Shown here: positions 1 through 64,000 of the stretch, piece by piece
How positions within the stretch are numbered: the first letter of the stretch is position 1
How the letters are laid out: each line of letters opens with the position of its first letter
Assembly: GCF_009754915.1 (NCBI RefSeq)
Contig: NZ_WPIK01000002.1
Coordinates: 248,001-312,000 of the forward strand
Length of the DNA stretch: 64,000 nucleotides
DNA from: Mucilaginibacter arboris
GTDB taxonomy: Bacteria; Bacteroidota; Bacteroidia; Sphingobacteriales; Sphingobacteriaceae
Direction: 5' to 3'
Program-made: the position numbers and the translations under genes
The notes under the pieces: model-generated
The model's input: the letters and a program-made list of their open reading frames with translations, nothing else
Database searches by the model: none
Told to the model about the DNA's origin: nothing

Positions 1-1304
1 TTATGCAGGATAAGGTTTCCTGGATCGATGAGTTGAAAATAAGGGGTTCTTATGGCTTTCTGGGAAACCAATCCGGCGCAGGTTTATATTCTTATTCTGA
101 AAACATGAATGTATCTACACCCGGTATAGGTACCGGCCCCAGATATTACTTTGGAAGTGGGAGGGAAGCCAATATATATGCCCCTGGCGCTTTTAACCCT
201 TTCGTTACCTGGGAAAAAGTGGAGAATACTGATTTCGGTTTAGATATGTCTGCATTTAAGGGCCGCCTTAATTTAACTTTGGATGTTTACCAAAGAAATA
301 CCCGCGACATGTTAGGTCCTACGCTTGATATCGCAGATATGTATGGAACAACCCCTCCGGTAAGCAATAATGCAGATTTACGCAACCGCGGCTGGGAAAT
401 TTCCTTAAATTGGAGAGGAAACATTAGTGAAAAGATCACTTATACGATCGGTGGTTTGCTTGCTGATTCTAAATCAATCGTTACTAAATATCAAAACCCA
501 ACCAAATCTAATCCTACAGCTACCTGGTATGAAGGGAAGACCGTAGGTGAAATATGGGGTTACCGAACCTCCGGATTAATTCAGAATGCAGCGGATGCGG
601 CAGCATATAATAAGTTAGACCGTTCTTACCTGACCTCCATAGCATGGGTTCCCGGAGATGTGGCTTACCGCGACTTAAACGGGGACAATAAAATTAACCG
701 TGGCGCCAATAAGGTTGGCGATATGGGCGATTTAACCATTATTGGCAATTCAACGCCCAGATACCTTTACTCCTTAAACGGCTCTTTAAGCTGGAAAGGT
801 TTATCAATGTACATGTTGTGGCAAGGCGTAGGCAAAAGGGATTTTGCGCCACAGCTTGGAGATGCCTATTTTTGGGGTTCCGGAGCCTTAGCTCAGGTAA
901 CTGTGTTTAAACAGCACCTGGATTACTGGACGCCAGCTAACCCAAATGCTTATTATCCAAATCCTTATGCCTCGCCAGTAGGGTCTATCAATAGTTATAT
1001 TAACAAAACGCAGCAAATTTCTGACAGGTATCTTCAGGATGCATCTTATTTAAGATTGAAAAATTTTACTTTAAGCTATAACCTTCCTCTTGCCCTCATC
1101 AGCAGAATGAAACTCAAAAAGGTGAATGTTTTTCTTACCGGGGAGAATTTGCTAACCTTTACCAAGCTGGCTAAAATGCTTGATCCTGAAACGCTTGCTA
1201 CCGTTTCAGACCAAAATAACAACCTGCTGACTCCAAGCGCCGATGCTGGTAAAATCTATCCGTTAAGTAAAGTTTATTCCATCGGACTTAATATAGGCCT
1301 TTAA
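1..1304 (+). CDS. SusC/RagA-type TonB-dependent outer-membrane transporter, 3' part (cut by window edge)
   Basis: This is the C-terminal 433 residues of a TonB-linked outer-membrane beta-barrel that imports oligosaccharides with its SusD partner. The frame is open to the left edge (first full codon at 3), so the Met at position 3 is probably internal and the signal peptide, plug and early barrel lie outside the window. Aromatic barrel strands, a YLYSLNGSLSWKG strand, the ASYLRLKNFTLSYNLP segment and the closing YSIGLNIGL strand are typical of SusC C-termini. A SusD gene follows after 11 bp, which fixes the assignment. The natural substrate is not readable from this part; the neighbouring BACON lipoprotein and GH18 enzyme suggest a GlcNAc-containing glycan. 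Confidence 0.95.
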   Translation, partial: MQDKVSWIDELKIRGSYGFLGNQSGAGLYSYSENMNVSTPGIGTGPRYYFGSGREANIYAPGAFNPFVTWEKVENTDFGLDMSAFKGRLNLTLDVYQRNTRDMLGPTLDIADMYGTTPPVSNNADLRNRGWEISLNWRGNISEKITYTIGGLLADSKSIVTKYQNPTKSNPTATWYEGKTVGEIWGYRTSGLIQNAADAAAYNKLDRSYLTSIAWVPGDVAYRDLNGDNKINRGANKVGDMGDLTIIGNSTPRYLYSLNGSLSWKGLSMYMLWQGVGKRDFAPQLGDAYFWGSGALAQVTVFKQHLDYWTPANPNAYYPNPYASPVGSINSYINKTQQISDRYLQDASYLRLKNFTLSYNLPLALISRMKLKKVNVFLTGENLLTFTKLAKMLDPETLATVSDQNNNLLTPSADAGKIYPLSKVYSIGLNIGL

Positions 1305-1315
1305 AATATCAGTAT

Positions 1316-3139
1316 ATGAAACACTTATTAAAAATATGGTTTTTGGCTGCATTAGTGCTGACCATCGTATCCTGCAAAAAGGATTTTTTAGACCAGCCGC
1401 CGCTGGATGTTCTATCTACGGCAGGTAATCTGTCCTCTACCAATGAACTCAGGCTCTATGTCAATCAGTTTTACGAACAACTTCCGGGGCAGCCAGGGGT
1501 TACAGGCGGGGCAGGTATTGCTTTTGACGATGCTAACAGCGATAACATGATCTTCACGAATGTGAACACCAGGCTTAATGGTGGCTTAGCCTTGAGCAAC
1601 GCTACAGCTATCAGTGAATATACGGTCATCAGAAGTATAAATTATTTCCTGGAAAATTATAAGCACGCCACAGGCGATCAAACGCTGATCAATCAATACC
1701 TGGGCGAGGCTAAGTTCTTCAGGGCATATTTTTATTTTAACCTGGTAAAAAAGTATGGACCGGTAACCTGGGTAAACCATGTGCTTACCGCTGATCAGGA
1801 AATGACCCAGGTGCCAAGGGATTCCCGCCTTTTGGTGATAGATTCTGTACTGGCCGATCTGGATAGGGCGGTAACTTTGCTTCCTGCAGTTAGCAACAGT
1901 GCAACCATGCGGGTACATAAGGATGTTGCCTTAACTTTAAAATCAAGAGTGGCTTTATACGAAGCAACCTGGGAAAAATACCATAAAGCCAAAGGAGACC
2001 CATTTTGGGCAAAAGAGGTAACCGATGCAAAAATAAAGGATTACTTTACACAGGCAAAAGTTGCGGCCAGCACGGTAATGAGCAGCGGAAGGTGGGCGGT
2101 TTCCACAACAGGGAAGCCATTGGTTGATTATGCCAATTTATTTATCACGAAAGACCTTTCTGCAGACCGGGAAGTAATGCTGTGGCGCAAATACAACGTA
2201 AATGACAACATTGGCCACAGCGTAAGTAAATATTTATCTACCGATGGCGGAGATATTGGTTTAACACTTTCTTTAGTTGATGATTACCTTACCCGTACAG
2301 GAACTCCTTTTACAGGTCAGTTACGCACACAAATCCAGAGCGTATATGCCAATGAACTAATGGCCGACAAGCGTGACCCACGGCTTTCCCAAACTGCCGG
2401 AATACCCGGCGATCCGCTTAGGCCTGGCGTTGTTGTTCCTCCTTTTCCACCCATTAACCAAAGCGGTTTCAACAGGAGCACCACTGGTTTCCCGCTGCAT
2501 AAATATATTGAATATACAGATGTGTCTGCTACTTCGGATGATTTTAAAAGTTCCGCTCCTGCCATCCAGTTCCGCTATGCAGAGGTTTTGTTAAACTTTG
2601 CCGAAGCTGTTGCAGAGCTTGGGGAAGACCCTAATCAGATCAAAACGGCCTTACAGCCTTTGCGCGACCGTGCAGGCATGCCAGGAGTGGATTTCGACAG
2701 GGAATACAACACCGATCCTGGGTATCCGTTTAAAAATCTGGACAAGGTATTACAATGTGTACGCCGGGAACGCAGGGTAGAATTTGCAGCGGAAGGAAGC
2801 CGTTTAGATGATATTATGCGCTGGGCGGCGGCAGATGTTTTGATTGCAGGCAAAAGGCCGCTGGGCGTTTTGTTTGTGGGCAGCAATATCTCCAATGAAA
2901 ATAAAACTACAGGCTTTTACAAAGATGCCTTGTTGTATTATGATACTCCTCCTGCAGGGAAATCCATTAACTTTTATTTGACCGGAACTCCCGGAGATGC
3001 GCAAAGATATATGGACCCGTATAAAAATACCCTGCCTGCTGGCTATGGTTTTAATCTGGGAAGGGATTACCTATTGCCAATCCAGGACCGGATGCTTCAG
3101 TTAACGGCAGGAAAGTGGACGCAAAATCCCGGCTGGTAA
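1316..3139 (+). CDS. SusD/RagB-type glycan-binding lipoprotein
   Basis: This is a surface lipoprotein that captures oligosaccharides over the SusC pore. The N-terminus has a lipoprotein signal with the lipobox ending in IVSC (Cys20) followed by KKDFLDQPP, the usual SusD start. The helical TPR-like segment AKFFRAYFYFNLVKKYG near residues 133-150 and the RERRVEFAAEGSRLDDIMRW motif near residues 490-510 are SusD hallmarks. Its 607 residues are normal for the family. It lies 11 bp after the SusC gene and 40 bp before a BACON lipoprotein, so the three are probably cotranscribed. Confidence 0.95.
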   Translation: MKHLLKIWFLAALVLTIVSCKKDFLDQPPLDVLSTAGNLSSTNELRLYVNQFYEQLPGQPGVTGGAGIAFDDANSDNMIFTNVNTRLNGGLALSNATAISEYTVIRSINYFLENYKHATGDQTLINQYLGEAKFFRAYFYFNLVKKYGPVTWVNHVLTADQEMTQVPRDSRLLVIDSVLADLDRAVTLLPAVSNSATMRVHKDVALTLKSRVALYEATWEKYHKAKGDPFWAKEVTDAKIKDYFTQAKVAASTVMSSGRWAVSTTGKPLVDYANLFITKDLSADREVMLWRKYNVNDNIGHSVSKYLSTDGGDIGLTLSLVDDYLTRTGTPFTGQLRTQIQSVYANELMADKRDPRLSQTAGIPGDPLRPGVVVPPFPPINQSGFNRSTTGFPLHKYIEYTDVSATSDDFKSSAPAIQFRYAEVLLNFAEAVAELGEDPNQIKTALQPLRDRAGMPGVDFDREYNTDPGYPFKNLDKVLQCVRRERRVEFAAEGSRLDDIMRWAAADVLIAGKRPLGVLFVGSNISNENKTTGFYKDALLYYDTPPAGKSINFYLTGTPGDAQRYMDPYKNTLPAGYGFNLGRDYLLPIQDRMLQLTAGKWTQNPGW

Positions 3140-3179
3140 TTGTTAATAAATAAACATTAATCATTAAAAAATCAACCTA

Positions 3180-3557
3180 ATGAAATTAAAAATTTATATA
3201 ATCGCTACACTTTTATTGTCTTCTGTTTTATGGGGATGTAGAAAAGATGATCTTCCCGTCAAACCCCAGCCTTCTCCTTTTAGTGCAAGCATTAAAGCGG
3301 GCACTGCAACCCTGCCTGCCGCTGGTGGAACATCAAGCATTCTGATTACCGCTGGCGCTGATGGCTGGTGGATTGTAGTGCCAGACGATAAAAAAGCCTG
3401 GTGCTCCATTACCAGGGTATATGGTTCGGGTGATTTAGAAGTGCCGGTAAGCATCAAAGCCAATACAACAGGCTTGCCCAGAACAGTGGAGGTGGCAGTT
3501 AACCCCACCTTTAATTTACCTGCTGTAAAACTGGTGTTTAACCAGGCCGGGCAATAA
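3180..3557 (+). CDS. Small BACON-domain lipoprotein
   Basis: This 125-residue lipoprotein has a signal ending in the lipobox LWGC (Cys20). The remainder, about residues 35-124, fits one BACON-type Ig-like domain: a TLPAAGG start, a W-W core, an 'AWCSI...GSGDLEVPVSIKANTTGLPRTVEVAV' type pattern (residues about 76-110) and a final strand ending in FNQAGQ. BACON domains accompany Bacteroidota glycan enzymes as spacers or carbohydrate/mucin binders. The order SusC-SusD-BACON-GH18 resembles PULs for high-mannose N-glycans in gut Bacteroides. A third binding lipoprotein (SusE/F-like role) is the inference. Confidence 0.75.
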   Translation: MKLKIYIIATLLLSSVLWGCRKDDLPVKPQPSPFSASIKAGTATLPAAGGTSSILITAGADGWWIVVPDDKKAWCSITRVYGSGDLEVPVSIKANTTGLPRTVEVAVNPTFNLPAVKLVFNQAGQ

Positions 3558-3580
3558 AAGCTTTGTTCAGCCTGTTCTTC

Positions 3581-3666
3581 ATGCTTCTTTTATCACCCTA
3601 AAATCAATAAGCGTTCTGCATCAAAAGCCCGCATGCGTTAAGGTTTTTGGTTGATAAAAGAAGCAT
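3581..3666. repeat. ATGCTTCTTTTA-family inward inverted pair 1
   Basis: The left arm starts ATGCTTCTTTTATCACCC and the right arm ends GATAAAAGAAGCAT at 3666. The two outer 14-mers are perfectly complementary. It lies 23 bp after a stop codon. Confidence 0.9.
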
Positions 3667-3709
3667 GGTATCCGGTTAAATAAATAAAATTGCTGCCGCA
3701 TATTGTACG

Positions 3710-3798
3710 ATACTTCTTTTATGCCCATAAATTGTGGATACAAACTTGATCTCCAAAAGCATTAAAGGATCTTGATTTTTAGGCGATAAAAGAAGCAT
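3710..3798. repeat. ATGCTTCTTTTA-family inward inverted pair 2 (left arm variant)
   Basis: The left arm has ATACTTCTTTTA, one substitution in the core, and the right arm ends GGCGATAAAAGAAGCAT. The GH18 start codon follows 85 bp later. Confidence 0.85.
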
Positions 3799-3883
3799 CG
3801 AAAATAAATGAACATCATTTATTAAACTCCTGATAAAGGATGAAAAAATAACTGAAAAATTAAAGATCAAACGGATTGTTAAA

Positions 3884-5056
3884 ATGAACAGAAACTTAAT
3901 TTGCTTTTTTCCGCTGCTGTTTTTTTCTCTTTTTTCCCGGGCCCAGGTAACTGAAAACAAGGTTGTAGCGGGCTATCTCACCATATCCAAACAGCATCCT
4001 TTTGATTGGGATAACCTGGAATACAAAAACCTCACCCATATCATCCTGTCGTTTATGGAACCTGTTTCAGCAACAGATCCTGCGCTCCGGTATCACGGCC
4101 CGGAAGATGTTTTTGCAAAATATGACCTGAAAGAAAAAACATTTTTCGGGTTTGCTTCCAGGCTGATTGCTGAAGCCCACAAAAATAAGGTGAAAGTTAT
4201 TTTGGGATTATGCGGAGGAAATGACCTGCATGCTTCAGACCTAAAAGGCTTATTTGCGGATGATAAGCTGAGAAGTTCTTTTATTCAAAATGTTTTGGCA
4301 ACATGCGTTAAATACCATTTTGACGGTGTTGACCTGGATTATGAATATCCCGGATCAAAACAAGAAGGGGAGGGGATCACCAAATTTACAAGAGAGCTGC
4401 GCGATGCGGTGGACAAGAGCAATAAGCTCGATCATGGCCGCCCATTTACGATAACGCTTGCCTGCCCCAAACTGGATGCCTTAGGCCAATGGTACGATTT
4501 TGCAGCACTTACCCACTATTGCGACTGGTTTAATATCATGACTTATGGTTATGAAGCAAGCTTCACCAAATTTGCAGGTTTTAACTGCCCTTTATATCCT
4601 GCTCCTGAGGCAATTGCTGCCGGAAGAAATATCAGCGTTGACCAATCGATGTACGAATATTTTCATCTGCAAAGAAAAGTCCCTTTGGATAAACTGGTAG
4701 TCGGTTTAGGGTTTTATGGTTGGCTGCATCAGGATTATACCAGATTATACGGGGCAAAATCTGCATCAATATCTTTAAGTTATGCTGATATCGTCCAAAA
4801 TTATCTCAACGCTCCCGGTTGGGTTTACAACTGGTCCGATGCTTCAAAAGTGCCTTATTTAACCAATGAAAAAAACAAGGAAATGATCACTTATGATGAT
4901 GCCATATCGATTGGCATCAAATGCAATTATGCGATAGAAAAGGGGTTCAGAGGGGTAATGATCTGGGAATTATCAAGAGGATACCTTTACCGGAAACAAA
5001 CAGATACGCAGCCTTTGCTCCAGGCGGTGGGCGATAAGTTTAAATTACAGCATTAA
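3884..5056 (+). CDS. GH18 glycosidase (chitinase or endo-beta-N-acetylglucosaminidase type), exported
   Basis: This is a GH18 TIM-barrel enzyme that cleaves beta-1,4 bonds next to GlcNAc by substrate-assisted catalysis. A signal peptide (MNRNLICFFPLLFFSLFSRAQ) precedes the domain. The catalytic signature DGVDLDYE covers residues 147-154, with E154 as the proton donor. Further GH18 landmarks are LGLCGG (strand 3), the MTYGYE strand, and GVMIWELSRG near the end. The 390 residues are a single domain with no extra binding module. Position after SusC/SusD/BACON suggests action on glycoprotein N-glycans (endo-enzyme), but the Y-E-Y-P motif also fits chitinases; specificity is not decided by sequence alone. 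Confidence 0.9.
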   Translation: MNRNLICFFPLLFFSLFSRAQVTENKVVAGYLTISKQHPFDWDNLEYKNLTHIILSFMEPVSATDPALRYHGPEDVFAKYDLKEKTFFGFASRLIAEAHKNKVKVILGLCGGNDLHASDLKGLFADDKLRSSFIQNVLATCVKYHFDGVDLDYEYPGSKQEGEGITKFTRELRDAVDKSNKLDHGRPFTITLACPKLDALGQWYDFAALTHYCDWFNIMTYGYEASFTKFAGFNCPLYPAPEAIAAGRNISVDQSMYEYFHLQRKVPLDKLVVGLGFYGWLHQDYTRLYGAKSASISLSYADIVQNYLNAPGWVYNWSDASKVPYLTNEKNKEMITYDDAISIGIKCNYAIEKGFRGVMIWELSRGYLYRKQTDTQPLLQAVGDKFKLQH

Positions 5057-5405
5057 TATCTGTTGTAGGTTTTTTCAGGATATTTTCATGCTTCTTTTAT
5101 CGCCTAAAAAACCGCAACTTTTATTGTTTTTGAATTGGTTTAGGACTTGAAAACCAAAATTTCAGGCATAAAAAATTATTTTCAATTCTGTTGATAAAAC
5201 TATAAATAAGCCCATGCAAAATATTTTTAATTTAATATTTCTTTAAATGCTTTTTTAAATTGTATTTTTAAAAGTCTTATGTATAACTTAATTATTCATT
5301 TGATTGGTTCTGCACTTCCGAAATTATCAACCTAAATCAGTGCGTTACCTGTTTTTAAAAAAGCTATTATGCCGTTTATACAAGAGGAGGTGTTTGATCT
5401 GAAAC
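5057..5405. other. AT-rich leader of the ECF sigma gene with one solitary repeat arm
   Basis: This 349-bp gap contains a left arm at 5088-5111 and a poor right-arm-like remnant near 5158-5180 (TTCAGGCATAAAA). The rest is very AT-rich, with long A/T runs around 5180-5290 that probably hold the sigma-gene promoter. A purine-rich AAGAGGAGG at about 5382-5390 lies 15 bp before the start and may act as a ribosome site. No gene is seen. Confidence 0.5.
5088..5111. repeat. ATGCTTCTTTTA-family solitary left arm
   Basis: The arm reads ATGCTTCTTTTATCGCC followed by A-rich sequence, 32 bp after the GH18 stop. Only a degenerate partner is visible downstream. Confidence 0.8.
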
Positions 5406-6026
5406 ATGAAAGCAAATATGGAAAACCGGCCGTATAAAGACCTGCCGGAACAAGTTTTGTTCGCTCTTTTTCAGCAAAGCAACGAAAATGCTTTTTCAGA
5501 GATCTATTTCCGTTATAGCGGGGCCTTGTACAAGCATGCACTGAAAATGCTGAAGGACAGGGACGAGGCCAAAGATATTATACAAGATATTTTTGCCAGC
5601 TTTTGGTTAAAAAGGGAAAGCCTGATTTTAACAACTTCACTCGCATCTTATCTTTATACTTCGGTCCGTAATAAGGTGTTGGATGTGTTCTCGCACGAAA
5701 AAGTTGCAGCCAGATATCAGCAATCGTTACAAGCTTTTATTGATCAGGGCGAATTTATTACGGATGATTGGTTACGTGAAAAAGAACTAACGGCAATCAT
5801 AGACCAACAGATAGCGGAACTGCCACCCAAAATGCGGGCCGTATTTGAACTAAGCAGGAAAACACAGCTATCCTACAGGGAAATATCTGAAGAATTGGAT
5901 ATTTGTGAAAACACCGTGCGGAAACACATCACCAAAGCCATAAAAAAGCTGAAGGTTAAGTTGGATACAGTAGTTATTATTGCCCTAACCGTCGTTGAAA
6001 TTATCCAGCTGATCAGGATTAAATGA
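5406..6026 (+). CDS. ECF-family RNA polymerase sigma factor (Bacteroidota PUL type)
   Basis: This is an extracytoplasmic-function sigma factor that probably switches on the downstream STN-SusC/SusD PUL when released by FecR. Region 2 spans about residues 25-95 (NAFSEIYFRYSGALYKHALKML, then DIIQDIFASFW, the Pribnow-box helix). Region 4 spans about 140-195 with the helix-turn-helix LSYREISEELDICENTVRKH. The length of 206 residues is usual. Met5 at 5418 is an alternative start. FecR is encoded 250 bp downstream, with a repeat pair between, so the two genes may form separate transcripts. Confidence 0.93.
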   Translation: MKANMENRPYKDLPEQVLFALFQQSNENAFSEIYFRYSGALYKHALKMLKDRDEAKDIIQDIFASFWLKRESLILTTSLASYLYTSVRNKVLDVFSHEKVAARYQQSLQAFIDQGEFITDDWLREKELTAIIDQQIAELPPKMRAVFELSRKTQLSYREISEELDICENTVRKHITKAIKKLKVKLDTVVIIALTVVEIIQLIRIK

Positions 6027-6067
6027 TAACCTTATATCATTTTTCTAAATTCTGCCCTTCATATTTC

Positions 6068-6155
6068 ATGCTTCTTTTATCACCTAAAAATTAAGCCTCC
6101 TGGTTTTTTTATAGAAATATGCTGAACACTGATTTTTAGGTGATAAAAGAAGCAT
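6068..6155. repeat. ATGCTTCTTTTA-family inward inverted pair 3
   Basis: The left arm ATGCTTCTTTTATCACC and the right arm GGTGATAAAAGAAGCAT are perfectly complementary and the match continues through the A/T tract, giving arms of about 24 bp. The pair lies between the sigma-factor and FecR genes. Confidence 0.92.
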
Positions 6156-6276
6156 GGCTAATCCTAAGCGTAAAGGGTTTCTGCGCATAAGTTCTTATGA
6201 TTATATTTTTTAAAGTACTACTGCCTGCCCGGTTAATCGTCGTTACAATAATTAAGGCGAAAAAACCTTAAACGTA

Positions 6277-7425
6277 ATGATAGAAAAAGAAGCTCAGGAA
6301 TTATTAAAGAAATACCGGTTAGGTACGTTAACAGACCAGGAACGTGCCCTGCTCGAAAGCTGGTATATTCAATATGCGCGGTCAAACTCAAACATAGACA
6401 TCTCTCAGGAAGAGTTGCAGGAAGATCTGGACAATATTTATAACGCTTTGCCTATCCATAAAAAAGCGGTAAGAAACTTATTTGCCCCCCGCAGTATCCG
6501 TTTTTCACTTTATGCTGCGTCTGTTGTCCTTTTTATGATTGCCGGAATGCTTTTTCTAAAAAATAAACAGAGGCACGTTCCAAAATTGGCATCTGCTTAT
6601 CAAACTACTATAGCGCCGGGTAAAAGCAGTGCAGTTTTAACCCTGGCCGATAACAGGAAGATTGTACTGGACAATAATTTTTCGGGAGCTATTGCCCATG
6701 AAAATGGAATAACTGTAAGTAAAACAACCGCGGGGCTTTTGAGATACACTGTAAATGAAAAACAGGCTTCAAACGATGCAACTGTTGCATATAATACTAT
6801 TTCTACTCCGGTGGGAGGGGAATATCAGGTGGTATTGGCAGACGGAACGGAGGTTTGGCTAAATGCCCTGTCATCCATCCGCTTTCCAACTTCTTTTAAA
6901 GGAAGCGAACGAAAAGTGGAAATCACCGGCGAAGCTTATTTTGAAGTTGCAAAAAATGCCCAAATGCCCTTCCGCGTAGTCAGCGGATATCAGGTTGTTG
7001 AAGTATTAGGCACTCATTTCAACATCAGTGCTTACCCGGATGAAAGTGCTGTTGCAACCACCTTATTGGAAGGATCGGTAAAAGTTGCTATGAACGATGG
7101 CCAGGTTAAGGTTTTGAAACCGGGCCAGCAGGCTTTAATCCTCAAAAAAAACAACTCGTTTACGGTAAAAGATGTGGATGCAGAAGATGCTGTGGCCTGG
7201 AAAAACGGTTACTTTCAATTCGCCGACGATGACCTGAAAAGTATCATGAACCAGCTTTCGCGCTGGTATAATGTAGAAATTGTATATCAGCATGCTAACC
7301 TGGACCAGAAATTTGGCGGTACAATATCACGCTCTAAAAATTTATCCCAGGTTTTAAGGATATTGGAACTGACAGGAAATGTCAGGTTTCGGGTAGAAGG
7401 AAGGAGGGTAACGGTTATGCCTTAA
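6277..7425 (+). CDS. FecR-family anti-sigma factor
   Basis: This is an inner-membrane anti-sigma factor that holds the ECF sigma factor and receives the signal from the STN domain of the SusC below. Residues 1-70 are cytoplasmic, with a KKYRLGTLTDQERALLESW helix typical of the family; residues 75-95 are the single membrane segment; residues about 110-290 form the periplasmic FecR domain (TPVGGEYQVVLADGTEVWLNA, then GEAYFEVAKN). The C-terminal DUF4974 segment, about 310-382, has LKSIMNQLSRWYNVEIVY. The 382-residue length is normal. Gene order sigma-FecR-STN-SusC is the canonical signalling set. Confidence 0.94.
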   Translation: MIEKEAQELLKKYRLGTLTDQERALLESWYIQYARSNSNIDISQEELQEDLDNIYNALPIHKKAVRNLFAPRSIRFSLYAASVVLFMIAGMLFLKNKQRHVPKLASAYQTTIAPGKSSAVLTLADNRKIVLDNNFSGAIAHENGITVSKTTAGLLRYTVNEKQASNDATVAYNTISTPVGGEYQVVLADGTEVWLNALSSIRFPTSFKGSERKVEITGEAYFEVAKNAQMPFRVVSGYQVVEVLGTHFNISAYPDESAVATTLLEGSVKVAMNDGQVKVLKPGQQALILKKNNSFTVKDVDAEDAVAWKNGYFQFADDDLKSIMNQLSRWYNVEIVYQHANLDQKFGGTISRSKNLSQVLRILELTGNVRFRVEGRRVTVMP

Positions 7426-7457
7426 ACTTACTTTCAGAACCATTTGAGCTTTGTAAA

Positions 7458-7502
7458 AAAGCCCGAAGTGCTGCTAACACTTCAGGCCATGTATCGGGCT
7501 TT
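7458..7502 (+). terminator. Nested hairpin between FecR and SusC genes
   Basis: An outer stem AAAGCCCGA/TCGGGCTTT encloses an inner stem GAAGTG/CACTTC with a 7-nt loop. The T-run is short, so it may be an attenuator or processing site as much as a terminator. It separates the regulatory genes from the transporter operon. Confidence 0.5.
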
Positions 7503-7551
7503 CATTAGTATCAGTTTTACTACAACCTCTATTAAACCCAAAATCAAATTT

Positions 7552-10500
7552 ATGAAAATTTATTATTGGATGGCGAATAGTATGTCCTATTCCCACCGAA
7601 AAGTTCTGATGATCATGAAGCTAACCTTCGTTTTGATGATAGCAATCCTGTTCCAGGCAAGGGCAGGTGGCTATGCACAAAAAATTACACTTTCCGGGGA
7701 GAACGTTTCTATGGGAAATGTGCTGAAAAAAATCAGCAGGCAGAGTGGGTATGACTTTTTTTATAACTCATCGCTTATCAAAAAAGCTAAACCTGTAAAT
7801 ATAAACCTGAAAAACGCAAGTTTGGAAGAAGCGCTGGTGCATGCTTTTGCTAATCAGCCTTTTAGTTATACCATTGATGAAAATACGGTAGTTGTAAAAG
7901 AGAAACAGCAACATACAAATGCTGCCCCGATCCAGGTAAAAGGAAAGGTAGTGGATGAAAAAGGAGAGCCGTTAACCGGGGTGACCGTAAAAGTAAAAGG
8001 GTCGCAACAAGCAGTTTCAACCAATTTAAATGGCGAGTTTACCCTCTCTGATGTCCCGTCTGATGCGGTATTGCAATTTTCTTTTATCGGTTATTTAACC
8101 AAAGAACTGCCTGCCAAACCCAACCTGGGTACGATACGGATGGCAGTTAATGAATCCAAGCTTAATGAAGTGGTTGTCGTAGGTTATGGATCTGTAAAAA
8201 AAGGTGACCTGACAGGCGCGGTGGCTTCTTTAAAACCAACGGAAACAGAAGCGGCTACTTTTACTTCGGTGGACAGGTTATTTCAGGGGAAAATTGCAGG
8301 GGTTAATGTTTCAACAACTACCGCCCAGCCCGGCGCTGCGGTTTCGGTGATCATCCGGGGTGCAAACTCTTTGAGGGGCGACAATCAGCCGCTTTATGTA
8401 ATTGATAATGTGCCGCAACAATCTACCGGCGCCGCACAACCTTCACCTTTCAGCAGTTCAGATATTCAAACAGCGCAGAATCCGTTGGTAGCACTTAATC
8501 CGGAAGATATAGAAAGCATAGATGTTTTAAAAGATGCCTCTGCAACAGCCATATATGGCTCGCGCGGGGCAAACGGGGTCATCATCATTACAACAAAAAA
8601 AGGAAAGAAAGGGCGCGCTAAACTAAACCTGAGTTACAATACTACAGTTTCAACAATAGCAAGAAAGCGGGACTTGTTAGATGCAACAGATTATGCCAAC
8701 TATCAAAATAGTCAGAATGCTGCTGGCGGTGTACTTCCCAGCTATTATTTCTCTGGTAATGAGGTGCGGTTTTATCAAACAGGAACTACCGGGCCTGCCT
8801 ATAACCCATCCGATCCAAGCACCTATTCTGTTATTCAGGATGTTGACTGGCAAAATGTGGCCTACCATAATGCTGTTTCTCAAAATGCGGCTTTAAGCGC
8901 CAGCGGTGGTACAGACAATACCACTTACTATTTATCTGGCGGCTTTAAAAATATCCAGGGAATTAGCAGGGGATCGGGTTTAAAACTTGGCACTTTCCGG
9001 GCAACCTTAATTTCCAAGCTTACAGAAAGGCTTAACCTTAATCTGGTTTTGGGCGGTTCAATGGGGAAAAATAACATGTCGCAGGGTGGTGATAACTTAA
9101 GGGGCACGGGTAATGCCAATATCACCAGGGATGCATTATCCAGCCAGCCATTTATATTGCCGCCCAATAGCATACTTAATGATGAGAACCGTACAAGTGT
9201 TAACAGCTGGTTAGCTGATTATGATGATATCGCTAATACCGGCAATTTTAACGGATCACTTAACCTTAAATACACCATTTCAAATGCTTTTAATTATAGC
9301 GTTAGGGTTGGCGGCGTTAATAGTTACAATGATCGGGCCAGGTGGTTTGGTACCTCATTATTTCCTGGCTATAATACCAATGGTAATCTTGGGGTATCCA
9401 ATACTAACAGCACTAATTATACCATTGAAAATATCTTAGGCTTCAATAAGCAGATCAGTCCTGTTTTTAAATTTGATGGCATTTTAGGGGCTACTTATGA
9501 TAATTACAACAGCCTGATCAATAACGTTACCGGGACAAATTTTAATATTTATTCTCTGAGAACAAAAGGATTAGCGCTTGCAAATGTGGTTAATGTGGCT
9601 ACTCCGCTTCAATCCGATTATCAGATCGCCTCATTTTTAGGAAGGGCTAATTTCGACTTTTTTGGAGGTAAATACCTGGCAACTTTAAACTTTAGGGCTG
9701 ATGGGTCAAGTAAGTTTCAAAAAGATAAATGGGGATATTTTCCGGCTGCTGCCCTGGCATGGAAAATAGACCAGGAGGATTTTATTAAAAACAGCGGTTT
9801 GATCAGCCAGCTTAAATTAAGGGTGGGCTGGGGCATTACCGGAAATCAGAGCATTGCACCTTATTCAACCATCAATCAGTTCACCACTTCTAATATATCG
9901 TATGCTGATCCAAGCGGCAATAAACTTTTAGCCGCATCTTCTGTGGGGCTCGCCAACACCAATCTTACCTGGGAAACTACTCAATCAGATAATTTGGGTC
10001 TGGATTTTGGAATATTAAAAAACAGGATTAACGGTAGTATCGATGTTTACCGTAAAACTACTACCGATCTGCTTTTATCCAAAACGATACCCGCATCAAA
10101 CGGGTTTACAAGTTTATTGGTAAACCAGGGCTCTATCCGCAACCAGGGCATCGAATTAGCGCTTAACGGAGAAATATTAAGGAATTCCGCTGTTAAATTA
10201 AGCCTGAATGGTAATATTGCAGTTAACAGATCAAAAGTTTTGGATATTGGCCAATTACCGGCACAATTTGGTGCAAATACGTTAAGTGCATTTACCGGAA
10301 ACGCAATTGGCCAGTCTTTTTATCAGGATTATGCCAATATTTTTGCAGTTGGCTATGCCCCGGGAATGTTTTATGGTTACAAGACAGATGGCATTATTCA
10401 GAACTTAAACGATATTACCTATACTGCAGCCGACGGTACCAAAAAGCTTACTACTTACTCTATCATAACCGGCGGCGCCAGTCCTAAAGTTGGGGATGTA

Positions 10501-11064
10501 AAGTTTGTTGATGTTAATGGCGACGGCGTGGTAAACGCAAACGACCGAACTTTTATCGGAAACCCAAACCCGGCTTACACTTATGGCTTTGGCTTTAATC
10601 TTTCTTATAAAAAGTTCAATTTGTCATCCACCTTTTACGGGGTACAAGGGATTCAAAAGATCAACGCCAACGACTATTTTGAGGCCGGGACTTTTGGCAC
10701 CAGTAATATAAGGCAGGATGTATATAACAGTATCTGGACGCCGCAAAACCCCGGTAACACTACTCCCCGTATCGGCGCTTCAAATATAACGGTTATTTCT
10801 GACAGGATTGTAGAAAATGCCAGCTTTCTCAGGATGAGTGATGTAACGCTTTCCTATACCCTTCCTGATCAAGTAATGAAAAGAATGGGTTTAGGCCGCA
10901 GCAGCTTTTACATCTCCGGAAAAAACCTGCTGTTGCTTACAAAATATAAAGGTTATGACCCTGAAGTAAATTCTTTTGGTTTTGACGGGCTGCGCCAGGG
11001 CATTGACTGGAACGGATTTCCAAATGCAAAATCATTTATACTCGGTATTAATATTGGTCTTTAA
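7552..11064 (+). CDS. SusC-type TonB-dependent transporter with N-terminal STN signalling domain
   Basis: This outer-membrane importer of about 1170 residues also signals through FecR. The Met at 7552 is chosen because a hydrophobic signal segment follows (MKLTFVLMIAILFQARAGGYAQ); upstream in-frame codons back to a TTG run through the intergenic hairpin. In order there is an STN domain (residues about 45-110), a carboxypeptidase-regulatory-like beta-sandwich (about 125-200), a plug starting at LNEVVVVGYG, and a barrel ending in ILGINIGL. It is the receptor of the sigma/FecR pair. The SusD gene follows after 10 bp. Confidence 0.95.
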   Translation: MKIYYWMANSMSYSHRKVLMIMKLTFVLMIAILFQARAGGYAQKITLSGENVSMGNVLKKISRQSGYDFFYNSSLIKKAKPVNINLKNASLEEALVHAFANQPFSYTIDENTVVVKEKQQHTNAAPIQVKGKVVDEKGEPLTGVTVKVKGSQQAVSTNLNGEFTLSDVPSDAVLQFSFIGYLTKELPAKPNLGTIRMAVNESKLNEVVVVGYGSVKKGDLTGAVASLKPTETEAATFTSVDRLFQGKIAGVNVSTTTAQPGAAVSVIIRGANSLRGDNQPLYVIDNVPQQSTGAAQPSPFSSSDIQTAQNPLVALNPEDIESIDVLKDASATAIYGSRGANGVIIITTKKGKKGRAKLNLSYNTTVSTIARKRDLLDATDYANYQNSQNAAGGVLPSYYFSGNEVRFYQTGTTGPAYNPSDPSTYSVIQDVDWQNVAYHNAVSQNAALSASGGTDNTTYYLSGGFKNIQGISRGSGLKLGTFRATLISKLTERLNLNLVLGGSMGKNNMSQGGDNLRGTGNANITRDALSSQPFILPPNSILNDENRTSVNSWLADYDDIANTGNFNGSLNLKYTISNAFNYSVRVGGVNSYNDRARWFGTSLFPGYNTNGNLGVSNTNSTNYTIENILGFNKQISPVFKFDGILGATYDNYNSLINNVTGTNFNIYSLRTKGLALANVVNVATPLQSDYQIASFLGRANFDFFGGKYLATLNFRADGSSKFQKDKWGYFPAAALAWKIDQEDFIKNSGLISQLKLRVGWGITGNQSIAPYSTINQFTTSNISYADPSGNKLLAASSVGLANTNLTWETTQSDNLGLDFGILKNRINGSIDVYRKTTTDLLLSKTIPASNGFTSLLVNQGSIRNQGIELALNGEILRNSAVKLSLNGNIAVNRSKVLDIGQLPAQFGANTLSAFTGNAIGQSFYQDYANIFAVGYAPGMFYGYKTDGIIQNLNDITYTAADGTKKLTTYSIITGGASPKVGDVKFVDVNGDGVVNANDRTFIGNPNPAYTYGFGFNLSYKKFNLSSTFYGVQGIQKINANDYFEAGTFGTSNIRQDVYNSIWTPQNPGNTTPRIGASNITVISDRIVENASFLRMSDVTLSYTLPDQVMKRMGLGRSSFYISGKNLLLLTKYKGYDPEVNSFGFDGLRQGIDWNGFPNAKSFILGINIGL

Positions 11065-11074
11065 AAATAGGATT

Positions 11075-12652
11075 ATGAAAAAGATATTACTCTCGCTTTT
11101 ACTAATAGGTTCTTGTGTTAATTTCTCTTGTAAAAAGGCACTTTTAGAAGAACCCGCTTATACGCTTAACGAGCAGACTTTATTTACAGATGCGGCCTCC
11201 GCGCAATTGGCTTTAAATGCTTGTTATGGTTATTTGGCTTCGCAGGGCGTATATGGCCAGGCACTAATTATGGTTTCAGAGATGGGCTCTGGAATTGGAT
11301 GGATGAAGAAAACCGGCGATGAATTGTCGAGCCTGAATATTATTGCCAGTGGCGGTGGCGGCTTTGTTGCTATGCTTTGGAACGGTTTATACCAAACAAT
11401 TGGCCAGTGCAACATATTTATTGCAGCCGCAGATAAAAGCAGTTTATCAAACAAAACCAACCTGATTGCCCAGGCAAAATTCATCAGGGCGCTTTGTTAT
11501 TATAATTTAGTGTTTATTTATGGTGGTGTCCCACTAAAGATAACGCCTGCAACCCCAGAAACAACAGATGTTCCCAGGTCAACCAAGCAACAGGTTATAG
11601 ACCAAATAGTTGCTGATCTGGTTGCCGCCGGGGCAGATCTTAACAGTACTGAACCAGACTCATCCGTGCCCTCTAAAATTGCTGCTAATGCGATGCTGGC
11701 CAAAGTATATTTTTTGTTGGCCAGTTCCGAAGGGCAAGGCTCTTCAAACTGGCAATTGGCAAAACAATATGGTACCAAAGTATTTACAGCCTGGGGCGGG
11801 ACTGTTCCGCTTGAAAGTAGTTATGCGGGCTTATTTGATATCAATAACCGGACATCTAAAGAATCCATTTTTAAACTTAATTATTCTGCGCTCGGCCTTA
11901 ATTCAGCCTTTAATAAAGGAAGCTGGTCATTTTCTCCTGTCAACAGTACTTTAAAAGGAATCAACTTTGATAACAAAGGTTCTTCCCGTGCTTTTTATAG
12001 TTACTTTAAAAAAATGCATCCGGGTGACCCCCGTCTGGATGCCACATTTTTTCATATCAGCTATACAAATGTTCTAACAGGTGCGCTTTTAACAGTATAT
12101 CCTACCGTTACAACGTATGTTCAAAATGCTTATCCTTTTTACAAAAAATATTACGATCCTAACCAAACAGGTCAGATCAGCAATAAAACTTTGTATGTAT
12201 ATCGTTATGCCGATTTTTTGTTGCTGATGGCCGATGTTGAAAATGAACTGGGCAATACTGCTACCGCTGTTAATTATGTAAATATTGTGCTAACAAGGGC
12301 GCGTAATTCCGTAACTCCTGCAGCAAGTCAGCCTGCTAATGTTGCCGCTTCCATTGCCCAGGCAGATCTGCGCCAGGTTATTTTTGATGAACGTTTGTTT
12401 GAATTATCTGAGGAAGGACATTCTTTTATGGAAGCCCGGCGAAGAGGGATAACCTGGTTAAAACAAATTACCACGAGGAATAATGCGCAGGCCGATGCTA
12501 TAGCAGGTTTTTCTACAGCTAATAACTGGACAGAATATAGCTTGCCAGTTACGGATGAAGGCCTTACCAAAGCCATGTTAATGCCTATTCCGCCAGCAGA
12601 ACTGAACACCAATAAGGCGTTTCACAGTACCGATCAAAACCCGGGTTATTAG
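11075..12652 (+). CDS. SusD/RagB-type glycan-binding lipoprotein
   Basis: This 525-residue surface lipoprotein partners the STN-SusC. The start at 11075 gives a clean lipoprotein signal MKKILLSLLLIGSCVNFSC with the acceptor Cys in NFSC followed by KKALLEEP; a longer in-frame start inside the SusC gene would destroy this. AKFIRALCYYNLVFIYGGVPL near residue 130 and FDERLFELSEEGHSFMEARR near residue 450 are SusD signatures, and the end DQNPGY is also typical. Confidence 0.95.
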   Translation: MKKILLSLLLIGSCVNFSCKKALLEEPAYTLNEQTLFTDAASAQLALNACYGYLASQGVYGQALIMVSEMGSGIGWMKKTGDELSSLNIIASGGGGFVAMLWNGLYQTIGQCNIFIAAADKSSLSNKTNLIAQAKFIRALCYYNLVFIYGGVPLKITPATPETTDVPRSTKQQVIDQIVADLVAAGADLNSTEPDSSVPSKIAANAMLAKVYFLLASSEGQGSSNWQLAKQYGTKVFTAWGGTVPLESSYAGLFDINNRTSKESIFKLNYSALGLNSAFNKGSWSFSPVNSTLKGINFDNKGSSRAFYSYFKKMHPGDPRLDATFFHISYTNVLTGALLTVYPTVTTYVQNAYPFYKKYYDPNQTGQISNKTLYVYRYADFLLLMADVENELGNTATAVNYVNIVLTRARNSVTPAASQPANVAASIAQADLRQVIFDERLFELSEEGHSFMEARRRGITWLKQITTRNNAQADAIAGFSTANNWTEYSLPVTDEGLTKAMLMPIPPAELNTNKAFHSTDQNPGY

Positions 12653-12663
12653 TTAAGTACTGC

Positions 12664-12733
12664 ATGCTTCTTTTAGCAGGATAAAATCGGTGTTTGCCCG
12701 GGCACGATGATTTTTAGGCGATAAAAGAAGCAT
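12664..12733. repeat. ATGCTTCTTTTA-family inward inverted pair 4
   Basis: The left arm is ATGCTTCTTTTAGCAGG and the right arm ends GGCGATAAAAGAAGCAT. The outer 12-mers match but the inner parts do not pair well, unlike pairs 3 and 7. It begins 11 bp after the SusD stop. Confidence 0.88.
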
Positions 12734-12758
12734 AAAGAAAACAGGACTGAATGATGCC

Positions 12759-12848
12759 ATGCTTCTTTTATCGCCTAAAAATCATTATGGTAAAATGAAA
12801 CGAGTGTTTGCAAAAAGCATGAGGATTTTAGTGTGATAAAAGAAGCAT
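12759..12848. repeat. ATGCTTCTTTTA-family inward inverted pair 5
   Basis: This is a second element in tandem with pair 4. The left arm is ATGCTTCTTTTATCGCC and the right arm ends GTGTGATAAAAGAAGCAT. The GH20 start follows 90 bp later. Confidence 0.9.
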
Positions 12849-12938
12849 GGAATAAAGAAAATTTAAAGGTTTCCGGAAAGCATAAAACAAAATTGATGAC
12901 GAAAAGAATTTTTTTGATCGTGATGATAAGATGTAATA

Positions 12939-14588
12939 ATGATTATTAGAAAAAAACGTATAACAGCGCTCCTGCTATTTTTAATATTTGTCATCCTGTT
13001 TAAATCCAATGCACAGGTCAATATCATCCCGCAGCCAGCTAAGGTTGATATCGGAAAGGGTTATTTTGTGATCGATGCCCGTACGGGAATACAATATCCA
13101 CCCAAAAACAAAGAACTTGCACAATTAGGCAACTATTTCTCCAGCTATGTTAAAAATATTTCGGGTTATAGCCTTCTGGCGAACAAAAAAAGGGAAAAAA
13201 ATATTTGCTTGGAACTGGTAAAGGCACAAAATCTGGGTACAGAAGGTTACCAGCTCAATGTTTCGCCGTCTTCCATCCTCATCAAAGCCAATAACAAAGA
13301 AGGTTTGTTCTACGGCGTTCAATCAGTGATACAAACTTTGCCTGCCGTCAGGACCAATGTGGCACTGCAAATTCCGGCAATGGATATAACCGATTATCCG
13401 CGTTTTAAATGGAGGGGAATGATGCTTGATGTAAGCCGTCATTTTTTTACAGTTGATGCCGTAAAAGAAATGATCGACCTTATGGCCTTGTACAAAATGA
13501 ATGTTTTTCACTGGCATCTGTGCGATAATGAAGGCTGGCGGTTGGAGATTAAAAAATACCCAAAACTTACCTCAGTTGGTGCATGGCGTAAAGAAATCCC
13601 CGGAAGCGTTTTTTATAAAAAAGATTCAACTTTAACCGGTACACCTTATACTTACGGCGGTTATTACACGCAGGAGCAGGCTAAGGAAGTGGTAGCTTAC
13701 GCAAAGGCCAGGAACATTACCGTGATACCGGAAATTGAAATGCCGGGACATTCCGGCGCGGCATTGGCGGCTTATCCGCAGTTTTCCTGCACGCAGCACC
13801 CGCAGGAAGTGCCTAATTCCACTACGTTTAACGGCATCGTTAATTCAGCACAGATCAACTTTAATTATTGTGCCGGAAATGACAGCTCTTTTGTTTTTTT
13901 GCAGGATGTATTGAAAGAAGTGATGCAGATCTTTCCTTCAAAATATATTCATATCGGGGGCGATGAAGTGGACAAATCTTACTGGAAGCAATGCCCTAAA
14001 TGTCAGAAAAGGATCCAAACAGAAGGGTTAAAAGATGAAGAAGGGCTGCAAAGTTATTTTATCCGCCGGATGGAAAAATTCCTTTTGGCAAACCATAAAA
14101 AGTTATTGGGCTGGGATGAAATTTTAGAAGGCGGATTGGCGCCTTCAGCAACGGTAATGAGCTGGCGCGGCGAAAAAGGCGGAATAGCGGCCGCAAAACA
14201 GGGCCATCATGTAGTGATGTCGCCCAGCAACCCGCTTTACTTCAACCGTTACCAGGCAGGGCCGGAAGGAGAGCCTTACGCTGCAAAATTTTCTATCAAC
14301 ACATTAGAAAAGGTGTACAATTACAATCCCTATCCAAAAGAATTGGAACCTGCCGAAACCCAATATATCTTAGGTGGAGAATGTGCGCTTTGGACAGAAT
14401 TTATACCTTCGCTGGAGCAATTGGAATATATGCTGCTGCCGAGGCTCACTGCCGTTGCCGAAACGCTTTGGTCTCCGCCCCAAAACAAGGATTTTAATGG
14501 TTTTGTGAACAGGTTAAACCAATGGCATTTTGAGGGCTGGCAACAAAAAGGTATCCGCTTTCATCCCTTATACAGCAAAAAGAACTGA
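12939..14588 (+). CDS. GH20 beta-N-acetylhexosaminidase, exported
   Basis: This 549-residue exo-enzyme removes terminal beta-GlcNAc or GalNAc. A signal peptide (about residues 1-26, ending in SNAQ) is followed by the GH20b N-terminal domain (about 30-150) and the TIM barrel. The barrel opens with YPRFKWRGMMLDVSRHFF, carries MNVFHWHLCDNEGWRLEIKKYP, and holds the catalytic pair D342-E343 in HIGGDEV. WRGEKGG and the W-rich C-terminal strand are present. It heads the enzyme section of the sigma/FecR-controlled PUL. No C-terminal domain follows, unlike the second GH20 at 41808. Confidence 0.95.
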   Translation: MIIRKKRITALLLFLIFVILFKSNAQVNIIPQPAKVDIGKGYFVIDARTGIQYPPKNKELAQLGNYFSSYVKNISGYSLLANKKREKNICLELVKAQNLGTEGYQLNVSPSSILIKANNKEGLFYGVQSVIQTLPAVRTNVALQIPAMDITDYPRFKWRGMMLDVSRHFFTVDAVKEMIDLMALYKMNVFHWHLCDNEGWRLEIKKYPKLTSVGAWRKEIPGSVFYKKDSTLTGTPYTYGGYYTQEQAKEVVAYAKARNITVIPEIEMPGHSGAALAAYPQFSCTQHPQEVPNSTTFNGIVNSAQINFNYCAGNDSSFVFLQDVLKEVMQIFPSKYIHIGGDEVDKSYWKQCPKCQKRIQTEGLKDEEGLQSYFIRRMEKFLLANHKKLLGWDEILEGGLAPSATVMSWRGEKGGIAAAKQGHHVVMSPSNPLYFNRYQAGPEGEPYAAKFSINTLEKVYNYNPYPKELEPAETQYILGGECALWTEFIPSLEQLEYMLLPRLTAVAETLWSPPQNKDFNGFVNRLNQWHFEGWQQKGIRFHPLYSKKN

Positions 14589-14598
14589 GGGTTTTTTA

Positions 14599-14687
14599 AT
14601 GCTTCTTTTATGGCATAAAAATCAGTGTGCAGACTTTCTAAAAAAAATAAATAAACGATGATGATTTTTAGGTGCTAAAAGAAGCAT
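14599..14687. repeat. ATGCTTCTTTTA-family inward inverted pair 6
   Basis: The left arm is ATGCTTCTTTTATGGC and the right arm ends GGTGCTAAAAGAAGCAT. The core is complementary; the inner part is mismatched. It fills the gap between the GH20 and GH2 genes. Confidence 0.9.
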
Positions 14688-14736
14688 CGGTAAATCAACC
14701 CAAATCCAAAAACAAAAACCTATAAATGCAAAAATT

Positions 14737-16764
14737 ATGATGAAGTATTTCGTTGCCCTGTTTTACTGTATTTCGCTAAGCCTTGTTGCTGTTGGGCAGC
14801 GGGATACGATAAAGATCAACAAAGACTGGCAATTTACAACTGATAAAAAAGCAGAAGGCCTGACTCAAAAATGGTATGAAAAACCACTGGGCCAATCGCG
14901 GACGGTAGAACTGCCGCATACCTGGAATATCGAGAAAGAGAATGAAAACCATTACGGCTGGGGCTGGTACCAAAGAAAAATAACTATCCCTGCCAGCTGG
15001 AAAAACAAAAACGTAGTGCTGGAATTCGGCGCGATCAACCATACCGCTTACATCTATATGAACGGAAAGGAAATCCGGGAGAACATGGGCGACGGGTTTA
15101 ACAAGATCTACATCAACCTGAACGGAAAAGTTAATTATGGGAAAGAGAACATTCTGACTGTAGCGTGCAACAACGATTATGGCAAAAATAAAGTGCCTTT
15201 TGGCTCTTCGTTCGATTGGCCGAATGACGGCGGCTTGATCCGGACGGTTAAACTGATCGTGAGCGGAAAACCTGCTGCCAGTTTCCTAAATGCAGAACCT
15301 GTTTTAAATATCGGAGACCAATCGGCAAAATTAAAAGTTAAAGTTGGGTTTGATGGAGCAGCCGGTAAAGACATTAAGCTTTTGGTTACTGTTTCAGAAG
15401 AAAATCAGCCTACGCACAAAACGATTTTAAAAGCGGTAACGAAACCGGAATGGCTAAACGGCGAAGCGGTTGTAAACTACACTTTGCCAAAAGTAAACCC
15501 CTGGCATTTTGATTTTCCGAATTTGTACCGCATTAGCGTTACGGTGTTAAGCGGCAAAAAAGCGGTTGATCAGATCAGTGCCAATGTTGGATTTCGCGAT
15601 ATCAGGTTTGTAAAAGGACAAACTTTTTTAAACGGCGAAAGGGTCAAGTTAATGGGAGTAGAGTGGACAGCAGGTTCTAACCCCAACTTTGGTTTTGCAG
15701 AAACGGAAGCTGAGATCATCCGCCATGGTAAATTAATGAAAGATGTGAACGCTATTTTCAGTCGTGTGCACTTTCAGCAGGACGATGCTTTCTATGATTT
15801 CTGCGACCGTAACGGCATTATCCTTCAGGAAGAAATCCCGCTATGGGGAGGAGAAACGCCCGTTAACGATACGATCGAAAAGATTGCGAACAAGCAACTG
15901 GCCGAGATGGTGCGCAACCACTACAACCACCCCTGCATTTTTGCCTGGGGCGTAGGAAACGAGCTGCGGGGCCGTGACAATAAAATGAAAGCGATGATCC
16001 AGGGCCTTATCGATAAAGCACGGCTCCTGGACCCAAGCCGTAAGGTAAGTTATGTAAGCAATACCTTAAAGAACGGTTTTAGCAACGACCCTAAATTTGT
16101 GCCGGATGCGGGCAGTCTGGGCGATTATATTATGATGAACGAATACGCAGGAAGCTGGTGGGATATCCCGCAGGCCAAGTTATCGAATTATATGGACAGT
16201 ATTCACACTTCCTATGCTGATAAACCCTTTTTTATATCAGAATTCGGTTTGTGTGGGCCGAATTTTAAAGGAGGTGACGAAAGGCGCGTGGAAGACCTGA
16301 TCTATCACATGGCGGTTTACGAAAGCAAGCCTTATGTTGAAGGTGCTATATATTTTGACCTGACCGATTACCGTACACACTATCCCGGCACTTCCGAAGA
16401 TAATAAGTACAGAAGAAGGATCCATGGCGTTTACGACATGTACGGCAAACCCAAACCCTCAATGAAAGTTTTACGGGAACTCTCTTCTCCCATCGAGGTA
16501 CAAGGCCTGGAGAAAAGAGGCAAAAAGCTCAATGTTGTGATCTTTGGGAGCATAGGCCTTCCACAGCATACAGTAAAAGGCTATAAATTGTACGTTTCAG
16601 ACAATACGGGAAACTACGCTAATTACAAAGCGTATGAGCTGCCCGAAATCAAACCCGGCCAAAAGGTAAATTTTGAAGTGGATGATCTGTTTAATGGAAA
16701 AGGCATTGTAACTGTTATCAGGCCTACAGGTTATGTAACTACCCAAAAATCTTTTTTTGAATAA
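14737..16764 (+). CDS. GH2-family exo-glycosidase (beta-galactosidase/mannosidase-like), exported
   Basis: This 675-residue enzyme has the GH2 layout: a signal peptide (about 1-20), sugar-binding jelly-roll (about 25-190, with ELPHTWN and GWGWYQRKITIP), Ig-like domain (about 195-290), and the TIM barrel. The predicted acid/base is E409 in WGVGNEL and the nucleophile is E502 in FISEFG. The C-terminal stretch from about 585 looks like a small extra beta domain. GH2 members attack beta-galactosides, beta-mannosides or beta-glucuronides; which one is not decided here. The next gene, a sulfatase, starts 20 bp downstream, so the two are probably cotranscribed. Met2 is an equally good start. Confidence 0.9.
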   Translation: MMKYFVALFYCISLSLVAVGQRDTIKINKDWQFTTDKKAEGLTQKWYEKPLGQSRTVELPHTWNIEKENENHYGWGWYQRKITIPASWKNKNVVLEFGAINHTAYIYMNGKEIRENMGDGFNKIYINLNGKVNYGKENILTVACNNDYGKNKVPFGSSFDWPNDGGLIRTVKLIVSGKPAASFLNAEPVLNIGDQSAKLKVKVGFDGAAGKDIKLLVTVSEENQPTHKTILKAVTKPEWLNGEAVVNYTLPKVNPWHFDFPNLYRISVTVLSGKKAVDQISANVGFRDIRFVKGQTFLNGERVKLMGVEWTAGSNPNFGFAETEAEIIRHGKLMKDVNAIFSRVHFQQDDAFYDFCDRNGIILQEEIPLWGGETPVNDTIEKIANKQLAEMVRNHYNHPCIFAWGVGNELRGRDNKMKAMIQGLIDKARLLDPSRKVSYVSNTLKNGFSNDPKFVPDAGSLGDYIMMNEYAGSWWDIPQAKLSNYMDSIHTSYADKPFFISEFGLCGPNFKGGDERRVEDLIYHMAVYESKPYVEGAIYFDLTDYRTHYPGTSEDNKYRRRIHGVYDMYGKPKPSMKVLRELSSPIEVQGLEKRGKKLNVVIFGSIGLPQHTVKGYKLYVSDNTGNYANYKAYELPEIKPGQKVNFEVDDLFNGKGIVTVIRPTGYVTTQKSFFE

Positions 16765-16784
16765 ATTAACATAAGCATAGATTT

Positions 16785-18305
16785 ATGAAAAAAATAGTAT
16801 TGATCTCAATGCTTGTTTCTGCAACGTTTCTGTCATTCGGGCAGCAGGGCAAAAAGGCAACTCAGAAACCTAACGTTATTTTTATTTATGCTGATGACCT
16901 GGGTTATGGCGACCTCAGTTCTTACGGGGCAACCAAAATCAGTACGCCCAATATTGACCGCTTGGCCAAGCAAGGCATCCGTTTTACCAATGCACATTGT
17001 ACTTCGGCAACCTGTACGCCATCGCGTTATGCGTTGATGACGGGCGAATATCCATGGCGTAAAGGAGCGGCCATTTTGCCCGGTGATGCCGCCCTGATCA
17101 TCCCAACAAACCGGATTACCTTGCCCGGTATGTTTAAAAATGCAGGCTATCAAACGGCTATTGTTGGTAAATGGCATTTGGGCTTAGGCGCAGAAGTGGC
17201 CAAAAACTGGAACGCTGAGATCAGGCCGGGGCCTAATGAAGTCGGTTTCGATTATTCTTTTATTTTTCCGGCAACAGCAGACCGTGTGCCTACTGTATTT
17301 ATGGAGAACGGAAAGGTGCTGGCAACAGAGGCGCAAGATCCCATCCGGGTAGATTATTATAAGAAAGTAGGGAATGACCCAACCGGTGAAGACCATCCGG
17401 AACTGTTGAAAATGAAAGCATCGCCCGGTCAGGGGCATAACCAAACCATTGTTAATGGCATCGGCCGTATTGGTTACATGAGCGGCGGCCATAAAGCCAG
17501 ATGGGTTGACGAAGAGCTTTCCTTAACCTTTTTATCCAAAGCGCAGCGGTTTATAGAGGAGCATAAAACCCAGCCCTTCTTTTTATACTTTGCCTTAACA
17601 GAACCACACGTACCGCGTATGCCTGCTACCATGTTTAAGGGCAAAAGCGGGTTAGGCTATCGTGGCGATGCTATCTTACAACTCGATTGGACCGTTGGTG
17701 AAATATTAAAACAAGTAAAGCTTAGCGGCCTTGCCAAAAACACGATCATCATTTTTACCAGCGATAACGGCCCGGTTTTAAATGATGGTTATGAAGATGA
17801 AGCCGTAACAAAATTAAACGGGCATACGCCGGCCGGCCCGCTCAGGGGAGGCAAGTACAGTGCTTTTGAAGGAGGGACACGCATTCCGTTCATCCTGAGC
17901 TGGCCTGGGGCAGTTAAGCCACAAACATCATTAGCTTTAGTATGCCAGATGGATTTGCTGGCTTCCTTTTCAAAGCTCCTTCATCAGCCTGTACCAAACG
18001 GAGAAGCAGCTGATGGTGAAAATTTATTGAATGCGTTTATGGGTAAAACGCAACAGGGGCGTAAGGTATTGGTGCAGCAGGGCGGCGCTTTATCCGTTGT
18101 AAAAGATAACTGGAAATATATTGAACCCTCAAAAGGTGCAGCAGTTAACCCGCTAACGCAGATAGAAACCGGCAGCGCGCCCGGCCCTCAGTTGTATAAT
18201 CTGAAAGATGATATCGGCGAGAAAAATAACCTGGCCGCCAAGTATCCTGATAAAGTAAAAGAACTGGCAGCATTGTTAGCGAAAATACAAGGAGGTGTAA
18301 AATGA
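16785..18305 (+). CDS. Sulfatase (type I, formylglycine-dependent), exported
   Basis: This 506-residue enzyme removes sulfate esters from glycans. A signal peptide (MKKIVLISMLVSATFLSFGQ) precedes the alkaline-phosphatase-like fold with the metal-binding ADDLGYGD start. The modification motif is CTPSR, so C77 would become formylglycine; a separate maturase encoded elsewhere would be required. VGKWHLG and FTSDNGP are further family landmarks. It follows the GH2 gene by 20 bp and precedes the PNGase F-like gene, so it probably desulfates N-glycan or mucin-type chains. Confidence 0.94.
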   Translation: MKKIVLISMLVSATFLSFGQQGKKATQKPNVIFIYADDLGYGDLSSYGATKISTPNIDRLAKQGIRFTNAHCTSATCTPSRYALMTGEYPWRKGAAILPGDAALIIPTNRITLPGMFKNAGYQTAIVGKWHLGLGAEVAKNWNAEIRPGPNEVGFDYSFIFPATADRVPTVFMENGKVLATEAQDPIRVDYYKKVGNDPTGEDHPELLKMKASPGQGHNQTIVNGIGRIGYMSGGHKARWVDEELSLTFLSKAQRFIEEHKTQPFFLYFALTEPHVPRMPATMFKGKSGLGYRGDAILQLDWTVGEILKQVKLSGLAKNTIIIFTSDNGPVLNDGYEDEAVTKLNGHTPAGPLRGGKYSAFEGGTRIPFILSWPGAVKPQTSLALVCQMDLLASFSKLLHQPVPNGEAADGENLLNAFMGKTQQGRKVLVQQGGALSVVKDNWKYIEPSKGAAVNPLTQIETGSAPGPQLYNLKDDIGEKNNLAAKYPDKVKELAALLAKIQGGVK

Positions 18306-18405
18306 ATGGTGCCTTGCCTGTAGAAATTGCCATCTCCATACTTTACCTGTCTTTTCCGCTGACAATACAAAACCGGTAAATCAGGATTTTGATCCGTGTA
18401 TTTTA

Positions 18406-18496
18406 ATGCTTCTTTTACCACCCTAAAATGGCATGTGCTTTTTGTTCCTTATCCGCAGAAAAGTAAAAGCAAATTTTAGGGTGGTAAAAGAAGCAT
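18406..18496. repeat. ATGCTTCTTTTA-family inward inverted pair 7 (perfect 24-bp arms)
   Basis: The left arm ATGCTTCTTTTACCACCC and right arm GGGTGGTAAAAGAAGCAT pair perfectly over about 24 bp. The inner ACCACCC/GGGTGGT differs from other copies but is compensated in the other arm. Confidence 0.93.
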
Positions 18497-18533
18497 CAGG
18501 CAAAATAATGATCAAATTTTTAAATAACCCCGA

Positions 18534-20468
18534 ATGAGTTGTTTCTCCTATAAAAAATTGTCCTGCTGCCTTTGCGTACTCTTTCTCGCCCTGGCGTTAA
18601 ACAGCAATGCGGCTGATACGCTTCATGTGATTACACACAAGCGCGTTACCGTTGTTACCGATCCGGTAAAAGGGTCTAAACTTTATAAAGCCTGGGGAAA
18701 ATTTCCCTCGGCCAATACGCCTGTACGCCAGATCAAGTTGAAAGTCAAATTTGGCTGCCCGGATAGTATGCGCTGTGCTGATTGGGATTATAAAGACCAT
18801 ATTACTATCCGGAGAAAAGGCGGTAAAAAAGGTGCTTCGCAGGATTATGAGATCGGCAGGATGCTAACCCCTTATGGCGGCGCTTTTAGCAAAGACTGGA
18901 CCTTTGAGTGGGAAGTGGACGTGACCGATTTTAGCCTGCTGCTGCGTGACAGTGTGGAAATTGAATACAACCATACCGGATACGAACCGAACAAAGACCG
19001 CGGCTGGAGCGTTACCCTTGATTTTGAAATAGTGAAAGGGAAACCGGCATGGGAGCCAATTGCTATCCAGAAAATTTATGATGGCACGTATAGTTATGGC
19101 GACAGCAGCAACAGCATCGAAAAAGCACTGAAACCTGTTGTTTTCAATACCCTTAGCCAGGCAGGTTTTGCACGTTTGCGTGTGGTGCAAACCGGGCACG
19201 GGATGGATGTACCCGACGGTTGCGGCGAATTTTGCAGCAAATACCGAGAGCTTTGGTATGACGGAAAAATGATCGATAAAAGAAGCATCTGGAAAACCTG
19301 CGGCGATAATCCCCTGTATCCGCAGGCTGGCACCTGGATCTATAACCGCGCCAACTGGTGTCCCGGCACTTTGATGCAGCCTGATATTTATGACCTGGAC
19401 CTGCGATCGGGCAAACAACATACGATCGACATCAATATGCAGAACTATGTTTCTTCCAAGCCCAGTGCCACGGAGGTGATCAGTGCTTATCTGATCCAGT
19501 ATAAAAAAGCAGCTGTAAAAAACGATATAGCCGTGGAAGATGTAATTACGCCTTCTTTAAAAGATGCTTACCGCCGTCAAAACCCGTCCGGAATCAAACC
19601 ACAAATTTTGGTGAAGAACATGGGTTCTGCCGCAATAACCAAACTGCGCGTACGCTACGGTATAAAAGGTTTCCCAAAAAGGGTTACGGATTGGAAAGGG
19701 ATTATAAAGCCTGCCGCAACTACTATACTTACCCTACAGGGTACGGTTAATGCTCAAACCGGCATAAACGCATTTGAGGTTGAGTTGATGTTGCCGAATG
19801 GAAAAAAGGACGCTTACCCAACTGATAATAAGATGATTAGTGCTTTTGAAGCGGTTCCGAAGCAGGATAGTGTGCTGGTGGTTTATCTGCTCACCAATAA
19901 CCAGCCAGGGCAAAACAGCTACGCTTTAGTAAATGAAAAAGGGGAAACCGTAAAAGGGCGGGCATTAGGTTCGTTAAAGGCAAATACCATTTACCGCGAT
20001 ACCGTACATCTTCCACAAGGCCAATATCAGTTTATGCTGCAGGATACGGCAGGCAACGGGCTGGAATTTTGGGCAAACCCTAAAGGCGGACGCGGAAAAG
20101 TGCGCCTGCTGAACAAAAACGGCTTCATGATCAAAGATATTGACTCTGATTTTGGCAGTGCCGTGCAATATGCTTTTGAAGTTGGCGGGCCGATAGCTCC
20201 TGTTACCGCACAAACTTCTTTTGGCCTTTACCCAACGCGCACCAATGATAAAACCACCTTTGATTATTATGCTAATTTTGCGGAAGACGTGAAGGTACAG
20301 ATCATCACCGATCCGGGAGATAAAGTAGTGGAAGAACATGATTATCCCCAACTTAAAGAAGGTATATTTACGTATGACCTCAGCCGGTTCCCGAAAGGCC
20401 GTTTTTATTTGAAAGTACTGATAAACGGGGAAGAAAAATTTAAAAAACGCATCCGTTTGAAGGAGTAA
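18534..20468 (+). CDS. PNGase F-type peptide-N-glycosidase with long C-terminal extension
   Basis: This enzyme would release whole N-glycans by hydrolysing the GlcNAc-Asn amide bond. After a signal peptide (about 1-26) come two jelly-roll domains matching flavobacterial PNGase F: CADWDYKDH in the first (residues about 80-90), then TGHGMDVPDGCGEFC and the NWCPG segment (about residues 222-285). The acidic residues D and E in these motifs fit the known catalytic positions. The protein has 644 residues, against about 350 for the classical enzyme; residues from about 335 look like beta-rich extra domains, perhaps for attachment or glycan binding. An exact copy of the repeat word (GATAAAAGAAGCAT, 19275-19288) lies inside the catalytic part and encodes DKRSI. 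Confidence 0.88.
   Translation: MSCFSYKKLSCCLCVLFLALALNSNAADTLHVITHKRVTVVTDPVKGSKLYKAWGKFPSANTPVRQIKLKVKFGCPDSMRCADWDYKDHITIRRKGGKKGASQDYEIGRMLTPYGGAFSKDWTFEWEVDVTDFSLLLRDSVEIEYNHTGYEPNKDRGWSVTLDFEIVKGKPAWEPIAIQKIYDGTYSYGDSSNSIEKALKPVVFNTLSQAGFARLRVVQTGHGMDVPDGCGEFCSKYRELWYDGKMIDKRSIWKTCGDNPLYPQAGTWIYNRANWCPGTLMQPDIYDLDLRSGKQHTIDINMQNYVSSKPSATEVISAYLIQYKKAAVKNDIAVEDVITPSLKDAYRRQNPSGIKPQILVKNMGSAAITKLRVRYGIKGFPKRVTDWKGIIKPAATTILTLQGTVNAQTGINAFEVELMLPNGKKDAYPTDNKMISAFEAVPKQDSVLVVYLLTNNQPGQNSYALVNEKGETVKGRALGSLKANTIYRDTVHLPQGQYQFMLQDTAGNGLEFWANPKGGRGKVRLLNKNGFMIKDIDSDFGSAVQYAFEVGGPIAPVTAQTSFGLYPTRTNDKTTFDYYANFAEDVKVQIITDPGDKVVEEHDYPQLKEGIFTYDLSRFPKGRFYLKVLINGEEKFKKRIRLKE
19275..19288. repeat. 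Repeat core word inside the PNGase F-like gene
   Basis: GATAAAAGAAGCAT matches the right arm of the intergenic family exactly over 14 bases. It is read as D-K-R-S-I, a different frame from the copies at 30368, 58291 and 58637. Confidence 0.8.
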
Positions 20469-20482
20469 ACAGGCAGAACACC

Positions 20483-20507
20483 GATTTTTAGGTGCTAAAA
20501 GAAGCAT
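20483..20507. repeat. ATGCTTCTTTTA-family solitary right arm
   Basis: The arm ends GGTGCTAAAAGAAGCAT and sits alone in the 61-bp gap between the PNGase F-like and GH29 genes, 22 bp before the GH29 start. Confidence 0.88.
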
Positions 20508-20529
20508 TGTTAATCATCCAAAACAAATC

Positions 20530-21876
20530 ATGAAAAAAAAGCTCAATATAATAACAGCACTATCCGTTATAATTGCAATCACAGTATCTGCCTCAGCTTT
20601 TGCCCAATCAAAAGTAAACCCCGATTCTATCCGCAAAAAGATGCAGTGGTTTGCCGATGCCAAGCTAGGGATCTTTATCCATTGGGGTATTTATGCAGTT
20701 AACGGGATAGACGAAAGCTGGAGTTTTTACAACAAAAAGATCAGCTACGCCGATTATATGAAGCAGTTAAAAGGTTTTACGGCATCAAAGTACGACCCGG
20801 AGCAATGGGCTTCGCTGATTAAAGAAAGCGGCGCGCGCTATGCCGTCATCACCACCAAACACCACGATGGCGTTGCCCTCTGGCCAACAAAAGAAAAGCA
20901 TTACAGCACCGTGAAAAACACACCTGCAAAACGGAACCTGTTAGCACCGTTTTATGCTGCACTGGATAAACGCGGGATTAAAAAGGGTGCTTATTTTTCT
21001 TTGATCGACTGGAGCTATCCCGATTATCCTGCTTTTACCAAAGACAGTAACCGTTACAAGATCAGCAATGACCCGCAGCGCTGGCAGCGGTTCCAAAAGT
21101 TTTTCCAGGCGCAGATCAACGAAGTGAACACAGCCTATAAACCGGATTTATGGTGGTTTGACGGTGATTGGGAGCATTCTGCTGATGAATGGCAGGCGGC
21201 CACCGTACGCAAAAATATATTAAAGATAAAACCCACCGCCATTATTAACGGGCGCTTGCAGGGATATGGCGATTATGATACACCCGAGCAAAATTTTCCG
21301 GTAACCAGGCCAAAGTTTAACTGGTGGGAATTGTGCATGACTATCAACAACAACTGGGGTTACCAGCCGCAGGATACTGCCTGGAAAACACCTTACCAGG
21401 TCATCACCATTTTTGCAGATGCCATTAGCAATGGCGGCAACCTGCTGCTGGATATCGGCCCGAAGGAGGACGGGTCTATACCTCCGCAGGAAGTGTATGT
21501 TTTAAAAGAGCTGGGCAAGTGGAACAAAAAGCACGAAGAAGCGGTTTTTAACACCCTGGCGGGCTTGTCGCCGGGGCATTTTTACGGCCCAACTACTTTG
21601 TCTAAAGATAGTGCAACACTTTATTTGTTCCTGCCCGGAAAAGTTAACGGTGATGTAGTGCTCAAGGGCTTAAAAAATAAAATTAAAAAGATCAGGGTAG
21701 TGGGCACAGCTCAAACGCTTTCCTCTAAAATTGTGGGCAAAGTTTCATTTAGCCCTGTTCCCGGCCTGGTTTATATCCATGTGCCGCAGCAGGTGCAAGA
21801 CGGTTACATGTCTGTGCTGGCCGTAGAGTTAGATGGTCCTGTTGATCTGTATAAAGGAGAAGGCGGGTTAAAATAA
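20530..21876 (+). CDS. GH29 alpha-L-fucosidase, exported (first of two)
   Basis: This 448-residue enzyme removes alpha-linked fucose from glycan branches or core. It has a signal peptide (about 1-25) and a TIM barrel with GIFIHWGIYAV, TTKHHDGVALW and the nucleophile D211 in WWFDGDW. A small beta-sandwich follows from about residue 345. The conserved FHWG and KHHDGF-type motifs fit GH29. It closes the sigma/FecR PUL next to the PNGase F-like gene. Subfamily A or B cannot be set with certainty. Confidence 0.93.
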   Translation: MKKKLNIITALSVIIAITVSASAFAQSKVNPDSIRKKMQWFADAKLGIFIHWGIYAVNGIDESWSFYNKKISYADYMKQLKGFTASKYDPEQWASLIKESGARYAVITTKHHDGVALWPTKEKHYSTVKNTPAKRNLLAPFYAALDKRGIKKGAYFSLIDWSYPDYPAFTKDSNRYKISNDPQRWQRFQKFFQAQINEVNTAYKPDLWWFDGDWEHSADEWQAATVRKNILKIKPTAIINGRLQGYGDYDTPEQNFPVTRPKFNWWELCMTINNNWGYQPQDTAWKTPYQVITIFADAISNGGNLLLDIGPKEDGSIPPQEVYVLKELGKWNKKHEEAVFNTLAGLSPGHFYGPTTLSKDSATLYLFLPGKVNGDVVLKGLKNKIKKIRVVGTAQTLSSKIVGKVSFSPVPGLVYIHVPQQVQDGYMSVLAVELDGPVDLYKGEGGLK

Positions 21877-21928
21877 AACCAGTTGCGCCTGCAACCTTAT
21901 TTATGTTTTTGATTTTTGTCTGTCTGTC

Positions 21929-21959
21929 AAAGCCTGTTCAATAAATTTGGACAGGCTTT
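21929..21959 (+). terminator. Hairpin after the GH29 gene
   Basis: AAAGCCTGT/ACAGGCTTT form a 9-bp stem with a 13-nt A/T-rich loop, directly followed by the left arm of repeat pair 8. A related sequence (CAAAGCCTGTTTAAG) recurs near 62692 next to another element. Confidence 0.5.
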
Positions 21960-21960
21960 G

Positions 21961-22043
21961 ATGCTTCTTTTAGCACCCTAAAATGTGACTGTTTTTTTAT
22001 CAGCTTAAAATGAAAACGGATTTTTAGGTGATAAAAGAAGCAT
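21961..22043. repeat. ATGCTTCTTTTA-family inward inverted pair 8
   Basis: The left arm is ATGCTTCTTTTAGCACCC and the right arm ends GGTGATAAAAGAAGCAT. It sits directly behind a separate terminator-like hairpin. Confidence 0.9.
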
Positions 22044-22124
22044 GGCCGTTTTCGGCGAGGACTTGAAGAACTGGAATTAGAAATTCGTTAGGCCAAACCA
22101 AGTTAAATTAATATTCAAATGCTG

Positions 22125-22149
22125 ATGCTTCTTTTACCATCGATATTTT
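22125..22149. repeat. ATGCTTCTTTTA-family solitary left arm
   Basis: The arm reads ATGCTTCTTTTACCATCG; only a fragment GAAGCAT at 22168-22174 remains where the partner might have been. It lies beyond the end of the PIN-toxin remnant. Confidence 0.75.
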
Positions 22150-22230
22150 GATCCCTTAGCCGGAACTGAAGCATAGGAGCAAAACAAATTTGATGTTTAA
22201 TTCGTCAGCCAGTTTTTTGACAAATTCATG

Positions 22231-22617
22231 TTAGCCACCTTTATTCTCGGCAAGAAGGGTAAGCTGTTTTATGTTGTTAAAGTGTTTACGGTTTAGAGTG
22301 TCTAAAGTAAGTCCATTTGCAATTGCTGTTGCTGCAATAAACAAGTCAGCCTTTTCAATTGAATTTCGTAATTTTTTTAAGTCTCGTTGTATATCAACGG
22401 CGATATGTGCAGCCCGACTATCAAAAGGAAGCACAAAGACTTCAGAAAGCAATTCATTCCAAAAAGTTAACTGTGTCGCAGTTGCACCGCTATAAACTTC
22501 AAATTCCGTTACAGTCTAAATGGCGAGCTGGTCAAATTGCTCTGAAAGTTGAACGGGTCTCGATTTAGATTTATCGGTCTTTCGAAAATAGTCAATCAAC
22601 AGCGTTGTGTCAATCAT
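22231..22617 (-). pseudogene. PIN-domain (VapC-like) toxin gene with an in-frame TAG
   Basis: Read from ATG at 22617, the frame begins MIDTTLLIDYFRK, the usual PIN start with its first acidic residue, and continues in the same frame to KADLFIAATAIANGLTLDTLNRKHF and a stop at 22231 (128 codons). Codon 34, at 22516-22518, is TAG where a Ser would be expected (LAI-stop-TVTEFEVYSGA). One base change therefore interrupts an otherwise intact toxin RNase. The ATG overlaps the antitoxin stop by 4 bp, so this is a standard antitoxin-toxin pair, probably inactivated. A sequencing error or a second start after the stop are alternatives. Confidence 0.75.
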
Positions 22618-22847
22618 AAGGGTTTTGTCCGCCATTGATTGATCGATTTACGTGTTTCCTCAATGGTTTTAATCTGATCTTCTGTAAAAACAGGCCCGTT
22701 AAGCAACAATTCTGTTAGCCGTGATTTTTTTGCAACAGGTTCAACTTCTTGAGTTAATTCCTTTTGAAGTTTTGCTTTTTGTGTAGATGAGAGTTGTCTA
22801 ACTATGGCAACCAGTTCATCAAATGGTATTTGCACTTTTACTTCCAT
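22614..22847 (-). CDS. Antitoxin of the PIN-toxin pair
   Basis: This 77-residue protein starting MEVKVQIPFDELVAIVRQLS is of the small type found upstream of PIN toxins in Bacteroidota, with a Lys/Glu-rich middle and a C-terminal KTIEETRKSINQW segment that would wrap the toxin. ATG at 22847 is preferred over an upstream in-frame Met at 22949 because the extra residues look like non-coding translation. The TGA overlaps the toxin ATG. No classical DNA-binding motif is obvious in it. Confidence 0.65.
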   Translation of the reverse strand: MEVKVQIPFDELVAIVRQLSSTQKAKLQKELTQEVEPVAKKSRLTELLLNGPVFTEDQIKTIEETRKSINQWRTKPL

Positions 22848-23059
22848 GTTCAAATTTACGATTTCTGTCAGATCAGCAAAATTAGTGTGCTTACGGCGGC
22901 TCATCTTCGGACTTAAAAGCTTGACGCAAGCCTTTGCTTTTACAGGCATGCGCTAAGCTTTGATAGCTCACCCTGCAGTAAACCTCGCCTTTCCTTTTAT
23001 TTAATCAGATACGTTTTAAAATTCTCCTAAAAAACTTTTTAAATTTTTTATAAAACTTA

Positions 23060-23090
23060 TTTGTTTTTTTAAAAAAGTAATCTAACTTCG
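23060..23090 (+). promoter_or_regulatory. Candidate Bacteroidota-type promoter for the ROK gene
   Basis: TTTG at 23060-23063 and TAACTTCG at 23083-23090 fit the -33 TTTG and -7 TAnnTTTG pattern with a 19-bp spacer and one mismatch. It lies 172 bp before the proposed GTG start. Confidence 0.35.
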
Positions 23091-23189
23091 TTATAAATAC
23101 TAAGAAGATTTTAGAGTTCTTCTTCTTTTCTGTCTTTTAGATAAAAAAAGCAGATGGAAACGCCTAAGTAAAATAAGTAAGACCTTCAG

Positions 23190-23214
23190 TTTTTTCGGGT
23201 GATAAAAGAAGTAT
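23190..23214. repeat. ATGCTTCTTTTA-family solitary right arm (degenerate)
   Basis: The arm ends GGGTGATAAAAGAAGTAT, with the terminal GCAT changed to GTAT. It lies 48 bp before the ROK start. Confidence 0.7.
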
Positions 23215-23262
23215 GCAAATGATCTGGTCCTGGTATGGGTTTAATATTAAAAAAACATTGAG

Positions 23263-24432
23263 GTGGAGAAAACATCCGGCTACGGAAAAAAAATAATCAA
23301 GCAACTTTACTTTGCCCAGATGCTTTCGTGCGCGCAGTTAAGCAGGAATATTGACAAGAGCCTGCCGCTGACGACCAAAATGCTGAATGGCCAGATTAAG
23401 GATGGCCTGGTGGTAGAAACCGGCTACGCAACTTCTACCGGCGGCCGCCGCCCTGTAATGTATTCCCTTAAGCCGGATATGCTGTATGTGGTATCGGTAG
23501 CTATGGACCAATTTGTAACGCGCATAGCAGTTATGGATATGCAAAACCAGTTTATAACACCGGTGGAAACCCTGGAATTGCCTTTGTTGAAAAATCCGGA
23601 GGCGCTTACTGTATTAACAGCAGCCATTGCTGGGGCAATAAACAGGTCGGGGCTTCCAAAAGATAAAATTGCAGGCGTAGGGATCGGGATGCCGGGTTTT
23701 GTTGACCTGAAAGAAGGCGTTAATCATTCTTTTTTTAATGCAGATGGAAAAAACATCAGGACTTTGATCGGAAATACGGTCGGGCTGCCGGTTTTTATCG
23801 ACAATGATTCAAGTTTGATCGCATTGGCGGAACTTAAATTTGGAGCTGCCCGGGGAAAGCGCGATGTAATGGTGATCAATATTGGCTGGGGTATTGGCCT
23901 GGGGATGCTTCTTAACGGAAATATGTTCAGGGGAAGTAATGGCCTTGGCGGAGAGTTTAGCCATATACCGATGTTTAATAATGATAAACTATGCAGTTGC
24001 GGAAAAATGGGCTGTATGGAAACCGAAACTTCCCTTTTAGTAATGGTTGAACAAGCCATAGATGGATTAAAGCAGGGAAGGCAATCAGCTTTGAAAGACT
24101 TGAAGATCGATCATGTTGAGGAAGCGACAGCGGCAATTATTAACGCTGCCTTAAAGGGGGATAAATTTGCTGTCGAACTGTTATCCGGAATAGGATATAA
24201 TATAGGCCGTGGTGCAGCTATCCTGATCCATTTGTTTAACCCTGAATTGATCGTGTTGAGTGGCAGGGGCTCATTGGCAGGTAAATTATGGCTGGCCCCG
24301 GTGCAGCAGGCCATTAATGAACACTGTATTCCCAAAATAGCCGAAAAAACAGCGATAAAGGTTTCAACCCTTGGTTATCAGGCAGAAATTATTGGCGCCG
24401 CTGCTCTGGTAATGGAGCATTACGATACATAA
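23263..24432 (+). CDS. ROK-family protein with N-terminal winged helix (NagC/XylR-like regulator)
   Basis: This 389-residue protein combines a winged-helix segment (about residues 8-70, with LPLTTKMLNGQIKDGLVVE and STGGRRP) and a ROK sugar-kinase-like domain. The ROK part has GVGIGMPGFVD, the ATP-site pattern INIGWGIGLGML, and the zinc motif C244-S-C246-G...G-C251 followed by ME. Such proteins repress sugar genes until an amino sugar or its phosphate binds. It probably controls the adjacent SusC/SusD and the glycosylasparaginase unit. GTG at 23263 is the first possible start after a stop at 23248; no ATG is near. Confidence 0.88.
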   Translation: MEKTSGYGKKIIKQLYFAQMLSCAQLSRNIDKSLPLTTKMLNGQIKDGLVVETGYATSTGGRRPVMYSLKPDMLYVVSVAMDQFVTRIAVMDMQNQFITPVETLELPLLKNPEALTVLTAAIAGAINRSGLPKDKIAGVGIGMPGFVDLKEGVNHSFFNADGKNIRTLIGNTVGLPVFIDNDSSLIALAELKFGAARGKRDVMVINIGWGIGLGMLLNGNMFRGSNGLGGEFSHIPMFNNDKLCSCGKMGCMETETSLLVMVEQAIDGLKQGRQSALKDLKIDHVEEATAAIINAALKGDKFAVELLSGIGYNIGRGAAILIHLFNPELIVLSGRGSLAGKLWLAPVQQAINEHCIPKIAEKTAIKVSTLGYQAEIIGAAALVMEHYDT

Positions 24433-24522
24433 GTTCTGTATAATATAAACTGTTTATCTATACCATCAATCTTTTTACTAAACCCAGTTACTCCAATTAT
24501 TAATCACTTAAATTAAAACAAA

Positions 24523-27500
24523 ATGAGAAGAATGTTTACCAAACGCTTATTGCTCTGTATGTTGCTCAGCCTTTTTATAGGTTTGGCATCTGCACAGCAA
24601 AAACAAGTTACCGGCATTGTCAAAGACAATACAGGCGAGCCTTTGCCCACAGCCAGCGTAACCATCAAGGGCACCAAAACAGCAACCAGCACAGATATCA
24701 ACGGTAAGTTCTCGATATCGGCAAAAAGTAGTGATGTTTTAGTTTTTAGCTTTATCGGTTTCAATACCCAGGAGGTTCTGGTTGGCGCAGGCAGTTACCT
24801 TACCGTCAGCCTTGTATCCTCTGCCAAATCATTAAACGAAGTAACCATAACTACTGCCTATGGTATTAAAAAAGAAGATAAAAACCTTGGTTATGCGGCT
24901 ACAACTGTAGGAGGGGCAGAACTGGACAGAACAAATACAGTTAACCCGATTGCTGCTTTGCAGGGTAAAGTTGCAGGCGTTAACATTAATGTAATGTCTG
25001 CTGCGGGAGTTCAAACTTCCCCTTATATCCAAATCAGGGGCGCGAAAGTATTAGGCAATCAACCGGGCCAGGCAAACAACCAGCCAATTTTTGTGGTTGA
25101 TGGAAACATCCTGATGAATAACCAGCAGAATGCGGATGATGCCGACGGCGGTTCGCAGTTAAAAAACTTAAACCCGGATGATTATGAATCTATTACGGTC
25201 TTAAAAGGAGCGGCAGCAACTGCCATTTATGGTTCCAGAGGCCTAAACGGCGCTATTGTAATTACTACAAAAAGGGGTAAAGCGGGACAGGGCTTAGGTA
25301 TTGAATTTAATTCTACCTATCAAACCCAGAATATTTATAAAAGCCCTATTGCATTTCAAAATATTTACGGACGGGGAAGTTATGCAACCAGGGAAGGCAA
25401 TTTTGCACCTGATGGGACCCAGGCCAACACGGTAGGCAGTTGGGGGCCAGTAATGGACGGCAGTTTACACCCTGCAATTTATGACAGGACAAAGCTGGTC
25501 CCTTATTCGCCACAGCCTGATAATTGGAAAACCTTTTATCAGAATGGAAACTACATAAACAATAATATTGCTTTCAGCGGGGCCGGGGATAATTATAATT
25601 ATCGCTTATCGTACTCCAACAACTCCAGCAAAGGCATGCTGCCAAATAATGGCTTAAACAGAAACGCCTTTGATTTTAAAGGCGGTGCAACTTTAAATAA
25701 GGTATTTTCTACCGAAGTTGGTGTTTCTTATGCCAATACGGTTACCAAAAACTTTTATTCGCAAGGCCGGTATTATTATAGCGGAGGACAAAACCTTGCC
25801 TTTAATACCTATTATTTGCCCCGGAATTTAGATTATGCGGCCTGGTATGCCCAATACCGGAAACCGGATAATACGATTGACAACAGCAGCATTTATGGCA
25901 ATTTGAGTAGTGTGGTGAATGCTTTTTCAATTTTCGATAAAAATAACTTCAGTAAACAGGAAAATTCATTTTTAGGCTATGTACAGTTAAAGGCCCAGGT
26001 TACGCCATGGCTGGATTTTTCTGGTAAAGGCAACATTAACTTTTATAAGATTTTTAGCGAAACAAAGAACATGGGGAACCTGATCAACAACACAGGCGGT
26101 ACCTATGCTATTAGCGGTTCAAACGCCACTAATTACAACCTTTTGTTTATGGCCCATGCTGCTAAAAAAGTGAACAAGGACCTAAACATTGATTTTCGTT
26201 TAATTAATGAAATTTATGGCGACATGATGGGCGAACAGGCTAACGCCAGCACGGATGGAGGGTTAAAAGTGCCAAATCAATTCTTCCTGGCCAATTCAAT
26301 CAATAATGTTAAGGTCTATAATAACGACAATAATTATACCGGTTATGGTATAACCAAACCTTCAACACGTACTATTGGTGTAGCAGGGGATTTAAATTTA
26401 AACTATAAAGAATTTATAAACCTGGAATTGACCGGCCGTAATGATTGGCTGTCAACGTTAACTTATCCAACTACTGTGCCAGGGGCGAACAATTATTCTG
26501 TTTTCTATCCTTCTGCCAACCTTTCGTACTCTTTTTATGACCAATTAAAAGAGCATGCGCCAAGCTGGCTATCATCAGGTAGATTAAGGGCTTCTTTGGC
26601 TTATGTTGGAAATGCCGGTGTTGCCGGCCCATACAGTACCGGCAATGGCTATACGCCCGGCAGTATAATAAATAACAACAACCAGGTGGTGCCTTCGGCT
26701 ACGCAATTTAACGGCGATGTAAAACCAAACCTCAATTTAAAACCTCAAAAGCAACGTTCTATTGAATTAGGTACAAATTTTGGATTGTTTAACGAACTGG
26801 TAAATGTTGATTTTGCCTGGTATAAAACCAATACCTTTAATCAACTGTTAAATTTACCGGGTGTTATCGAAACCGGGTATAGCAAATTATTTGTAAATGC
26901 GGGTAACATTCAGAATAAAGGGCTTGAGTTTTTAGTGAATGTAACGCCTATCAAATCAAAAGACTGGCATTTAGATTTTGCCATAAACGGGGCGGTTAAC
27001 CATAGCAAGATCAAAAGCCTGGGCAATGGGATTACGGAATGGGAGTTAAGCGGGGGTTACGATGGCGCCAATGTATATGCTTATGAAGGCGGGGCTTTCG
27101 GTGTACTTACTGCTGATGTAGGTTCTTCTTCTAAAATTGACCCTGCAACTGGCTTTCCAATAGTTCAGGTAGGTAGCCGGATAACCAATACAGACCCTAA
27201 CCTTAAATATGACCTGGCAAATTACAATTTAGTGAACCCGGTATATTCTACCACCCAAAAAAGAATTAACATCGGTAATATTGAGCCTAACTTTGTAGGC
27301 GGTATCAGTGGGACACTTCGCTATAAAAGCATAAGCCTTTTTACCCAGGTTGATGGGCGTTTTGGTGGAGATGTTTATTCTGAGGCTTACAACTACGCCA
27401 TGGCTCAGGGAACTCTGGCACAAACTTTACAGTTCCGCGATCAGGAACATGGCGGCGTTGCCCGTACCGATTCTTATACCGGACAAACCAGATACGATGG

Positions 27501-27933
27501 CGTGGTTCCGAATGCAGTTTTTGATGCAGGACAAATGAGCCCGCTTAAACCGGGTGTTAGCATTGCAGGGATGACTTTCAGGGATGCTTATAACCAAGGC
27601 CTGGTTGAACCCATGAAGGCCTCTGTTTATTATAACACCTTCTACGGTTATGGTACTAATTTAAATGCCAACGAATCTGTATCTAAAAATACCTGGATCA
27701 TGCTGCGCGAGATTACTGTAGGATACAGACTGCCGGTAAGCCTGGTAAGCAAAGTAGGGTTGAGAGGGGCAAGGATCAACCTGACAGCACGTAATATTGG
27801 TTATTTATATAAAACATTGTCTGCAGATCAAAACCCTGAATCCCTGCAAAGTAATGATCCGTTCAGGCCATATATTACCGGCGGTGTCCCTTTTTACCGT
27901 AACTACGCTGTTTCGTTAAACATAACCTTGTAA
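24523..27933 (+). CDS. SusC/RagA-type TonB-dependent transporter (no STN domain)
   Basis: This 1136-residue outer-membrane importer has a signal peptide (about 1-25, ending ASAQQ), one carboxypeptidase-regulatory-like domain (about 28-105, VTGIVKDNTGEPLPTASVTIKGT), a plug from LNEVTITTAYGIKKED, and a barrel closing with NYAVSLNITL. It lacks the STN domain of the 7552 homologue, so it is not coupled to FecR; control by the upstream ROK protein is likely. Met4 is an alternative start. SusD follows after 78 bp. Confidence 0.95.
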   Translation: MRRMFTKRLLLCMLLSLFIGLASAQQKQVTGIVKDNTGEPLPTASVTIKGTKTATSTDINGKFSISAKSSDVLVFSFIGFNTQEVLVGAGSYLTVSLVSSAKSLNEVTITTAYGIKKEDKNLGYAATTVGGAELDRTNTVNPIAALQGKVAGVNINVMSAAGVQTSPYIQIRGAKVLGNQPGQANNQPIFVVDGNILMNNQQNADDADGGSQLKNLNPDDYESITVLKGAAATAIYGSRGLNGAIVITTKRGKAGQGLGIEFNSTYQTQNIYKSPIAFQNIYGRGSYATREGNFAPDGTQANTVGSWGPVMDGSLHPAIYDRTKLVPYSPQPDNWKTFYQNGNYINNNIAFSGAGDNYNYRLSYSNNSSKGMLPNNGLNRNAFDFKGGATLNKVFSTEVGVSYANTVTKNFYSQGRYYYSGGQNLAFNTYYLPRNLDYAAWYAQYRKPDNTIDNSSIYGNLSSVVNAFSIFDKNNFSKQENSFLGYVQLKAQVTPWLDFSGKGNINFYKIFSETKNMGNLINNTGGTYAISGSNATNYNLLFMAHAAKKVNKDLNIDFRLINEIYGDMMGEQANASTDGGLKVPNQFFLANSINNVKVYNNDNNYTGYGITKPSTRTIGVAGDLNLNYKEFINLELTGRNDWLSTLTYPTTVPGANNYSVFYPSANLSYSFYDQLKEHAPSWLSSGRLRASLAYVGNAGVAGPYSTGNGYTPGSIINNNNQVVPSATQFNGDVKPNLNLKPQKQRSIELGTNFGLFNELVNVDFAWYKTNTFNQLLNLPGVIETGYSKLFVNAGNIQNKGLEFLVNVTPIKSKDWHLDFAINGAVNHSKIKSLGNGITEWELSGGYDGANVYAYEGGAFGVLTADVGSSSKIDPATGFPIVQVGSRITNTDPNLKYDLANYNLVNPVYSTTQKRINIGNIEPNFVGGISGTLRYKSISLFTQVDGRFGGDVYSEAYNYAMAQGTLAQTLQFRDQEHGGVARTDSYTGQTRYDGVVPNAVFDAGQMSPLKPGVSIAGMTFRDAYNQGLVEPMKASVYYNTFYGYGTNLNANESVSKNTWIMLREITVGYRLPVSLVSKVGLRGARINLTARNIGYLYKTLSADQNPESLQSNDPFRPYITGGVPFYRNYAVSLNITL

Positions 27934-28011
27934 TTGCAAATTGAAAAAATTGAAACTTGATGTGCAGCAATGTACAGGAAAGCTTTTACCCATTAAAAAC
28001 ATTATATCCAG

Positions 28012-29829
28012 ATGAAAAAAATATATATATTAGGATTGCTGGCTTTTGCTTTGTTAAATCATTCCTGTAAAAAAGACCTGATTAACATTAACACCAATCC
28101 GAATAAATTAAGTGATGTGAGCCCTGAAATTCTTTTTACAGGTGCCACGGCCGATTTTGGTTTAACAAGTCGTGCCAATACTTCCAAGAAATACGGGACT
28201 ACCATGACGTATATGCAATATATTGTTTCTGATGGTGCAGATGCGACAGGCCTTGCCAGCGCTTACTGGAACCCAACAAAAACAACAGGGCCAAACCCGG
28301 GCTTTCCATATTATAATGATTATTATACAGGCATGGGCAGGGATATGCACCGTATTATCGATAAAATCAATTCTCTCCCTACCGAGCAACAGGGGTCTTA
28401 CCAGGGGCTAAAGGCCATAAGCTCTGTTATTGATACTTACCTTGCCTGGAGGGTTAGTGATATTTTTGGGGCAATGCCTTATTTACAGGCATTTAACGAT
28501 GTTCAATATCCCTTACCTGCTTATGATTACGATTATACGCTGTATAAAGTGTATGACAAGCAATTAAAAGACGCTGCAACCTTATTAAAAAACAATACCA
28601 GCGGACAAATAGCACTGGGCAACCAGGATTTCTTTTTTGGCGGTGATTATACAAAATGGCTGGCATTTGCAAATACCTTACGTATCAAAATTGCCCAGCG
28701 ATATGAAAAGCGGGATGCTACGAATTTAACAAGCGTGCTGAATGATATTGCGACTAACTTTGCAAGTAATATCATCTCTTCTAATGCGGGTTCTTTTGGT
28801 TACGATCAAACCCGTAACTGGAACAATAACGTGGACGACATCAATGTTATCCTGTTTAGTTATGATGCCGCATTTCCTTTTGTAGAATTCTTAAAATCAA
28901 CCAATGATCCGCGTATCAAGTTTATGCTGCGCGAGAATGATTTTGGAACAAATTACTCAGGTTATGTAAACGTTCAGCAAAATGGAAATGCAGCAGCAAA
29001 AGCTGCACTGTTGCAACCGGAGAACATGGTTCGCTACTGGGGAAAGCATGTTTTCCCGGCATCGGTTAGTTCAGCTTATGGTTTTACCGGCGGTACCAGT
29101 TCAAAGACTTTTACAATTGGTAGTACCGGCACGCAAAACTTAGGCCTGCTATCGGCCATACAAAGTCGTTTGTTTGTTAAAAACGGAGGTTTTGGGGGTT
29201 TTGATGCACGTTCTTCCCAGAATTTAATGCATTCTGATGAAATATATGCGACAGACCAGGGTACTATAAAAATGCGGACACCTTATTTAAACTATGCTGA
29301 AACCTGTTTTATGATGGCAGAAATAGCGGAAAAAGGGGGTAACGGATTAGGAAAATCTGCTTCTCAATGGTTTTACGCTGGTGTGCAGGCATCATTCGAC
29401 CAATATAAAGCCGCTGCCATCGCAATCAATGTTCCGAATGCTTCCAATGTGGTTATCGGCAATTTTGCCACAACGCTTCCTTATAAAGGCTTGCCAAGCA
29501 TCTATTCGCAAGCCTGGGTAAACTTTTTAACTGAGCCTGACGAAGCCTGGGCGATGTGGAAACGTACCGGTTATCCTCAATTTACAGATGTAAGGGCAGG
29601 AAACAATGGAGCAATTGGTGATGGCTCCACTATAGCCTATTTTGAGAGCTTGTGGGACGGCAGCCAGAACCTGCTGATACCTCGCAGAAATTCCCTGGAT
29701 TTAAGTTCAGGCTCAAATCAAAATTCTGCAAACTATTCTTCGGCTATTCAAAATATGATTGCCAAAGACCCGGCTTATGGAACAACTGCTTTGGATACCA
29801 AAGGCAGGATCTGGTGGGACATGAAATAA
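28012..29829 (+). CDS. SusD-like glycan-binding lipoprotein (SusD_2-type)
   Basis: This 605-residue lipoprotein has the lipobox NHSC (Cys19) followed by KKDLININTNPNKLSDVSPEILFTGA, the pattern of the SusD-like group seen next to shorter-signal SusC proteins. Segments FFFGGDYTKWLAFANTLRIKIAQRY and YLNYAETCFMMAEIAEKG are characteristic. It is the partner of the transporter just upstream. The C-terminus RIWWDMK and the very strong hairpin behind it mark the end of the operon. Confidence 0.93.
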   Translation: MKKIYILGLLAFALLNHSCKKDLININTNPNKLSDVSPEILFTGATADFGLTSRANTSKKYGTTMTYMQYIVSDGADATGLASAYWNPTKTTGPNPGFPYYNDYYTGMGRDMHRIIDKINSLPTEQQGSYQGLKAISSVIDTYLAWRVSDIFGAMPYLQAFNDVQYPLPAYDYDYTLYKVYDKQLKDAATLLKNNTSGQIALGNQDFFFGGDYTKWLAFANTLRIKIAQRYEKRDATNLTSVLNDIATNFASNIISSNAGSFGYDQTRNWNNNVDDINVILFSYDAAFPFVEFLKSTNDPRIKFMLRENDFGTNYSGYVNVQQNGNAAAKAALLQPENMVRYWGKHVFPASVSSAYGFTGGTSSKTFTIGSTGTQNLGLLSAIQSRLFVKNGGFGGFDARSSQNLMHSDEIYATDQGTIKMRTPYLNYAETCFMMAEIAEKGGNGLGKSASQWFYAGVQASFDQYKAAAIAINVPNASNVVIGNFATTLPYKGLPSIYSQAWVNFLTEPDEAWAMWKRTGYPQFTDVRAGNNGAIGDGSTIAYFESLWDGSQNLLIPRRNSLDLSSGSNQNSANYSSAIQNMIAKDPAYGTTALDTKGRIWWDMK

Positions 29830-29850
29830 GTAAATGTTTTAAAACCTCCA

Positions 29851-29892
29851 TAGCAAAGACAAGTTTCCAGGATCGGAAACTTGTCTTTGCTA
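29851..29892 (+). terminator. Strong 18-bp hairpin after SusD
   Basis: TAGCAAAGACAAGTTTCC and its exact complement are separated by a 6-nt loop. There is no T-run, so it may stabilise the 3' end as well as terminate. Confidence 0.7.
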
Positions 29893-29928
29893 TTAATGAA
29901 CAAATTTTCCAGTGTTTTTCCGGCTGCT

Positions 29929-30121
29929 GAAATTGTTTAAACTGTTAGTCCCCACATTTTTAATTGTATGAAATCATTAAATATTTTCAGCATTGGTGCC
30001 ATGCTTCTTTTATCGGGTAAAAATTGGTGTTGGGCATGAATTTACATCAATCGAAACGCAACGGCCGGCATTTTTAGGTGATAAAAGAAGCATTAATCCA
30101 AAAAAAGTTTAAACAACTTCA
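29929..30121. repeat. Outer inverted repeat around two tandem elements
   Basis: GAAATTGTTTAAACTGTT at 29929-29946 and AAAGTTTAAACAACTTC ending at 30121 are near-complementary and enclose element 9. The same outer sequences surround element 17 near 62675-62846, and the right one recurs next to element 15. Confidence 0.6.
30001..30093. repeat. ATGCTTCTTTTA-family inward inverted pair 9
   Basis: The left arm ATGCTTCTTTTATCGGG continues TAAAAATTGGTGTT, an inner sequence shared with elements 15 and 17. The right arm ends GGTGATAAAAGAAGCAT. Confidence 0.92.
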
Positions 30122-30149
30122 CTGTTAACTTATAGCTGTAACAATAATA

Positions 30150-30229
30150 ATGCTTCTTTTATGCCAGTGATTTTTGTTTGATACAAAATTACAATACAAG
30201 TTAAGTTTTTATCCCGCTAAAAGAAGCAT
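30150..30229. repeat. ATGCTTCTTTTA-family inward inverted pair 10
   Basis: The left arm is ATGCTTCTTTTATGCC and the right arm ends ATCCCGCTAAAAGAAGCAT. The glycosylasparaginase start follows 51 bp later. Confidence 0.88.
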
Positions 30230-30280
30230 GCAAAATATAATGAATAAATTTAAACCGATCATCAATCAAACTAAAGCAAC

Positions 30281-31303
30281 ATGCTAAATCGTCGTAAATT
30301 TTTATTAACAGGTATCATTGGTGCTTCAGGAATAATGTTAAAATCAAAAGTTTTTGGGAAAAGTATTGTAAAAGAAGCATCAGCACTAAATTTTCCAATC
30401 GTTATTTCTACCTGGGATTTTGGGATCGCGGCAAACCAGGCTGCGTGGAAAGTGCTTTCTTCCGGAGGAAGAGCTTTGGATGCAGTAGAAGCCGGTGTAA
30501 AAATTCCGGAAGCCGATCCGAATAACCATACGGTTGGCGCAGCCGGCTATCCCGACCGCGACGGGCATGTTACTTTAGATGCCTGTATTATGGACGAAAA
30601 AGGCAACTGCGGAGGCGTGGCTGCCATGGAATATATTGATCATCCTATTGCTGTTGCCAGATTGGTAATGGAGAAAACGCCGCATGTATTATTGGTGGGT
30701 GAAGGAGCTACACAGTTTGCATTAGAAAATGGCTTTAAAAAGAAGCAACTGCTAACTCCGGAATCAGAAAAGGCCTGGAAAGAATGGCTCAAAACTTCTA
30801 AATACCAGCCCGAGATCAATATCGAGAACAAACATTTTTCGCCGCAAAAATTGCCGGGAAACCAATATAACCATGATACCATTGGCATGCTGGCCCTGGA
30901 TGCGGCCGGGAACATTTCCGGCGCCTGCACAACCAGCGGGATGGCTTTTAAAATGCATGGCCGCGTTGGTGATAGTCCGATTATTGGGGCAGGGCTTTTT
31001 GTGGATAATGAAGTTGGAGGGGCAACTTCAACAGGTGTAGGCGAAGAAGTGATCAGAAATGTAGGGAGCTTTTTGGTGGTAGAACTGATGCGCCAGGGCT
31101 ATAAACCCGAAGATGCCTGTAAAGAAGCCGTAAGCAGGATCATTAAAAAGAAACCGGAACAGGCCAAAACACTGCAAGTGGGGTTTCTCGCTATCAATAA
31201 AAAAGGAGAATACGGCGCTTATGCCATCCAAAAAGGTTTTTCCTTTGCGGTTTGTAATGCTGGAAAACAGGACCTCTTAATCCAGGGCAAAAGCATCTAT
31301 TAA
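30281..31303 (+). CDS. N4-(beta-N-acetylglucosaminyl)-L-asparaginase (glycosylasparaginase), exported
   Basis: This Ntn-hydrolase splits GlcNAc-Asn, the stub left after proteolysis of N-glycoproteins, into aspartate and GlcNAc-amine. It is made as one chain and self-cleaves before T200 in the HDTIGMLALD motif, T200 becoming the nucleophile. WDFGIAANQAAW, GNCGGVAAMEYIDHPI and the GGATSTGVGEE loop fit the family. The N-terminus MLNRRKFLLTG resembles a Tat-type signal, consistent with periplasmic action. A copy of the repeat word (30368-30380) encodes VKEAS just after the signal. CutC follows 11 bp downstream. Confidence 0.95.
   Translation: MLNRRKFLLTGIIGASGIMLKSKVFGKSIVKEASALNFPIVISTWDFGIAANQAAWKVLSSGGRALDAVEAGVKIPEADPNNHTVGAAGYPDRDGHVTLDACIMDEKGNCGGVAAMEYIDHPIAVARLVMEKTPHVLLVGEGATQFALENGFKKKQLLTPESEKAWKEWLKTSKYQPEINIENKHFSPQKLPGNQYNHDTIGMLALDAAGNISGACTTSGMAFKMHGRVGDSPIIGAGLFVDNEVGGATSTGVGEEVIRNVGSFLVVELMRQGYKPEDACKEAVSRIIKKKPEQAKTLQVGFLAINKKGEYGAYAIQKGFSFAVCNAGKQDLLIQGKSIY
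30368..30380. repeat. Repeat core word inside the glycosylasparaginase gene
   Basis: GTAAAAGAAGCAT contains the full 12-base core and is read as V-K-E-A-(S). Confidence 0.7.
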
Positions 31304-31314
31304 TCCCTTCCCTC

Positions 31315-32049
31315 ATGATCCAACTTGAAGTTTGTGCCAATTCTTTAACATCTGCGCTGGCTGCCCAGGAAGCGGGCGCGCACCGGGTAGAGCTGTGCGA
31401 TAACCTGAAAGAAGGGGGCACCACGCCATCCTTTGCTCAAATTGCCCTGGCCCGCAAGTACCTGGAAATAAAACTCTATCCGATTATCCGGCCAAGGGGG
31501 GGCGACTTTTTATATTCTGATCTGGAAGCCGAAATCATGAAAGCTGATATCCTGCAATGCAGGCAACTGGGCTGCGATGGCGTTGTTTTCGGAATGTTAA
31601 CCAAAGAAGGCCGGGTAGATAGCAAACGCTGTATGGAATTGAAACAGGCCGCAGGTAACCTGGGGACTACCTTTCACCGGGCGTTTGACCATTGCCGGGA
31701 CCCTTTCGAGGCGTTAGAAGAGATCATTGAAATGGGCTTTGAACGCATTTTAACTTCCGGGCAGGAAGTTGATGCCCTAAAAGGGGCGCCGCTCATTGCA
31801 AAACTGACGGAACAGGCCAGAGGCAGGATCATTATTATGCCGGGCGCAGGCATTCGTCCGGATAATTTTAAACAGCTCATACAGCTTACACATGCAACCG
31901 AATATCATGCTTCTGCCAAAAACGTTTTTAAAAGCAAGATGCTTTTTGATGAAGTAAAAACAGGCAGCCGGCAAGAGGACTTTTTAATAGAGCAAACCGA
32001 TAAAAACATTGTAAAAGAACTGCTTTCCATCGCCGGCAGTTTTGCCTGA
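31315..32049 (+). CDS. cutC: CutC-family TIM-barrel protein
   Basis: This 244-residue cytoplasmic protein matches CutC throughout: MIQLEVCANSLTSALAAQEAGAHRVELCDNL at the start, then PIIRPRGGDFLYSD, CDGVVFGML, FHRAFDHCRDP, RILTSGQE and IIMPGAGI. CutC was named for copper tolerance, but that role is disputed and no metal-handling genes are next to it. Here it is 11 bp behind glycosylasparaginase and almost certainly cotranscribed, which points to a role in handling the sugar or amine product. That role is an inference from position. Confidence 0.93.
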   Translation: MIQLEVCANSLTSALAAQEAGAHRVELCDNLKEGGTTPSFAQIALARKYLEIKLYPIIRPRGGDFLYSDLEAEIMKADILQCRQLGCDGVVFGMLTKEGRVDSKRCMELKQAAGNLGTTFHRAFDHCRDPFEALEEIIEMGFERILTSGQEVDALKGAPLIAKLTEQARGRIIIMPGAGIRPDNFKQLIQLTHATEYHASAKNVFKSKMLFDEVKTGSRQEDFLIEQTDKNIVKELLSIAGSFA

Positions 32050-32119
32050 TCTTTTTTTTCCTTCCGGGCATGTACGCCTGTTAAAAATATTAACCCTCGG
32101 GTTTTTATTTTTTAGGTCG

Positions 32120-32143
32120 ATGCTTCTTTTATCGCCTAAAAAT
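32120..32143. repeat. ATGCTTCTTTTA-family solitary left arm
   Basis: The arm reads ATGCTTCTTTTATCGCC plus an A-rich tail, 71 bp after the CutC stop. No right arm follows. Confidence 0.85.
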
Positions 32144-32149
32144 CAGTGT

Positions 32150-32195
32150 GTTGTCATTTCAACCAACGGGAGAAATCTTCATCAAAGAATAAATT
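32150..32195. repeat. Diverged single copy of the 57339-type repeat
   Basis: TGTCATTTCAACCAACGGG and AAATCTTCATCAAAGAATAA follow the same pattern as the left half of the inverted repeat at 57339-57425, with several substitutions. No right half is present. Confidence 0.45.
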
Positions 32196-32238
32196 TCCGG
32201 CTGCTTTAAAAAAGGCCCCTCTCTTCAATGATAGCACG

Positions 32239-32346
32239 ATGCTTCTTTTATCACCTAAAAAATTTGGTCATTAAGTTTTTGATTTTAGGTTAATGCTTCT
32301 TTTATCACCTAAAAATGTTGGTTGTTAAGTTTTTGATTTTTTGGCT
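32239..32346. repeat. Two 54-bp direct repeats, each starting with a left arm
   Basis: Left arms at 32239-32262 and 32293-32316 (ATGCTTCTTTTATCACC) are each followed by a similar tail ending in TTAAGTTTTTGATTTT. The units are in direct orientation with a 54-bp period, unlike the usual inverted pairs. Confidence 0.75.
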
Positions 32347-32543
32347 AAAGCCCGTTGCCGGTTATCCTTTGTCCACGGCCTGAAGGCCATGGCAACTGCA
32401 ATTGAACATGGCTATGACGTTCTAACTGTATAAAACGATCAAGCATTAGTAAACAGAAACCTGTCTTAAAAACCAAGATTTAAAATTGCCATGGTTTTCA
32501 GGCCGTGGGTTGCATAAAAGCAGGTAGCGGCTTTAGCCAAAAA
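32337..32543. repeat. Large imperfect inverted repeat (GGCTAAAGCC/GGCTTTAGCC ends)
   Basis: Outer arms TTTTTTGGCTAAAGCC (32337-32352) and GGCTTTAGCCAAAAA (32529-32543) are complementary. Inner arms with CCACGGCCTGAA (32373-32395 block) and TTCAGGCCGTGG (32486-32508 block) also pair. The 207-bp unit has no coding frame and resembles a miniature inverted-repeat element. Confidence 0.6.
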
Positions 32544-32616
32544 GAGGAGCACAAAAAAAATTACGGAACAAAGTTTTAACTGTTCCTTGTGATTAGGTTG
32601 TGATTTTTTTGGGTTG

Positions 32617-32674
32617 ATGCTTCTTTTATCACCCTAAAAAATCCATCTCGTTTTTTGCCTGGTAAAAGAAGCAT
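32617..32674. repeat. ATGCTTCTTTTA-family inward inverted pair 11 (compact)
   Basis: The left arm is ATGCTTCTTTTATCACCC and the right arm ends TGCCTGGTAAAAGAAGCAT. At 58 bp it is one of the two shortest elements. Confidence 0.88.
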
Positions 32675-32771
32675 GGTAAAACATTGGGGGAAAGTATAAA
32701 ACAAGTTTTTAGCCGTTTTCTGCCATCTAATTTAAAACTTTTAATTTCTTTTTTAAAATTTAAAAAAGTTT

Positions 32772-32803
32772 TTTGTTTTTATCAAAAAATAAAATTAAAT
32801 ATG
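32772..32803 (+). promoter_or_regulatory. Candidate Bacteroidota-type promoter for the kinase gene
   Basis: TTTG at 32772-32775 and TAAATATG at 32796-32803 fit the -33/-7 pattern with a 20-bp spacer. The flanking A/T tracts resemble those around the candidate promoter of the ROK gene. Confidence 0.3.
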
Positions 32804-32945
32804 TGAAATATTAAGAAAGGAAAGGCTATACAATAAAATCAGTTTCTTAATCAGCCAAAGCAAAACAATTAGATACCGATAAAAAGCAGGGAAATAGGGA
32901 GGCAAGTTTTACAAGCAGAAAAAAAGTTAAACACGGTAATTGACA

Positions 32946-34019
32946 ATGAAGCAGGAAACAATTAAAAACAACAATATAACCTATGCCTTAACAGAATTTG
33001 GTTTGGAACCGGAGGGGTACGAGGTGAAGAAATTTGGTTCAGGCCTGATCAATTATACCTGGAAACTAACCGGCAGTAAAGGTTCTTACATCCTGCAACA
33101 AATTAATGATACGATCTTTAAGCGCCCCGAAGACATTGCAGACAATATCAGGAAACTGCAAATATTTTTACAACAAACTGTTCCTGAATATCTTTTTGTA
33201 GCGCCAGTACCCTCATTATCCAACAAGTATCTTATCCAATCTGAGGATGGTTCATTTTATCGGCTATTGCCATTCATACAAGGTTCTCATACTGTAGATT
33301 ACCTTCAGCACCAGGAGCAGGCTTATGAAGCAGCGGTACAATTCGGAAAGTTTACCAGGCTTTTAAAAGATTTTGATTTGAAGCAGTTAAAATACACGCT
33401 TCAGGATTTTCATAACCTGAGCCTGCGCTTTGAAGAATTTAAAACATCCTGTGCACAGGCAGGTCATAGCAGGCTTGAAAGGGCAAAAAAAGCAGTTGAA
33501 GAGGTCTTTTTAAACATGGATATTGCCAGGATTTATGGAGGGTTGATTAGCAATGGGGAAATCCCTTTAAGGGTTGTTCACCATGATACCAAGATCAACA
33601 ATGTACTTTTTGACGGGCAGGGAAAAGGCCTTTGCGTGATTGACCTGGATACCGTTATGCCTGGTTTCTACCTGAGCGATGCAGGCGATATGCTGCGCAC
33701 CTGCCTTTCGCCTGCGAATGAAGAAGAAAGCGACCTGGCTAAAATCCATATCAGGGAAGATTTTTTTATGGCCATTTACAACGGCTACATGAAGGAAATG
33801 GGAGAAGTATTGACCCCGAAAGAAAAAGGCCTGTTCATCTATTCAGGCAAGATGATGATCTATTTACAAGCTTTAAGGTTCTTAACAGATTTTTTAAACG
33901 GAGACAAGTATTACCATATTACTTATCCGGAACAAAACCTGATCCGGGCCTCAAACCAGTTTGAATTGCTCCGTCAGTATAATCAACAAGAGGACAGGTT
34001 CTTGCAATTGATAGGTTAA
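32946..34019 (+). CDS. APH/choline-kinase-fold sugar kinase, NahK-like (N-acetylhexosamine 1-kinase candidate)
   Basis: This 357-residue cytoplasmic kinase has an aminoglycoside-phosphotransferase fold. The catalytic loop HHDTKINNVLFD contains the putative base D214, and the metal-binding segment is VIDLDTVMPGFYLSDAGDMLR. The N-lobe has GSGLINYTW and YILQQIN. This combination fits Bacteroidota relatives of NahK, which phosphorylates GlcNAc/GalNAc at C1. The context of hexosaminidases, GH109 and glycosylasparaginase supports an amino-sugar substrate. ATG at 32946 is preferred to TTG at 32940. A homoserine-kinase-like substrate cannot be excluded. Confidence 0.8.
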   Translation: MKQETIKNNNITYALTEFGLEPEGYEVKKFGSGLINYTWKLTGSKGSYILQQINDTIFKRPEDIADNIRKLQIFLQQTVPEYLFVAPVPSLSNKYLIQSEDGSFYRLLPFIQGSHTVDYLQHQEQAYEAAVQFGKFTRLLKDFDLKQLKYTLQDFHNLSLRFEEFKTSCAQAGHSRLERAKKAVEEVFLNMDIARIYGGLISNGEIPLRVVHHDTKINNVLFDGQGKGLCVIDLDTVMPGFYLSDAGDMLRTCLSPANEEESDLAKIHIREDFFMAIYNGYMKEMGEVLTPKEKGLFIYSGKMMIYLQALRFLTDFLNGDKYYHITYPEQNLIRASNQFELLRQYNQQEDRFLQLIG

Positions 34020-34107
34020 CAGCAGGAAAAATGTTTTTTACAGATACTTTTTTGAAATAGTAAAATATTTATAAATTGGATAAATCATACATAAAACAAT
34101 TTTGATA

Positions 34108-35460
34108 ATGGAAAGAAGGGAATTTATTAAACAAGGGGCAATTGTTGCAGCTGGTTTCAGCATCCTGCCCTCTGGTACAGTTTTCGCAAATACAGCAAAT
34201 GATGTAGTTAAACTTGGTTATATTGGTGTGGGTGAGCGCGGCAGGAACCATATTGCCGAGGGTTTGCTGCGCGATGACGTAGAAATCGTTGCGATTTGCG
34301 ATACGCAGGAAGATTCGCTGAAGCATTGCCGCGAGCAGTTTACCAAAGCCGGTAAAAAGCTGCCGCAGGAATTTACGGGCGGCATTAATGCGTACAAGAA
34401 ACTGCTGGAAAGAAAAGATATTCAGGCAGTAATTATTGCCACGCCATGGCAGTTCCATCATCCGCAGGCTATCGATGCCATGCACGCAGGTAAATACGTG
34501 GGCTGCGAAGTAGTGGCAGGGCTTAGTCTGGAAGATCATTGGGATATTGTCCGTACCTCCGAAAAAACCGGAATTCCTTACATGACGCTCGAAAACGTTT
34601 GCTATCGTCGTGATGTACTTGCCGCCTTAAATATGGTTAGGCAGGGTTTGTTCGGCGAGCTTGTTCATATTGAAGGCGGCTATCAGCATAATTTAAGAGA
34701 TGTGCTCTTTAATAACGGGAAGCAGCCTTACGGCGGAGGTGTTGAATTCGGTCCATCTGCCTATAGCGAAGCACAATGGCGCACGCAGTTTAATATCGAC
34801 AGGAACGCGGATATTTACCCAACTCATGGCGCCGGGCCGGCCATGCAGTATGTTGATATTAACCGCGGGAACCGTTTTACCAACCTGGTTTCCTTCAGTT
34901 CCAAAGCCAGAGGATTGGCCGCTTATGTAGAAGAAATGGCACCTGGCAATAAAAACGCAAAGATTAATTATAAAAACGGTGATGTGATCACTACAATGCT
35001 CAATTGTGCCAATGGCGAAACGGTATTGCTAAGCCATGATACACACTTGCCCCGTCCGTATTCCTTAGGCTTCCGCGTGCAGGGAACCAAAGGCATCTGG
35101 ATGGATGTAAACAAAAGCGTTTACATCGAGCATCAGTCTAAAAAAGACGATGTGTGGGACCCAGCTCAGGAATGGTTCGAAAAATACGACCATCCGCTTT
35201 GGAAAAAATATGCCAGTCTGGCATCGGGCGCAGGACACGGCGGGATGGACTGGTTCGTTTTCAACGCGTTCATTCAATCCGTTAAACAAAAGAAACAAAC
35301 GCCGATAGATGTTTATGATTCTGTTACCATGAGTGTGATCACGCCCCTGTCCGAAGCGTCCATCGCCCAAGGCAACAAACCGCAGGAATTTCCGGATTTT
35401 ACCAAAGGCAAATGGAAAGAACGTAAAAATAAATTTGCTTTGGATGATAGCGGCTTTTGA
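34108..35460 (+). CDS. Gfo/Idh/MocA-fold protein, GH109 alpha-N-acetylgalactosaminidase-like
   Basis: This 450-residue NAD-dependent protein probably cleaves alpha-GalNAc by the oxidation/elimination route of GH109. The N-terminus MERREFIKQG is Tat-like, as expected for export with bound NAD. The Rossmann motif GYIGVGERGRNH is followed by AICDTQ. The GH109-type blocks ENVCYRRDVLAALNMVRQGLFGELVH and YPTHGAGPAMQYVDINRG are present, the latter carrying H240. Start at 34108 is the ATG; an upstream TTG adds two residues. It sits between the kinase and GH35 genes. Confidence 0.85.
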   Translation: MERREFIKQGAIVAAGFSILPSGTVFANTANDVVKLGYIGVGERGRNHIAEGLLRDDVEIVAICDTQEDSLKHCREQFTKAGKKLPQEFTGGINAYKKLLERKDIQAVIIATPWQFHHPQAIDAMHAGKYVGCEVVAGLSLEDHWDIVRTSEKTGIPYMTLENVCYRRDVLAALNMVRQGLFGELVHIEGGYQHNLRDVLFNNGKQPYGGGVEFGPSAYSEAQWRTQFNIDRNADIYPTHGAGPAMQYVDINRGNRFTNLVSFSSKARGLAAYVEEMAPGNKNAKINYKNGDVITTMLNCANGETVLLSHDTHLPRPYSLGFRVQGTKGIWMDVNKSVYIEHQSKKDDVWDPAQEWFEKYDHPLWKKYASLASGAGHGGMDWFVFNAFIQSVKQKKQTPIDVYDSVTMSVITPLSEASIAQGNKPQEFPDFTKGKWKERKNKFALDDSGF

Positions 35461-35516
35461 TAGCAGGCATCATAAAACCGATAATATCAATTGAATTTTC
35501 AGGCAGTAAAAATAGC

Positions 35517-35604
35517 ATGCTTCTTTTATCACCATAAAATGGTGATGTATCTTGATCCGGGCAAAAAATAAAATTTGACGTTTTTTAGGTGATAAAAGAA
35601 GCAT
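35517..35604. repeat. ATGCTTCTTTTA-family inward inverted pair 12
   Basis: The left arm is ATGCTTCTTTTATCACCA and the right arm ends AGGTGATAAAAGAAGCAT. The GH35 start follows 47 bp later. Confidence 0.92.
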
Positions 35605-35651
35605 CTAAGCCAAATATTAAAATCGGGCAGTATCCAACTTCTTCCTAAAAT

Positions 35652-37466
35652 ATGAAAAAAACAGTCCTCTTATTTACCTTCCTTGCCTTATTTGCCCGTC
35701 ATCTTGTTGCACAGGCGCCTCATCATTTCAGTTTAAGTCCTGATGCTTTTTTGCTGGATGGGAAACCCTTCCAAATCATCAGCGGCGAAATGCACCCGGC
35801 ACGTATCCCGCATGAATACTGGCGGCACCGGATCAAAATGGCCAAAGCGATGGGTTGCAATACGATTGCAGCATATGTTTTCTGGAACTACCAGGAAGTA
35901 AGCCCGGGCCTGTTCGATTTTAGCACCGGCAACCACAATATCGCAGAGTTTATCCGTATTTGTAAAGAGGAAGGCATGTGGGTTTTACTTCGGCCAGGCC
36001 CTTATGTTTGTGCCGAGTGGGATTTTGGCGGTTTGCCTTCCTACCTGCTTAAAATACCCGATATAAAGGTAAGGTGCATGGACCCGCGCTACATCAACGC
36101 GATGACCGGTTATATCAACCATTTAGCAAAAGAGATCGTGCCGCTTCAGTGTAATAACGGCGGCCCGGTTTTAATGGTGCAGATAGAAAATGAGTATGGC
36201 AGCTACGGCAACGACAAAGAATACCTGGAAATGTTAAGAAAACTATGGCTTTCAAATGGCATTAAAGTACCTTTTTATACAGCTGATGGCGCGACACCTT
36301 ATATGCTGGAAGCCGGGCACCTTGCAGGAACGGCAGTAGGGCTTGACAGTGGCGGCAGCGATGCAGATTTTAACCAGGCAAAACTGGCAGACCCAAATGT
36401 TCCGGCATTTAGCAGTGAAACCTACCCGGGCTGGCTAACGCACTGGGGCGAAAAATGGGCTTCCCCGGATACTGCTGCCCTCCGGAAAGAGATCACTTAT
36501 TTACTGAAAAACAAGAAATCCTTCAACTTTTACGTCATCCACGGAGGCACTAATTTTGGCTATACGGCCGGGGCAAATGCGGGTTCTCCTACGCAGTACC
36601 AGCCTGATATTACCAGTTATGATTACGATGCCCCCATTGATGAACAAGGAAATGCTACGCCAAAATACAGGATGCTGCGCAAATTGATCAGCCAGTATGT
36701 ATCCTATAAAGTTCCTGAAATACCCAAGCCGGTAAAAACAATTGCAATACCCGAAATTCAGTTGCGCCCGTTTACCAGTATCTGGCAAAACCTTCCTTCA
36801 CCGCAGCATTCGGCACAGCCAAAACCAATGGAAGCTTTTGACCAGAACCAGGGATTAATGCTTTACAGGACACGCCTGATCGGACATAAATCAGGGAGGC
36901 TAACCATCACAGAACCGCATGATTATGCCTTAGTGTTTTTAGATGGAAAATTTATCGATACGATCTATCGTGATGGCGGCAAATGGAGCGTAAACCTGCC
37001 CAAAAGCAATACCAAAGTTCCGGTGCTGGATATCCTGATGGAAGGTATGGGCCATATCAATTTTGCACAATATATCATTGACCGGAAAGGGATCACCGAC
37101 AGGGTTACGCTCAACGGAATGACTTTGATGAACTGGGAGCAGTACAAACTTCCTTTGGATGAAGCATTTGTAAAAGATTTAAAGGTTTCAGCAAGCGATG
37201 TAGCTAACAACAATGATAAAGGCCGGTTCTTAAAAGGCGAGTTTAAATTAACAGCAACCGGAGATACTTATTTTGATATGAGCAAGTATGCTAAAGGGGT
37301 TTTGTTTGTAAACGGCCACAATTTAGGCAGGTTCTGGAACCGCGGCCCTCAGCAGCGCTTATATTGCCCCGCTTCCTGGTTAAATAAAGGGAATAATACG
37401 GTGATTGTATTTAACCTTCAAAATTCAGATGCGCTGACGGTTTCAGGGGTAAAAAACCTGAAATGA
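35652..37466 (+). CDS. GH35 beta-galactosidase, exported
   Basis: This 604-residue enzyme removes terminal beta-galactose. A signal peptide (about 1-20) is followed by the barrel with the GH35 landmarks SGEMHPARIPHEYW, GCNTIAAYVFWNYQE and LLRPGPYVCAEWDFGGLP. The predicted acid/base is E181 in IENEYGSYG and the nucleophile is E256 in FSSETYPGW. Two jelly-roll domains follow from about residue 390, ending in the GRFWNRGPQQRLYCPASWL block. It would expose GlcNAc on complex glycans for the hexosaminidases. Confidence 0.95.
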   Translation: MKKTVLLFTFLALFARHLVAQAPHHFSLSPDAFLLDGKPFQIISGEMHPARIPHEYWRHRIKMAKAMGCNTIAAYVFWNYQEVSPGLFDFSTGNHNIAEFIRICKEEGMWVLLRPGPYVCAEWDFGGLPSYLLKIPDIKVRCMDPRYINAMTGYINHLAKEIVPLQCNNGGPVLMVQIENEYGSYGNDKEYLEMLRKLWLSNGIKVPFYTADGATPYMLEAGHLAGTAVGLDSGGSDADFNQAKLADPNVPAFSSETYPGWLTHWGEKWASPDTAALRKEITYLLKNKKSFNFYVIHGGTNFGYTAGANAGSPTQYQPDITSYDYDAPIDEQGNATPKYRMLRKLISQYVSYKVPEIPKPVKTIAIPEIQLRPFTSIWQNLPSPQHSAQPKPMEAFDQNQGLMLYRTRLIGHKSGRLTITEPHDYALVFLDGKFIDTIYRDGGKWSVNLPKSNTKVPVLDILMEGMGHINFAQYIIDRKGITDRVTLNGMTLMNWEQYKLPLDEAFVKDLKVSASDVANNNDKGRFLKGEFKLTATGDTYFDMSKYAKGVLFVNGHNLGRFWNRGPQQRLYCPASWLNKGNNTVIVFNLQNSDALTVSGVKNLK

Positions 37467-37489
37467 CCGGGATTTTATTAAAACCTCTC

Positions 37490-37578
37490 ATGCTTCTTTT
37501 ATCCCTATAAAAATGGTATATTTTTTTTATCGGTATAAAGATAAAAGGCCAATGTTTTTTAGGTGATAAAAGAAGCAT
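37490..37578. repeat. ATGCTTCTTTTA-family inward inverted pair 13
   Basis: The left arm is ATGCTTCTTTTATCCCTA and the right arm ends AGGTGATAAAAGAAGCAT. The right arm contains a spurious upstream start (GTG) for the next gene's frame. Confidence 0.9.
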
Positions 37579-37655
37579 CCTTATGCCAAATAAAATTAAA
37601 CAGACCGTTAATACCTGTTCCTCATTTCATAAATACCCATCCATTTAAGCTGATT

Positions 37656-39185
37656 ATGAAATTAAAAAGCTATATCCTTCCTGTTCCGATTTTCCTGTCA
37701 ATCCTGTGCAGTTTTTCAATTTTAAAAGCACAGGATTTAAAAGAAAAGAACAATTACGTAATTATAAAACCTGCAGACAAACTTGCAGATATCGTTTACA
37801 AGGCCGCAACCCTTACGCCTTCGCCCCGTCAATTGCGCTGGCAAGAGTTGGAGCTTACCGCTTTTTTTCATTTTGGGCCGAACACTTTTACCGGCAACGA
37901 ATGGGGGACGGGAAAAGAAGACCCGAAAGTATTTAATCCGGTTGAATTGGACGCCCGGCAATGGGTGCGCACGGCTAAAGAAGCTGGTTTTAAACAGGTG
38001 ATCCTCACCGCAAAACACCATGATGGCTTTTGTTTGTGGCCAACCAAAACCACGGAACATTCTGTAAAAAACAGTCCCTGGAAAAACGGAAAGGGCGATG
38101 TGGTTAAAGAAGTAGCAGAAGCGTGTAAAGAATACAAGATAGGTTTTGGCATCTATCTTTCTCCTTGGGACAGGAATTCGGCTTTGTATGGTACAGATGC
38201 TTATAATGGGTTTTTTGCAGATCAGCTAACGGAACTGCTGACGCAGTATGGCCGCATTGATGAAGTATGGTTTGACGGCGCCAACGGCGAGGGGCCAAAT
38301 GGTAAAAAGCAGGTATATGATTTTGACCGGTGGTACCAGCTCATCCGCAAACTCCAGCCAACGGCAACTATCGCGATAATGGGCCCGGACGTACGTTGGG
38401 TAGGTACAGAAACCGGATACGGCCGGGATACAGAATGGAGTGTGGTGCCGGCAAATAACTTAGATCCGGCTGCAATAACCGGAAACTCGCAGCAGGAGGT
38501 AAGTTTTAAACCGCAAGGCGATATGAGGGGAAATGACATTGGCGGCCGCGATAAAATAAAAAATGCCAAAGGTTTGGTCTGGTATCCGGCAGAAACAGAT
38601 GTTTCCATCCGGCCGGGCTGGTTTTTTCACGCGGAAGAAAACGATAAGGTAAAATCACCGGAAAAACTGCTCGATATCTATTATAATTCGGTTGGCAAGA
38701 ACAGCGTGCTGCTGCTAAATATCCCGCCGGACAAAGATGGCCTGATCAACAAAAGCGATATAAAGAGTTTGCAGGAATGGAAAAAGCTTCGTGATGAAAC
38801 CTTTGCTACCAATCTTGCCAAAGGGGCTTCGGTTTCCTGTGCTAACGGATTGAATTTAAAGGCAGTTTTAGATGATGATTACCAAACTTATTTTATCACT
38901 AAAAATAAAGACACTTCGGCCATCATCACCTTCAAATTAAAAAGCCCTGAAACTTTTGATGTATTGCTTTTGCAGGAAAACATCAGCGTTGGCCAGCGGG
39001 TTGAAAAATTTGTGCTGGAATACTGGAACGATAATCAATGGAAGGAAGCAACAGCAGGTACGACTATCGGGTACAAGCGTTTGCTGCGTTTTCCTGCGGT
39101 AACAACAGACCAGGTGAGGTTAAAAATTGAATCGGCACGGTTAAACCCCGCCATCTCTGCTTTCGGTTTGTATAAACAACCCTAA
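37656..39185 (+). CDS. GH29 alpha-L-fucosidase with C-terminal discoidin-like domain, exported (second)
   Basis: This 509-residue enzyme has a signal peptide (MKLKSYILPVPIFLSILCSFS), a GH29 barrel with FFHFGPNTFTGNEWG, ILTAKHHDGFCLWPTK and the nucleophile D207 in VWFDGANG, and a C-terminal F5/8-type (discoidin) sandwich from about residue 390. The ATG at 37656 is chosen because the longer frame runs back into repeat element 13. The FNPVELDARQW and GWFFHAEEND blocks fit the GH29-B type that acts on alpha-1,3/4-fucose of branched antennae, which would complement the other GH29. Confidence 0.92.
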   Translation: MKLKSYILPVPIFLSILCSFSILKAQDLKEKNNYVIIKPADKLADIVYKAATLTPSPRQLRWQELELTAFFHFGPNTFTGNEWGTGKEDPKVFNPVELDARQWVRTAKEAGFKQVILTAKHHDGFCLWPTKTTEHSVKNSPWKNGKGDVVKEVAEACKEYKIGFGIYLSPWDRNSALYGTDAYNGFFADQLTELLTQYGRIDEVWFDGANGEGPNGKKQVYDFDRWYQLIRKLQPTATIAIMGPDVRWVGTETGYGRDTEWSVVPANNLDPAAITGNSQQEVSFKPQGDMRGNDIGGRDKIKNAKGLVWYPAETDVSIRPGWFFHAEENDKVKSPEKLLDIYYNSVGKNSVLLLNIPPDKDGLINKSDIKSLQEWKKLRDETFATNLAKGASVSCANGLNLKAVLDDDYQTYFITKNKDTSAIITFKLKSPETFDVLLLQENISVGQRVEKFVLEYWNDNQWKEATAGTTIGYKRLLRFPAVTTDQVRLKIESARLNPAISAFGLYKQP

Positions 39186-39223
39186 TTTTTGAGAAGGGTT
39201 AAATTGATAAATACAGGATTACA

Positions 39224-39310
39224 ATGCTTCTTTTATCACCCAAAAATTGGAATCCGATCAGGTATCAAATAAAAAAGAGGATACTATTTTTTAGGTGATA
39301 AAAGAAGCAT
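39224..39310. repeat. ATGCTTCTTTTA-family inward inverted pair 14
   Basis: The left arm is ATGCTTCTTTTATCACCC and the right arm ends AGGTGATAAAAGAAGCAT. The sulfatase start follows 62 bp later. Confidence 0.92.
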
Positions 39311-39372
39311 TGGTAAATAAGATAAGGTTGAACAAATTTTAAAATCAGTTCTAAAAACAACCACCGAAAAGC

Positions 39373-41454
39373 ATGAAAAAGAATTATACAGTTATCGGTA
39401 TCGTTTTGCTGGTATTGGCCAATGCAATTCCTGCCCGTGCCCAGAAAGCGCCGAATATTATTTTTATTCTTACAGATGATTTAGGTTACGGTGATATCGG
39501 CGTGTTTTTTCAAAATGAGCGGCAAAAATCAGGCGACAGGAGCAAGCCTTATGAGTTAACACCCTATATAGATCAACTGGCTGTCCGGGGCGCAAAGTTT
39601 ACCCAGCAGTATTGTAATGCCCCGGTTTGTGCACCGTCAAGGGCATCCTTGTTAACCGGCGTAAACCAGGGCAATGCCCACGTGCGGGACAACCAGTTTG
39701 ACAAGGCATTAGAGAACAACCATACGATGGCAACGGTATTAAAGGCTGCCGGTTACCAAACGGTTGCGGTTGGAAAATGGGGGCTGCAAGGTGTTACAGG
39801 AGATGGTCCCGATTGGCCTGCACATCCTTTAAAAAGAGGTTTCGACAGTTATTACGGATACATGCGCCACATGGACGGCCACGAGCATTACCCGGTGGAA
39901 GGTTTATACGACGGTAAAAAACAGGTTTGGAGCGATTATAAAGAGGTATCGGCAGGCCTGGAAAAGTGCTACACAACTGACTTGTGGACCGCCAGGGCAA
40001 AAAAATGGATCATCGACCATCAAAACAGCAAAGATGCTACCGCCCCGTTTTTTATGTACCTGGCCTATGATTGTCCGCATGCAGTTTTAGAACTGCCGAC
40101 CGGTGCCTACCCCAAAGGGCGAGGCTTAAAAGGAGGCTTACAATGGCTGGACGAACCCGGGCACATGATCAATACGGCAACAGGCCAAGTAGATTCTTAT
40201 ATCTATCCCGAATATGCAAACGCCACTTACGATAATGACAGCAACGCCGCCACACCGGAAATACCCTGGCCCGAAACTTATAAAAGGTATGCCACCGCAG
40301 TGCGCAGAATAGATGATGCCGTAGGCGATGTGATGCAACTGCTGGCTGATCTGAAGATAGCAGACAATACGCTGGTTGTTTTTACTTCTGATAACGGCCC
40401 TTCTATCGAATCTTATTTACCGGCTTCTTTTGTGCCTAATCATCCTACTTTTTTTGGAAGTTACGGCCCTTTTGACGGCATCAAAAGGGATTGCTGGGAA
40501 GGCGGCTTGCGGATGCCAACACTTGCTGTCTGGCCTGGTCATATCCTTCCCGGAAAAACAATTACTACGCCAAGTATGCTGTCAGACTGGCTGGCCACTT
40601 TTGCTGATGCAGCGCATATCCAGCCTCCCGAAAGAACAGACGGCGTTTCTTTGCTGCCTGATCTCACCGGTAAAGGAAAACAGCAAAAAAGCTTGGTTTA
40701 TGCAGAATATTTTGAAGGCGGAAGGACCCCTGCTTTTAAAGAATTTGAAGCCAGCCGCAGAAACAGGAAAAGGGAACAGATGCAAATGATCCGGATAGGC
40801 GACCTGGCTGGCGTTCGCTACCAGATTAAATCTGCCGGGGATGATTTTGAAATCTACAACGTAGTTAAAGATCCGAAAGAAACGGATAACCTTGCCCTTA
40901 AACCGGGCTTTGAAAAAATACAGGCACAAATGAAGGCCAAAGTATTGCAGGTACGCCGTGCAGATGCCGGAGCGCCCCGCCCTTATGATACTGTTCCCAT
41001 TCCTGCAAGTACGTTTTCAGGAAAATTATTGCCGGGGATAAACTGGAAGTTTTACCAGGGGGATTTTCCCTGGGTGATCTCCGAGAAGAATTTAAAACCC
41101 AATAACAAAGGGACGGCTAAAAACATAAGCGGGAAAGAGCAGGACGCTAAGGAAGGAATGATCTGTTATGAAGGATTTATCAAAATACCGGCAGACGGCA
41201 AATATACTTTCTTCCTTCAGGCAGAAGGCAAAGCTTATCTGCGCCTGCACGAAGCTTCGTTGATCGATGAAGATTTCGGCTATCGGTCCAATACAGAAGT
41301 GAAACAGGAAATTTATTTAAAGGCAGGCCTGCATCCCATCAAATTAAATTATCTGATACCAGAAGGAATGGCGCCGGGCTTGAAACTTAAATGGCAAAAT
41401 GCCAAAAGTGATTGGATGGAACTGTCTGATAAAGATTTTTACCATGAACAATAA
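39373..41454 (+). CDS. Sulfatase with C-terminal PA14-like domain, exported
   Basis: This 693-residue sulfatase has a signal peptide (about 1-24), the metal-binding TDDLGYGDIG block and the modification motif CAPSR, so C86 would be formylglycine. VGKWGLQG, FTSDNGPS and GGLRMPTLAVWPG are present. Residues from about 555 form an added beta-rich domain (YEGFIKIPADGKYTF, then GLHPIKLNYL) that fits PA14, a sugar-binding module. The other sulfatase at 16785 lacks this. Substrate is unknown; 6-sulfo-GlcNAc or sulfated galactose would fit the neighbours. Confidence 0.92.
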   Translation: MKKNYTVIGIVLLVLANAIPARAQKAPNIIFILTDDLGYGDIGVFFQNERQKSGDRSKPYELTPYIDQLAVRGAKFTQQYCNAPVCAPSRASLLTGVNQGNAHVRDNQFDKALENNHTMATVLKAAGYQTVAVGKWGLQGVTGDGPDWPAHPLKRGFDSYYGYMRHMDGHEHYPVEGLYDGKKQVWSDYKEVSAGLEKCYTTDLWTARAKKWIIDHQNSKDATAPFFMYLAYDCPHAVLELPTGAYPKGRGLKGGLQWLDEPGHMINTATGQVDSYIYPEYANATYDNDSNAATPEIPWPETYKRYATAVRRIDDAVGDVMQLLADLKIADNTLVVFTSDNGPSIESYLPASFVPNHPTFFGSYGPFDGIKRDCWEGGLRMPTLAVWPGHILPGKTITTPSMLSDWLATFADAAHIQPPERTDGVSLLPDLTGKGKQQKSLVYAEYFEGGRTPAFKEFEASRRNRKREQMQMIRIGDLAGVRYQIKSAGDDFEIYNVVKDPKETDNLALKPGFEKIQAQMKAKVLQVRRADAGAPRPYDTVPIPASTFSGKLLPGINWKFYQGDFPWVISEKNLKPNNKGTAKNISGKEQDAKEGMICYEGFIKIPADGKYTFFLQAEGKAYLRLHEASLIDEDFGYRSNTEVKQEIYLKAGLHPIKLNYLIPEGMAPGLKLKWQNAKSDWMELSDKDFYHEQ

Positions 41455-41499
41455 AAATGATGATTGGAGGAGCAGGTTTAACTGTTGCTTAAATGGCAC

Positions 41500-41667
41500 A
41501 TGCTTCTTTTACCGGGTAAAATTGGTGTTTGTATTTAATCACTAAAGACCTATAAGGTTTTGAAAACCTTATAGGTCTTTAGTGATTTACCGGGTAAAAA
41601 TTGGTGTTTACATTTAATCGATCAAAAAAAACTAGGGTTAACATTTTTTAGGTGATAAAAGAAGCAT
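41500..41667. repeat. ATGCTTCTTTTA-family inward pair 15, interrupted by a palindrome
   Basis: The left arm ATGCTTCTTTTACCGGG at 41500 and right arm ending AGGTGATAAAAGAAGCAT at 41667 are 168 bp apart, about twice the usual size. The extra length comes from a palindrome at 41540-41584 and a duplication of about 32 bp of the element's inner sequence on its two sides. Confidence 0.88.
41540..41584. repeat. Near-perfect 45-bp palindrome inside element 15
   Basis: Two 22-bp arms (CACTAAAGACCTATAAGG at the start) surround a single central base. Direct repeats with ACCGGGTAAAA and TTGGTGTTT lie at 41509-41540 and 41587-41619, differing by one indel and two substitutions. The layout looks like insertion with duplication. 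Confidence 0.85.
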
Positions 41668-41697
41668 AAACCTAAAAAATCAAAATTTAAGGACCAG

Positions 41698-41722
41698 CAT
41701 TTTTAGGTACTAAAAGAAGCAT
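41698..41722. repeat. ATGCTTCTTTTA-family solitary right arm
   Basis: The arm ends AGGTACTAAAAGAAGCAT, 85 bp before the GH20 start. It follows pair 15 by 30 bp. Confidence 0.85.
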
Positions 41723-41807
41723 CGACCCCAAAAAAAGAGGGCCAGAAAAAAAAGTTTAAACAACTTCACTAATTGAAACATATCCTATATCATATAAACT
41801 ATCAATA

Positions 41808-43640
41808 ATGCTTAAAAAAAATTTTCTCTCCCTTGTTTTCTTAGTCCTTTTTGCAAGTATGGCAAATGCCCAGCTTGCAAACGACGTAACTATTATTCCT
41901 AAACCTGCTGCTGTACAAAGGGGTACGGGCACCTTTAAGATAAACAAAAACACCAGGATTATAGCAAAGGGAAACGATGCTAAAAAAGTAGCAGAACTGT
42001 TCAATTATTTTCTCAATAAAAAGTATGGCTTTGTTTTAAAGGTGGAGAACAATGCTGCTTCGGGCGCTATCGTTTTGAACACTTTACCGGCTGTTAAAAT
42101 GCCTTCCGAAAGTTATCAGCTTAAAGTAACCAGTAACGGGATAAATATAGAAGGAGAACGCAGCGGTGTTTTTTACGGCGTACAATCGTTGTTGCAATTG
42201 ATGGATGGCCCGGATAACCAACTTTCGGTTCCGGCAGTAACGATTAAAGATCAGCCTAATTTTGCTTACCGCGGCATGATGCTGGATGTATGCCGTCATT
42301 TTTTTGAAGTGGATGAGCTTAAAAAGATCCTCGATGTTATGGCTTATCTTAAATTAAACAGGTTCCACTGGCATTTAACAGACGATCAGGGATGGCGACT
42401 GGAAATCAAAAAATATCCGAAACTAACCACGATCAGCGCCTGGCGCGATTCGAGCATTATCGGCGGCTATAACGATTTTAAGCCATTTATTTACGATGGC
42501 AAAAGAACAGGAGGATTTTATACGCAGGACCAGGCACGTGCCATTGTAAAATATGCTGCGGAAAGGAATATCGAAGTAATTCCTGAAATAGAGATGCCCG
42601 GCCATTGCACTGCGGTATTAGCAGCTTATCCCGAGCTTGGTAACGGAACCGGCCCTTATCATGTACCCGGTTTCTGGGGCGTGCACCGCACCATTTACAA
42701 TCCCGGTGAGCCTACTTTTGAATTTCTCGAAAATGTATTAAAGGAAGTAATGGCTATCTTCCCAAGTAAATACATCCATATCGGGGGCGACGAAGTACCG
42801 AAAGACGAATGGAAAACCTCCGCCTTGGCGCAAAAAATTATCGCTGATAATCATTTAAAGGATGAGGATGCATTGCAAAGCTGGTTCATCAGCAAAATTG
42901 AAAAATTCTTAAACCAGAACGGGCGGAATTTGATTGGTTGGGATGAAATATTAGAAGGAGGCTTAGCACCTAACGCTACGGTAATGAGCTGGAGAGGTGA
43001 GCAGGGCGGTATTCAGGCTGCAAAAGAAAACCATCATGTGATCATGTCTCCCGGCGGCTACATGTATATTGACCATGCGCAGGCAAAAGACAATAAAACC
43101 GAACCTTTGGCTATCGGAGGATTTTTGCCCTTAAATACCGTGTATAACTATCATCCCGTACCGGAAGTGTTAACCCCGGAACAACAAAAATATATATTAG
43201 GTGTACAGGCAAATATGTGGACGGAATATGTTCCAACTAATCAAAAATTAGAATATATGGTTTTCCCAAGGTTATTGGCTGTAGCGGAGGTTGGATGGAC
43301 GAAGCCGGAAAACAAAGATTTTGATGATTTCAGCAAAAAGCGGCTGCCTAAGGTTTTACTTGATATGGAAAAATTTGGAATTAACTACAGGATCCCGGAA
43401 GGTGCTGTATTAATTGATAACGATCAGCAAACCGGAAGGAAAAAATTGACAATTACTTCATTTGTTGCAGATAGCAAAATATACTATACTGTTGATGGTT
43501 ACAAAGCAGATAACACCGCTAATTTATATACAGGCCCGATATTGTTGCCCTTTACCAATAACCGTCCGATAACTGTGAAATACGTAATCGTTACACCATT
43601 AAACAGGATGAGTAATGAATTTAATATTAATATAAAATAA
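41808..43640 (+). CDS. GH20 beta-N-acetylhexosaminidase with C-terminal extension, exported (second)
   Basis: This 610-residue enzyme has a signal peptide (about 1-21, ending ANAQ), a GH20b domain, and a barrel starting YRGMMLDVCRHFFEVDELKK. The catalytic pair is D328-E329 in HIGGDEVPK, with WRGEQGG and VQANMWTEYV downstream. Compared with the GH20 at 12939 it carries about 70 extra C-terminal residues (SKIYYTVDGYKADNTANLY) resembling the chitobiase C-terminal/Fn-like domain. The two paralogues probably serve different linkages or locations. Confidence 0.95.
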   Translation: MLKKNFLSLVFLVLFASMANAQLANDVTIIPKPAAVQRGTGTFKINKNTRIIAKGNDAKKVAELFNYFLNKKYGFVLKVENNAASGAIVLNTLPAVKMPSESYQLKVTSNGINIEGERSGVFYGVQSLLQLMDGPDNQLSVPAVTIKDQPNFAYRGMMLDVCRHFFEVDELKKILDVMAYLKLNRFHWHLTDDQGWRLEIKKYPKLTTISAWRDSSIIGGYNDFKPFIYDGKRTGGFYTQDQARAIVKYAAERNIEVIPEIEMPGHCTAVLAAYPELGNGTGPYHVPGFWGVHRTIYNPGEPTFEFLENVLKEVMAIFPSKYIHIGGDEVPKDEWKTSALAQKIIADNHLKDEDALQSWFISKIEKFLNQNGRNLIGWDEILEGGLAPNATVMSWRGEQGGIQAAKENHHVIMSPGGYMYIDHAQAKDNKTEPLAIGGFLPLNTVYNYHPVPEVLTPEQQKYILGVQANMWTEYVPTNQKLEYMVFPRLLAVAEVGWTKPENKDFDDFSKKRLPKVLLDMEKFGINYRIPEGAVLIDNDQQTGRKKLTITSFVADSKIYYTVDGYKADNTANLYTGPILLPFTNNRPITVKYVIVTPLNRMSNEFNINIK

Positions 43641-44137
43641 TTTTAAGAACAGGAAAAATGGCAAATGTTACAGTCTGGCTTCAACAGGAAGTATCAAGCC
43701 TGGGTAAAATGTATTAGTCGAGACCTAGCTGACAGATGGGTTTTTTAGGTAATTGCGATAAAAATGATTTAGGGGTAAAACGGCCTTTATTGGCCGTGCA
43801 ATTGGCAGCCGTAAAAAGCTCACATCGTTGCCAGGAACAACAGTGCAAAAACATTTATATTCTGGACCGGCCTCAGCTATAAAATAGGTAAAAGCGATTT
43901 TAGCATTAACAACTTTAAATGATGCTGCCATTTTAAATCGCTGGCAGCATTTTTTTAAGCTATAATTATGATATATGCTTGATTTTTTCCACGCAACAAA
44001 AATCAAAGTATTTGCAGAAAAAAGTATGGTAAAAACAGCATCGGCCTTAAATGTTAAACCGGAAACTTCCGAAGGTGGTGCAATGTGTTTACATTTACCC
44101 AACCAATTTCAAACCTAAAATTTTACGAACTTAGATT
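43641..44137. other. 497-bp gap with no recognised gene
   Basis: A terminator-like hairpin lies at 43922-43956. Short frames exist on both strands but none has a family resemblance, a convincing start or sensible composition. A weak relic of a right arm (GGTAAAAACAGCATCGG) may be present near 44027-44043. Confidence 0.5.
43922..43956 (+). terminator. Rho-independent terminator candidate
   Basis: ATGCTGCCA/TGGCAGCAT form a 9-bp stem with an 11-nt loop, followed directly by six T. It is 280 bp beyond the GH20 stop and upstream of the symporter gene. Confidence 0.65.
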
Positions 44138-45370
44138 ATGTCGCAAAAAGCCGCTTTTACCGAAAAAAGATTTCTGCTCACTTTTGTATTTGTAACCTCA
44201 CTGTTTATGCTTTGGGGGATTGCCCATTCCATGAGCGATGTGCTGAACAAGCATTTTCAAAACGTTTTAAATGTATCCAAAGCACAGTCAGGACTGATCC
44301 AGTTATCTGTTTTTGGCGCTTATTTTATCATGAGTATCCCGGCGGGTATCTTCATGAAAAGGTTTGGCTATAAAACGGGCGTGCTTTTAGGGTTAAGCTT
44401 ATTTGCTGCAGGGACTTTTTTATTTGTACCTGCCGCCAATGCCAATTCTTTTACTTTTTTCAGAGTGGCATTATTTATTCTGGGTTGCGGCATGGCTACG
44501 CTGGAAACCGTGGCACATCCATTTGCTGCTGCTTTGGGCGATCAACGTACAAGCGACCGCCGTGTAAATTTTGCCCAGTCTTTTAACGCCGTTGGGGCCA
44601 TTGTTGGGCCTGCAATAGCTACTTATTTTCTGTTGCGTGTTACAGCCAGTTCGGGCCATACCCTTGATTCTGTAAAATCATTATATGCAGGCCTTGGTTG
44701 CTTTATAGTTGCTGTAGCTATTATGTTTTTCTTTGTGAAAGTACCGGCGCTTACAGATCCTCATGTAGTTACAGAAGTAAAGGACACTGATGCCGTAAAT
44801 GTAGATACCGAGCCTGGAAAAAAATTATATCAGCACAGCCATTTTGTCTGGGCTGCTATTGCCCAGTTTTTTAATGTGGCAGCACAAGCAGGAACATGGA
44901 GTTACTTCATCAATTACGGACACGAAAAGATGGGTTTTAGTGATGAAAAAGCAGGCAACTTTATGGTATTGTTTATGGCGATGATGGCCATTGGCCGCTT
45001 TGTTGGAACTTATTTAATGAAATTTATCGCACCTAATAAAATATTAGCTGCTTTTGCTTTTTGCAGTATCATAGCCTGTATAATTGTTGCCCAAAGCTGG
45101 GGATGGGTTTCTTATGTTACTTTGTTCAGCATCAATTTCTTTTTCAGTATCATGTTCCCAACTATTTTTAGTTTGGGCTTAAAAAACCTGGGCAGCCATA
45201 CCCAACAAGCTTCTTCTTTTATTTCGATGGGCGTTGTGGGCGGTGCGGTAATGCCTTATTTTATGGGGATGGTTGCTAACCACGATGTAGCACAGGCATA
45301 TTATCTTCCAATCATCTGCTATGTGGTCATCTTTTTGTTCGGGTCCAGGTTTTATAAAGTTCACCACTAA
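44138..45370 (+). CDS. FucP-type MFS sugar:proton symporter
   Basis: This 410-residue inner-membrane permease has about 12 membrane helices. The start FTEKRFLLTFVFVTSLFMLWGIAHSMSDVLNKHFQ and the block GCGMATLETVAHPFAAALG match the L-fucose/GlcNAc symporter group (FucP and NagP relatives), as does NFAQSFNAVGAIVGP. In this locus it would import fucose or GlcNAc released in the periplasm by the fucosidases and hexosaminidases. Substrate is an inference. Confidence 0.92.
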   Translation: MSQKAAFTEKRFLLTFVFVTSLFMLWGIAHSMSDVLNKHFQNVLNVSKAQSGLIQLSVFGAYFIMSIPAGIFMKRFGYKTGVLLGLSLFAAGTFLFVPAANANSFTFFRVALFILGCGMATLETVAHPFAAALGDQRTSDRRVNFAQSFNAVGAIVGPAIATYFLLRVTASSGHTLDSVKSLYAGLGCFIVAVAIMFFFVKVPALTDPHVVTEVKDTDAVNVDTEPGKKLYQHSHFVWAAIAQFFNVAAQAGTWSYFINYGHEKMGFSDEKAGNFMVLFMAMMAIGRFVGTYLMKFIAPNKILAAFAFCSIIACIIVAQSWGWVSYVTLFSINFFFSIMFPTIFSLGLKNLGSHTQQASSFISMGVVGGAVMPYFMGMVANHDVAQAYYLPIICYVVIFLFGSRFYKVHH

Positions 45371-45408
45371 ATAGCAATTGGAACGTAAGGATGGATCATA
45401 ACTAAAAA

Positions 45409-45448
45409 CAAAGAGGCGGTAATTTTTAGTTAATTACCCGCCTCTTTG
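45409..45448. terminator. Bidirectional terminator between convergent genes
   Basis: CAAAGAGGCGGTAATT and its complement (with one bulged C) form a 16-bp stem around a 7-nt loop. It separates the symporter gene from the convergent repeat-protein gene. Confidence 0.75.
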
Positions 45449-45511
45449 GTATTGTTGTAACAAACATTACAACCTCTTGTTAAAAGAAAAATCCTGGTTT
45501 AACTCAAAGAT

Positions 45512-45997
45512 TTATTTTTGAGGAGGAGGAGGTGTGGTAGTTGTACCTGTACCCGTAGTTCCGGTTGTTGTACCGGTAGTTCCGGTACCAGTACCAATAG
45601 TACCTGTGCCTGTTGTACCTGTACCAATAGTGCCGGTTGTACCGGTACCGATAGTACCAGTTGTTCCGGTACCAATAGTTCCTGTGCCATTAGTACCCGT
45701 GCCGATAGTTCCGGTTGTTCCAGTGCTTATTGTACCTGTTCCTATTGTACCTGTTCCGGTAGTGCTTGTTCCAACGGTACCGGTTGTTCCGTTACTTCTG
45801 TTCGTTCTGGTATTCGTAGAACTTCTTTGTGTCCGGCTGCTGGGTGAAGGAAGCGGCCTGGTTGAAGTTCCGGTTTGCGAAGTACCTGTTGAAGTACCAG
45901 TTGTTGTTGTACCACTTGTGCCGGTTATTTGTGCTGATGCATCCTGTACCATCCATAAAAACATCGCCATCATCATTGCTAAACTTACCTTTTTCAT
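45512..45997 (-). CDS. Exported low-complexity Gly/Thr repeat protein
   Basis: This 161-residue protein has a good signal peptide (MKKVSLAMMMAMFLWMVQDASAQ) and then almost only G and T with some I and S, in imperfect repeats of T-G-T-I-G-T-G-T from about residue 75 to 150, ending PPPPQK. No family is recognised. The DNA is a mini-satellite of 6-18-bp units, so length variation between strains is likely. The opposite strand also has a long Val/Pro frame; the minus strand is chosen because of its signal peptide, ATG and natural end. Confidence 0.65.
   Translation of the reverse strand: MKKVSLAMMMAMFLWMVQDASAQITGTSGTTTTGTSTGTSQTGTSTRPLPSPSSRTQRSSTNTRTNRSNGTTGTVGTSTTGTGTIGTGTISTGTTGTIGTGTNGTGTIGTGTTGTIGTGTTGTIGTGTTGTGTIGTGTGTTGTTTGTTGTGTTTTPPPPQK
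45570..45780. repeat. Tandem mini-satellite inside the Gly/Thr gene
   Basis: Units built from GGTACC, GTACCAATAGT and CCGGTTGT motifs are repeated in multiples of three bases, so the frame is kept. Confidence 0.7.
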
Positions 45998-46394
45998 AAT
46001 CTTATATAAATAATTTTAATAATATTTCTATAATAACCTCTAAAATTAAATTACAGTTTTGAATATTTTCTTTTTGATCAACAGCCCGATGTTTCGCCGC
46101 GGTTTGCACTTAGCAGCCTGTTTGTTAATGCTTCTTTTATCCCCTTAAAAACAGTATTGCAAAGAAGCACAGATTTTTAGGGGATAAAAGAAGCATCCAC
46201 AAAATTTAGTTTAAGCTTAAATGTTCAAATTATATTACTTTTTGATTAAAATTGATTACTTCTGCTCTAAACAACAAACTACATTTACTGCATTATAAAC
46301 AGATACCTTTCCTGGTATTTTAATAAAAGCTGAACCAACGTTACATGCTGCACTCATACCCTAAACCCATAAAAACAGGCATAAACGAAGCATC
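45998..46394. other. AT-rich gap between divergent genes
   Basis: This 397-bp stretch holds inverted pair 16 and otherwise AT-rich sequence that should contain promoters for both the Gly/Thr gene and the epimerase gene. A partial core word (ACGAAGCATCATG) overlaps the epimerase start. No gene is seen. Confidence 0.5.
46128..46196. repeat. ATGCTTCTTTTA-family inward inverted pair 16
   Basis: The left arm ATGCTTCTTTTATCCCC and right arm GGGGATAAAAGAAGCAT are fully complementary; the inner CCCC/GGGG is a compensated variant. It is the only pair between divergent genes. Confidence 0.92.
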
Positions 46395-48011
46395 ATGAAA
46401 CAATTTTGTTATCAAATTGCCTTTTTTACAGCAACAATTATTGCAGGGTTTTACCAGCAGGCATTTGCACAATCAGCAGCAAATACACGGCTAAAAATTG
46501 CTTCGGAAATGAAAGCCTCTATGGTGGATAAATTGCTGAAACCCTGGTACCCGCGGTCCATAGATACGGTTTACGGTGGTTTTATCAGTGCTTTTACCTA
46601 TGATTTTAAACCTGCTGCCAGTCAGGATAAAATGATTGTGACACAGGCGCGGCATGTTTGGTCAACTTCAAAAGCTGCCGAACTTTTTCCTGAAACTGGT
46701 TATTATAAAAGCGGGGCAAAACAAGGTTTTGAATTTTTAAAAAACGTTTTGTGGGATAAAACGTATGGTGGTTTTTACACTTTTACAGATAAACAAGGCA
46801 ATCCCAAAAAAGGAAGTTTCGCACCGAAAGAAGCTTACGGAAACTCGTTTGCTTTGTATGCTTTGGCAGCTTATTATCAGGAATCCGGAGATACAAGCGC
46901 GCTAAACCTCGCCATAAAAGAATTTCAGTGGCTGGAAAAACACAGTCACGATCCGGTTTACAAAGGTTATTTCCAGCACATGGAACGCGATGGAACGCCA
47001 ATTAAAAGAACTGCTTCCACACCTTCCACCGCCGAGCTGGGTTATAAAGATCAAAACACGTCCATCCATTTGTTAGAATCCCTTACCGAATTATATCAGG
47101 TCTGGCCTGATCCTTTAGTAAAAGAACGATTGCAGGAAATGTTGTTGCTGGTGCGCGATAAGATCACCAATCAAAAAGGAGATTTGGTTTTGTTTTTTCA
47201 GCCTGACTGGACACCGGTTTCTTACCGCGATTCCAGTGAAGCTGTCATCTTAAAACATCGCGGGCTCGATCATGTTTCTTTCGGCCATGATGTAGAAACT
47301 GCTTATTTAATGCTCGAAGCTTCTCACGCTTTAGGCTGGAAAAATGATACGGCTACTTTAAAGGTTGGCAAGAAAATGCTTGACCATGCTTTGGCTGAAG
47401 GCTGGGACAATAAAGTTGGCGGTTTTTATGATGAAGGTTATTATTTTAAGGATAAACCCGGCATCACCATTATTGCCGATACCAAAAACTGGTGGGCACA
47501 GGCGGAAGGTTTGAACACGCTTTTGTTAATGGCCGATGAGTATCCGAACGATCCGCACCGGTATTTTGAGCAGTTTAAAAAGCTGTGGGATTACGTGCAA
47601 ACTTACCTGATCGATCAGGAACACGGCGATTGGTACCAGGGAGGTTTGGACAAGCAGCCCGAATACAAAACCGCTTTAAAAGGACAAATCTGGAAAGGGA
47701 CTTATCATAATTTTCGTGCTTTGATCAATTGTACCGAGCGCTTAAATCCCGATAAAACTGCCCCAACTGTGCCGCAGAATTTGAAATTACAAGTTTCAAG
47801 TAATCAAGCTAATTTAAGCTGGAGCAAATCAACAGATAACCGGATTTTGTTAGGATATAACATTTACCAAAACGGGCAGCGTATTGGTTTTACGCCCAAT
47901 GCTTCTTTTATCATACAAAAATTAGTAAAGCCGGCCGAAAAAATTGCAGTTAAAGCGATTGATTTCCAGGGAAACGAATCTGGTTTTAGTCAACCTGTTT
48001 CTTACAATTAA
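46395..48011 (+). CDS. AGE-family epimerase/isomerase-like protein, exported, with C-terminal Fn3 domain
   Basis: This 538-residue protein has a signal peptide (about 1-26) and an (alpha/alpha)6 barrel like N-acylglucosamine and cellobiose 2-epimerases: ARHVWSTSKAAELFPE, YGNSFALYALAAYY, VSFGHDVETAYLMLEASHALG (with H298) and WWAQAEGLNTLLLM. Residues from about 453 form a fibronectin type III domain (APTVPQNLKLQVSSNQANLSW). Export is unusual for this family, which normally works in the cytoplasm. It is 24 bp before the GH30-like gene and likely cotranscribed. A copy of the repeat word lies in the Fn3 part (47899-47912). Confidence 0.85.
   Translation: MKQFCYQIAFFTATIIAGFYQQAFAQSAANTRLKIASEMKASMVDKLLKPWYPRSIDTVYGGFISAFTYDFKPAASQDKMIVTQARHVWSTSKAAELFPETGYYKSGAKQGFEFLKNVLWDKTYGGFYTFTDKQGNPKKGSFAPKEAYGNSFALYALAAYYQESGDTSALNLAIKEFQWLEKHSHDPVYKGYFQHMERDGTPIKRTASTPSTAELGYKDQNTSIHLLESLTELYQVWPDPLVKERLQEMLLLVRDKITNQKGDLVLFFQPDWTPVSYRDSSEAVILKHRGLDHVSFGHDVETAYLMLEASHALGWKNDTATLKVGKKMLDHALAEGWDNKVGGFYDEGYYFKDKPGITIIADTKNWWAQAEGLNTLLLMADEYPNDPHRYFEQFKKLWDYVQTYLIDQEHGDWYQGGLDKQPEYKTALKGQIWKGTYHNFRALINCTERLNPDKTAPTVPQNLKLQVSSNQANLSWSKSTDNRILLGYNIYQNGQRIGFTPNASFIIQKLVKPAEKIAVKAIDFQGNESGFSQPVSYN
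47899..47912. repeat. Repeat core word inside the AGE-type gene
   Basis: ATGCTTCTTTTATC is an exact left-arm word, read within N-A-S-F-I-I. Confidence 0.8.
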
Positions 48012-48035
48012 ATTCATCTAAAACAAAATATCACC

Positions 48036-50006
48036 ATGAATTCCAGCATTAAAACTTTCTGTAATCCTTTGCTTCAACAAAAAACCTTTCTGCTGTTTTT
48101 ACTTTTTTCAGGATTTTTCATTCAAAAAACACATGCGCAAACCGAAGTAATGCCCTGGGGAAATATTACCGGAATACGGGTTGACGGGCAACTGATGGAA
48201 TTTGAATCGCGGTTGAGTGTTGTTGGAAAAGATGGCATAAAAACAGCATCAACCGGAAAAGAAAGGCAACGCCCAAAATATACCCGCGAAGGCAATACAC
48301 AAATTGTTGCTACAAAAATCGACAGTTTGTATTTTACAGAAAAAGTAGAGGATTTAAGCAGAGGAAAAACTTCGGTAGATATTCAGCTTACTGCCAATGC
48401 TGATACTGCTTTAACCGGCACTTATTTTGCGCTGATGCTTCCTGCCGGTTATGCAAACGGTTCTGTTCAAGTTAATGGTTCAGCGGCAATTCCTTTAAGC
48501 ACGCTTGTTAAAGGAGATCAATCTCAAGCCAATACATCAGCAAAAACAATTCGCCTGGTTTCGGCCAAACAACAACTGCTGCTAACGCTGGATGGCAATG
48601 CTTCTTTTATCATCAAAAAAAATGCAAAGAGCGGAAATTATGAAGTTTATTTGCCGATACAAACAGGCGCTGTTCAAAAAGGACAAAATTTTCATAAAAC
48701 GTTTAGTATCGAAGCTTCGGGCGAAGTTGATAAATTACCAATTGCACTCAGCTTAAATACAGCTAAACAAGGAAGGGAATTTGCAGGTTTTGGCGGAAAT
48801 TTTCGTATTCAAAACCCAAAACTGGATCCGCAGGTAATTGATTACAGTTTACAAAATTTGCGTGTTGCCTGGGGACGTGTAGAAATGCCCTGGCGTTTTT
48901 GGCAGCCTGAAAAAAATGTTGATCCGACAACAGCAGCACAAGGCGGAAAGTTAGACGTACACGTGCAGCAGGCAATGGAAATGGCGCAACGCTTAGGCAA
49001 AATGAATATTCCGGTAATCCTGACTGCATGGGCGCCACCAGCCTGGGCAATTGTAGGGAAACCAAATTTTCGTCCCGTTAACGGTATTTGGGGAAATCCA
49101 CTGGATAAAACACAAACGCCCGAAATCTATAAATCCATCACCGATTATATTCTTTATTTAAAGCAGCATTACGGGGTGGAAGTAGCAGATTTTTCTTTCA
49201 ATGAATCTGACCTGGGCATCAATATACGGCAAACCGGAGAAGAACATGCGGAACTGATAAAGGGATTAGGTGCGTATTTTGCATCAAAAGGATTAAAAAC
49301 GAAGCTTTTGTTAGGCGATAATTCTGATGCAACTTCTTATGCGTTTATTTATCCGGCTATGAAAGATCCGGCAACCAAACCTTATATCGGCGCTGTTTCT
49401 TTTCATTCCTGGAGAGGCTGGGAAACCGAAATTTTGCAAAAATGGGCTGATGCGGCAGCGGAATTAAATTTGCCTTTAATTGTAGGCGAAGGAAGTACAG
49501 ATGCGGCTGCTTATAATTATCCGGCGGTTTTTGCCGAACCAACTTATGCTTTGCAGGAAATTAATTTGTATGTGCGCCTTTTAGCTATTTGCCAGCCTTT
49601 AACTATTTTGCAGTGGCAGTTAACGGCAGATTATTCTCCGCTTGCAGGCGGCGGTATTTTTGGTGATAATGGTCCGCTTCGTCCAACACAACGTTTCTGG
49701 AACTTGAAACAACTTTCATCAACCCCTAAAAATGTTTATGCTATGCCAATTACGGCTAACCGGCCAAATGTTTCCTGTGCCGCTTTAGGCAATAATGCTA
49801 CGGGTGTTTACAGTATTCATTTGGTAAATAACGGTACTACACGCCAGGTAATTTTAACCGGATTGGCCGAAAAAGTAAAAGCTTTAAAAATGTTTGTTAC
49901 CGACCAGAAAAGGGCAATGAACCAGGAAAAAAGCATTGCAGTAACAAACGGAAAAGCAATTTTTAATCTGGGTTCTCAAACTTATACTACTTTGGTAACC
50001 GATTAA
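48036..50006 (+). CDS. GH30-like (clan A) glycosidase, exported
   Basis: This 656-residue protein has a signal peptide (about 1-35, ending THAQ), a beta-rich N-terminal part to about residue 240, a TIM barrel with FAGFGGNFRI, and a small C-terminal beta-domain. The barrel carries a likely acid/base E390 in FSFNESDLG and nucleophile E485 in IVGEGSTD, with VILTAWAPPAWA between, the pattern of GH30 and close clan-A relatives. Family membership is fairly sure, the substrate is not. It is paired with the exported AGE-type protein. A copy of the repeat word (48598-48611) lies in the N-terminal part. Confidence 0.75.
   Translation: MNSSIKTFCNPLLQQKTFLLFLLFSGFFIQKTHAQTEVMPWGNITGIRVDGQLMEFESRLSVVGKDGIKTASTGKERQRPKYTREGNTQIVATKIDSLYFTEKVEDLSRGKTSVDIQLTANADTALTGTYFALMLPAGYANGSVQVNGSAAIPLSTLVKGDQSQANTSAKTIRLVSAKQQLLLTLDGNASFIIKKNAKSGNYEVYLPIQTGAVQKGQNFHKTFSIEASGEVDKLPIALSLNTAKQGREFAGFGGNFRIQNPKLDPQVIDYSLQNLRVAWGRVEMPWRFWQPEKNVDPTTAAQGGKLDVHVQQAMEMAQRLGKMNIPVILTAWAPPAWAIVGKPNFRPVNGIWGNPLDKTQTPEIYKSITDYILYLKQHYGVEVADFSFNESDLGINIRQTGEEHAELIKGLGAYFASKGLKTKLLLGDNSDATSYAFIYPAMKDPATKPYIGAVSFHSWRGWETEILQKWADAAAELNLPLIVGEGSTDAAAYNYPAVFAEPTYALQEINLYVRLLAICQPLTILQWQLTADYSPLAGGGIFGDNGPLRPTQRFWNLKQLSSTPKNVYAMPITANRPNVSCAALGNNATGVYSIHLVNNGTTRQVILTGLAEKVKALKMFVTDQKRAMNQEKSIAVTNGKAIFNLGSQTYTTLVTD
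48598..48611. repeat. Repeat core word inside the GH30-like gene
   Basis: ATGCTTCTTTTATC is again read within N-A-S-F-I-I, in a protein unrelated to the one at 47899. Confidence 0.8.
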
Positions 50007-50010
50007 TGTT

Positions 50011-50075
50011 AAAAATTTAGGTGATAAAAGAAGCATTCTGATAATAGACAATGCTTCTTTTATCACCTAAAAAAT
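50011..50075. repeat. Outward-facing repeat pair between convergent genes
   Basis: A right arm (AGGTGATAAAAGAAGCAT ending 50036) comes first and a left arm (ATGCTTCTTTTATCACC from 50051) second, with a 14-nt loop. The arms are complementary over about 24 bp with A/T runs at the outside, so the stem followed by T-rich sequence would serve as terminator in both directions. Confidence 0.9.
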
Positions 50076-50102
50076 GATAAGCGGTAAGCTTGAGGCTGCT
50101 AT

Positions 50103-51254
50103 TTAAAGTTTTGCTTTGGTAGATACAATTACTACGCAAACGCCCATTGCGGCAATTAACGTAAAAGAGGCACGCAGGCTAAAAGCACCTGCAATAAAAC
50201 CAATTACCGGTGGACCAATTAAAAATCCGACAAAACCAATGGTAGAAACGGCTGCTATTGCTACGCCTGTTGACATGGTTTTTGATCTGCCTGCCGCACT
50301 GTAAACCAAAGGTACTACTGAAGAAACGCCTGCGCCAACCAGCAAAAAGCCGCAAATGGCAGGAATTAAATAAGGAAAAAATACAGCAATCATCAAACCG
50401 GTTGCCGTTAAACTGCCGCTTACCTGTAAAGTTCTTTTTAAGCCAAAACGGCCCGAAAACCAATCGGCAACAAAACGGCCTCCGGCCATCGTACTCATAA
50501 AAGCAGTATAACCGGCAGCCATCCAGGCATTTTCGGCATGGATAACCTTTTTAAAGTAGATCACGCTCCAATCGAACATAGCGCCTTCGCAAATCATGGA
50601 ACAAAAGGCAACGGCACCTAATTTCATCAGCGATTTATCCGGCATTACAAAAACAGGCCCGCTTTGCACTGTTCCGGCATCATCCTGTAAATAACGAAAG
50701 GCAACAGCAACGCCAATAATAACCAGCAGCAGGATGAGCGAAAAATGCACAGACGGATCGATGCCTTTACCAATCATGAGTGTACCAATAGCAGCACCGG
50801 TAAACCCGGCAAGGCTCCATAAACCATGAAACGAAGCCATAATGGGTTTGCTGTACAGCTTTTCGGCACCTACAGCCTGGGTATTTACAGAAATATTGAC
50901 GGCATTACTGGTAAAACCAAAGCAAAAAAGACAGGCAATCAGTTCTAAAGTGGTTTCAGAAAAACCTAAACCAGCCAGGGCAACAGCGTATAAAGGCAAG
51001 GCAAACAAAAGCAGTTTGCGGCTGCCAATACGGGTAATAATCCAACCCGAAAACGGCAGCGAAAGCATTAAACCAACGGGCAGCGTAAATAAAATGCCGC
51101 CCAAAGCCGTATCTGATAAACCTAATTTTTGCTGGATACCGGCAATGCGCGAAGCCCAACTGGCAAAAGTTAAACCCGCCAGAAAAAACATAACGCCTAC
51201 TGTTGCCCGTAATACTTTTTTAGAAATTTGGATAGATGATGCAGCAACAATCAC
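50103..51254 (-). CDS. MFS permease (FucP/NagP-unlike, drug/sugar transporter type)
   Basis: This 383-residue inner-membrane protein has about 12 helices. FFLAGLTFASWASRIAGIQQKLGLSDTALGG at the N-terminus and GRFVADWFSGRFGLKR before helix 8 fit MFS permeases of a group often linked to sugars or efflux; the substrate is unknown. GTG at 51254 is the only start that keeps helix 1 intact. The gene is convergent with the GH30-like gene and separated from it by the outward repeat pair. Confidence 0.85.
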   Translation of the reverse strand: MIVAASSIQISKKVLRATVGVMFFLAGLTFASWASRIAGIQQKLGLSDTALGGILFTLPVGLMLSLPFSGWIITRIGSRKLLLFALPLYAVALAGLGFSETTLELIACLFCFGFTSNAVNISVNTQAVGAEKLYSKPIMASFHGLWSLAGFTGAAIGTLMIGKGIDPSVHFSLILLLVIIGVAVAFRYLQDDAGTVQSGPVFVMPDKSLMKLGAVAFCSMICEGAMFDWSVIYFKKVIHAENAWMAAGYTAFMSTMAGGRFVADWFSGRFGLKRTLQVSGSLTATGLMIAVFFPYLIPAICGFLLVGAGVSSVVPLVYSAAGRSKTMSTGVAIAAVSTIGFVGFLIGPPVIGFIAGAFSLRASFTLIAAMGVCVVIVSTKAKL

Positions 51255-51274
51255 GATAAGGCAAAGGTATCCCT

Positions 51275-51426
51275 AATTTTTTGCCTGTAAAAGAAGTATT
51301 GCTTGTAATTTTTTAAGAAAGTCGGAAAGTCCGGAAGTCGGAAAAGCGTACACGGGCTTATTCTTGACTTTCGGACTTTCCTAACTCTCGGACTTTTCAG
51401 ACTACTTCTTTTATCAGGCAAAAATT
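51275..51426. repeat. Outward-facing repeat pair with co-varying core change
   Basis: The arm at 51275-51299 ends GTAAAAGAAGTAT and the arm at 51403-51426 starts TACTTCTTTTATCAGGC. Both share the G-to-A change (AAGTA/TACTT) and the GCC/GGC inner change. Between them lies another imperfect inverted repeat built on GTCGGAAAGTCC and GGACTTTCC. The right part overlaps the last codons of the next gene. Confidence 0.75.
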
Positions 51427-53006
51427 GGAACTATTACCTGGATTGATTTTTTCAGGTCGTTTTCGAACGTTACTTCGTATTCGCGTTTTGCAACTACTCC
51501 GCCATGCCGGCCTGATACATCATAGCCAATTTCGTCAGAAATTGGTTTTACATTTTCTGTTTTGTATTCGGCTAATTTTTTCGCAAACAATTGTTCCGTA
51601 TCCTGGCGTGTTTCCAACGCATGCCCGTTCCGGTTGGGGTCAATAGGCATTTGTTTAGGTTTATTGCTGAGGTTAAGCACCTTTTTAACCGAATTATGGA
51701 AATTGGTAATCGTGCCATCATTATCAATGGTAACCCTTACTACGCCATTGTCTGTATTTACAACAGGTACGCCATTAATCACCTGCCTAAATTCAATAGT
51801 TGTATCTGTTACATATTCTTCATCCAGTTTACCGCTGCCTTTGGTACTGCCGCCGCAGGTTTTCCCTAATCTAACAGCCTGAAATTGCAGTTCGGTATCT
51901 TTGCCTAACTGTTCGCGCATGTATTGCTCGGCAGTTTGCCGTGCCTTGTTTTGGTCTAATTGCCGACGGTTCTCAAAATTTACGTTAGCCAGTTTTGCAT
52001 TAAAATGACCCTGCTGGTTAATCGTGATCTTTTTTTCACCTTCATCCAAAACATACGTGCCTTCTTTAGAGATGCCAAAACCATCAATTGCTTTGCCCGA
52101 AAACCCTAATTGGTCTGCCAGCCTGCCTACTTCAGCATGGTCAACTTTAAATGGGGCCAGTTCTGCAACCAGCATTTCTTTAGGGAGCATTTTATTATGT
52201 GAAGCTACAGAACTTGCTACCAGCCATCTCCATTGGTACCAGTTGCGTGCAACTGTGCCCCATTGAAACAGCTTTTCGTTCATTACAATATTAGTTGCTT
52301 CGGCTTGAGTAGCGCCGGATGCAACTACAGTAGGCGTTTGGTTGTGGGAAATATCCCAGCTTCCATACAACCAGGAAGTTGAAAAAGATTGCCCGGCTTT
52401 GTAATGGTTCCAGAAGTTGGAGCCGTAATTTGGATTGTCGAAACTGGTGGTTTCAAAACCGAACAACATTCTGAAACCTGGGTTGCTATCATCATTCCAC
52501 CAGGTGGTAATAGGTGTTATTCCGCCAAAAACACGGCAGGAAAAGCAGGTCGACCAAAAAATATAACGCAAACGCTGGTTGCCCATCAGCATGTTATGGT
52601 TGCTGGAAATCCAGGTTTCATTATTCCATTTGCCACCGGTAGGCGCCTGGAAAATACCGTTTGCAGTCATGGCACCGTGTCCGGAATGATAAAAAACATC
52701 AACCGCATCAATACCATAATAGTTTTGCCAATGGTCATTAGGTTCTTCGTAAAGCCAGGTTTGTACAGCACCATCTTTCATGTAATAATTGGCTGTGTAC
52801 CAGTTATACAGATAATTGTAAAAGCCTTGTGCATCGGCATGTGTAGCATGTAAATCTGAGTTATGGTTTCCCAGCGAACCAGAGAAATCCTGAATGCTGC
52901 AAAGGCCTAACAGATTGTTTGGTGCAGCAGCCTGAGGAATATTTTTGTCTGTTGAATTATTATCGAAAGGAGGGTTTATCGCCTTGTCTTCTAATACGTT
53001 TTTCAT
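51414..53006 (-). CDS. Protein with His-Gly/Cys caspase-fold-like domain and FTP/PepSY-like C-terminus (unassigned)
   Basis: This 530-residue protein has no clear signal peptide. Residues about 35-260 resemble the DUF6345-type domain: VDVFYHSGHG (H107, H110) and IFWSTCFSC (C154, C157), the order and spacing of His and Cys recalling clan CD cysteine peptidases. Residues about 290-450 contain a fungalysin/thermolysin-propeptide-like segment (QGHFNAKLANVNF, then FRQVINGVPVVNTDNGVVRVTIDNDG). It is encoded after a papain-like peptidase and its inhibitor. Peptidase activity is a guess; it may be a regulator of the neighbour. Confidence 0.65.
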   Translation of the reverse strand: MKNVLEDKAINPPFDNNSTDKNIPQAAAPNNLLGLCSIQDFSGSLGNHNSDLHATHADAQGFYNYLYNWYTANYYMKDGAVQTWLYEEPNDHWQNYYGIDAVDVFYHSGHGAMTANGIFQAPTGGKWNNETWISSNHNMLMGNQRLRYIFWSTCFSCRVFGGITPITTWWNDDSNPGFRMLFGFETTSFDNPNYGSNFWNHYKAGQSFSTSWLYGSWDISHNQTPTVVASGATQAEATNIVMNEKLFQWGTVARNWYQWRWLVASSVASHNKMLPKEMLVAELAPFKVDHAEVGRLADQLGFSGKAIDGFGISKEGTYVLDEGEKKITINQQGHFNAKLANVNFENRRQLDQNKARQTAEQYMREQLGKDTELQFQAVRLGKTCGGSTKGSGKLDEEYVTDTTIEFRQVINGVPVVNTDNGVVRVTIDNDGTITNFHNSVKKVLNLSNKPKQMPIDPNRNGHALETRQDTEQLFAKKLAEYKTENVKPISDEIGYDVSGRHGGVVAKREYEVTFENDLKKSIQVIVPIFA

Positions 53007-53074
53007 GTTATTTGATTTAACTTGGTTTTTTTTAAGCAGATAAGCAAGCGTATTTTGTGGAATAAGCCTAACCG

Positions 53075-53099
53075 GATTTTATAGCGGTAAAAGAAGCAT
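53075..53099. repeat. ATGCTTCTTTTA-family solitary right arm
   Basis: The arm ends AGCGGTAAAAGAAGCAT and abuts the stop codon of the inhibitor gene (minus strand). Confidence 0.8.
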
Positions 53100-53393
53100 T
53101 CAGCTTACAATTACAGAGAAGATGAGTGTTGATATGGCCGTCGTATTTTGTTCCCAGCTTCTTTTCTGGCTAAATATCAGCTTTGCTGTTCCTGGTTTTA
53201 GCCCTTGTACCCGAAATTTTTCAGCTAAACTTTCTCCGGCTTTTAACCTGCCGGAGGGGGCGTCAGTTCTTTCTTCGGAAACTGATATAATATCTTTCCG
53301 GTCAACCTGGTAACTCCACATATAACCTGCAGATGCCAGGCTTTTTAACGAGACGATGCTGCTTTTACCTGCATTTAATCTGATGGTTTCCAT
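53100..53393 (-). CDS. Chagasin-type (I42) cysteine-peptidase inhibitor
   Basis: This 97-residue protein fits the chagasin Ig-like fold. Three inhibitor loops are recognisable: SLASAGYMWSY in place of the NPTTGYxW loop, a Gly-rich middle loop, and KRSWE in place of RPWE. It has no signal peptide, like the peptidase encoded 9 bp upstream, so it would work in the same compartment and could block or chaperone that enzyme. The short length and divergence of the first loop leave some doubt. Confidence 0.75.
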   Translation of the reverse strand: METIRLNAGKSSIVSLKSLASAGYMWSYQVDRKDIISVSEERTDAPSGRLKAGESLAEKFRVQGLKPGTAKLIFSQKRSWEQNTTAISTLIFSVIVS

Positions 53394-53402
53394 TTTTAGT
53401 GT

Positions 53403-54170
53403 TTAAACCAGCCGGATGGTCCAGAAGTCATCGCATAAACTACTGTTGGTAATATAAGCGTAAGGCATATAAAAATAACCTTTAATGCCCCAGGTTGTAT
53501 TCCAGGAGTTGCGGATGATAAAAGCGTTTTTGCTATCATCATAACCAACAGCCATTACTGCATGGCCACCTACGGTTTTTTCTCCTTGCTGCGGCATTGG
53601 CATTATACCCGTTTGTGCCACTTGCTGGGTCATAAAGCTTTCGTAAACGGTAAAACCAAAAACAAACGGAAAGCCTTCTGCCAGGCAGCCTTTTAATTGG
53701 GTAAGCGAGTTTACCAGCCGTTGGTAGCTTTTGATCTGTGACTTTTTGGCCTCATCATAACATTTTTGCGATGGCTTATTAGTAAATTTACTAATATCAT
53801 ACGGCCAGTCTTTTTCAGGGCAAACACCTTGGTTGTTCATGGTTTTAATCCCATCCCGGATGTAAGCGCCGCTATCAGAATTAACCGTGTTAATTAAAAC
53901 ACGCTCGTTGTAATAGATAAACAGGCGCGAAGGCATGTAATCCGGTTTCGTCTCTTTTTTCAGGTCAAATTCGTAAGCGCCTGCTAAGCTGTTTGCGGTA
54001 CAGCTGCCTAAATGTCCCTGGTCGTAAACTGGTGGGCATTGACTGCGTAAATCAACTGTTGTAGGCAATTGTTGCATTACGGCCATAGGTGCTGCGTACA
54101 TAAAGTCGCGTTGGTCGGGCAGGTCGGGTAACCAACCGAAAGTGTAAGGGGTGTTTTGTTGATTGTCCAT
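53403..54170 (-). CDS. Papain-family (C1A) cysteine peptidase without signal or prodomain
   Basis: This 255-residue protein carries the papain triad: C57 in DQGHLGSCTANS, H203 in GGHAVMAVGY and N221 in IRNSWNTTWGIKGYFYMPY. The oxyanion Gln is in PPVYDQGH. The N-terminus starts with LPDLPDQRDF and has neither signal peptide nor inhibitory propeptide, so the mature enzyme would be made directly in the cytoplasm or leave by another route. The inhibitor gene 9 bp downstream would explain how the cell tolerates it. Confidence 0.93.
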   Translation of the reverse strand: MDNQQNTPYTFGWLPDLPDQRDFMYAAPMAVMQQLPTTVDLRSQCPPVYDQGHLGSCTANSLAGAYEFDLKKETKPDYMPSRLFIYYNERVLINTVNSDSGAYIRDGIKTMNNQGVCPEKDWPYDISKFTNKPSQKCYDEAKKSQIKSYQRLVNSLTQLKGCLAEGFPFVFGFTVYESFMTQQVAQTGIMPMPQQGEKTVGGHAVMAVGYDDSKNAFIIRNSWNTTWGIKGYFYMPYAYITNSSLCDDFWTIRLV

Positions 54171-54356
54171 AACGTTTAGTTTAAAATTTAAATTAGTAAT
54201 TGGGTTTGTTTAAATAATAAGACTAAGGTACAGGCACTTGCAAAGCCTATCAACGTAGCTGATACTGTTTTTAAAGCATGTTTTACGTGATTAGCCTGCG
54301 TATTTTTACGCAAACGGAACAGGTTATTAATGGCAGGGCAATTGTTTTATTAAGAA

Positions 54357-54381
54357 GATTTTATATCGGTAAAAGAAGCAT
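54357..54381. repeat. ATGCTTCTTTTA-family solitary right arm
   Basis: The arm ends ATCGGTAAAAGAAGCAT, between the peptidase gene and the end of the next minus-strand gene. It is close in sequence to the arm at 53075. Confidence 0.8.
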
Positions 54382-54408
54382 CGGCTGAAGCAGGGGAACT
54401 GAGCAGTA

Positions 54409-56061
54409 TTACTGTACTATCGCATCAAAAGCACTGTTCAATATTTTACCGTTACGTTTCATTTGTACCCAAATCCTATACTTGCCAGCACTTGGAAAAG
54501 CATAAGGAAAAGTAACCATAGCATCCATTTTGCTGTGCTGATTGTTCTGCATATCCATGACGGGCATAGCCGCGGCGAGATATTTATTGCGATCGCTTTC
54601 GCTCATCTGCCTGATTTTAATGATTTCTCTGTCAATACTATCGCGAAAACGTGCAGCATCAGGAGTCGCCGGAGGTTTTTCACTTCCCTTCATCCGGCCT
54701 TCAATAATTTCTTGCGAAGCCATCGAAAAAGTACCAACCGGATGCAAATGCATATAAACGGAACCATCATATTTTAGCACAACCGCATGTCCCATCATGC
54801 CCATATAAGGTTCGAGTTTTACTGCTGCGCCGGATGGATCATGAATAGCAAAAGTAAGCGGATAAACTTTGTTAGCCTCAAAAGGAACATTAGCGGCATG
54901 TTCCCAAACAGCAGAAGAGCCGTCTGCCAGTTTCATGCTTTCTCCGGGGCTTCCGCATAACAATACTGTTTTTCCTGCGAAATTATTTACGGTTTGATTG
55001 CTGGTGTTTGAAATTACATAAGTATCATCAGGATCAGGAAAGAAAGCTGAATATAGTTTTGCCGATGCTGTTTTTACCAGTGTTTTTTGAGGGACATCTA
55101 AAGTATCCGTGATAGTTTCGGTAAAACCATTCCAGCGTACAACATCAGCAAAAACCAGATAACGGCCTTCGGGAAGATCAGGCAGATCAACAAAAAAGTT
55201 CAGGCTGTCTTTTCGGAATGGATGCAGGTGTGCAAATACATCTAATGAGTTTTCCCTCACCATAAATAAATGCATCAGTTTACCATGGTCCGGCACGATA
55301 AAACTCATGGATTTATTATACGGTTTGAGTGAATTAGAATCGATCTGAAAATGTAAAATCTGATGCTGGTCGTAATTTAAAATGCTAGACTTGGCTTGCG
55401 GCGCGAAGTACAAATTTCTTCGATAATTTCTGCTCCAGCTGTTCCACCAGGAAGAGCCGCCGTAAAGAATTAAAGCCAATACTAATAAACTAACTGCAAA
55501 GCCGGTAATTTTTTTTCTTTGCAGATGAGGTAAGTTATTTGTTCCAGGTTTAAGCAAACCATCGCTTACACTTGCGCCAATTATGGTAGCCATTAATATA
55601 ACCAGCAGTAAACCTAAACCAACTAAAATCCAGCCAAGAGATTTTGGCATAGTACGTTGGGCAGTAGAAACCGCCATTACCGGAACAACTGCTGTACCTT
55701 TTCCAAGCACTCCATTTACCGTAATTTTCATACTCGATGTTCCGGTCCACATCAGCCAAACTGTTGCCTGATATTGTCCCGGCGTTCCTTTTACCGGTAA
55801 TGCTTCATCTGCTTTTGGCGAACCTTTATCGCCTGCGTACCAGTAAACGGGCGATACCAATACTGTTTTTACCTGCTGATTTTCAGTATAAATAGAAACG
55901 CTGGCTGTTCCGGGAATAACATCAGGCGGATTAATATTCACCATAATGTTGTACGGGCCGGCTTTTCCTTCGTAAACCACTCCGGGGCTTCCAACATGAG
56001 CAAAAGTGATTGGGCTGATTAGCATCAGCATAAAAAAGAATATTGCTTTTAAAGCTTTCAT
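54409..56061 (-). CDS. Exported membrane protein with two HLHP metal-type motifs (unassigned)
   Basis: This 550-residue protein starts with a signal peptide (residues 1-21, ending TFAH), has a YtkA/FixH-like beta domain (about 25-130), two membrane helices (about 143-165 and 186-203), and two C-terminal beta modules each ending in HLHP (278-281 and 438-441), the second preceded by MGMMGHAVV. Such His/Met patterns are seen in copper-handling proteins. ATG at 56061 is chosen over one at 56091: it gives a 4-bp ATGA overlap with the upstream gene and a clean signal peptide. No firm family name is known to me. Confidence 0.7.
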   Translation of the reverse strand: MKALKAIFFFMLMLISPITFAHVGSPGVVYEGKAGPYNIMVNINPPDVIPGTASVSIYTENQQVKTVLVSPVYWYAGDKGSPKADEALPVKGTPGQYQATVWLMWTGTSSMKITVNGVLGKGTAVVPVMAVSTAQRTMPKSLGWILVGLGLLLVILMATIIGASVSDGLLKPGTNNLPHLQRKKITGFAVSLLVLALILYGGSSWWNSWSRNYRRNLYFAPQAKSSILNYDQHQILHFQIDSNSLKPYNKSMSFIVPDHGKLMHLFMVRENSLDVFAHLHPFRKDSLNFFVDLPDLPEGRYLVFADVVRWNGFTETITDTLDVPQKTLVKTASAKLYSAFFPDPDDTYVISNTSNQTVNNFAGKTVLLCGSPGESMKLADGSSAVWEHAANVPFEANKVYPLTFAIHDPSGAAVKLEPYMGMMGHAVVLKYDGSVYMHLHPVGTFSMASQEIIEGRMKGSEKPPATPDAARFRDSIDREIIKIRQMSESDRNKYLAAAMPVMDMQNNQHSKMDAMVTFPYAFPSAGKYRIWVQMKRNGKILNSAFDAIVQ

Positions 56062-57254
56062 CTTTGTACTTTTTTCATCCAGCTTCCCCATTTATAACCG
56101 ACAAAAGCTGAAATAACAGCAAAAACAGCAGCAATTAATAACCCTTTTATCAGGCTAAAACCAGAATCTACTTGTTCCGGGCGAAAAGCATAACGAAAAG
56201 CATAATCAGGATCGCTGCCAAAATACCAGGAAGAACCGCCAAAAAAGCTATTACGCGCAACGGTTGAAGTTAAAAGGAATGTGCCGAAATACCATTGAAC
56301 CACAAAAAATACGGCTAAAAACAGTATAGCAGAATATGCTGCTTTTACCCATCCTTTTTTATTAGGAAACTTATAAAAAATCCAATCGATAGCTAATGCA
56401 GGAAAAACGAGCAATAGCGGAAAATTAAAGGCTTGATAATGGTCGATGTGATTTAAAACCGGGCCAAGCCGAGGGTAAGCATGGAAAATTGGTAATATCC
56501 AAAGCATCAGCAATAAAATTGACATGTAAACAGCAGCAGTAGCTGTTGCGGCCCATTTCATGTTAGATGCACGTGTAACCATTATCAGGAAAAGGGGAAA
56601 TATCACGCTGCTTATCTGATAAAATAAAGCTCTATGCATTTGGTGCTTGCTTAAATAATCAGAAAGTACGGTAAAAAATCCCGCTACCAGCACTCCTGCA
56701 GCAATGGCAAAAAGCCAATGATGTATTTTTGCCGAATCATTGATATTTAAATGATTTGTGCTGGAAGCAACAGCTACTAAGGTGCCAAATTGAATCATGA
56801 TCGCACCCAGCGCCAATAAAGTATGCGGAGGAGATAAAATAGTAACATCAAGCCCGTAAGTATTATGCCACCAATCGTCAAAAGGAGCGGAGGTAAGCAT
56901 GGCAATGGCGCCCCAAATACAAAAAAGCGCACCTAATGAGCCATGGAAAATTCCCCAGAACTTTACAGCTTGTGATTTTTCTTCCGCAGGACTAAAAAAG
57001 GATGTTCTTAAAACCTGGTAACCCGAAAATACGCCGGAAACTACCGCGCCAACATAAATAACCATGTGCGGAGGAGCAAAAAGTCCGTCACGGCCAATGC
57101 TGGTATGCCAGGAAATATCCCAAATTACACCGACAATAATGCAAAGTGAAGAAAAAACGCAGGCATAAACGTAAGGCTGGACTGTAGAAACTACTTTTGC
57201 AGCTTGTGATTTTTCTGCTGTAAAACTTGGGTGGAGATACAATTCAGATTCCAT
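56058..57254 (-). CDS. Polytopic membrane protein with duplicated W-H...PPH motif (unassigned)
   Basis: This 398-residue inner-membrane protein has about ten hydrophobic helices. A motif is repeated: WDISWHTSIG...PPH (H50, PPH 61-63) and DDWWHNTYGLD...PPH (H130, PPH 142-144), both at helix starts, suggesting paired metal or heme ligands. ATG at 57254 is preferred over a TTG at 57272. Its stop overlaps the next start by 4 bp, so the two are translationally coupled and likely form one complex. I do not recognise a named family. Confidence 0.7.
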   Translation of the reverse strand: MESELYLHPSFTAEKSQAAKVVSTVQPYVYACVFSSLCIIVGVIWDISWHTSIGRDGLFAPPHMVIYVGAVVSGVFSGYQVLRTSFFSPAEEKSQAVKFWGIFHGSLGALFCIWGAIAMLTSAPFDDWWHNTYGLDVTILSPPHTLLALGAIMIQFGTLVAVASSTNHLNINDSAKIHHWLFAIAAGVLVAGFFTVLSDYLSKHQMHRALFYQISSVIFPLFLIMVTRASNMKWAATATAAVYMSILLLMLWILPIFHAYPRLGPVLNHIDHYQAFNFPLLLVFPALAIDWIFYKFPNKKGWVKAAYSAILFLAVFFVVQWYFGTFLLTSTVARNSFFGGSSWYFGSDPDYAFRYAFRPEQVDSGFSLIKGLLIAAVFAVISAFVGYKWGSWMKKVQR

Positions 57255-57338
57255 AAAGCGGTTGTTTGTCAATAGGTTAAAAATATTGAATTAGAATGAA
57301 TTTTAAAAAATAATTTTATTTGCCTTTCAACTTTTTCT

Positions 57339-57425
57339 GTCATCTCGACGACAGGAGAGATCTTCATCGAATAACACTGGTTTCTATTTCATTTTGAAGA
57401 AGATCTCTCCTGTCGTTGAGATGAC
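57339..57425. repeat. Inverted repeat, GTCATCTCGAC type
   Basis: The arm at 57339-57367 starts GTCATCTCGACGACAGG and the arm at 57396-57425 ends CGTTGAGATGAC. They pair over nearly 30 bp around a 28-bp loop. It lies between the divergent membrane-operon and DUF2236-like genes. A diverged half copy is at about 32150. Confidence 0.8.
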
Positions 57426-57507
57426 AAGCCGGAACTGCAAAGTGCCCAAACTGCAACGATAGCAAAAGAATACTCGCACAAAACCTTCTTTTTTACGTTT
57501 TGGTAAA

Positions 57508-58317
57508 ATGGAACTTTTCTCAGAAAAAGGCTCAATTGTTAGGAAAATTTGGAGCAACGCGGATACTGTCCTGTTTATTTTTGCTGGTGCTTCTGCCGAA
57601 TTTGCTTTAAATAAAGCTGTTGACTGGTTATATTTTACCGGCCGTTTACCTGCTGATCCTTTAGGCCGGTTGTTTTCTACCGTTACTTATGCGCAAAGAA
57701 TTGTTTTTTCTGAACTGGCCCAAGCCCATAAAGCAATTGACCAAATCACAGCAATTCATTCCACAGTTGAAGCAAACCGACATGCAAAAATTCCGGATTG
57801 GGCTTACCGGGATGTGCTGTTTTTACTGATAGATTATTCGGTCCGCGCCTTCGAACTGCTTTACCGGAAACTTTCCCCCGCAGAAAAAGAAGAAATTTAC
57901 AATACTTTTTACCGAATGGGTTTGCGGATGGATTTGAAGGACCTGCCCGGAAATTACAAGCAATGGGTTTTAGTACGTGATGAACATATGCGGAACGATC
58001 TGGAAAAAAGCCGTTTTACTGTTGACCTCTACAAACAATATAAAAAGCATTTAGGCTTTGCAAGATATTTACTGCTAAAAGAAGTACAGGCGCAATTAGT
58101 GCCGCCGCATGTAAGGCAATTATTAGTATTGAGAAAAGTTTCTTTGCTGGTGCTGATTGTTCCGCTTTACAAATTTAGCAGGAAATTTAAGTTAGACCAT
58201 TTGGTAAAAGCTTTGATTTTGCCAGAAACTTATCAACCACAAATCAAAGCTTTAGATCAAAGTCCGGAAATGGTTAACAATTTTACTACGGTAAAAGAAG
58301 CATCATATTTAAGTTAA
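57508..58317 (+). CDS. DUF2236 / MpaB-LcpA-like oxygenase-family protein
   Basis: This 269-residue protein fits the DUF2236 group: an all-helical fold with FALNKAVDWLYFTGRLPADPLGRLFSTVTYAQRIVFS, the AIHSTVE segment with a possible heme-binding His, and MGLRMDLKDLPGNY. Relatives include heme-dependent latex-clearing and MpaB-type oxygenases, but most members have no known reaction. The last codons (TVKEASYLS) contain a copy of the repeat word at 58291-58303, so the repeat may have reshaped the C-terminus. Confidence 0.65.
   Translation: MELFSEKGSIVRKIWSNADTVLFIFAGASAEFALNKAVDWLYFTGRLPADPLGRLFSTVTYAQRIVFSELAQAHKAIDQITAIHSTVEANRHAKIPDWAYRDVLFLLIDYSVRAFELLYRKLSPAEKEEIYNTFYRMGLRMDLKDLPGNYKQWVLVRDEHMRNDLEKSRFTVDLYKQYKKHLGFARYLLLKEVQAQLVPPHVRQLLVLRKVSLLVLIVPLYKFSRKFKLDHLVKALILPETYQPQIKALDQSPEMVNNFTTVKEASYLS
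58291..58303. repeat. Repeat core word at the 3' end of the DUF2236-like gene
   Basis: GTAAAAGAAGCAT is read V-K-E-A-(S), five codons before the stop. The sequence before it (TACG) does not continue the arm. Confidence 0.7.
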
Positions 58318-58385
58318 ATGCAATTGCAAATTCCGGTGATATTTACAGAAAGTTATCTTTGCATTTTCAACACAAAAAACTTAAC

Positions 58386-60020
58386 ATGTTAAAAGGATTT
58401 TTCACTATACCCGAACCAGTAAACGAACCGGGCTTAAATTACGGCCCGCACAGTGTAGAACGGGCTATGCTGAAAAAAGCGCTGGAAGAAGCACGCGCTC
58501 AGGAAGTGGATCTGCCGATGTACATTGGCGGAAAAGAAGTAAGGACCGAAAATAAGATAGCTATTCGTCCGCCGCATGATCATAAACATATTTTAGGCTA
58601 TTTTTCTGAAGGCGATGGGGGCCACGTAAATGAGGCGATAAAAGAAGCATTGGCCGCAAAAGAAGCCTGGGAAAATTTAGCCTGGGAACAACGTGCGGCG
58701 ATATTTTTAAAAGCAGCCGAACTGATTGCCGGCCCTTACCGATATAAAATTAATGCGGCTACGATGCTTGGCCAATCAAAAAATGCTTACCAGGCAGAGA
58801 TTGATTCTGCTTGTGAGCTGATTGATTTCCTTCGGTTTAACGTAGCTTACATGTCAGAAATCTATGCACAGCAGCCAGCTTCGGGCAAAGGTGTTTGGAA
58901 CCGGTTGGAGCAACGTCCGCTGGAAGGTTTCGTGTTTGCTTTAACGCCTTTTAACTTTACCGCTATTGCCGGAAACCTGCCTGCATCTGCCGCCATGATG
59001 GGCAACGTGGTGGTTTGGAAACCCGCTTATCCGCAAGCTTACGCAGCTAACGTAATTATGCAGGTTTTTAAAGAAGCCGGCTTGCCCGATGGCGTGATCA
59101 ATTTAATTTATGTTGACGGCCCGGTTGCAGGAGAAGTGATTTTTAACCATCCTGATTTTGCCGGGATCCATTTTACCGGTTCTACTAAAGTTTTCCAAAC
59201 CATCTGGCAAACCATTGGTAATAATATTCACAAATACAAAGCTTATCCGCGTATTGTAGGCGAAACCGGTGGAAAAGATTTTATTTTAGCCCATCAAAGT
59301 GCCAATCCTGATGTTGTTGCTACTGCAATTGTTCGTGGCGCATTTGAGTATCAGGGACAAAAATGTTCTGCTGCTTCCCGCGCTTATCTGCCAAAATCTT
59401 TATGGCCTGCCATTCAGGAAAAGGTTTTGGATGATCTGCAATCTATTAAAATGGGGCCGGTAGAAGACTTTAGTAATTTCGTTAACGCTGTTATCACGGA
59501 GCAATCTTTTGATAAACTGGCTAAATATATTGATGCGGCAAAAGCAGATGCCGACGTAGAAATTATTGCTGGCGGCAATTACGATAAATCAGTTGGTTAT
59601 TTTATTGAACCTACGATTATTAAAGTAAAAGATCCGAAATATATAACGATGTGCGAAGAATTGTTCGGGCCGGTTTTAACCGTTTATATTTATGAAGATG
59701 AAGCGTTTGAGCAGATCATGGAAGTTATTGATACCACTTCGCCTTATGCTTTAACCGGCTCGATTATTTCTACCGATCGTTATGCCATTGAAAAAGCGAC
59801 TTACAAGCTGAGAAATGCAGCCGGAAACTTCTATGTAAATGATAAACCAACCGGAGCCGTAGTTGGGCAGCAACCATTTGGCGGCGCCAGAGGTTCCGGT
59901 ACGAATGATAAAGCCGGTTCAATGATTAATTTACTACGCTGGGTTTCCCCAAGAACAATTAAGGAAACTTTTGATCCGCCAAAGGATTATCGTTATCCTT
60001 TTTTGGAGAGGGAATTGTAA
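58386..60020 (+). CDS. pruA: 1-pyrroline-5-carboxylate dehydrogenase (L-glutamate gamma-semialdehyde dehydrogenase)
   Basis: This 544-residue cytoplasmic aldehyde dehydrogenase completes proline breakdown to glutamate. The start MLKGFFTIPEPVNEP, the NAD-site block FALTPFNFTAIAGNLP, HFTGSTKVF, the ETGGKD element with the general-base Glu, and the catalytic C327 in QGQKCSAASR match this family rather than other ALDHs. ATG at 58386 is chosen over a TTG at 58359. A copy of the repeat word (58637-58650) encodes AIKEAL near residue 85. Confidence 0.96.
   Translation: MLKGFFTIPEPVNEPGLNYGPHSVERAMLKKALEEARAQEVDLPMYIGGKEVRTENKIAIRPPHDHKHILGYFSEGDGGHVNEAIKEALAAKEAWENLAWEQRAAIFLKAAELIAGPYRYKINAATMLGQSKNAYQAEIDSACELIDFLRFNVAYMSEIYAQQPASGKGVWNRLEQRPLEGFVFALTPFNFTAIAGNLPASAAMMGNVVVWKPAYPQAYAANVIMQVFKEAGLPDGVINLIYVDGPVAGEVIFNHPDFAGIHFTGSTKVFQTIWQTIGNNIHKYKAYPRIVGETGGKDFILAHQSANPDVVATAIVRGAFEYQGQKCSAASRAYLPKSLWPAIQEKVLDDLQSIKMGPVEDFSNFVNAVITEQSFDKLAKYIDAAKADADVEIIAGGNYDKSVGYFIEPTIIKVKDPKYITMCEELFGPVLTVYIYEDEAFEQIMEVIDTTSPYALTGSIISTDRYAIEKATYKLRNAAGNFYVNDKPTGAVVGQQPFGGARGSGTNDKAGSMINLLRWVSPRTIKETFDPPKDYRYPFLEREL
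58637..58650. repeat. Repeat core word inside the pruA gene
   Basis: GATAAAAGAAGCAT matches the right-arm word exactly; preceded by GGC as in many intergenic arms (GGCGATAAAAG). It is read I-K-E-A in the frame. Confidence 0.8.
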
Positions 60021-60026
60021 AATTGG

Positions 60027-60056
60027 AAAAGTCTGGCTTTGGGCCGGACTTTTTTG
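60027..60056 (+). terminator. Rho-independent terminator after pruA
   Basis: AAAAGTCTGGC and GCCGGACTTTT form an 11-bp stem (one G-T pair) followed by a T-run. Two further small hairpins (GGATCGCAGATCC and CCGGATTGCAAATCCGG) follow at about 60103-60150. Confidence 0.8.
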
Positions 60057-60302
60057 TTTTAAGTTGATTTTAAGCGGAAGCTTTGGCAGGTTTGTTTAGT
60101 AAACAGGATCGCAGATCCTAAGCTCAAATAACCGGATTGCAAATCCGGCCCAGCAGGTGATGTTCCTTTTAAAGTTTTCTTTAACTTAACGAAGTGAGCT
60201 GATTAGGAAATATTTACAAAATTATTTTTAGAAAAATCTGGAGCAGTAGAAATTCAAATTTGTCTTTAAGCATTTCGAAACACAGGCCAGAAACATTTTC
60301 TT

Positions 60303-60731
60303 TTAATTTTCTGCATATTTTTTAAAGTTGTTTAATATTGCTTGGCAAAAATCTCTTTGTATTTCAACAGGGGTTTCTGTTTCAGGCTCAAAGGTTTCGG
60401 TTACCGTTGTATCATTGCCATTTGATATAAATGTAATTATTGTTTTTCTGCCATCAGCTACTGTATATTCAATAAGCTCATTCGTTATTATCTTATCGTA
60501 TTTGCCGCAGTGGTCAAAACCAGTGCTGCCATCTTTGGCCTCCATCCTGAATAAAAACCTTCCTTCATCTTTCAAATCAATTTCAACTCGAAGGGAGTGC
60601 CAATCGCTTGAAGGATTGTTCCATTGAATAATGTCAGCAGGCGTTGTCCAAAGTTTCCAAATTTTTTCTACTGATGATTTTACCGTTGTTTCAACTGTAA
60701 TTTCTGGTTTTATATCTTTCGTTTTTTTCAT
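60303..60731 (-). CDS. SRPBCC/AHSA1-like small ligand-binding protein
   Basis: This 142-residue cytoplasmic protein has the Bet v 1/START-like fold of the AHSA1 group: ITVETTVKSSVEKIWKLWTTPADIIQWN at the start, GRFLFRMEAKDGS in the middle and a long C-terminal helix IQRDFCQAILNNFKKYAE. Function is unknown. It is the first of several small minus-strand genes with long spacers. Confidence 0.85.
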   Translation of the reverse strand: MKKTKDIKPEITVETTVKSSVEKIWKLWTTPADIIQWNNPSSDWHSLRVEIDLKDEGRFLFRMEAKDGSTGFDHCGKYDKIITNELIEYTVADGRKTIITFISNGNDTTVTETFEPETETPVEIQRDFCQAILNNFKKYAEN

Positions 60732-60944
60732 TGAACAAGCGTCAATTAAATTCTGAATGTCATTTTTTAAATTTGTATAAATTACTTGTAAAATTACGTC
60801 AGCTTAAATTTAGTGCAAAAGCTGATAGGATTTATAAATGTTGAATAGCACGTTAGCCCTACTTTTTGCCAATACTTATTAACGTTCATTGTTTCTTTTC
60901 ACCAGACATTATTGCTGTGTTTTTTTATACTTTGTCAAGGAACC

Positions 60945-61165
60945 CTTCAATTAAATTAGTCGCATTAAATGGTGTCCACTTACCATTGTCCAACGTTTCT
61001 ATCGCCCCTAAATAATCTCCGTGCCACTGGAAAAATAGCTAATTCACAATTTGAGATAATGCGGTACATTTCAACTGCATATTCCATTTTGTTTGTTCTT
61101 GATTTTTCAAAATTGATTTTTGCAGTAAGTTCCAAGTTCACACTTTTGTAAAAGCATTGCTGTTT
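60945..61165 (-). pseudogene. Alpha/beta-hydrolase C-terminal remnant, frameshifted
   Basis: One frame reads MEYAVEMYRIISNCELAIFP and, after a shift at the position where a Gly-Gly-His would be expected, the next frame reads WHGDYLGAIETLDNGKW and NATNLIEGFLDK. Together they resemble the end of a small alpha/beta-hydrolase with its catalytic His. The N-terminal two thirds are missing; the VOC gene stop lies directly upstream. Confidence 0.4.
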
Positions 61166-61173
61166 TTCTTCGG

Positions 61174-61611
61174 TTAAATTTCTCCTTTATAATTTGGATC
61201 AAAATCTACTATCCATTCAATGCCATATTTGTCTCTAAAACAACCAAAATATGAACCCCAGGGACTGTCTCCAATTGGTCCTTCAATTTGTCCGCCTGCT
61301 GAAAGTCCATTGAATAATTTATCGGCTTCATCACGGCTTTCTGCACTAATTGATATTTTAGACCTGTTTTCGTTTTCATTTGTTTTTCCCATACTTTCCG
61401 GAACATCATTGGCCATTAAAATATTTTTGCCGATAGGCAAAGCAATGTGCATTATTTTATGTGCATCATTTTCTGCTACCGGAAATTCAGGGCTTGACAG
61501 GTCTTTGAAACGCATCACTTTTGCGAACTCACCGCCAAAAACTGATTTGTAAAAATTGAATGCTTCTTCGGCATTTCCGTTGAAGTTAATGTGAGGGTTG
61601 ATTACTGCCAT
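61174..61611 (-). CDS. VOC-family (PhnB/glyoxalase-like) protein
   Basis: This 145-residue protein has the vicinal-oxygen-chelate fold of the PhnB group: INPHINFNGNAEEAFNFYKSVFGGE at the start, KIMHIALPIG, DVPESMG, and the C-terminal WGSYFGCFRDKYGIEWIVDF. Reaction unknown; members often relate to resistance or small-molecule metabolism. Confidence 0.9.
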   Translation of the reverse strand: MAVINPHINFNGNAEEAFNFYKSVFGGEFAKVMRFKDLSSPEFPVAENDAHKIMHIALPIGKNILMANDVPESMGKTNENENRSKISISAESRDEADKLFNGLSAGGQIEGPIGDSPWGSYFGCFRDKYGIEWIVDFDPNYKGEI

Positions 61612-61809
61612 AATTTTTATTTTTTAAGCTGTTTTTTTATTTCTGATTCCAAATGTCTGGCTGCAGGATGCCACAATACAATAACGCCTAACGTTTTTAA
61701 GCTTGGCGAAGTGGGCTTTTTAGCACAAAAGTTTGTTAGATGCACGGTTGTTTGTTTAACTACAAATGTCTCATAGAAACACGTCGCCCGCCATTTTGCC
61801 AAGCCCATG
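61612..61809. other. Spacer with GCTAAC/GTTAGGC boundary motifs
   Basis: On the minus strand the spacer starts GCTAACATGGGCTTGGC and ends GCCAAGCTTAAAAACG followed by GTTAGGCG and TTATTGTATTG. The ends form an imperfect inverted repeat. A similar GCTAAC...GTTAGCGG-TAATTGTATTG layout bounds the spacer at about 63235-63360, and TTGGCAAAAAGTAGGGC recurs near 60852-60875. Short frames in it are not believable genes. Confidence 0.45.
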
Positions 61810-62376
61810 TTAGCAGTTCGTTGTTTTTTCGTTTGTCGGCTCATAGTAAAGCGTTACCGCACCACTACTAAATGTTTTTGTCTTTGTGAGTTTAAAAACA
61901 GTTCTGCCATCTATGTTTTCAAATAACAACAAACCGCTACCTGCTACAACAGGATGAACACAAAGTTGATATTCATCAATCAAATTAAGTTTCATTAGCT
62001 GTATAATTAAACTCCGACTACCAACTAAAATGTCTTTACCTAATTGTTGTTTGAGTTCTAAGACTAATTCTTCAACAGGTTGAGCTGACAATTTTGCACT
62101 TTGCCATTCAACACTTTTAAGCGTGTGGGAAAAAACAATTTTTGGAATGCCGTCCATTACAACAGCAAAGTCGTCCATTGATTTTTCACCTGAAGGGCTT
62201 TTTGCTAAAGTTCGCCAGTATTCCATAAGCTGATAGGTTATCCTCCCATATAGAATAGTGTCTGCATTACTTAACAGGTCAGCGTAATGTTGATGTATTT
62301 CTTCATCTGGAATAATTGCCGTATGGTCGCAAAACCCGTCAAGTGTCATATTGATTGCTGCAATTAACTTTCTCAT
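61810..62376 (-). CDS. RibD-C/dihydrofolate-reductase-like protein (first of two)
   Basis: This 188-residue protein has the DHFR-like fold of the RibD C-terminal group: KLIAAINMTLDGFCDH, ADTILYGRITYQLM, ILVGSRSLIIQLMKLNLIDEYQLCVHPVVAGSG. Members probably reduce an unknown substrate with NADPH. Length and motifs are complete. Confidence 0.9.
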   Translation of the reverse strand: MRKLIAAINMTLDGFCDHTAIIPDEEIHQHYADLLSNADTILYGRITYQLMEYWRTLAKSPSGEKSMDDFAVVMDGIPKIVFSHTLKSVEWQSAKLSAQPVEELVLELKQQLGKDILVGSRSLIIQLMKLNLIDEYQLCVHPVVAGSGLLLFENIDGRTVFKLTKTKTFSSGAVTLYYEPTNEKTTNC

Positions 62377-62437
62377 ATTCTGGTTTTACTCGTCTGTCTG
62401 TTTAATTCGGGTGTTTAGCGGTTCGTTGTTTTTCTTG

Positions 62438-62649
62438 TCATTCGTTTTTTCCTTTGAATGTTGCATAAATAGTCATAGTCTGTCCGTGTCCTAATTCAAA
62501 GTCTTCTTTTAGCCAATTTGTAATTTCTGTTGCTTTTGTTTTGGATCAAGTTTTCTGTCAATGTTGAATTCTTTTTTCTCTTCCATTTTTTTAAAGTCAG
62601 CCGGTGTCTTTCCTGTCTTGGATTTTGATATTTTCAATGTGCTCGACAC
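62438..62649 (-). pseudogene. DUF4287-like gene remnant with frameshift
   Basis: One frame reads KSKTGKTPADFKKMEEKKEFN; a different frame continues ATEITNWLKEDFELGHG and QTMTIYATFKGKNE up to TGA at 62438. Joined, they match the short DUF4287 domain (TGKTPxDF...WLKxDFxLGHGHAMAI). The shift lies near 62535. The usual GHGHA has become GHGQT. Confidence 0.6.
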
Positions 62650-62674
62650 GATACAATATTTAACTTTTGTTAAA

Positions 62675-62846
62675 GAAGTTGTTTAAACTTTCAAAGCCTG
62701 TTTAAGTTTGTACAGACCCTTCGGATATGCTTAGGATTGATGTGCCCCAGGCTTAGTGCGCATGCTTCTTTTACCGGGTAAAAATTGGTGTTTGATTTTT
62801 AGGTGATAAAAGAAGCATCGGCCAGAAAAAAAGTTTAAACAACTTC
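62675..62846. repeat. Outer 17-bp inverted repeat around element 17
   Basis: GAAGTTGTTTAAACTTT (62675-62691) and its exact complement (62830-62846) flank the compact element. The right copy overlaps the last codons of the DoxX gene, giving it the ending E-V-V-stop. Confidence 0.85.
62762..62818. repeat. ATGCTTCTTTTA-family inward inverted pair 17 (most compact)
   Basis: At 57 bp this is the shortest full element: left arm ATGCTTCTTTTACCGGG with TAAAAATTGG, a few bases, then the right arm ending AGGTGATAAAAGAAGCAT. Confidence 0.93.
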
Positions 62847-63206
62847 AGAGTTTAATTTGTGATAGTAAATGTAAGACACGGCTAAAATTCCGAATACGGC
62901 CAAAGGGAAAAATGTTTGTCCATTTACGCCGTCAACTGCTCCGTGACTAATAGTTGCAAAAATAAAGTCAAAGGCAAAACCTGCATAAGCCCATTCTTTT
63001 ACTCGTTTAGGAACCTGTGGAATAATTAACGCTAATACTCCTAAAACTTTAAAAACAACCAATGCGTTTCCAAAATACCCAGGATAACCCAAATGTCTGA
63101 TTCCTTCTTTTGCTAATTCTGTTTGTGAAGTCAATGCGGGCATTATTCCTTCAAATAAAGCGATGATTATTGTTGCTGTCCAAAATATTATTTTTTCTTT
63201 CTTCAT
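62835..63206 (-). CDS. DoxX-like small membrane protein
   Basis: This 123-residue protein has four hydrophobic helices and fits the DoxX-like group: IIFWTATIIIALFEG, GIRHLGYPGYFGNALVVFKVLGVLALI, EWAYAGFAFDFIFATISH. Function is unknown. The C-terminal residues are encoded by the outer arm of element 17. Confidence 0.85.
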   Translation of the reverse strand: MKKEKIIFWTATIIIALFEGIMPALTSQTELAKEGIRHLGYPGYFGNALVVFKVLGVLALIIPQVPKRVKEWAYAGFAFDFIFATISHGAVDGVNGQTFFPLAVFGILAVSYIYYHKLNSEVV

Positions 63207-63360
63207 TTTTTATGTTCGTTTATTCTCTTAGAGGTGTTGCAATACAATTACCGCTAACTGTTAAATTGCCGGAGATGAGGATCGATATGCTTATAAACCA
63301 TATAACCAATTTGTTCTTTTGTCATGTTTCCGAAAAAAGATGCTGTTAGCGGTTTTGTCC

Positions 63361-63981
63361 TTATTTCATCGTCAGTTTGTATCTCAAATGTGTTGTCAGG
63401 TCTGATGGTATCACTTCCACAATTTGAAGATCATATTTGTCTTTGTTAATACCGTCAAACAGCCGGATACCACTTCCTAAAAAAACGGGGGCAATGTGAA
63501 TGAAAAATTCATCCACAAGCCCTGCATTGAGATATTGTTGAATAGTATCTGCACCGCCTTGTATTCTTATGTCCTTTCCTTTGGCTGATTGTTTTGCTTT
63601 TTCCAATGCGCTTTGTATCCCGTCATTGATGAAATAAAAAGTTGTTGTCCCCTTTTGAACCCAGGGTTCCCGTTTTTCGTGTGTCAGCACATAAACATCT
63701 GCTTTGTATATATCTTCTTCCCAATGGACTTCGCCTTCTTCAAACATTCGTTTTCCCATAATGTAAGAACCTGTTCTTGCAAACATATCATCAATTAATT
63801 TACTGTCTGGGCCGTATTCTTCACCGCCTTCCATGTTGATGTTTTTCCAAAAAGCTTTTTGTTTAAACATCCACTTATGAATTTTTGGGGAAACGCCGCC
63901 CATTGGGTTGCCCGGACTTCTGTTATCGCCGGCAAAAAAGCCATCAAGCGATATCCCGCTGTCAAAGATAATGTTGTTCAT
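63361..63981 (-). CDS. RibD-C/dihydrofolate-reductase-like protein (second)
   Basis: This 206-residue protein is a second DHFR-like member, only distantly similar to the one at 61810: IIFDSGISLDGFFAGDN, GSYIMGKRMFEEGE, RIQGGADTIQQYLNAGLVDEFFIHIAPVFLGSGIRLF. The reaction is unknown. It appears complete, with its ATG at 63981 close to the window edge. Confidence 0.9.
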   Translation of the reverse strand: MNNIIFDSGISLDGFFAGDNRSPGNPMGGVSPKIHKWMFKQKAFWKNINMEGGEEYGPDSKLIDDMFARTGSYIMGKRMFEEGEVHWEEDIYKADVYVLTHEKREPWVQKGTTTFYFINDGIQSALEKAKQSAKGKDIRIQGGADTIQQYLNAGLVDEFFIHIAPVFLGSGIRLFDGINKDKYDLQIVEVIPSDLTTHLRYKLTMK

Positions 63982-64000
63982 AATTTTTTATTTATTTGGT

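What the first reader, a model, noticed from the sequence alone, without database searches (positions are those of the whole stretch)
51414..54170. Peptidase-inhibitor cassette: papain-like enzyme, chagasin-type protein and a His-Gly/Cys protein
Three minus-strand genes lie together: a C1A peptidase with complete C57-H203-N221 triad but no signal or prodomain, an I42-type inhibitor 9 bp later, and a 530-residue protein with an H-S-G-H-G and S-T-C-F-S-C pair like clan CD peptidases plus a propeptide-like C-terminal part. An enzyme made without prodomain beside its own inhibitor looks like a toxin/immunity or stress system. The third protein could be a second peptidase, an activator or a target. 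I do not know a described system with this set.
Basis: partly seen in the sequence, partly recalled or inferred. Interest (0 to 1): 0.65.

Follow-up and report, generated by a model that had tools for sequence, protein, structure and literature searches.

The report
Papain–inhibitor gene pair plus caspase-like protein
A bacterial papain-like protease sits next to the gene for its probable inhibitor, a pairing that turns out to be widespread, and both are followed by a protein filed as 'unknown function' that has the caspase/gingipain fold and appears to have joined such a pair at least twice independently.

Summary
Observation confirmed. Three minus-strand genes: a xylellain-type C1A peptidase (C57/H203/N221), a leaderless chagasin-family (I42) inhibitor 9 bp later, and a 530-aa protein. 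'No prodomain' needs correction: there is no I29 prodomain, but the ~34-residue N-terminus matches xylellain's. The peptidase–inhibitor pair is widely conserved: 21 of 44 Bacteroidota genomes with I42 have C1 next to it, nearly always C1 first, including the sister species (13-bp gap). Probably a self-protection pair like staphopain–staphostatin, built from unrelated families. The third protein is DUF6345 fused to a PepSY/YycH/FTP-like half. Its N-domain models as a clan CD (caspase/gingipain/CHAT) fold; H110 and C154 are invariant in the 25 domains aligned. It is an add-on: the sister species has peptidase–inhibitor–MFS without it. The three-gene order recurs in one Chlorobiaceae genome, where peptidase (26% identical), inhibitor (22%) and DUF6345 (38%) are all from other subclades, so the association probably arose twice. 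Six of the eight other genomes with the full-length protein encode I42; in families with measured background (7–30%) it was 4 of 4 (nominal P about 5e-4). Inhibition, activity and any cascade or toxin/immunity role are untested.

The parts
53403..54170 (-). C1A papain-like cysteine peptidase, xylellain type, 255 aa; C57 (54000-54002), H203 (53562-53564), N221 (53508-53510); N-terminal xylellain-like segment residues 1-34
   Evidence: Pfam PF00112 2e-22; PDB 3ois E 7e-74 over residues 10-254
53100..53393 (-). Chagasin-family (I42) inhibitor, 97 aa, no leader; loop motifs degenerate: SLASAGY for NPTTGY, KRSWE for RPW
51414..53006 (-). 530-aa DUF6345 protein with PepSY/YycH/FTP-like C-terminal half
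52221..52925 (-). DUF6345 domain (about residues 28-262), clan CD-like fold; H110 codon 52677-52679, C154 codon 52545-52547
51417..52220 (-). C-terminal half (about residues 263-530), PepSY/YpeB/YycH/YycI/FTP-like
51324..51394 (-). strong hairpin in the DUF6345-MFS interval, possible end of the transcript
   Evidence: fold of 51255-51413, z -7.0; inverted repeat 51324-51339/51366-51381; not recognised as a terminator

Best explanation
The first two genes form a self-protection pair. An intracellular or non-classically exported xylellain-type papain-like peptidase is made together with a leaderless I42 inhibitor, which would occupy its active-site cleft through the three chagasin loops, so that the enzyme works only when and where it escapes the inhibitor; the enzyme's own N-terminal segment would be a second brake. 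The third gene encodes a leaderless clan CD-like cysteine peptidase (dyad H110/C154) with a PepSY/FTP-like C-terminal half that probably restrains or chaperones it. It is an optional add-on recruited 3' of such pairs at least twice, most simply as an upstream peptidase that releases the papain-like enzyme by cleaving the inhibitor or the N-terminal segment, or as a parallel effector. Shown here: the gene pair, its conservation, the domain folds (as models) and conserved residues, the insertion and the recurrence. Inferred: inhibition, autoinhibition, the direction of any cascade, and the biological role.
For: C1 adjacent to I42 in 21 of 44 I42-bearing genomes of a 395-genome Bacteroidota sample, usually with short gaps, also in Chitinophagaceae and the sister species. 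Clan CD: VIA Z 12.6 (rmsd 3.4, 177 aligned) to SAVED-CHAT, 11.9 metacaspase, 11.4 RgpB, 10.7 legumain over residues 28-250; H110, C154 and W169 invariant in 25. C-half: Z 12.3 (rmsd 5.1, 230 aligned) to 5coz, 10.8 YpeB, 9.2 YycH, 9.0 YycI, 8.1 Aspergillus metalloproteinase entry. Insertion: sister species has I42 then MFS with matching flanks. Recurrence in G554 with different subclades. Co-occurrence with I42 in 7 of 9 genomes against 15/201, 12/147 and 26/86 background. Precedent for inhibitors co-transcribed with papain-like peptidases: PMC3462683.
Against: Only two of nine genomes have all three genes together; Brocadia and Terriglobia carry DUF6345 without I42, and Paracoccus copies have lost the Cys. 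In Ferruginibacter and Thalassocella the I42 is not beside a C1 gene. In Chlorobiaceae the I42 usually has a leader while the C1 has none, so the two might not meet in the cytosol. The window's I42 loop motifs are degenerate. The clan CD model is of medium confidence (mean pLDDT 67.6, Foldseek best E 5e-4). No interaction or activity was tested.
Confidence: 0.6

Rival explanations
1. The peptidase-I42 pair is real, but DUF6345 is an unrelated neighbour that inserted downstream by chance; the Chlorobiaceae recurrence is coincidence.
For: Rare association (2 of 9 genomes); the sister species lacks it; other full-length DUF6345 genes sit beside unrelated genes such as bhcR/purM in Paracoccus or radical-SAM genes in Brocadia.
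Against: Same position and orientation in two lineages with different subclades; a direct-neighbour chance of roughly 1 in 2300 per genome; I42 co-occurrence 4 of 4 outside the window in families with known background, P about 5e-4 (small numbers, not corrected for relatedness).
Confidence: 0.35
2. Toxin/immunity or defence module: the peptidase kills or arrests the cell when the inhibitor is lost or cleaved, with DUF6345 as the trigger.
For: Patchy distribution; clan CD peptidases are used in bacterial defence (the best structural match is a SAVED-CHAT filament); on proteobacterial and haloarchaeal plasmids an ImmA/IrrE (CapP-like) protein, in several copies with an I42 domain, lies directly before a C1 peptidase and after a CapH-like HTH.
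Against: No PADLOC match for the three window proteins; no regulator, mobile-element gene or defence gene was recognised among the flanking genes examined; the plasmid module lacks DUF6345 and its peptidases were not compared closely with this one.
Confidence: 0.2
3. Nutritional or housekeeping proteolysis: a peptidase exported without a Sec signal, whose inhibitor guards the cytosol, with no regulatory role.
For: Staphostatins and Spi are thought to guard the cytosol in this way (PMC3462683); xylellain-like enzymes are linked to plant colonisation (PMC12090721).
Against: No export signal on either protein and no secretion gene recognised beside them.
Confidence: 0.25

Closest known systems
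Staphopain-staphostatin and SpeB-Spi operons; Bfp/Bfi and Btp/Bti of Bacteroides (PMC3462683)
   Same: papain-fold peptidase gene beside, and co-transcribed with, a small inhibitor gene; in B. thetaiotaomicron btiA and btiB start 4-5 bp after the peptidase stop codon
   Different: here C1A rather than C47/C10, and an I42 inhibitor rather than a staphostatin-like or propeptide-like one; neither protein has a leader; a clan CD-like gene follows; co-transcription not tested here
Xylellain (Xylella fastidiosa, PDB 3ois)
   Same: closest solved structure of the peptidase, matching over nearly its whole length including the N-terminal segment
   Different: whether an I42 gene lies beside the xylellain gene was not examined; organism differs
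Chagasin / amoebiasin (I42)
   Same: Pfam I42 above cut-off; amoebiasin-2 is the closest PDB sequence
   Different: degenerate inhibitory loops (SLASAGY, KRSWE); chagasin and amoebiasin are eukaryotic
Clan CD peptidases (CHAT, metacaspase, gingipain, legumain)
   Same: fold, and order of the His and Cys after successive strands
   Different: sequence identity about 10%; no assignment to a named family; activity unknown
YpeB/YycH/YycI/YcdB and FTP/PepSY domains
   Same: fold of the C-terminal half
   Different: attached to a clan CD-like domain, at the C-terminus, in a protein without a signal peptide

Membership tests
Peptidase family C1A, xylellain type | papain-fold sequence with Gln/Cys/His/Asn active site | tested here: met
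   PF00112 2e-22, 3ois 7e-74, Q51/C57/H203/N221 invariant
Peptidase family C1A, xylellain type | N-terminal segment aligned with xylellain's | tested here: met
   alignment starts at residue 10; that the segment blocks the active site is recalled from the xylellain literature and was not tested
Inhibitor family I42 | profile match above curated cut-off | tested here: met
   51.3 bits against 27.2
Inhibitor family I42 | three inhibitory loops NPTTG, GxGG, RPW | tested here: inconclusive
   Gly-Tyr and R-x-W-E kept, the rest degenerate
Inhibitor family I42 | inhibits C1 peptidases | not testable with these tools
   needs an enzyme assay
Clan CD cysteine peptidases | caspase-type alpha/beta fold | tested here: met
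   VIA Z 10-12.6 to CHAT, metacaspase, gingipain and legumain; predicted model of medium confidence
Clan CD cysteine peptidases | His-Gly and Cys dyad after successive strands | tested here: met
   strand 104-108 then H110-G111, strand 148-152 then C154; H110 and C154 invariant in 25 sequences
Clan CD cysteine peptidases | peptidase activity | not testable with these tools
   needs an assay
Named clan CD family (C11, C13, C14, C25, C50, C80, CHAT) | membership of one named family | tested here: inconclusive
   no Pfam match to any of them; structural Z values are close to one another
PepSY/FTP-type domain | fold | tested here: met
   the Pfam FTP and DUF4901 matches stay below cut-off
Staphopain-staphostatin type operon | inhibitor gene adjacent on the same strand | tested here: met
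Staphopain-staphostatin type operon | C47 peptidase with I57/I58 inhibitor | tested here: not met
   C1 and I42 families instead
Known anti-phage defence system | PADLOC model match | tested here: not met
   none at E 0.1 for the three window proteins

The most novel reading that the evidence does not exclude
A two-protease cascade inside a bacterium: a caspase-fold enzyme of an unstudied family (DUF6345) destroys a chagasin-type inhibitor, or trims the N-terminal segment, to unleash a papain-like peptidase, giving a protease-based self-killing or stress switch, with plasmid-borne ImmA-I42/C1 modules as a parallel version under CapH/CapP-like control.
Probability: 0.15. Interest if true: 0.8.

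Novelty: new variant of a known kind. Interest (0 to 1): 0.5.

Why it matters
It places DUF6345, a Pfam family of unknown function, in the caspase/gingipain fold class with a testable catalytic dyad; it shows that chagasin-type inhibitors in Bacteroidota are often encoded right after a papain-like peptidase, which gives bacterial I42 proteins a native target to test; and it gives a concrete two-protease hypothesis with simple experiments.

Tried and rejected
PDB sequence search with the DUF6345 protein: nothing. NCBIfam: nothing for DUF6345 or I42. Phage records for DUF6345: none. Literature on DUF6345: no paper in the library; on chagasin with operon, and on I42 with C1 peptidase and ImmA: nothing on this arrangement; most subscription papers are not held. 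The idea that the three-gene set is generally conserved was rejected (2 of 9). Universal matching of leaders between C1 and I42 was rejected (Chlorobiaceae; the leader call there is a simple hydrophobicity rule on mechanically chosen start codons, so some of it may be wrong). Promoter and terminator scans were at chance level. No complex of peptidase and inhibitor could be modelled.

Full report
Pfam gives Peptidase_C1, Inhibitor_I42 and DUF6345 above their cut-offs. The peptidase's closest solved relative is PDB 3ois, the Xylella enzyme xylellain, over residues 10-254, so its N-terminal segment is homologous to xylellain's rather than absent; in xylellain this segment is reported to block the active site (my recollection of the literature; that paper was not held). 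The 97-aa protein keeps the Gly-Tyr and Arg-x-Trp-Glu elements of the chagasin loops, but not the full NPTTG and RPW motifs.

The pair. In 395 Bacteroidota genomes, 44 have an I42 protein and in 21 of these a C1 peptidase gene is adjacent; many of the other I42 proteins begin with lipoprotein or signal-type leaders. Nearly all pairs have C1 first; one Chitinophagaceae locus (L166) has I42 first. In the same-genus relative G027 the peptidase is 85% identical and the inhibitor starts 13 bp later. Co-transcribed small inhibitors are an established theme for papain-fold peptidases in Staphylococcus, Streptococcus and Bacteroides (PMC3462683), so this pair is best read as another case, with different families on both sides. 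The mismatch of leaders in Chlorobiaceae is unexplained.

The third protein. Full-length relatives (DUF6345 plus the C-terminal half) were found in Solitalea, Ferruginibacter, Chlorobiaceae, Candidatus Brocadia, a Terriglobia MAG and a MAG titled Thalassocella, on Paracoccus plasmids, where the Cys is lost, and on one IMG/VR contig. In 25 diverse DUF6345 domains H110, C154 and W169 are invariant and G111 nearly so. The domain model (mean pLDDT 67.6; best over residues 141-260, weak over 1-29, 78-97 and 124-135) matches SAVED-CHAT, metacaspases, gingipains, MALT1, caspases and legumain at VIA Z 10-12.6; Foldseek alone is weaker (best E 5e-4). The strand-His-Gly and strand-Cys order agrees with the description of clan CD in PMC4357240. 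The C-terminal half matches 5coz, YpeB, YycH and YycI, and more weakly metalloproteinase propeptide-type structures. By analogy with clan CD enzymes that inhibit themselves through a C-terminal part, such as legumain (PMC4357240), and with FTP/PepSY propeptides, this half is probably regulatory; that is inference.

Origin of the set. In G027 the MFS gene follows I42 after about 210 bp, and the ends of that interval match the two flanks of the DUF6345 gene in the window, so the gene was gained here or cleanly lost there. The same C1-I42-DUF6345 order occurs in G554, an uncultured Chlorobiaceae MAG. Its C1 is 26%, its I42 22% and its DUF6345 38% identical to the window's; its C1 is 94% identical to a Chlorobiaceae pair where no DUF6345 follows, and its DUF6345 is closest to Brocadia's (74%) while the window's is closest to Ferruginibacter's (57%). 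Two independent associations are therefore likely, though the G554 contig is only 5 kb long, from a fragmented MAG, which calls for care.

Co-occurrence. Seven of the nine genomes with the full-length protein carry I42. Background: 15 of 201 in the window's own family, 12 of 147 in the Ferruginibacter family, 26 of 86 Chlorobiaceae (the 26 counted in the phylum sample). Leaving out the window genome, the genomes in families with a measured background give 4 of 4, nominal P about 5e-4; the numbers are small and relatedness is not corrected for. Seven of the eight other genomes also have a C1 peptidase, but C1 is common.

Verdict. An ordinary kind of peptidase-inhibitor pair in a new family combination, plus a clan CD-like protein of unstudied function that tends to keep company with it. 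A proteolytic switch is possible but unproven. Steps shown: genes, modelled folds, conserved residues, insertion, recurrence. Steps inferred: inhibition, autoinhibition, cascade, role.

Noticed in passing
L190 1983-3959 (Haloarcula marina plasmid NZ_CP100410.1); L209-L216: Recurrent plasmid module: CapH-like HTH, ImmA/IrrE (CapP-like) protein carrying an I42 domain in several copies, then a C1 peptidase and a ~260-aa protein; in most of the proteobacterial copies uracil-DNA glycosylase and a MazG-type pyrophosphohydrolase follow on the other strand, some near dCTP deaminase, a 5-hmdU DNA kinase-type gene or caspase-family genes. No paper found.
   Followed up: partly
L185 5708-7012 (IMG/VR contig): A full-length DUF6345 protein on a viral contig with phage-like genes around it; dyad kept.
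   Followed up: no
L186, L187 (Paracoccus plasmids): DUF6345 proteins in which the Cys is replaced, so probably inactive; one lies beside the bhc cluster regulator gene.
   Followed up: no
L134 3057-5375 and 6961-8538: A CHAT-AAA protein about 1.6 kb from a DUF6345 gene in a Chlorobiaceae genome.
   Followed up: no
window 51255-51413: Very stable hairpin made of GTCCGAAAGTC-type repeats between DUF6345 and the MFS gene; the motif occurs only here in the window.
   Followed up: partly
window 54409-57272: Two overlapping upstream genes (560 and 404 aa) without any Pfam match.
   Followed up: no
control genome Methanosarcina acetivorans (no locus): The only one of 14 control genomes with DUF6345 and with I42; it also has C1. 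Whether they are adjacent was not checked.
   Followed up: no
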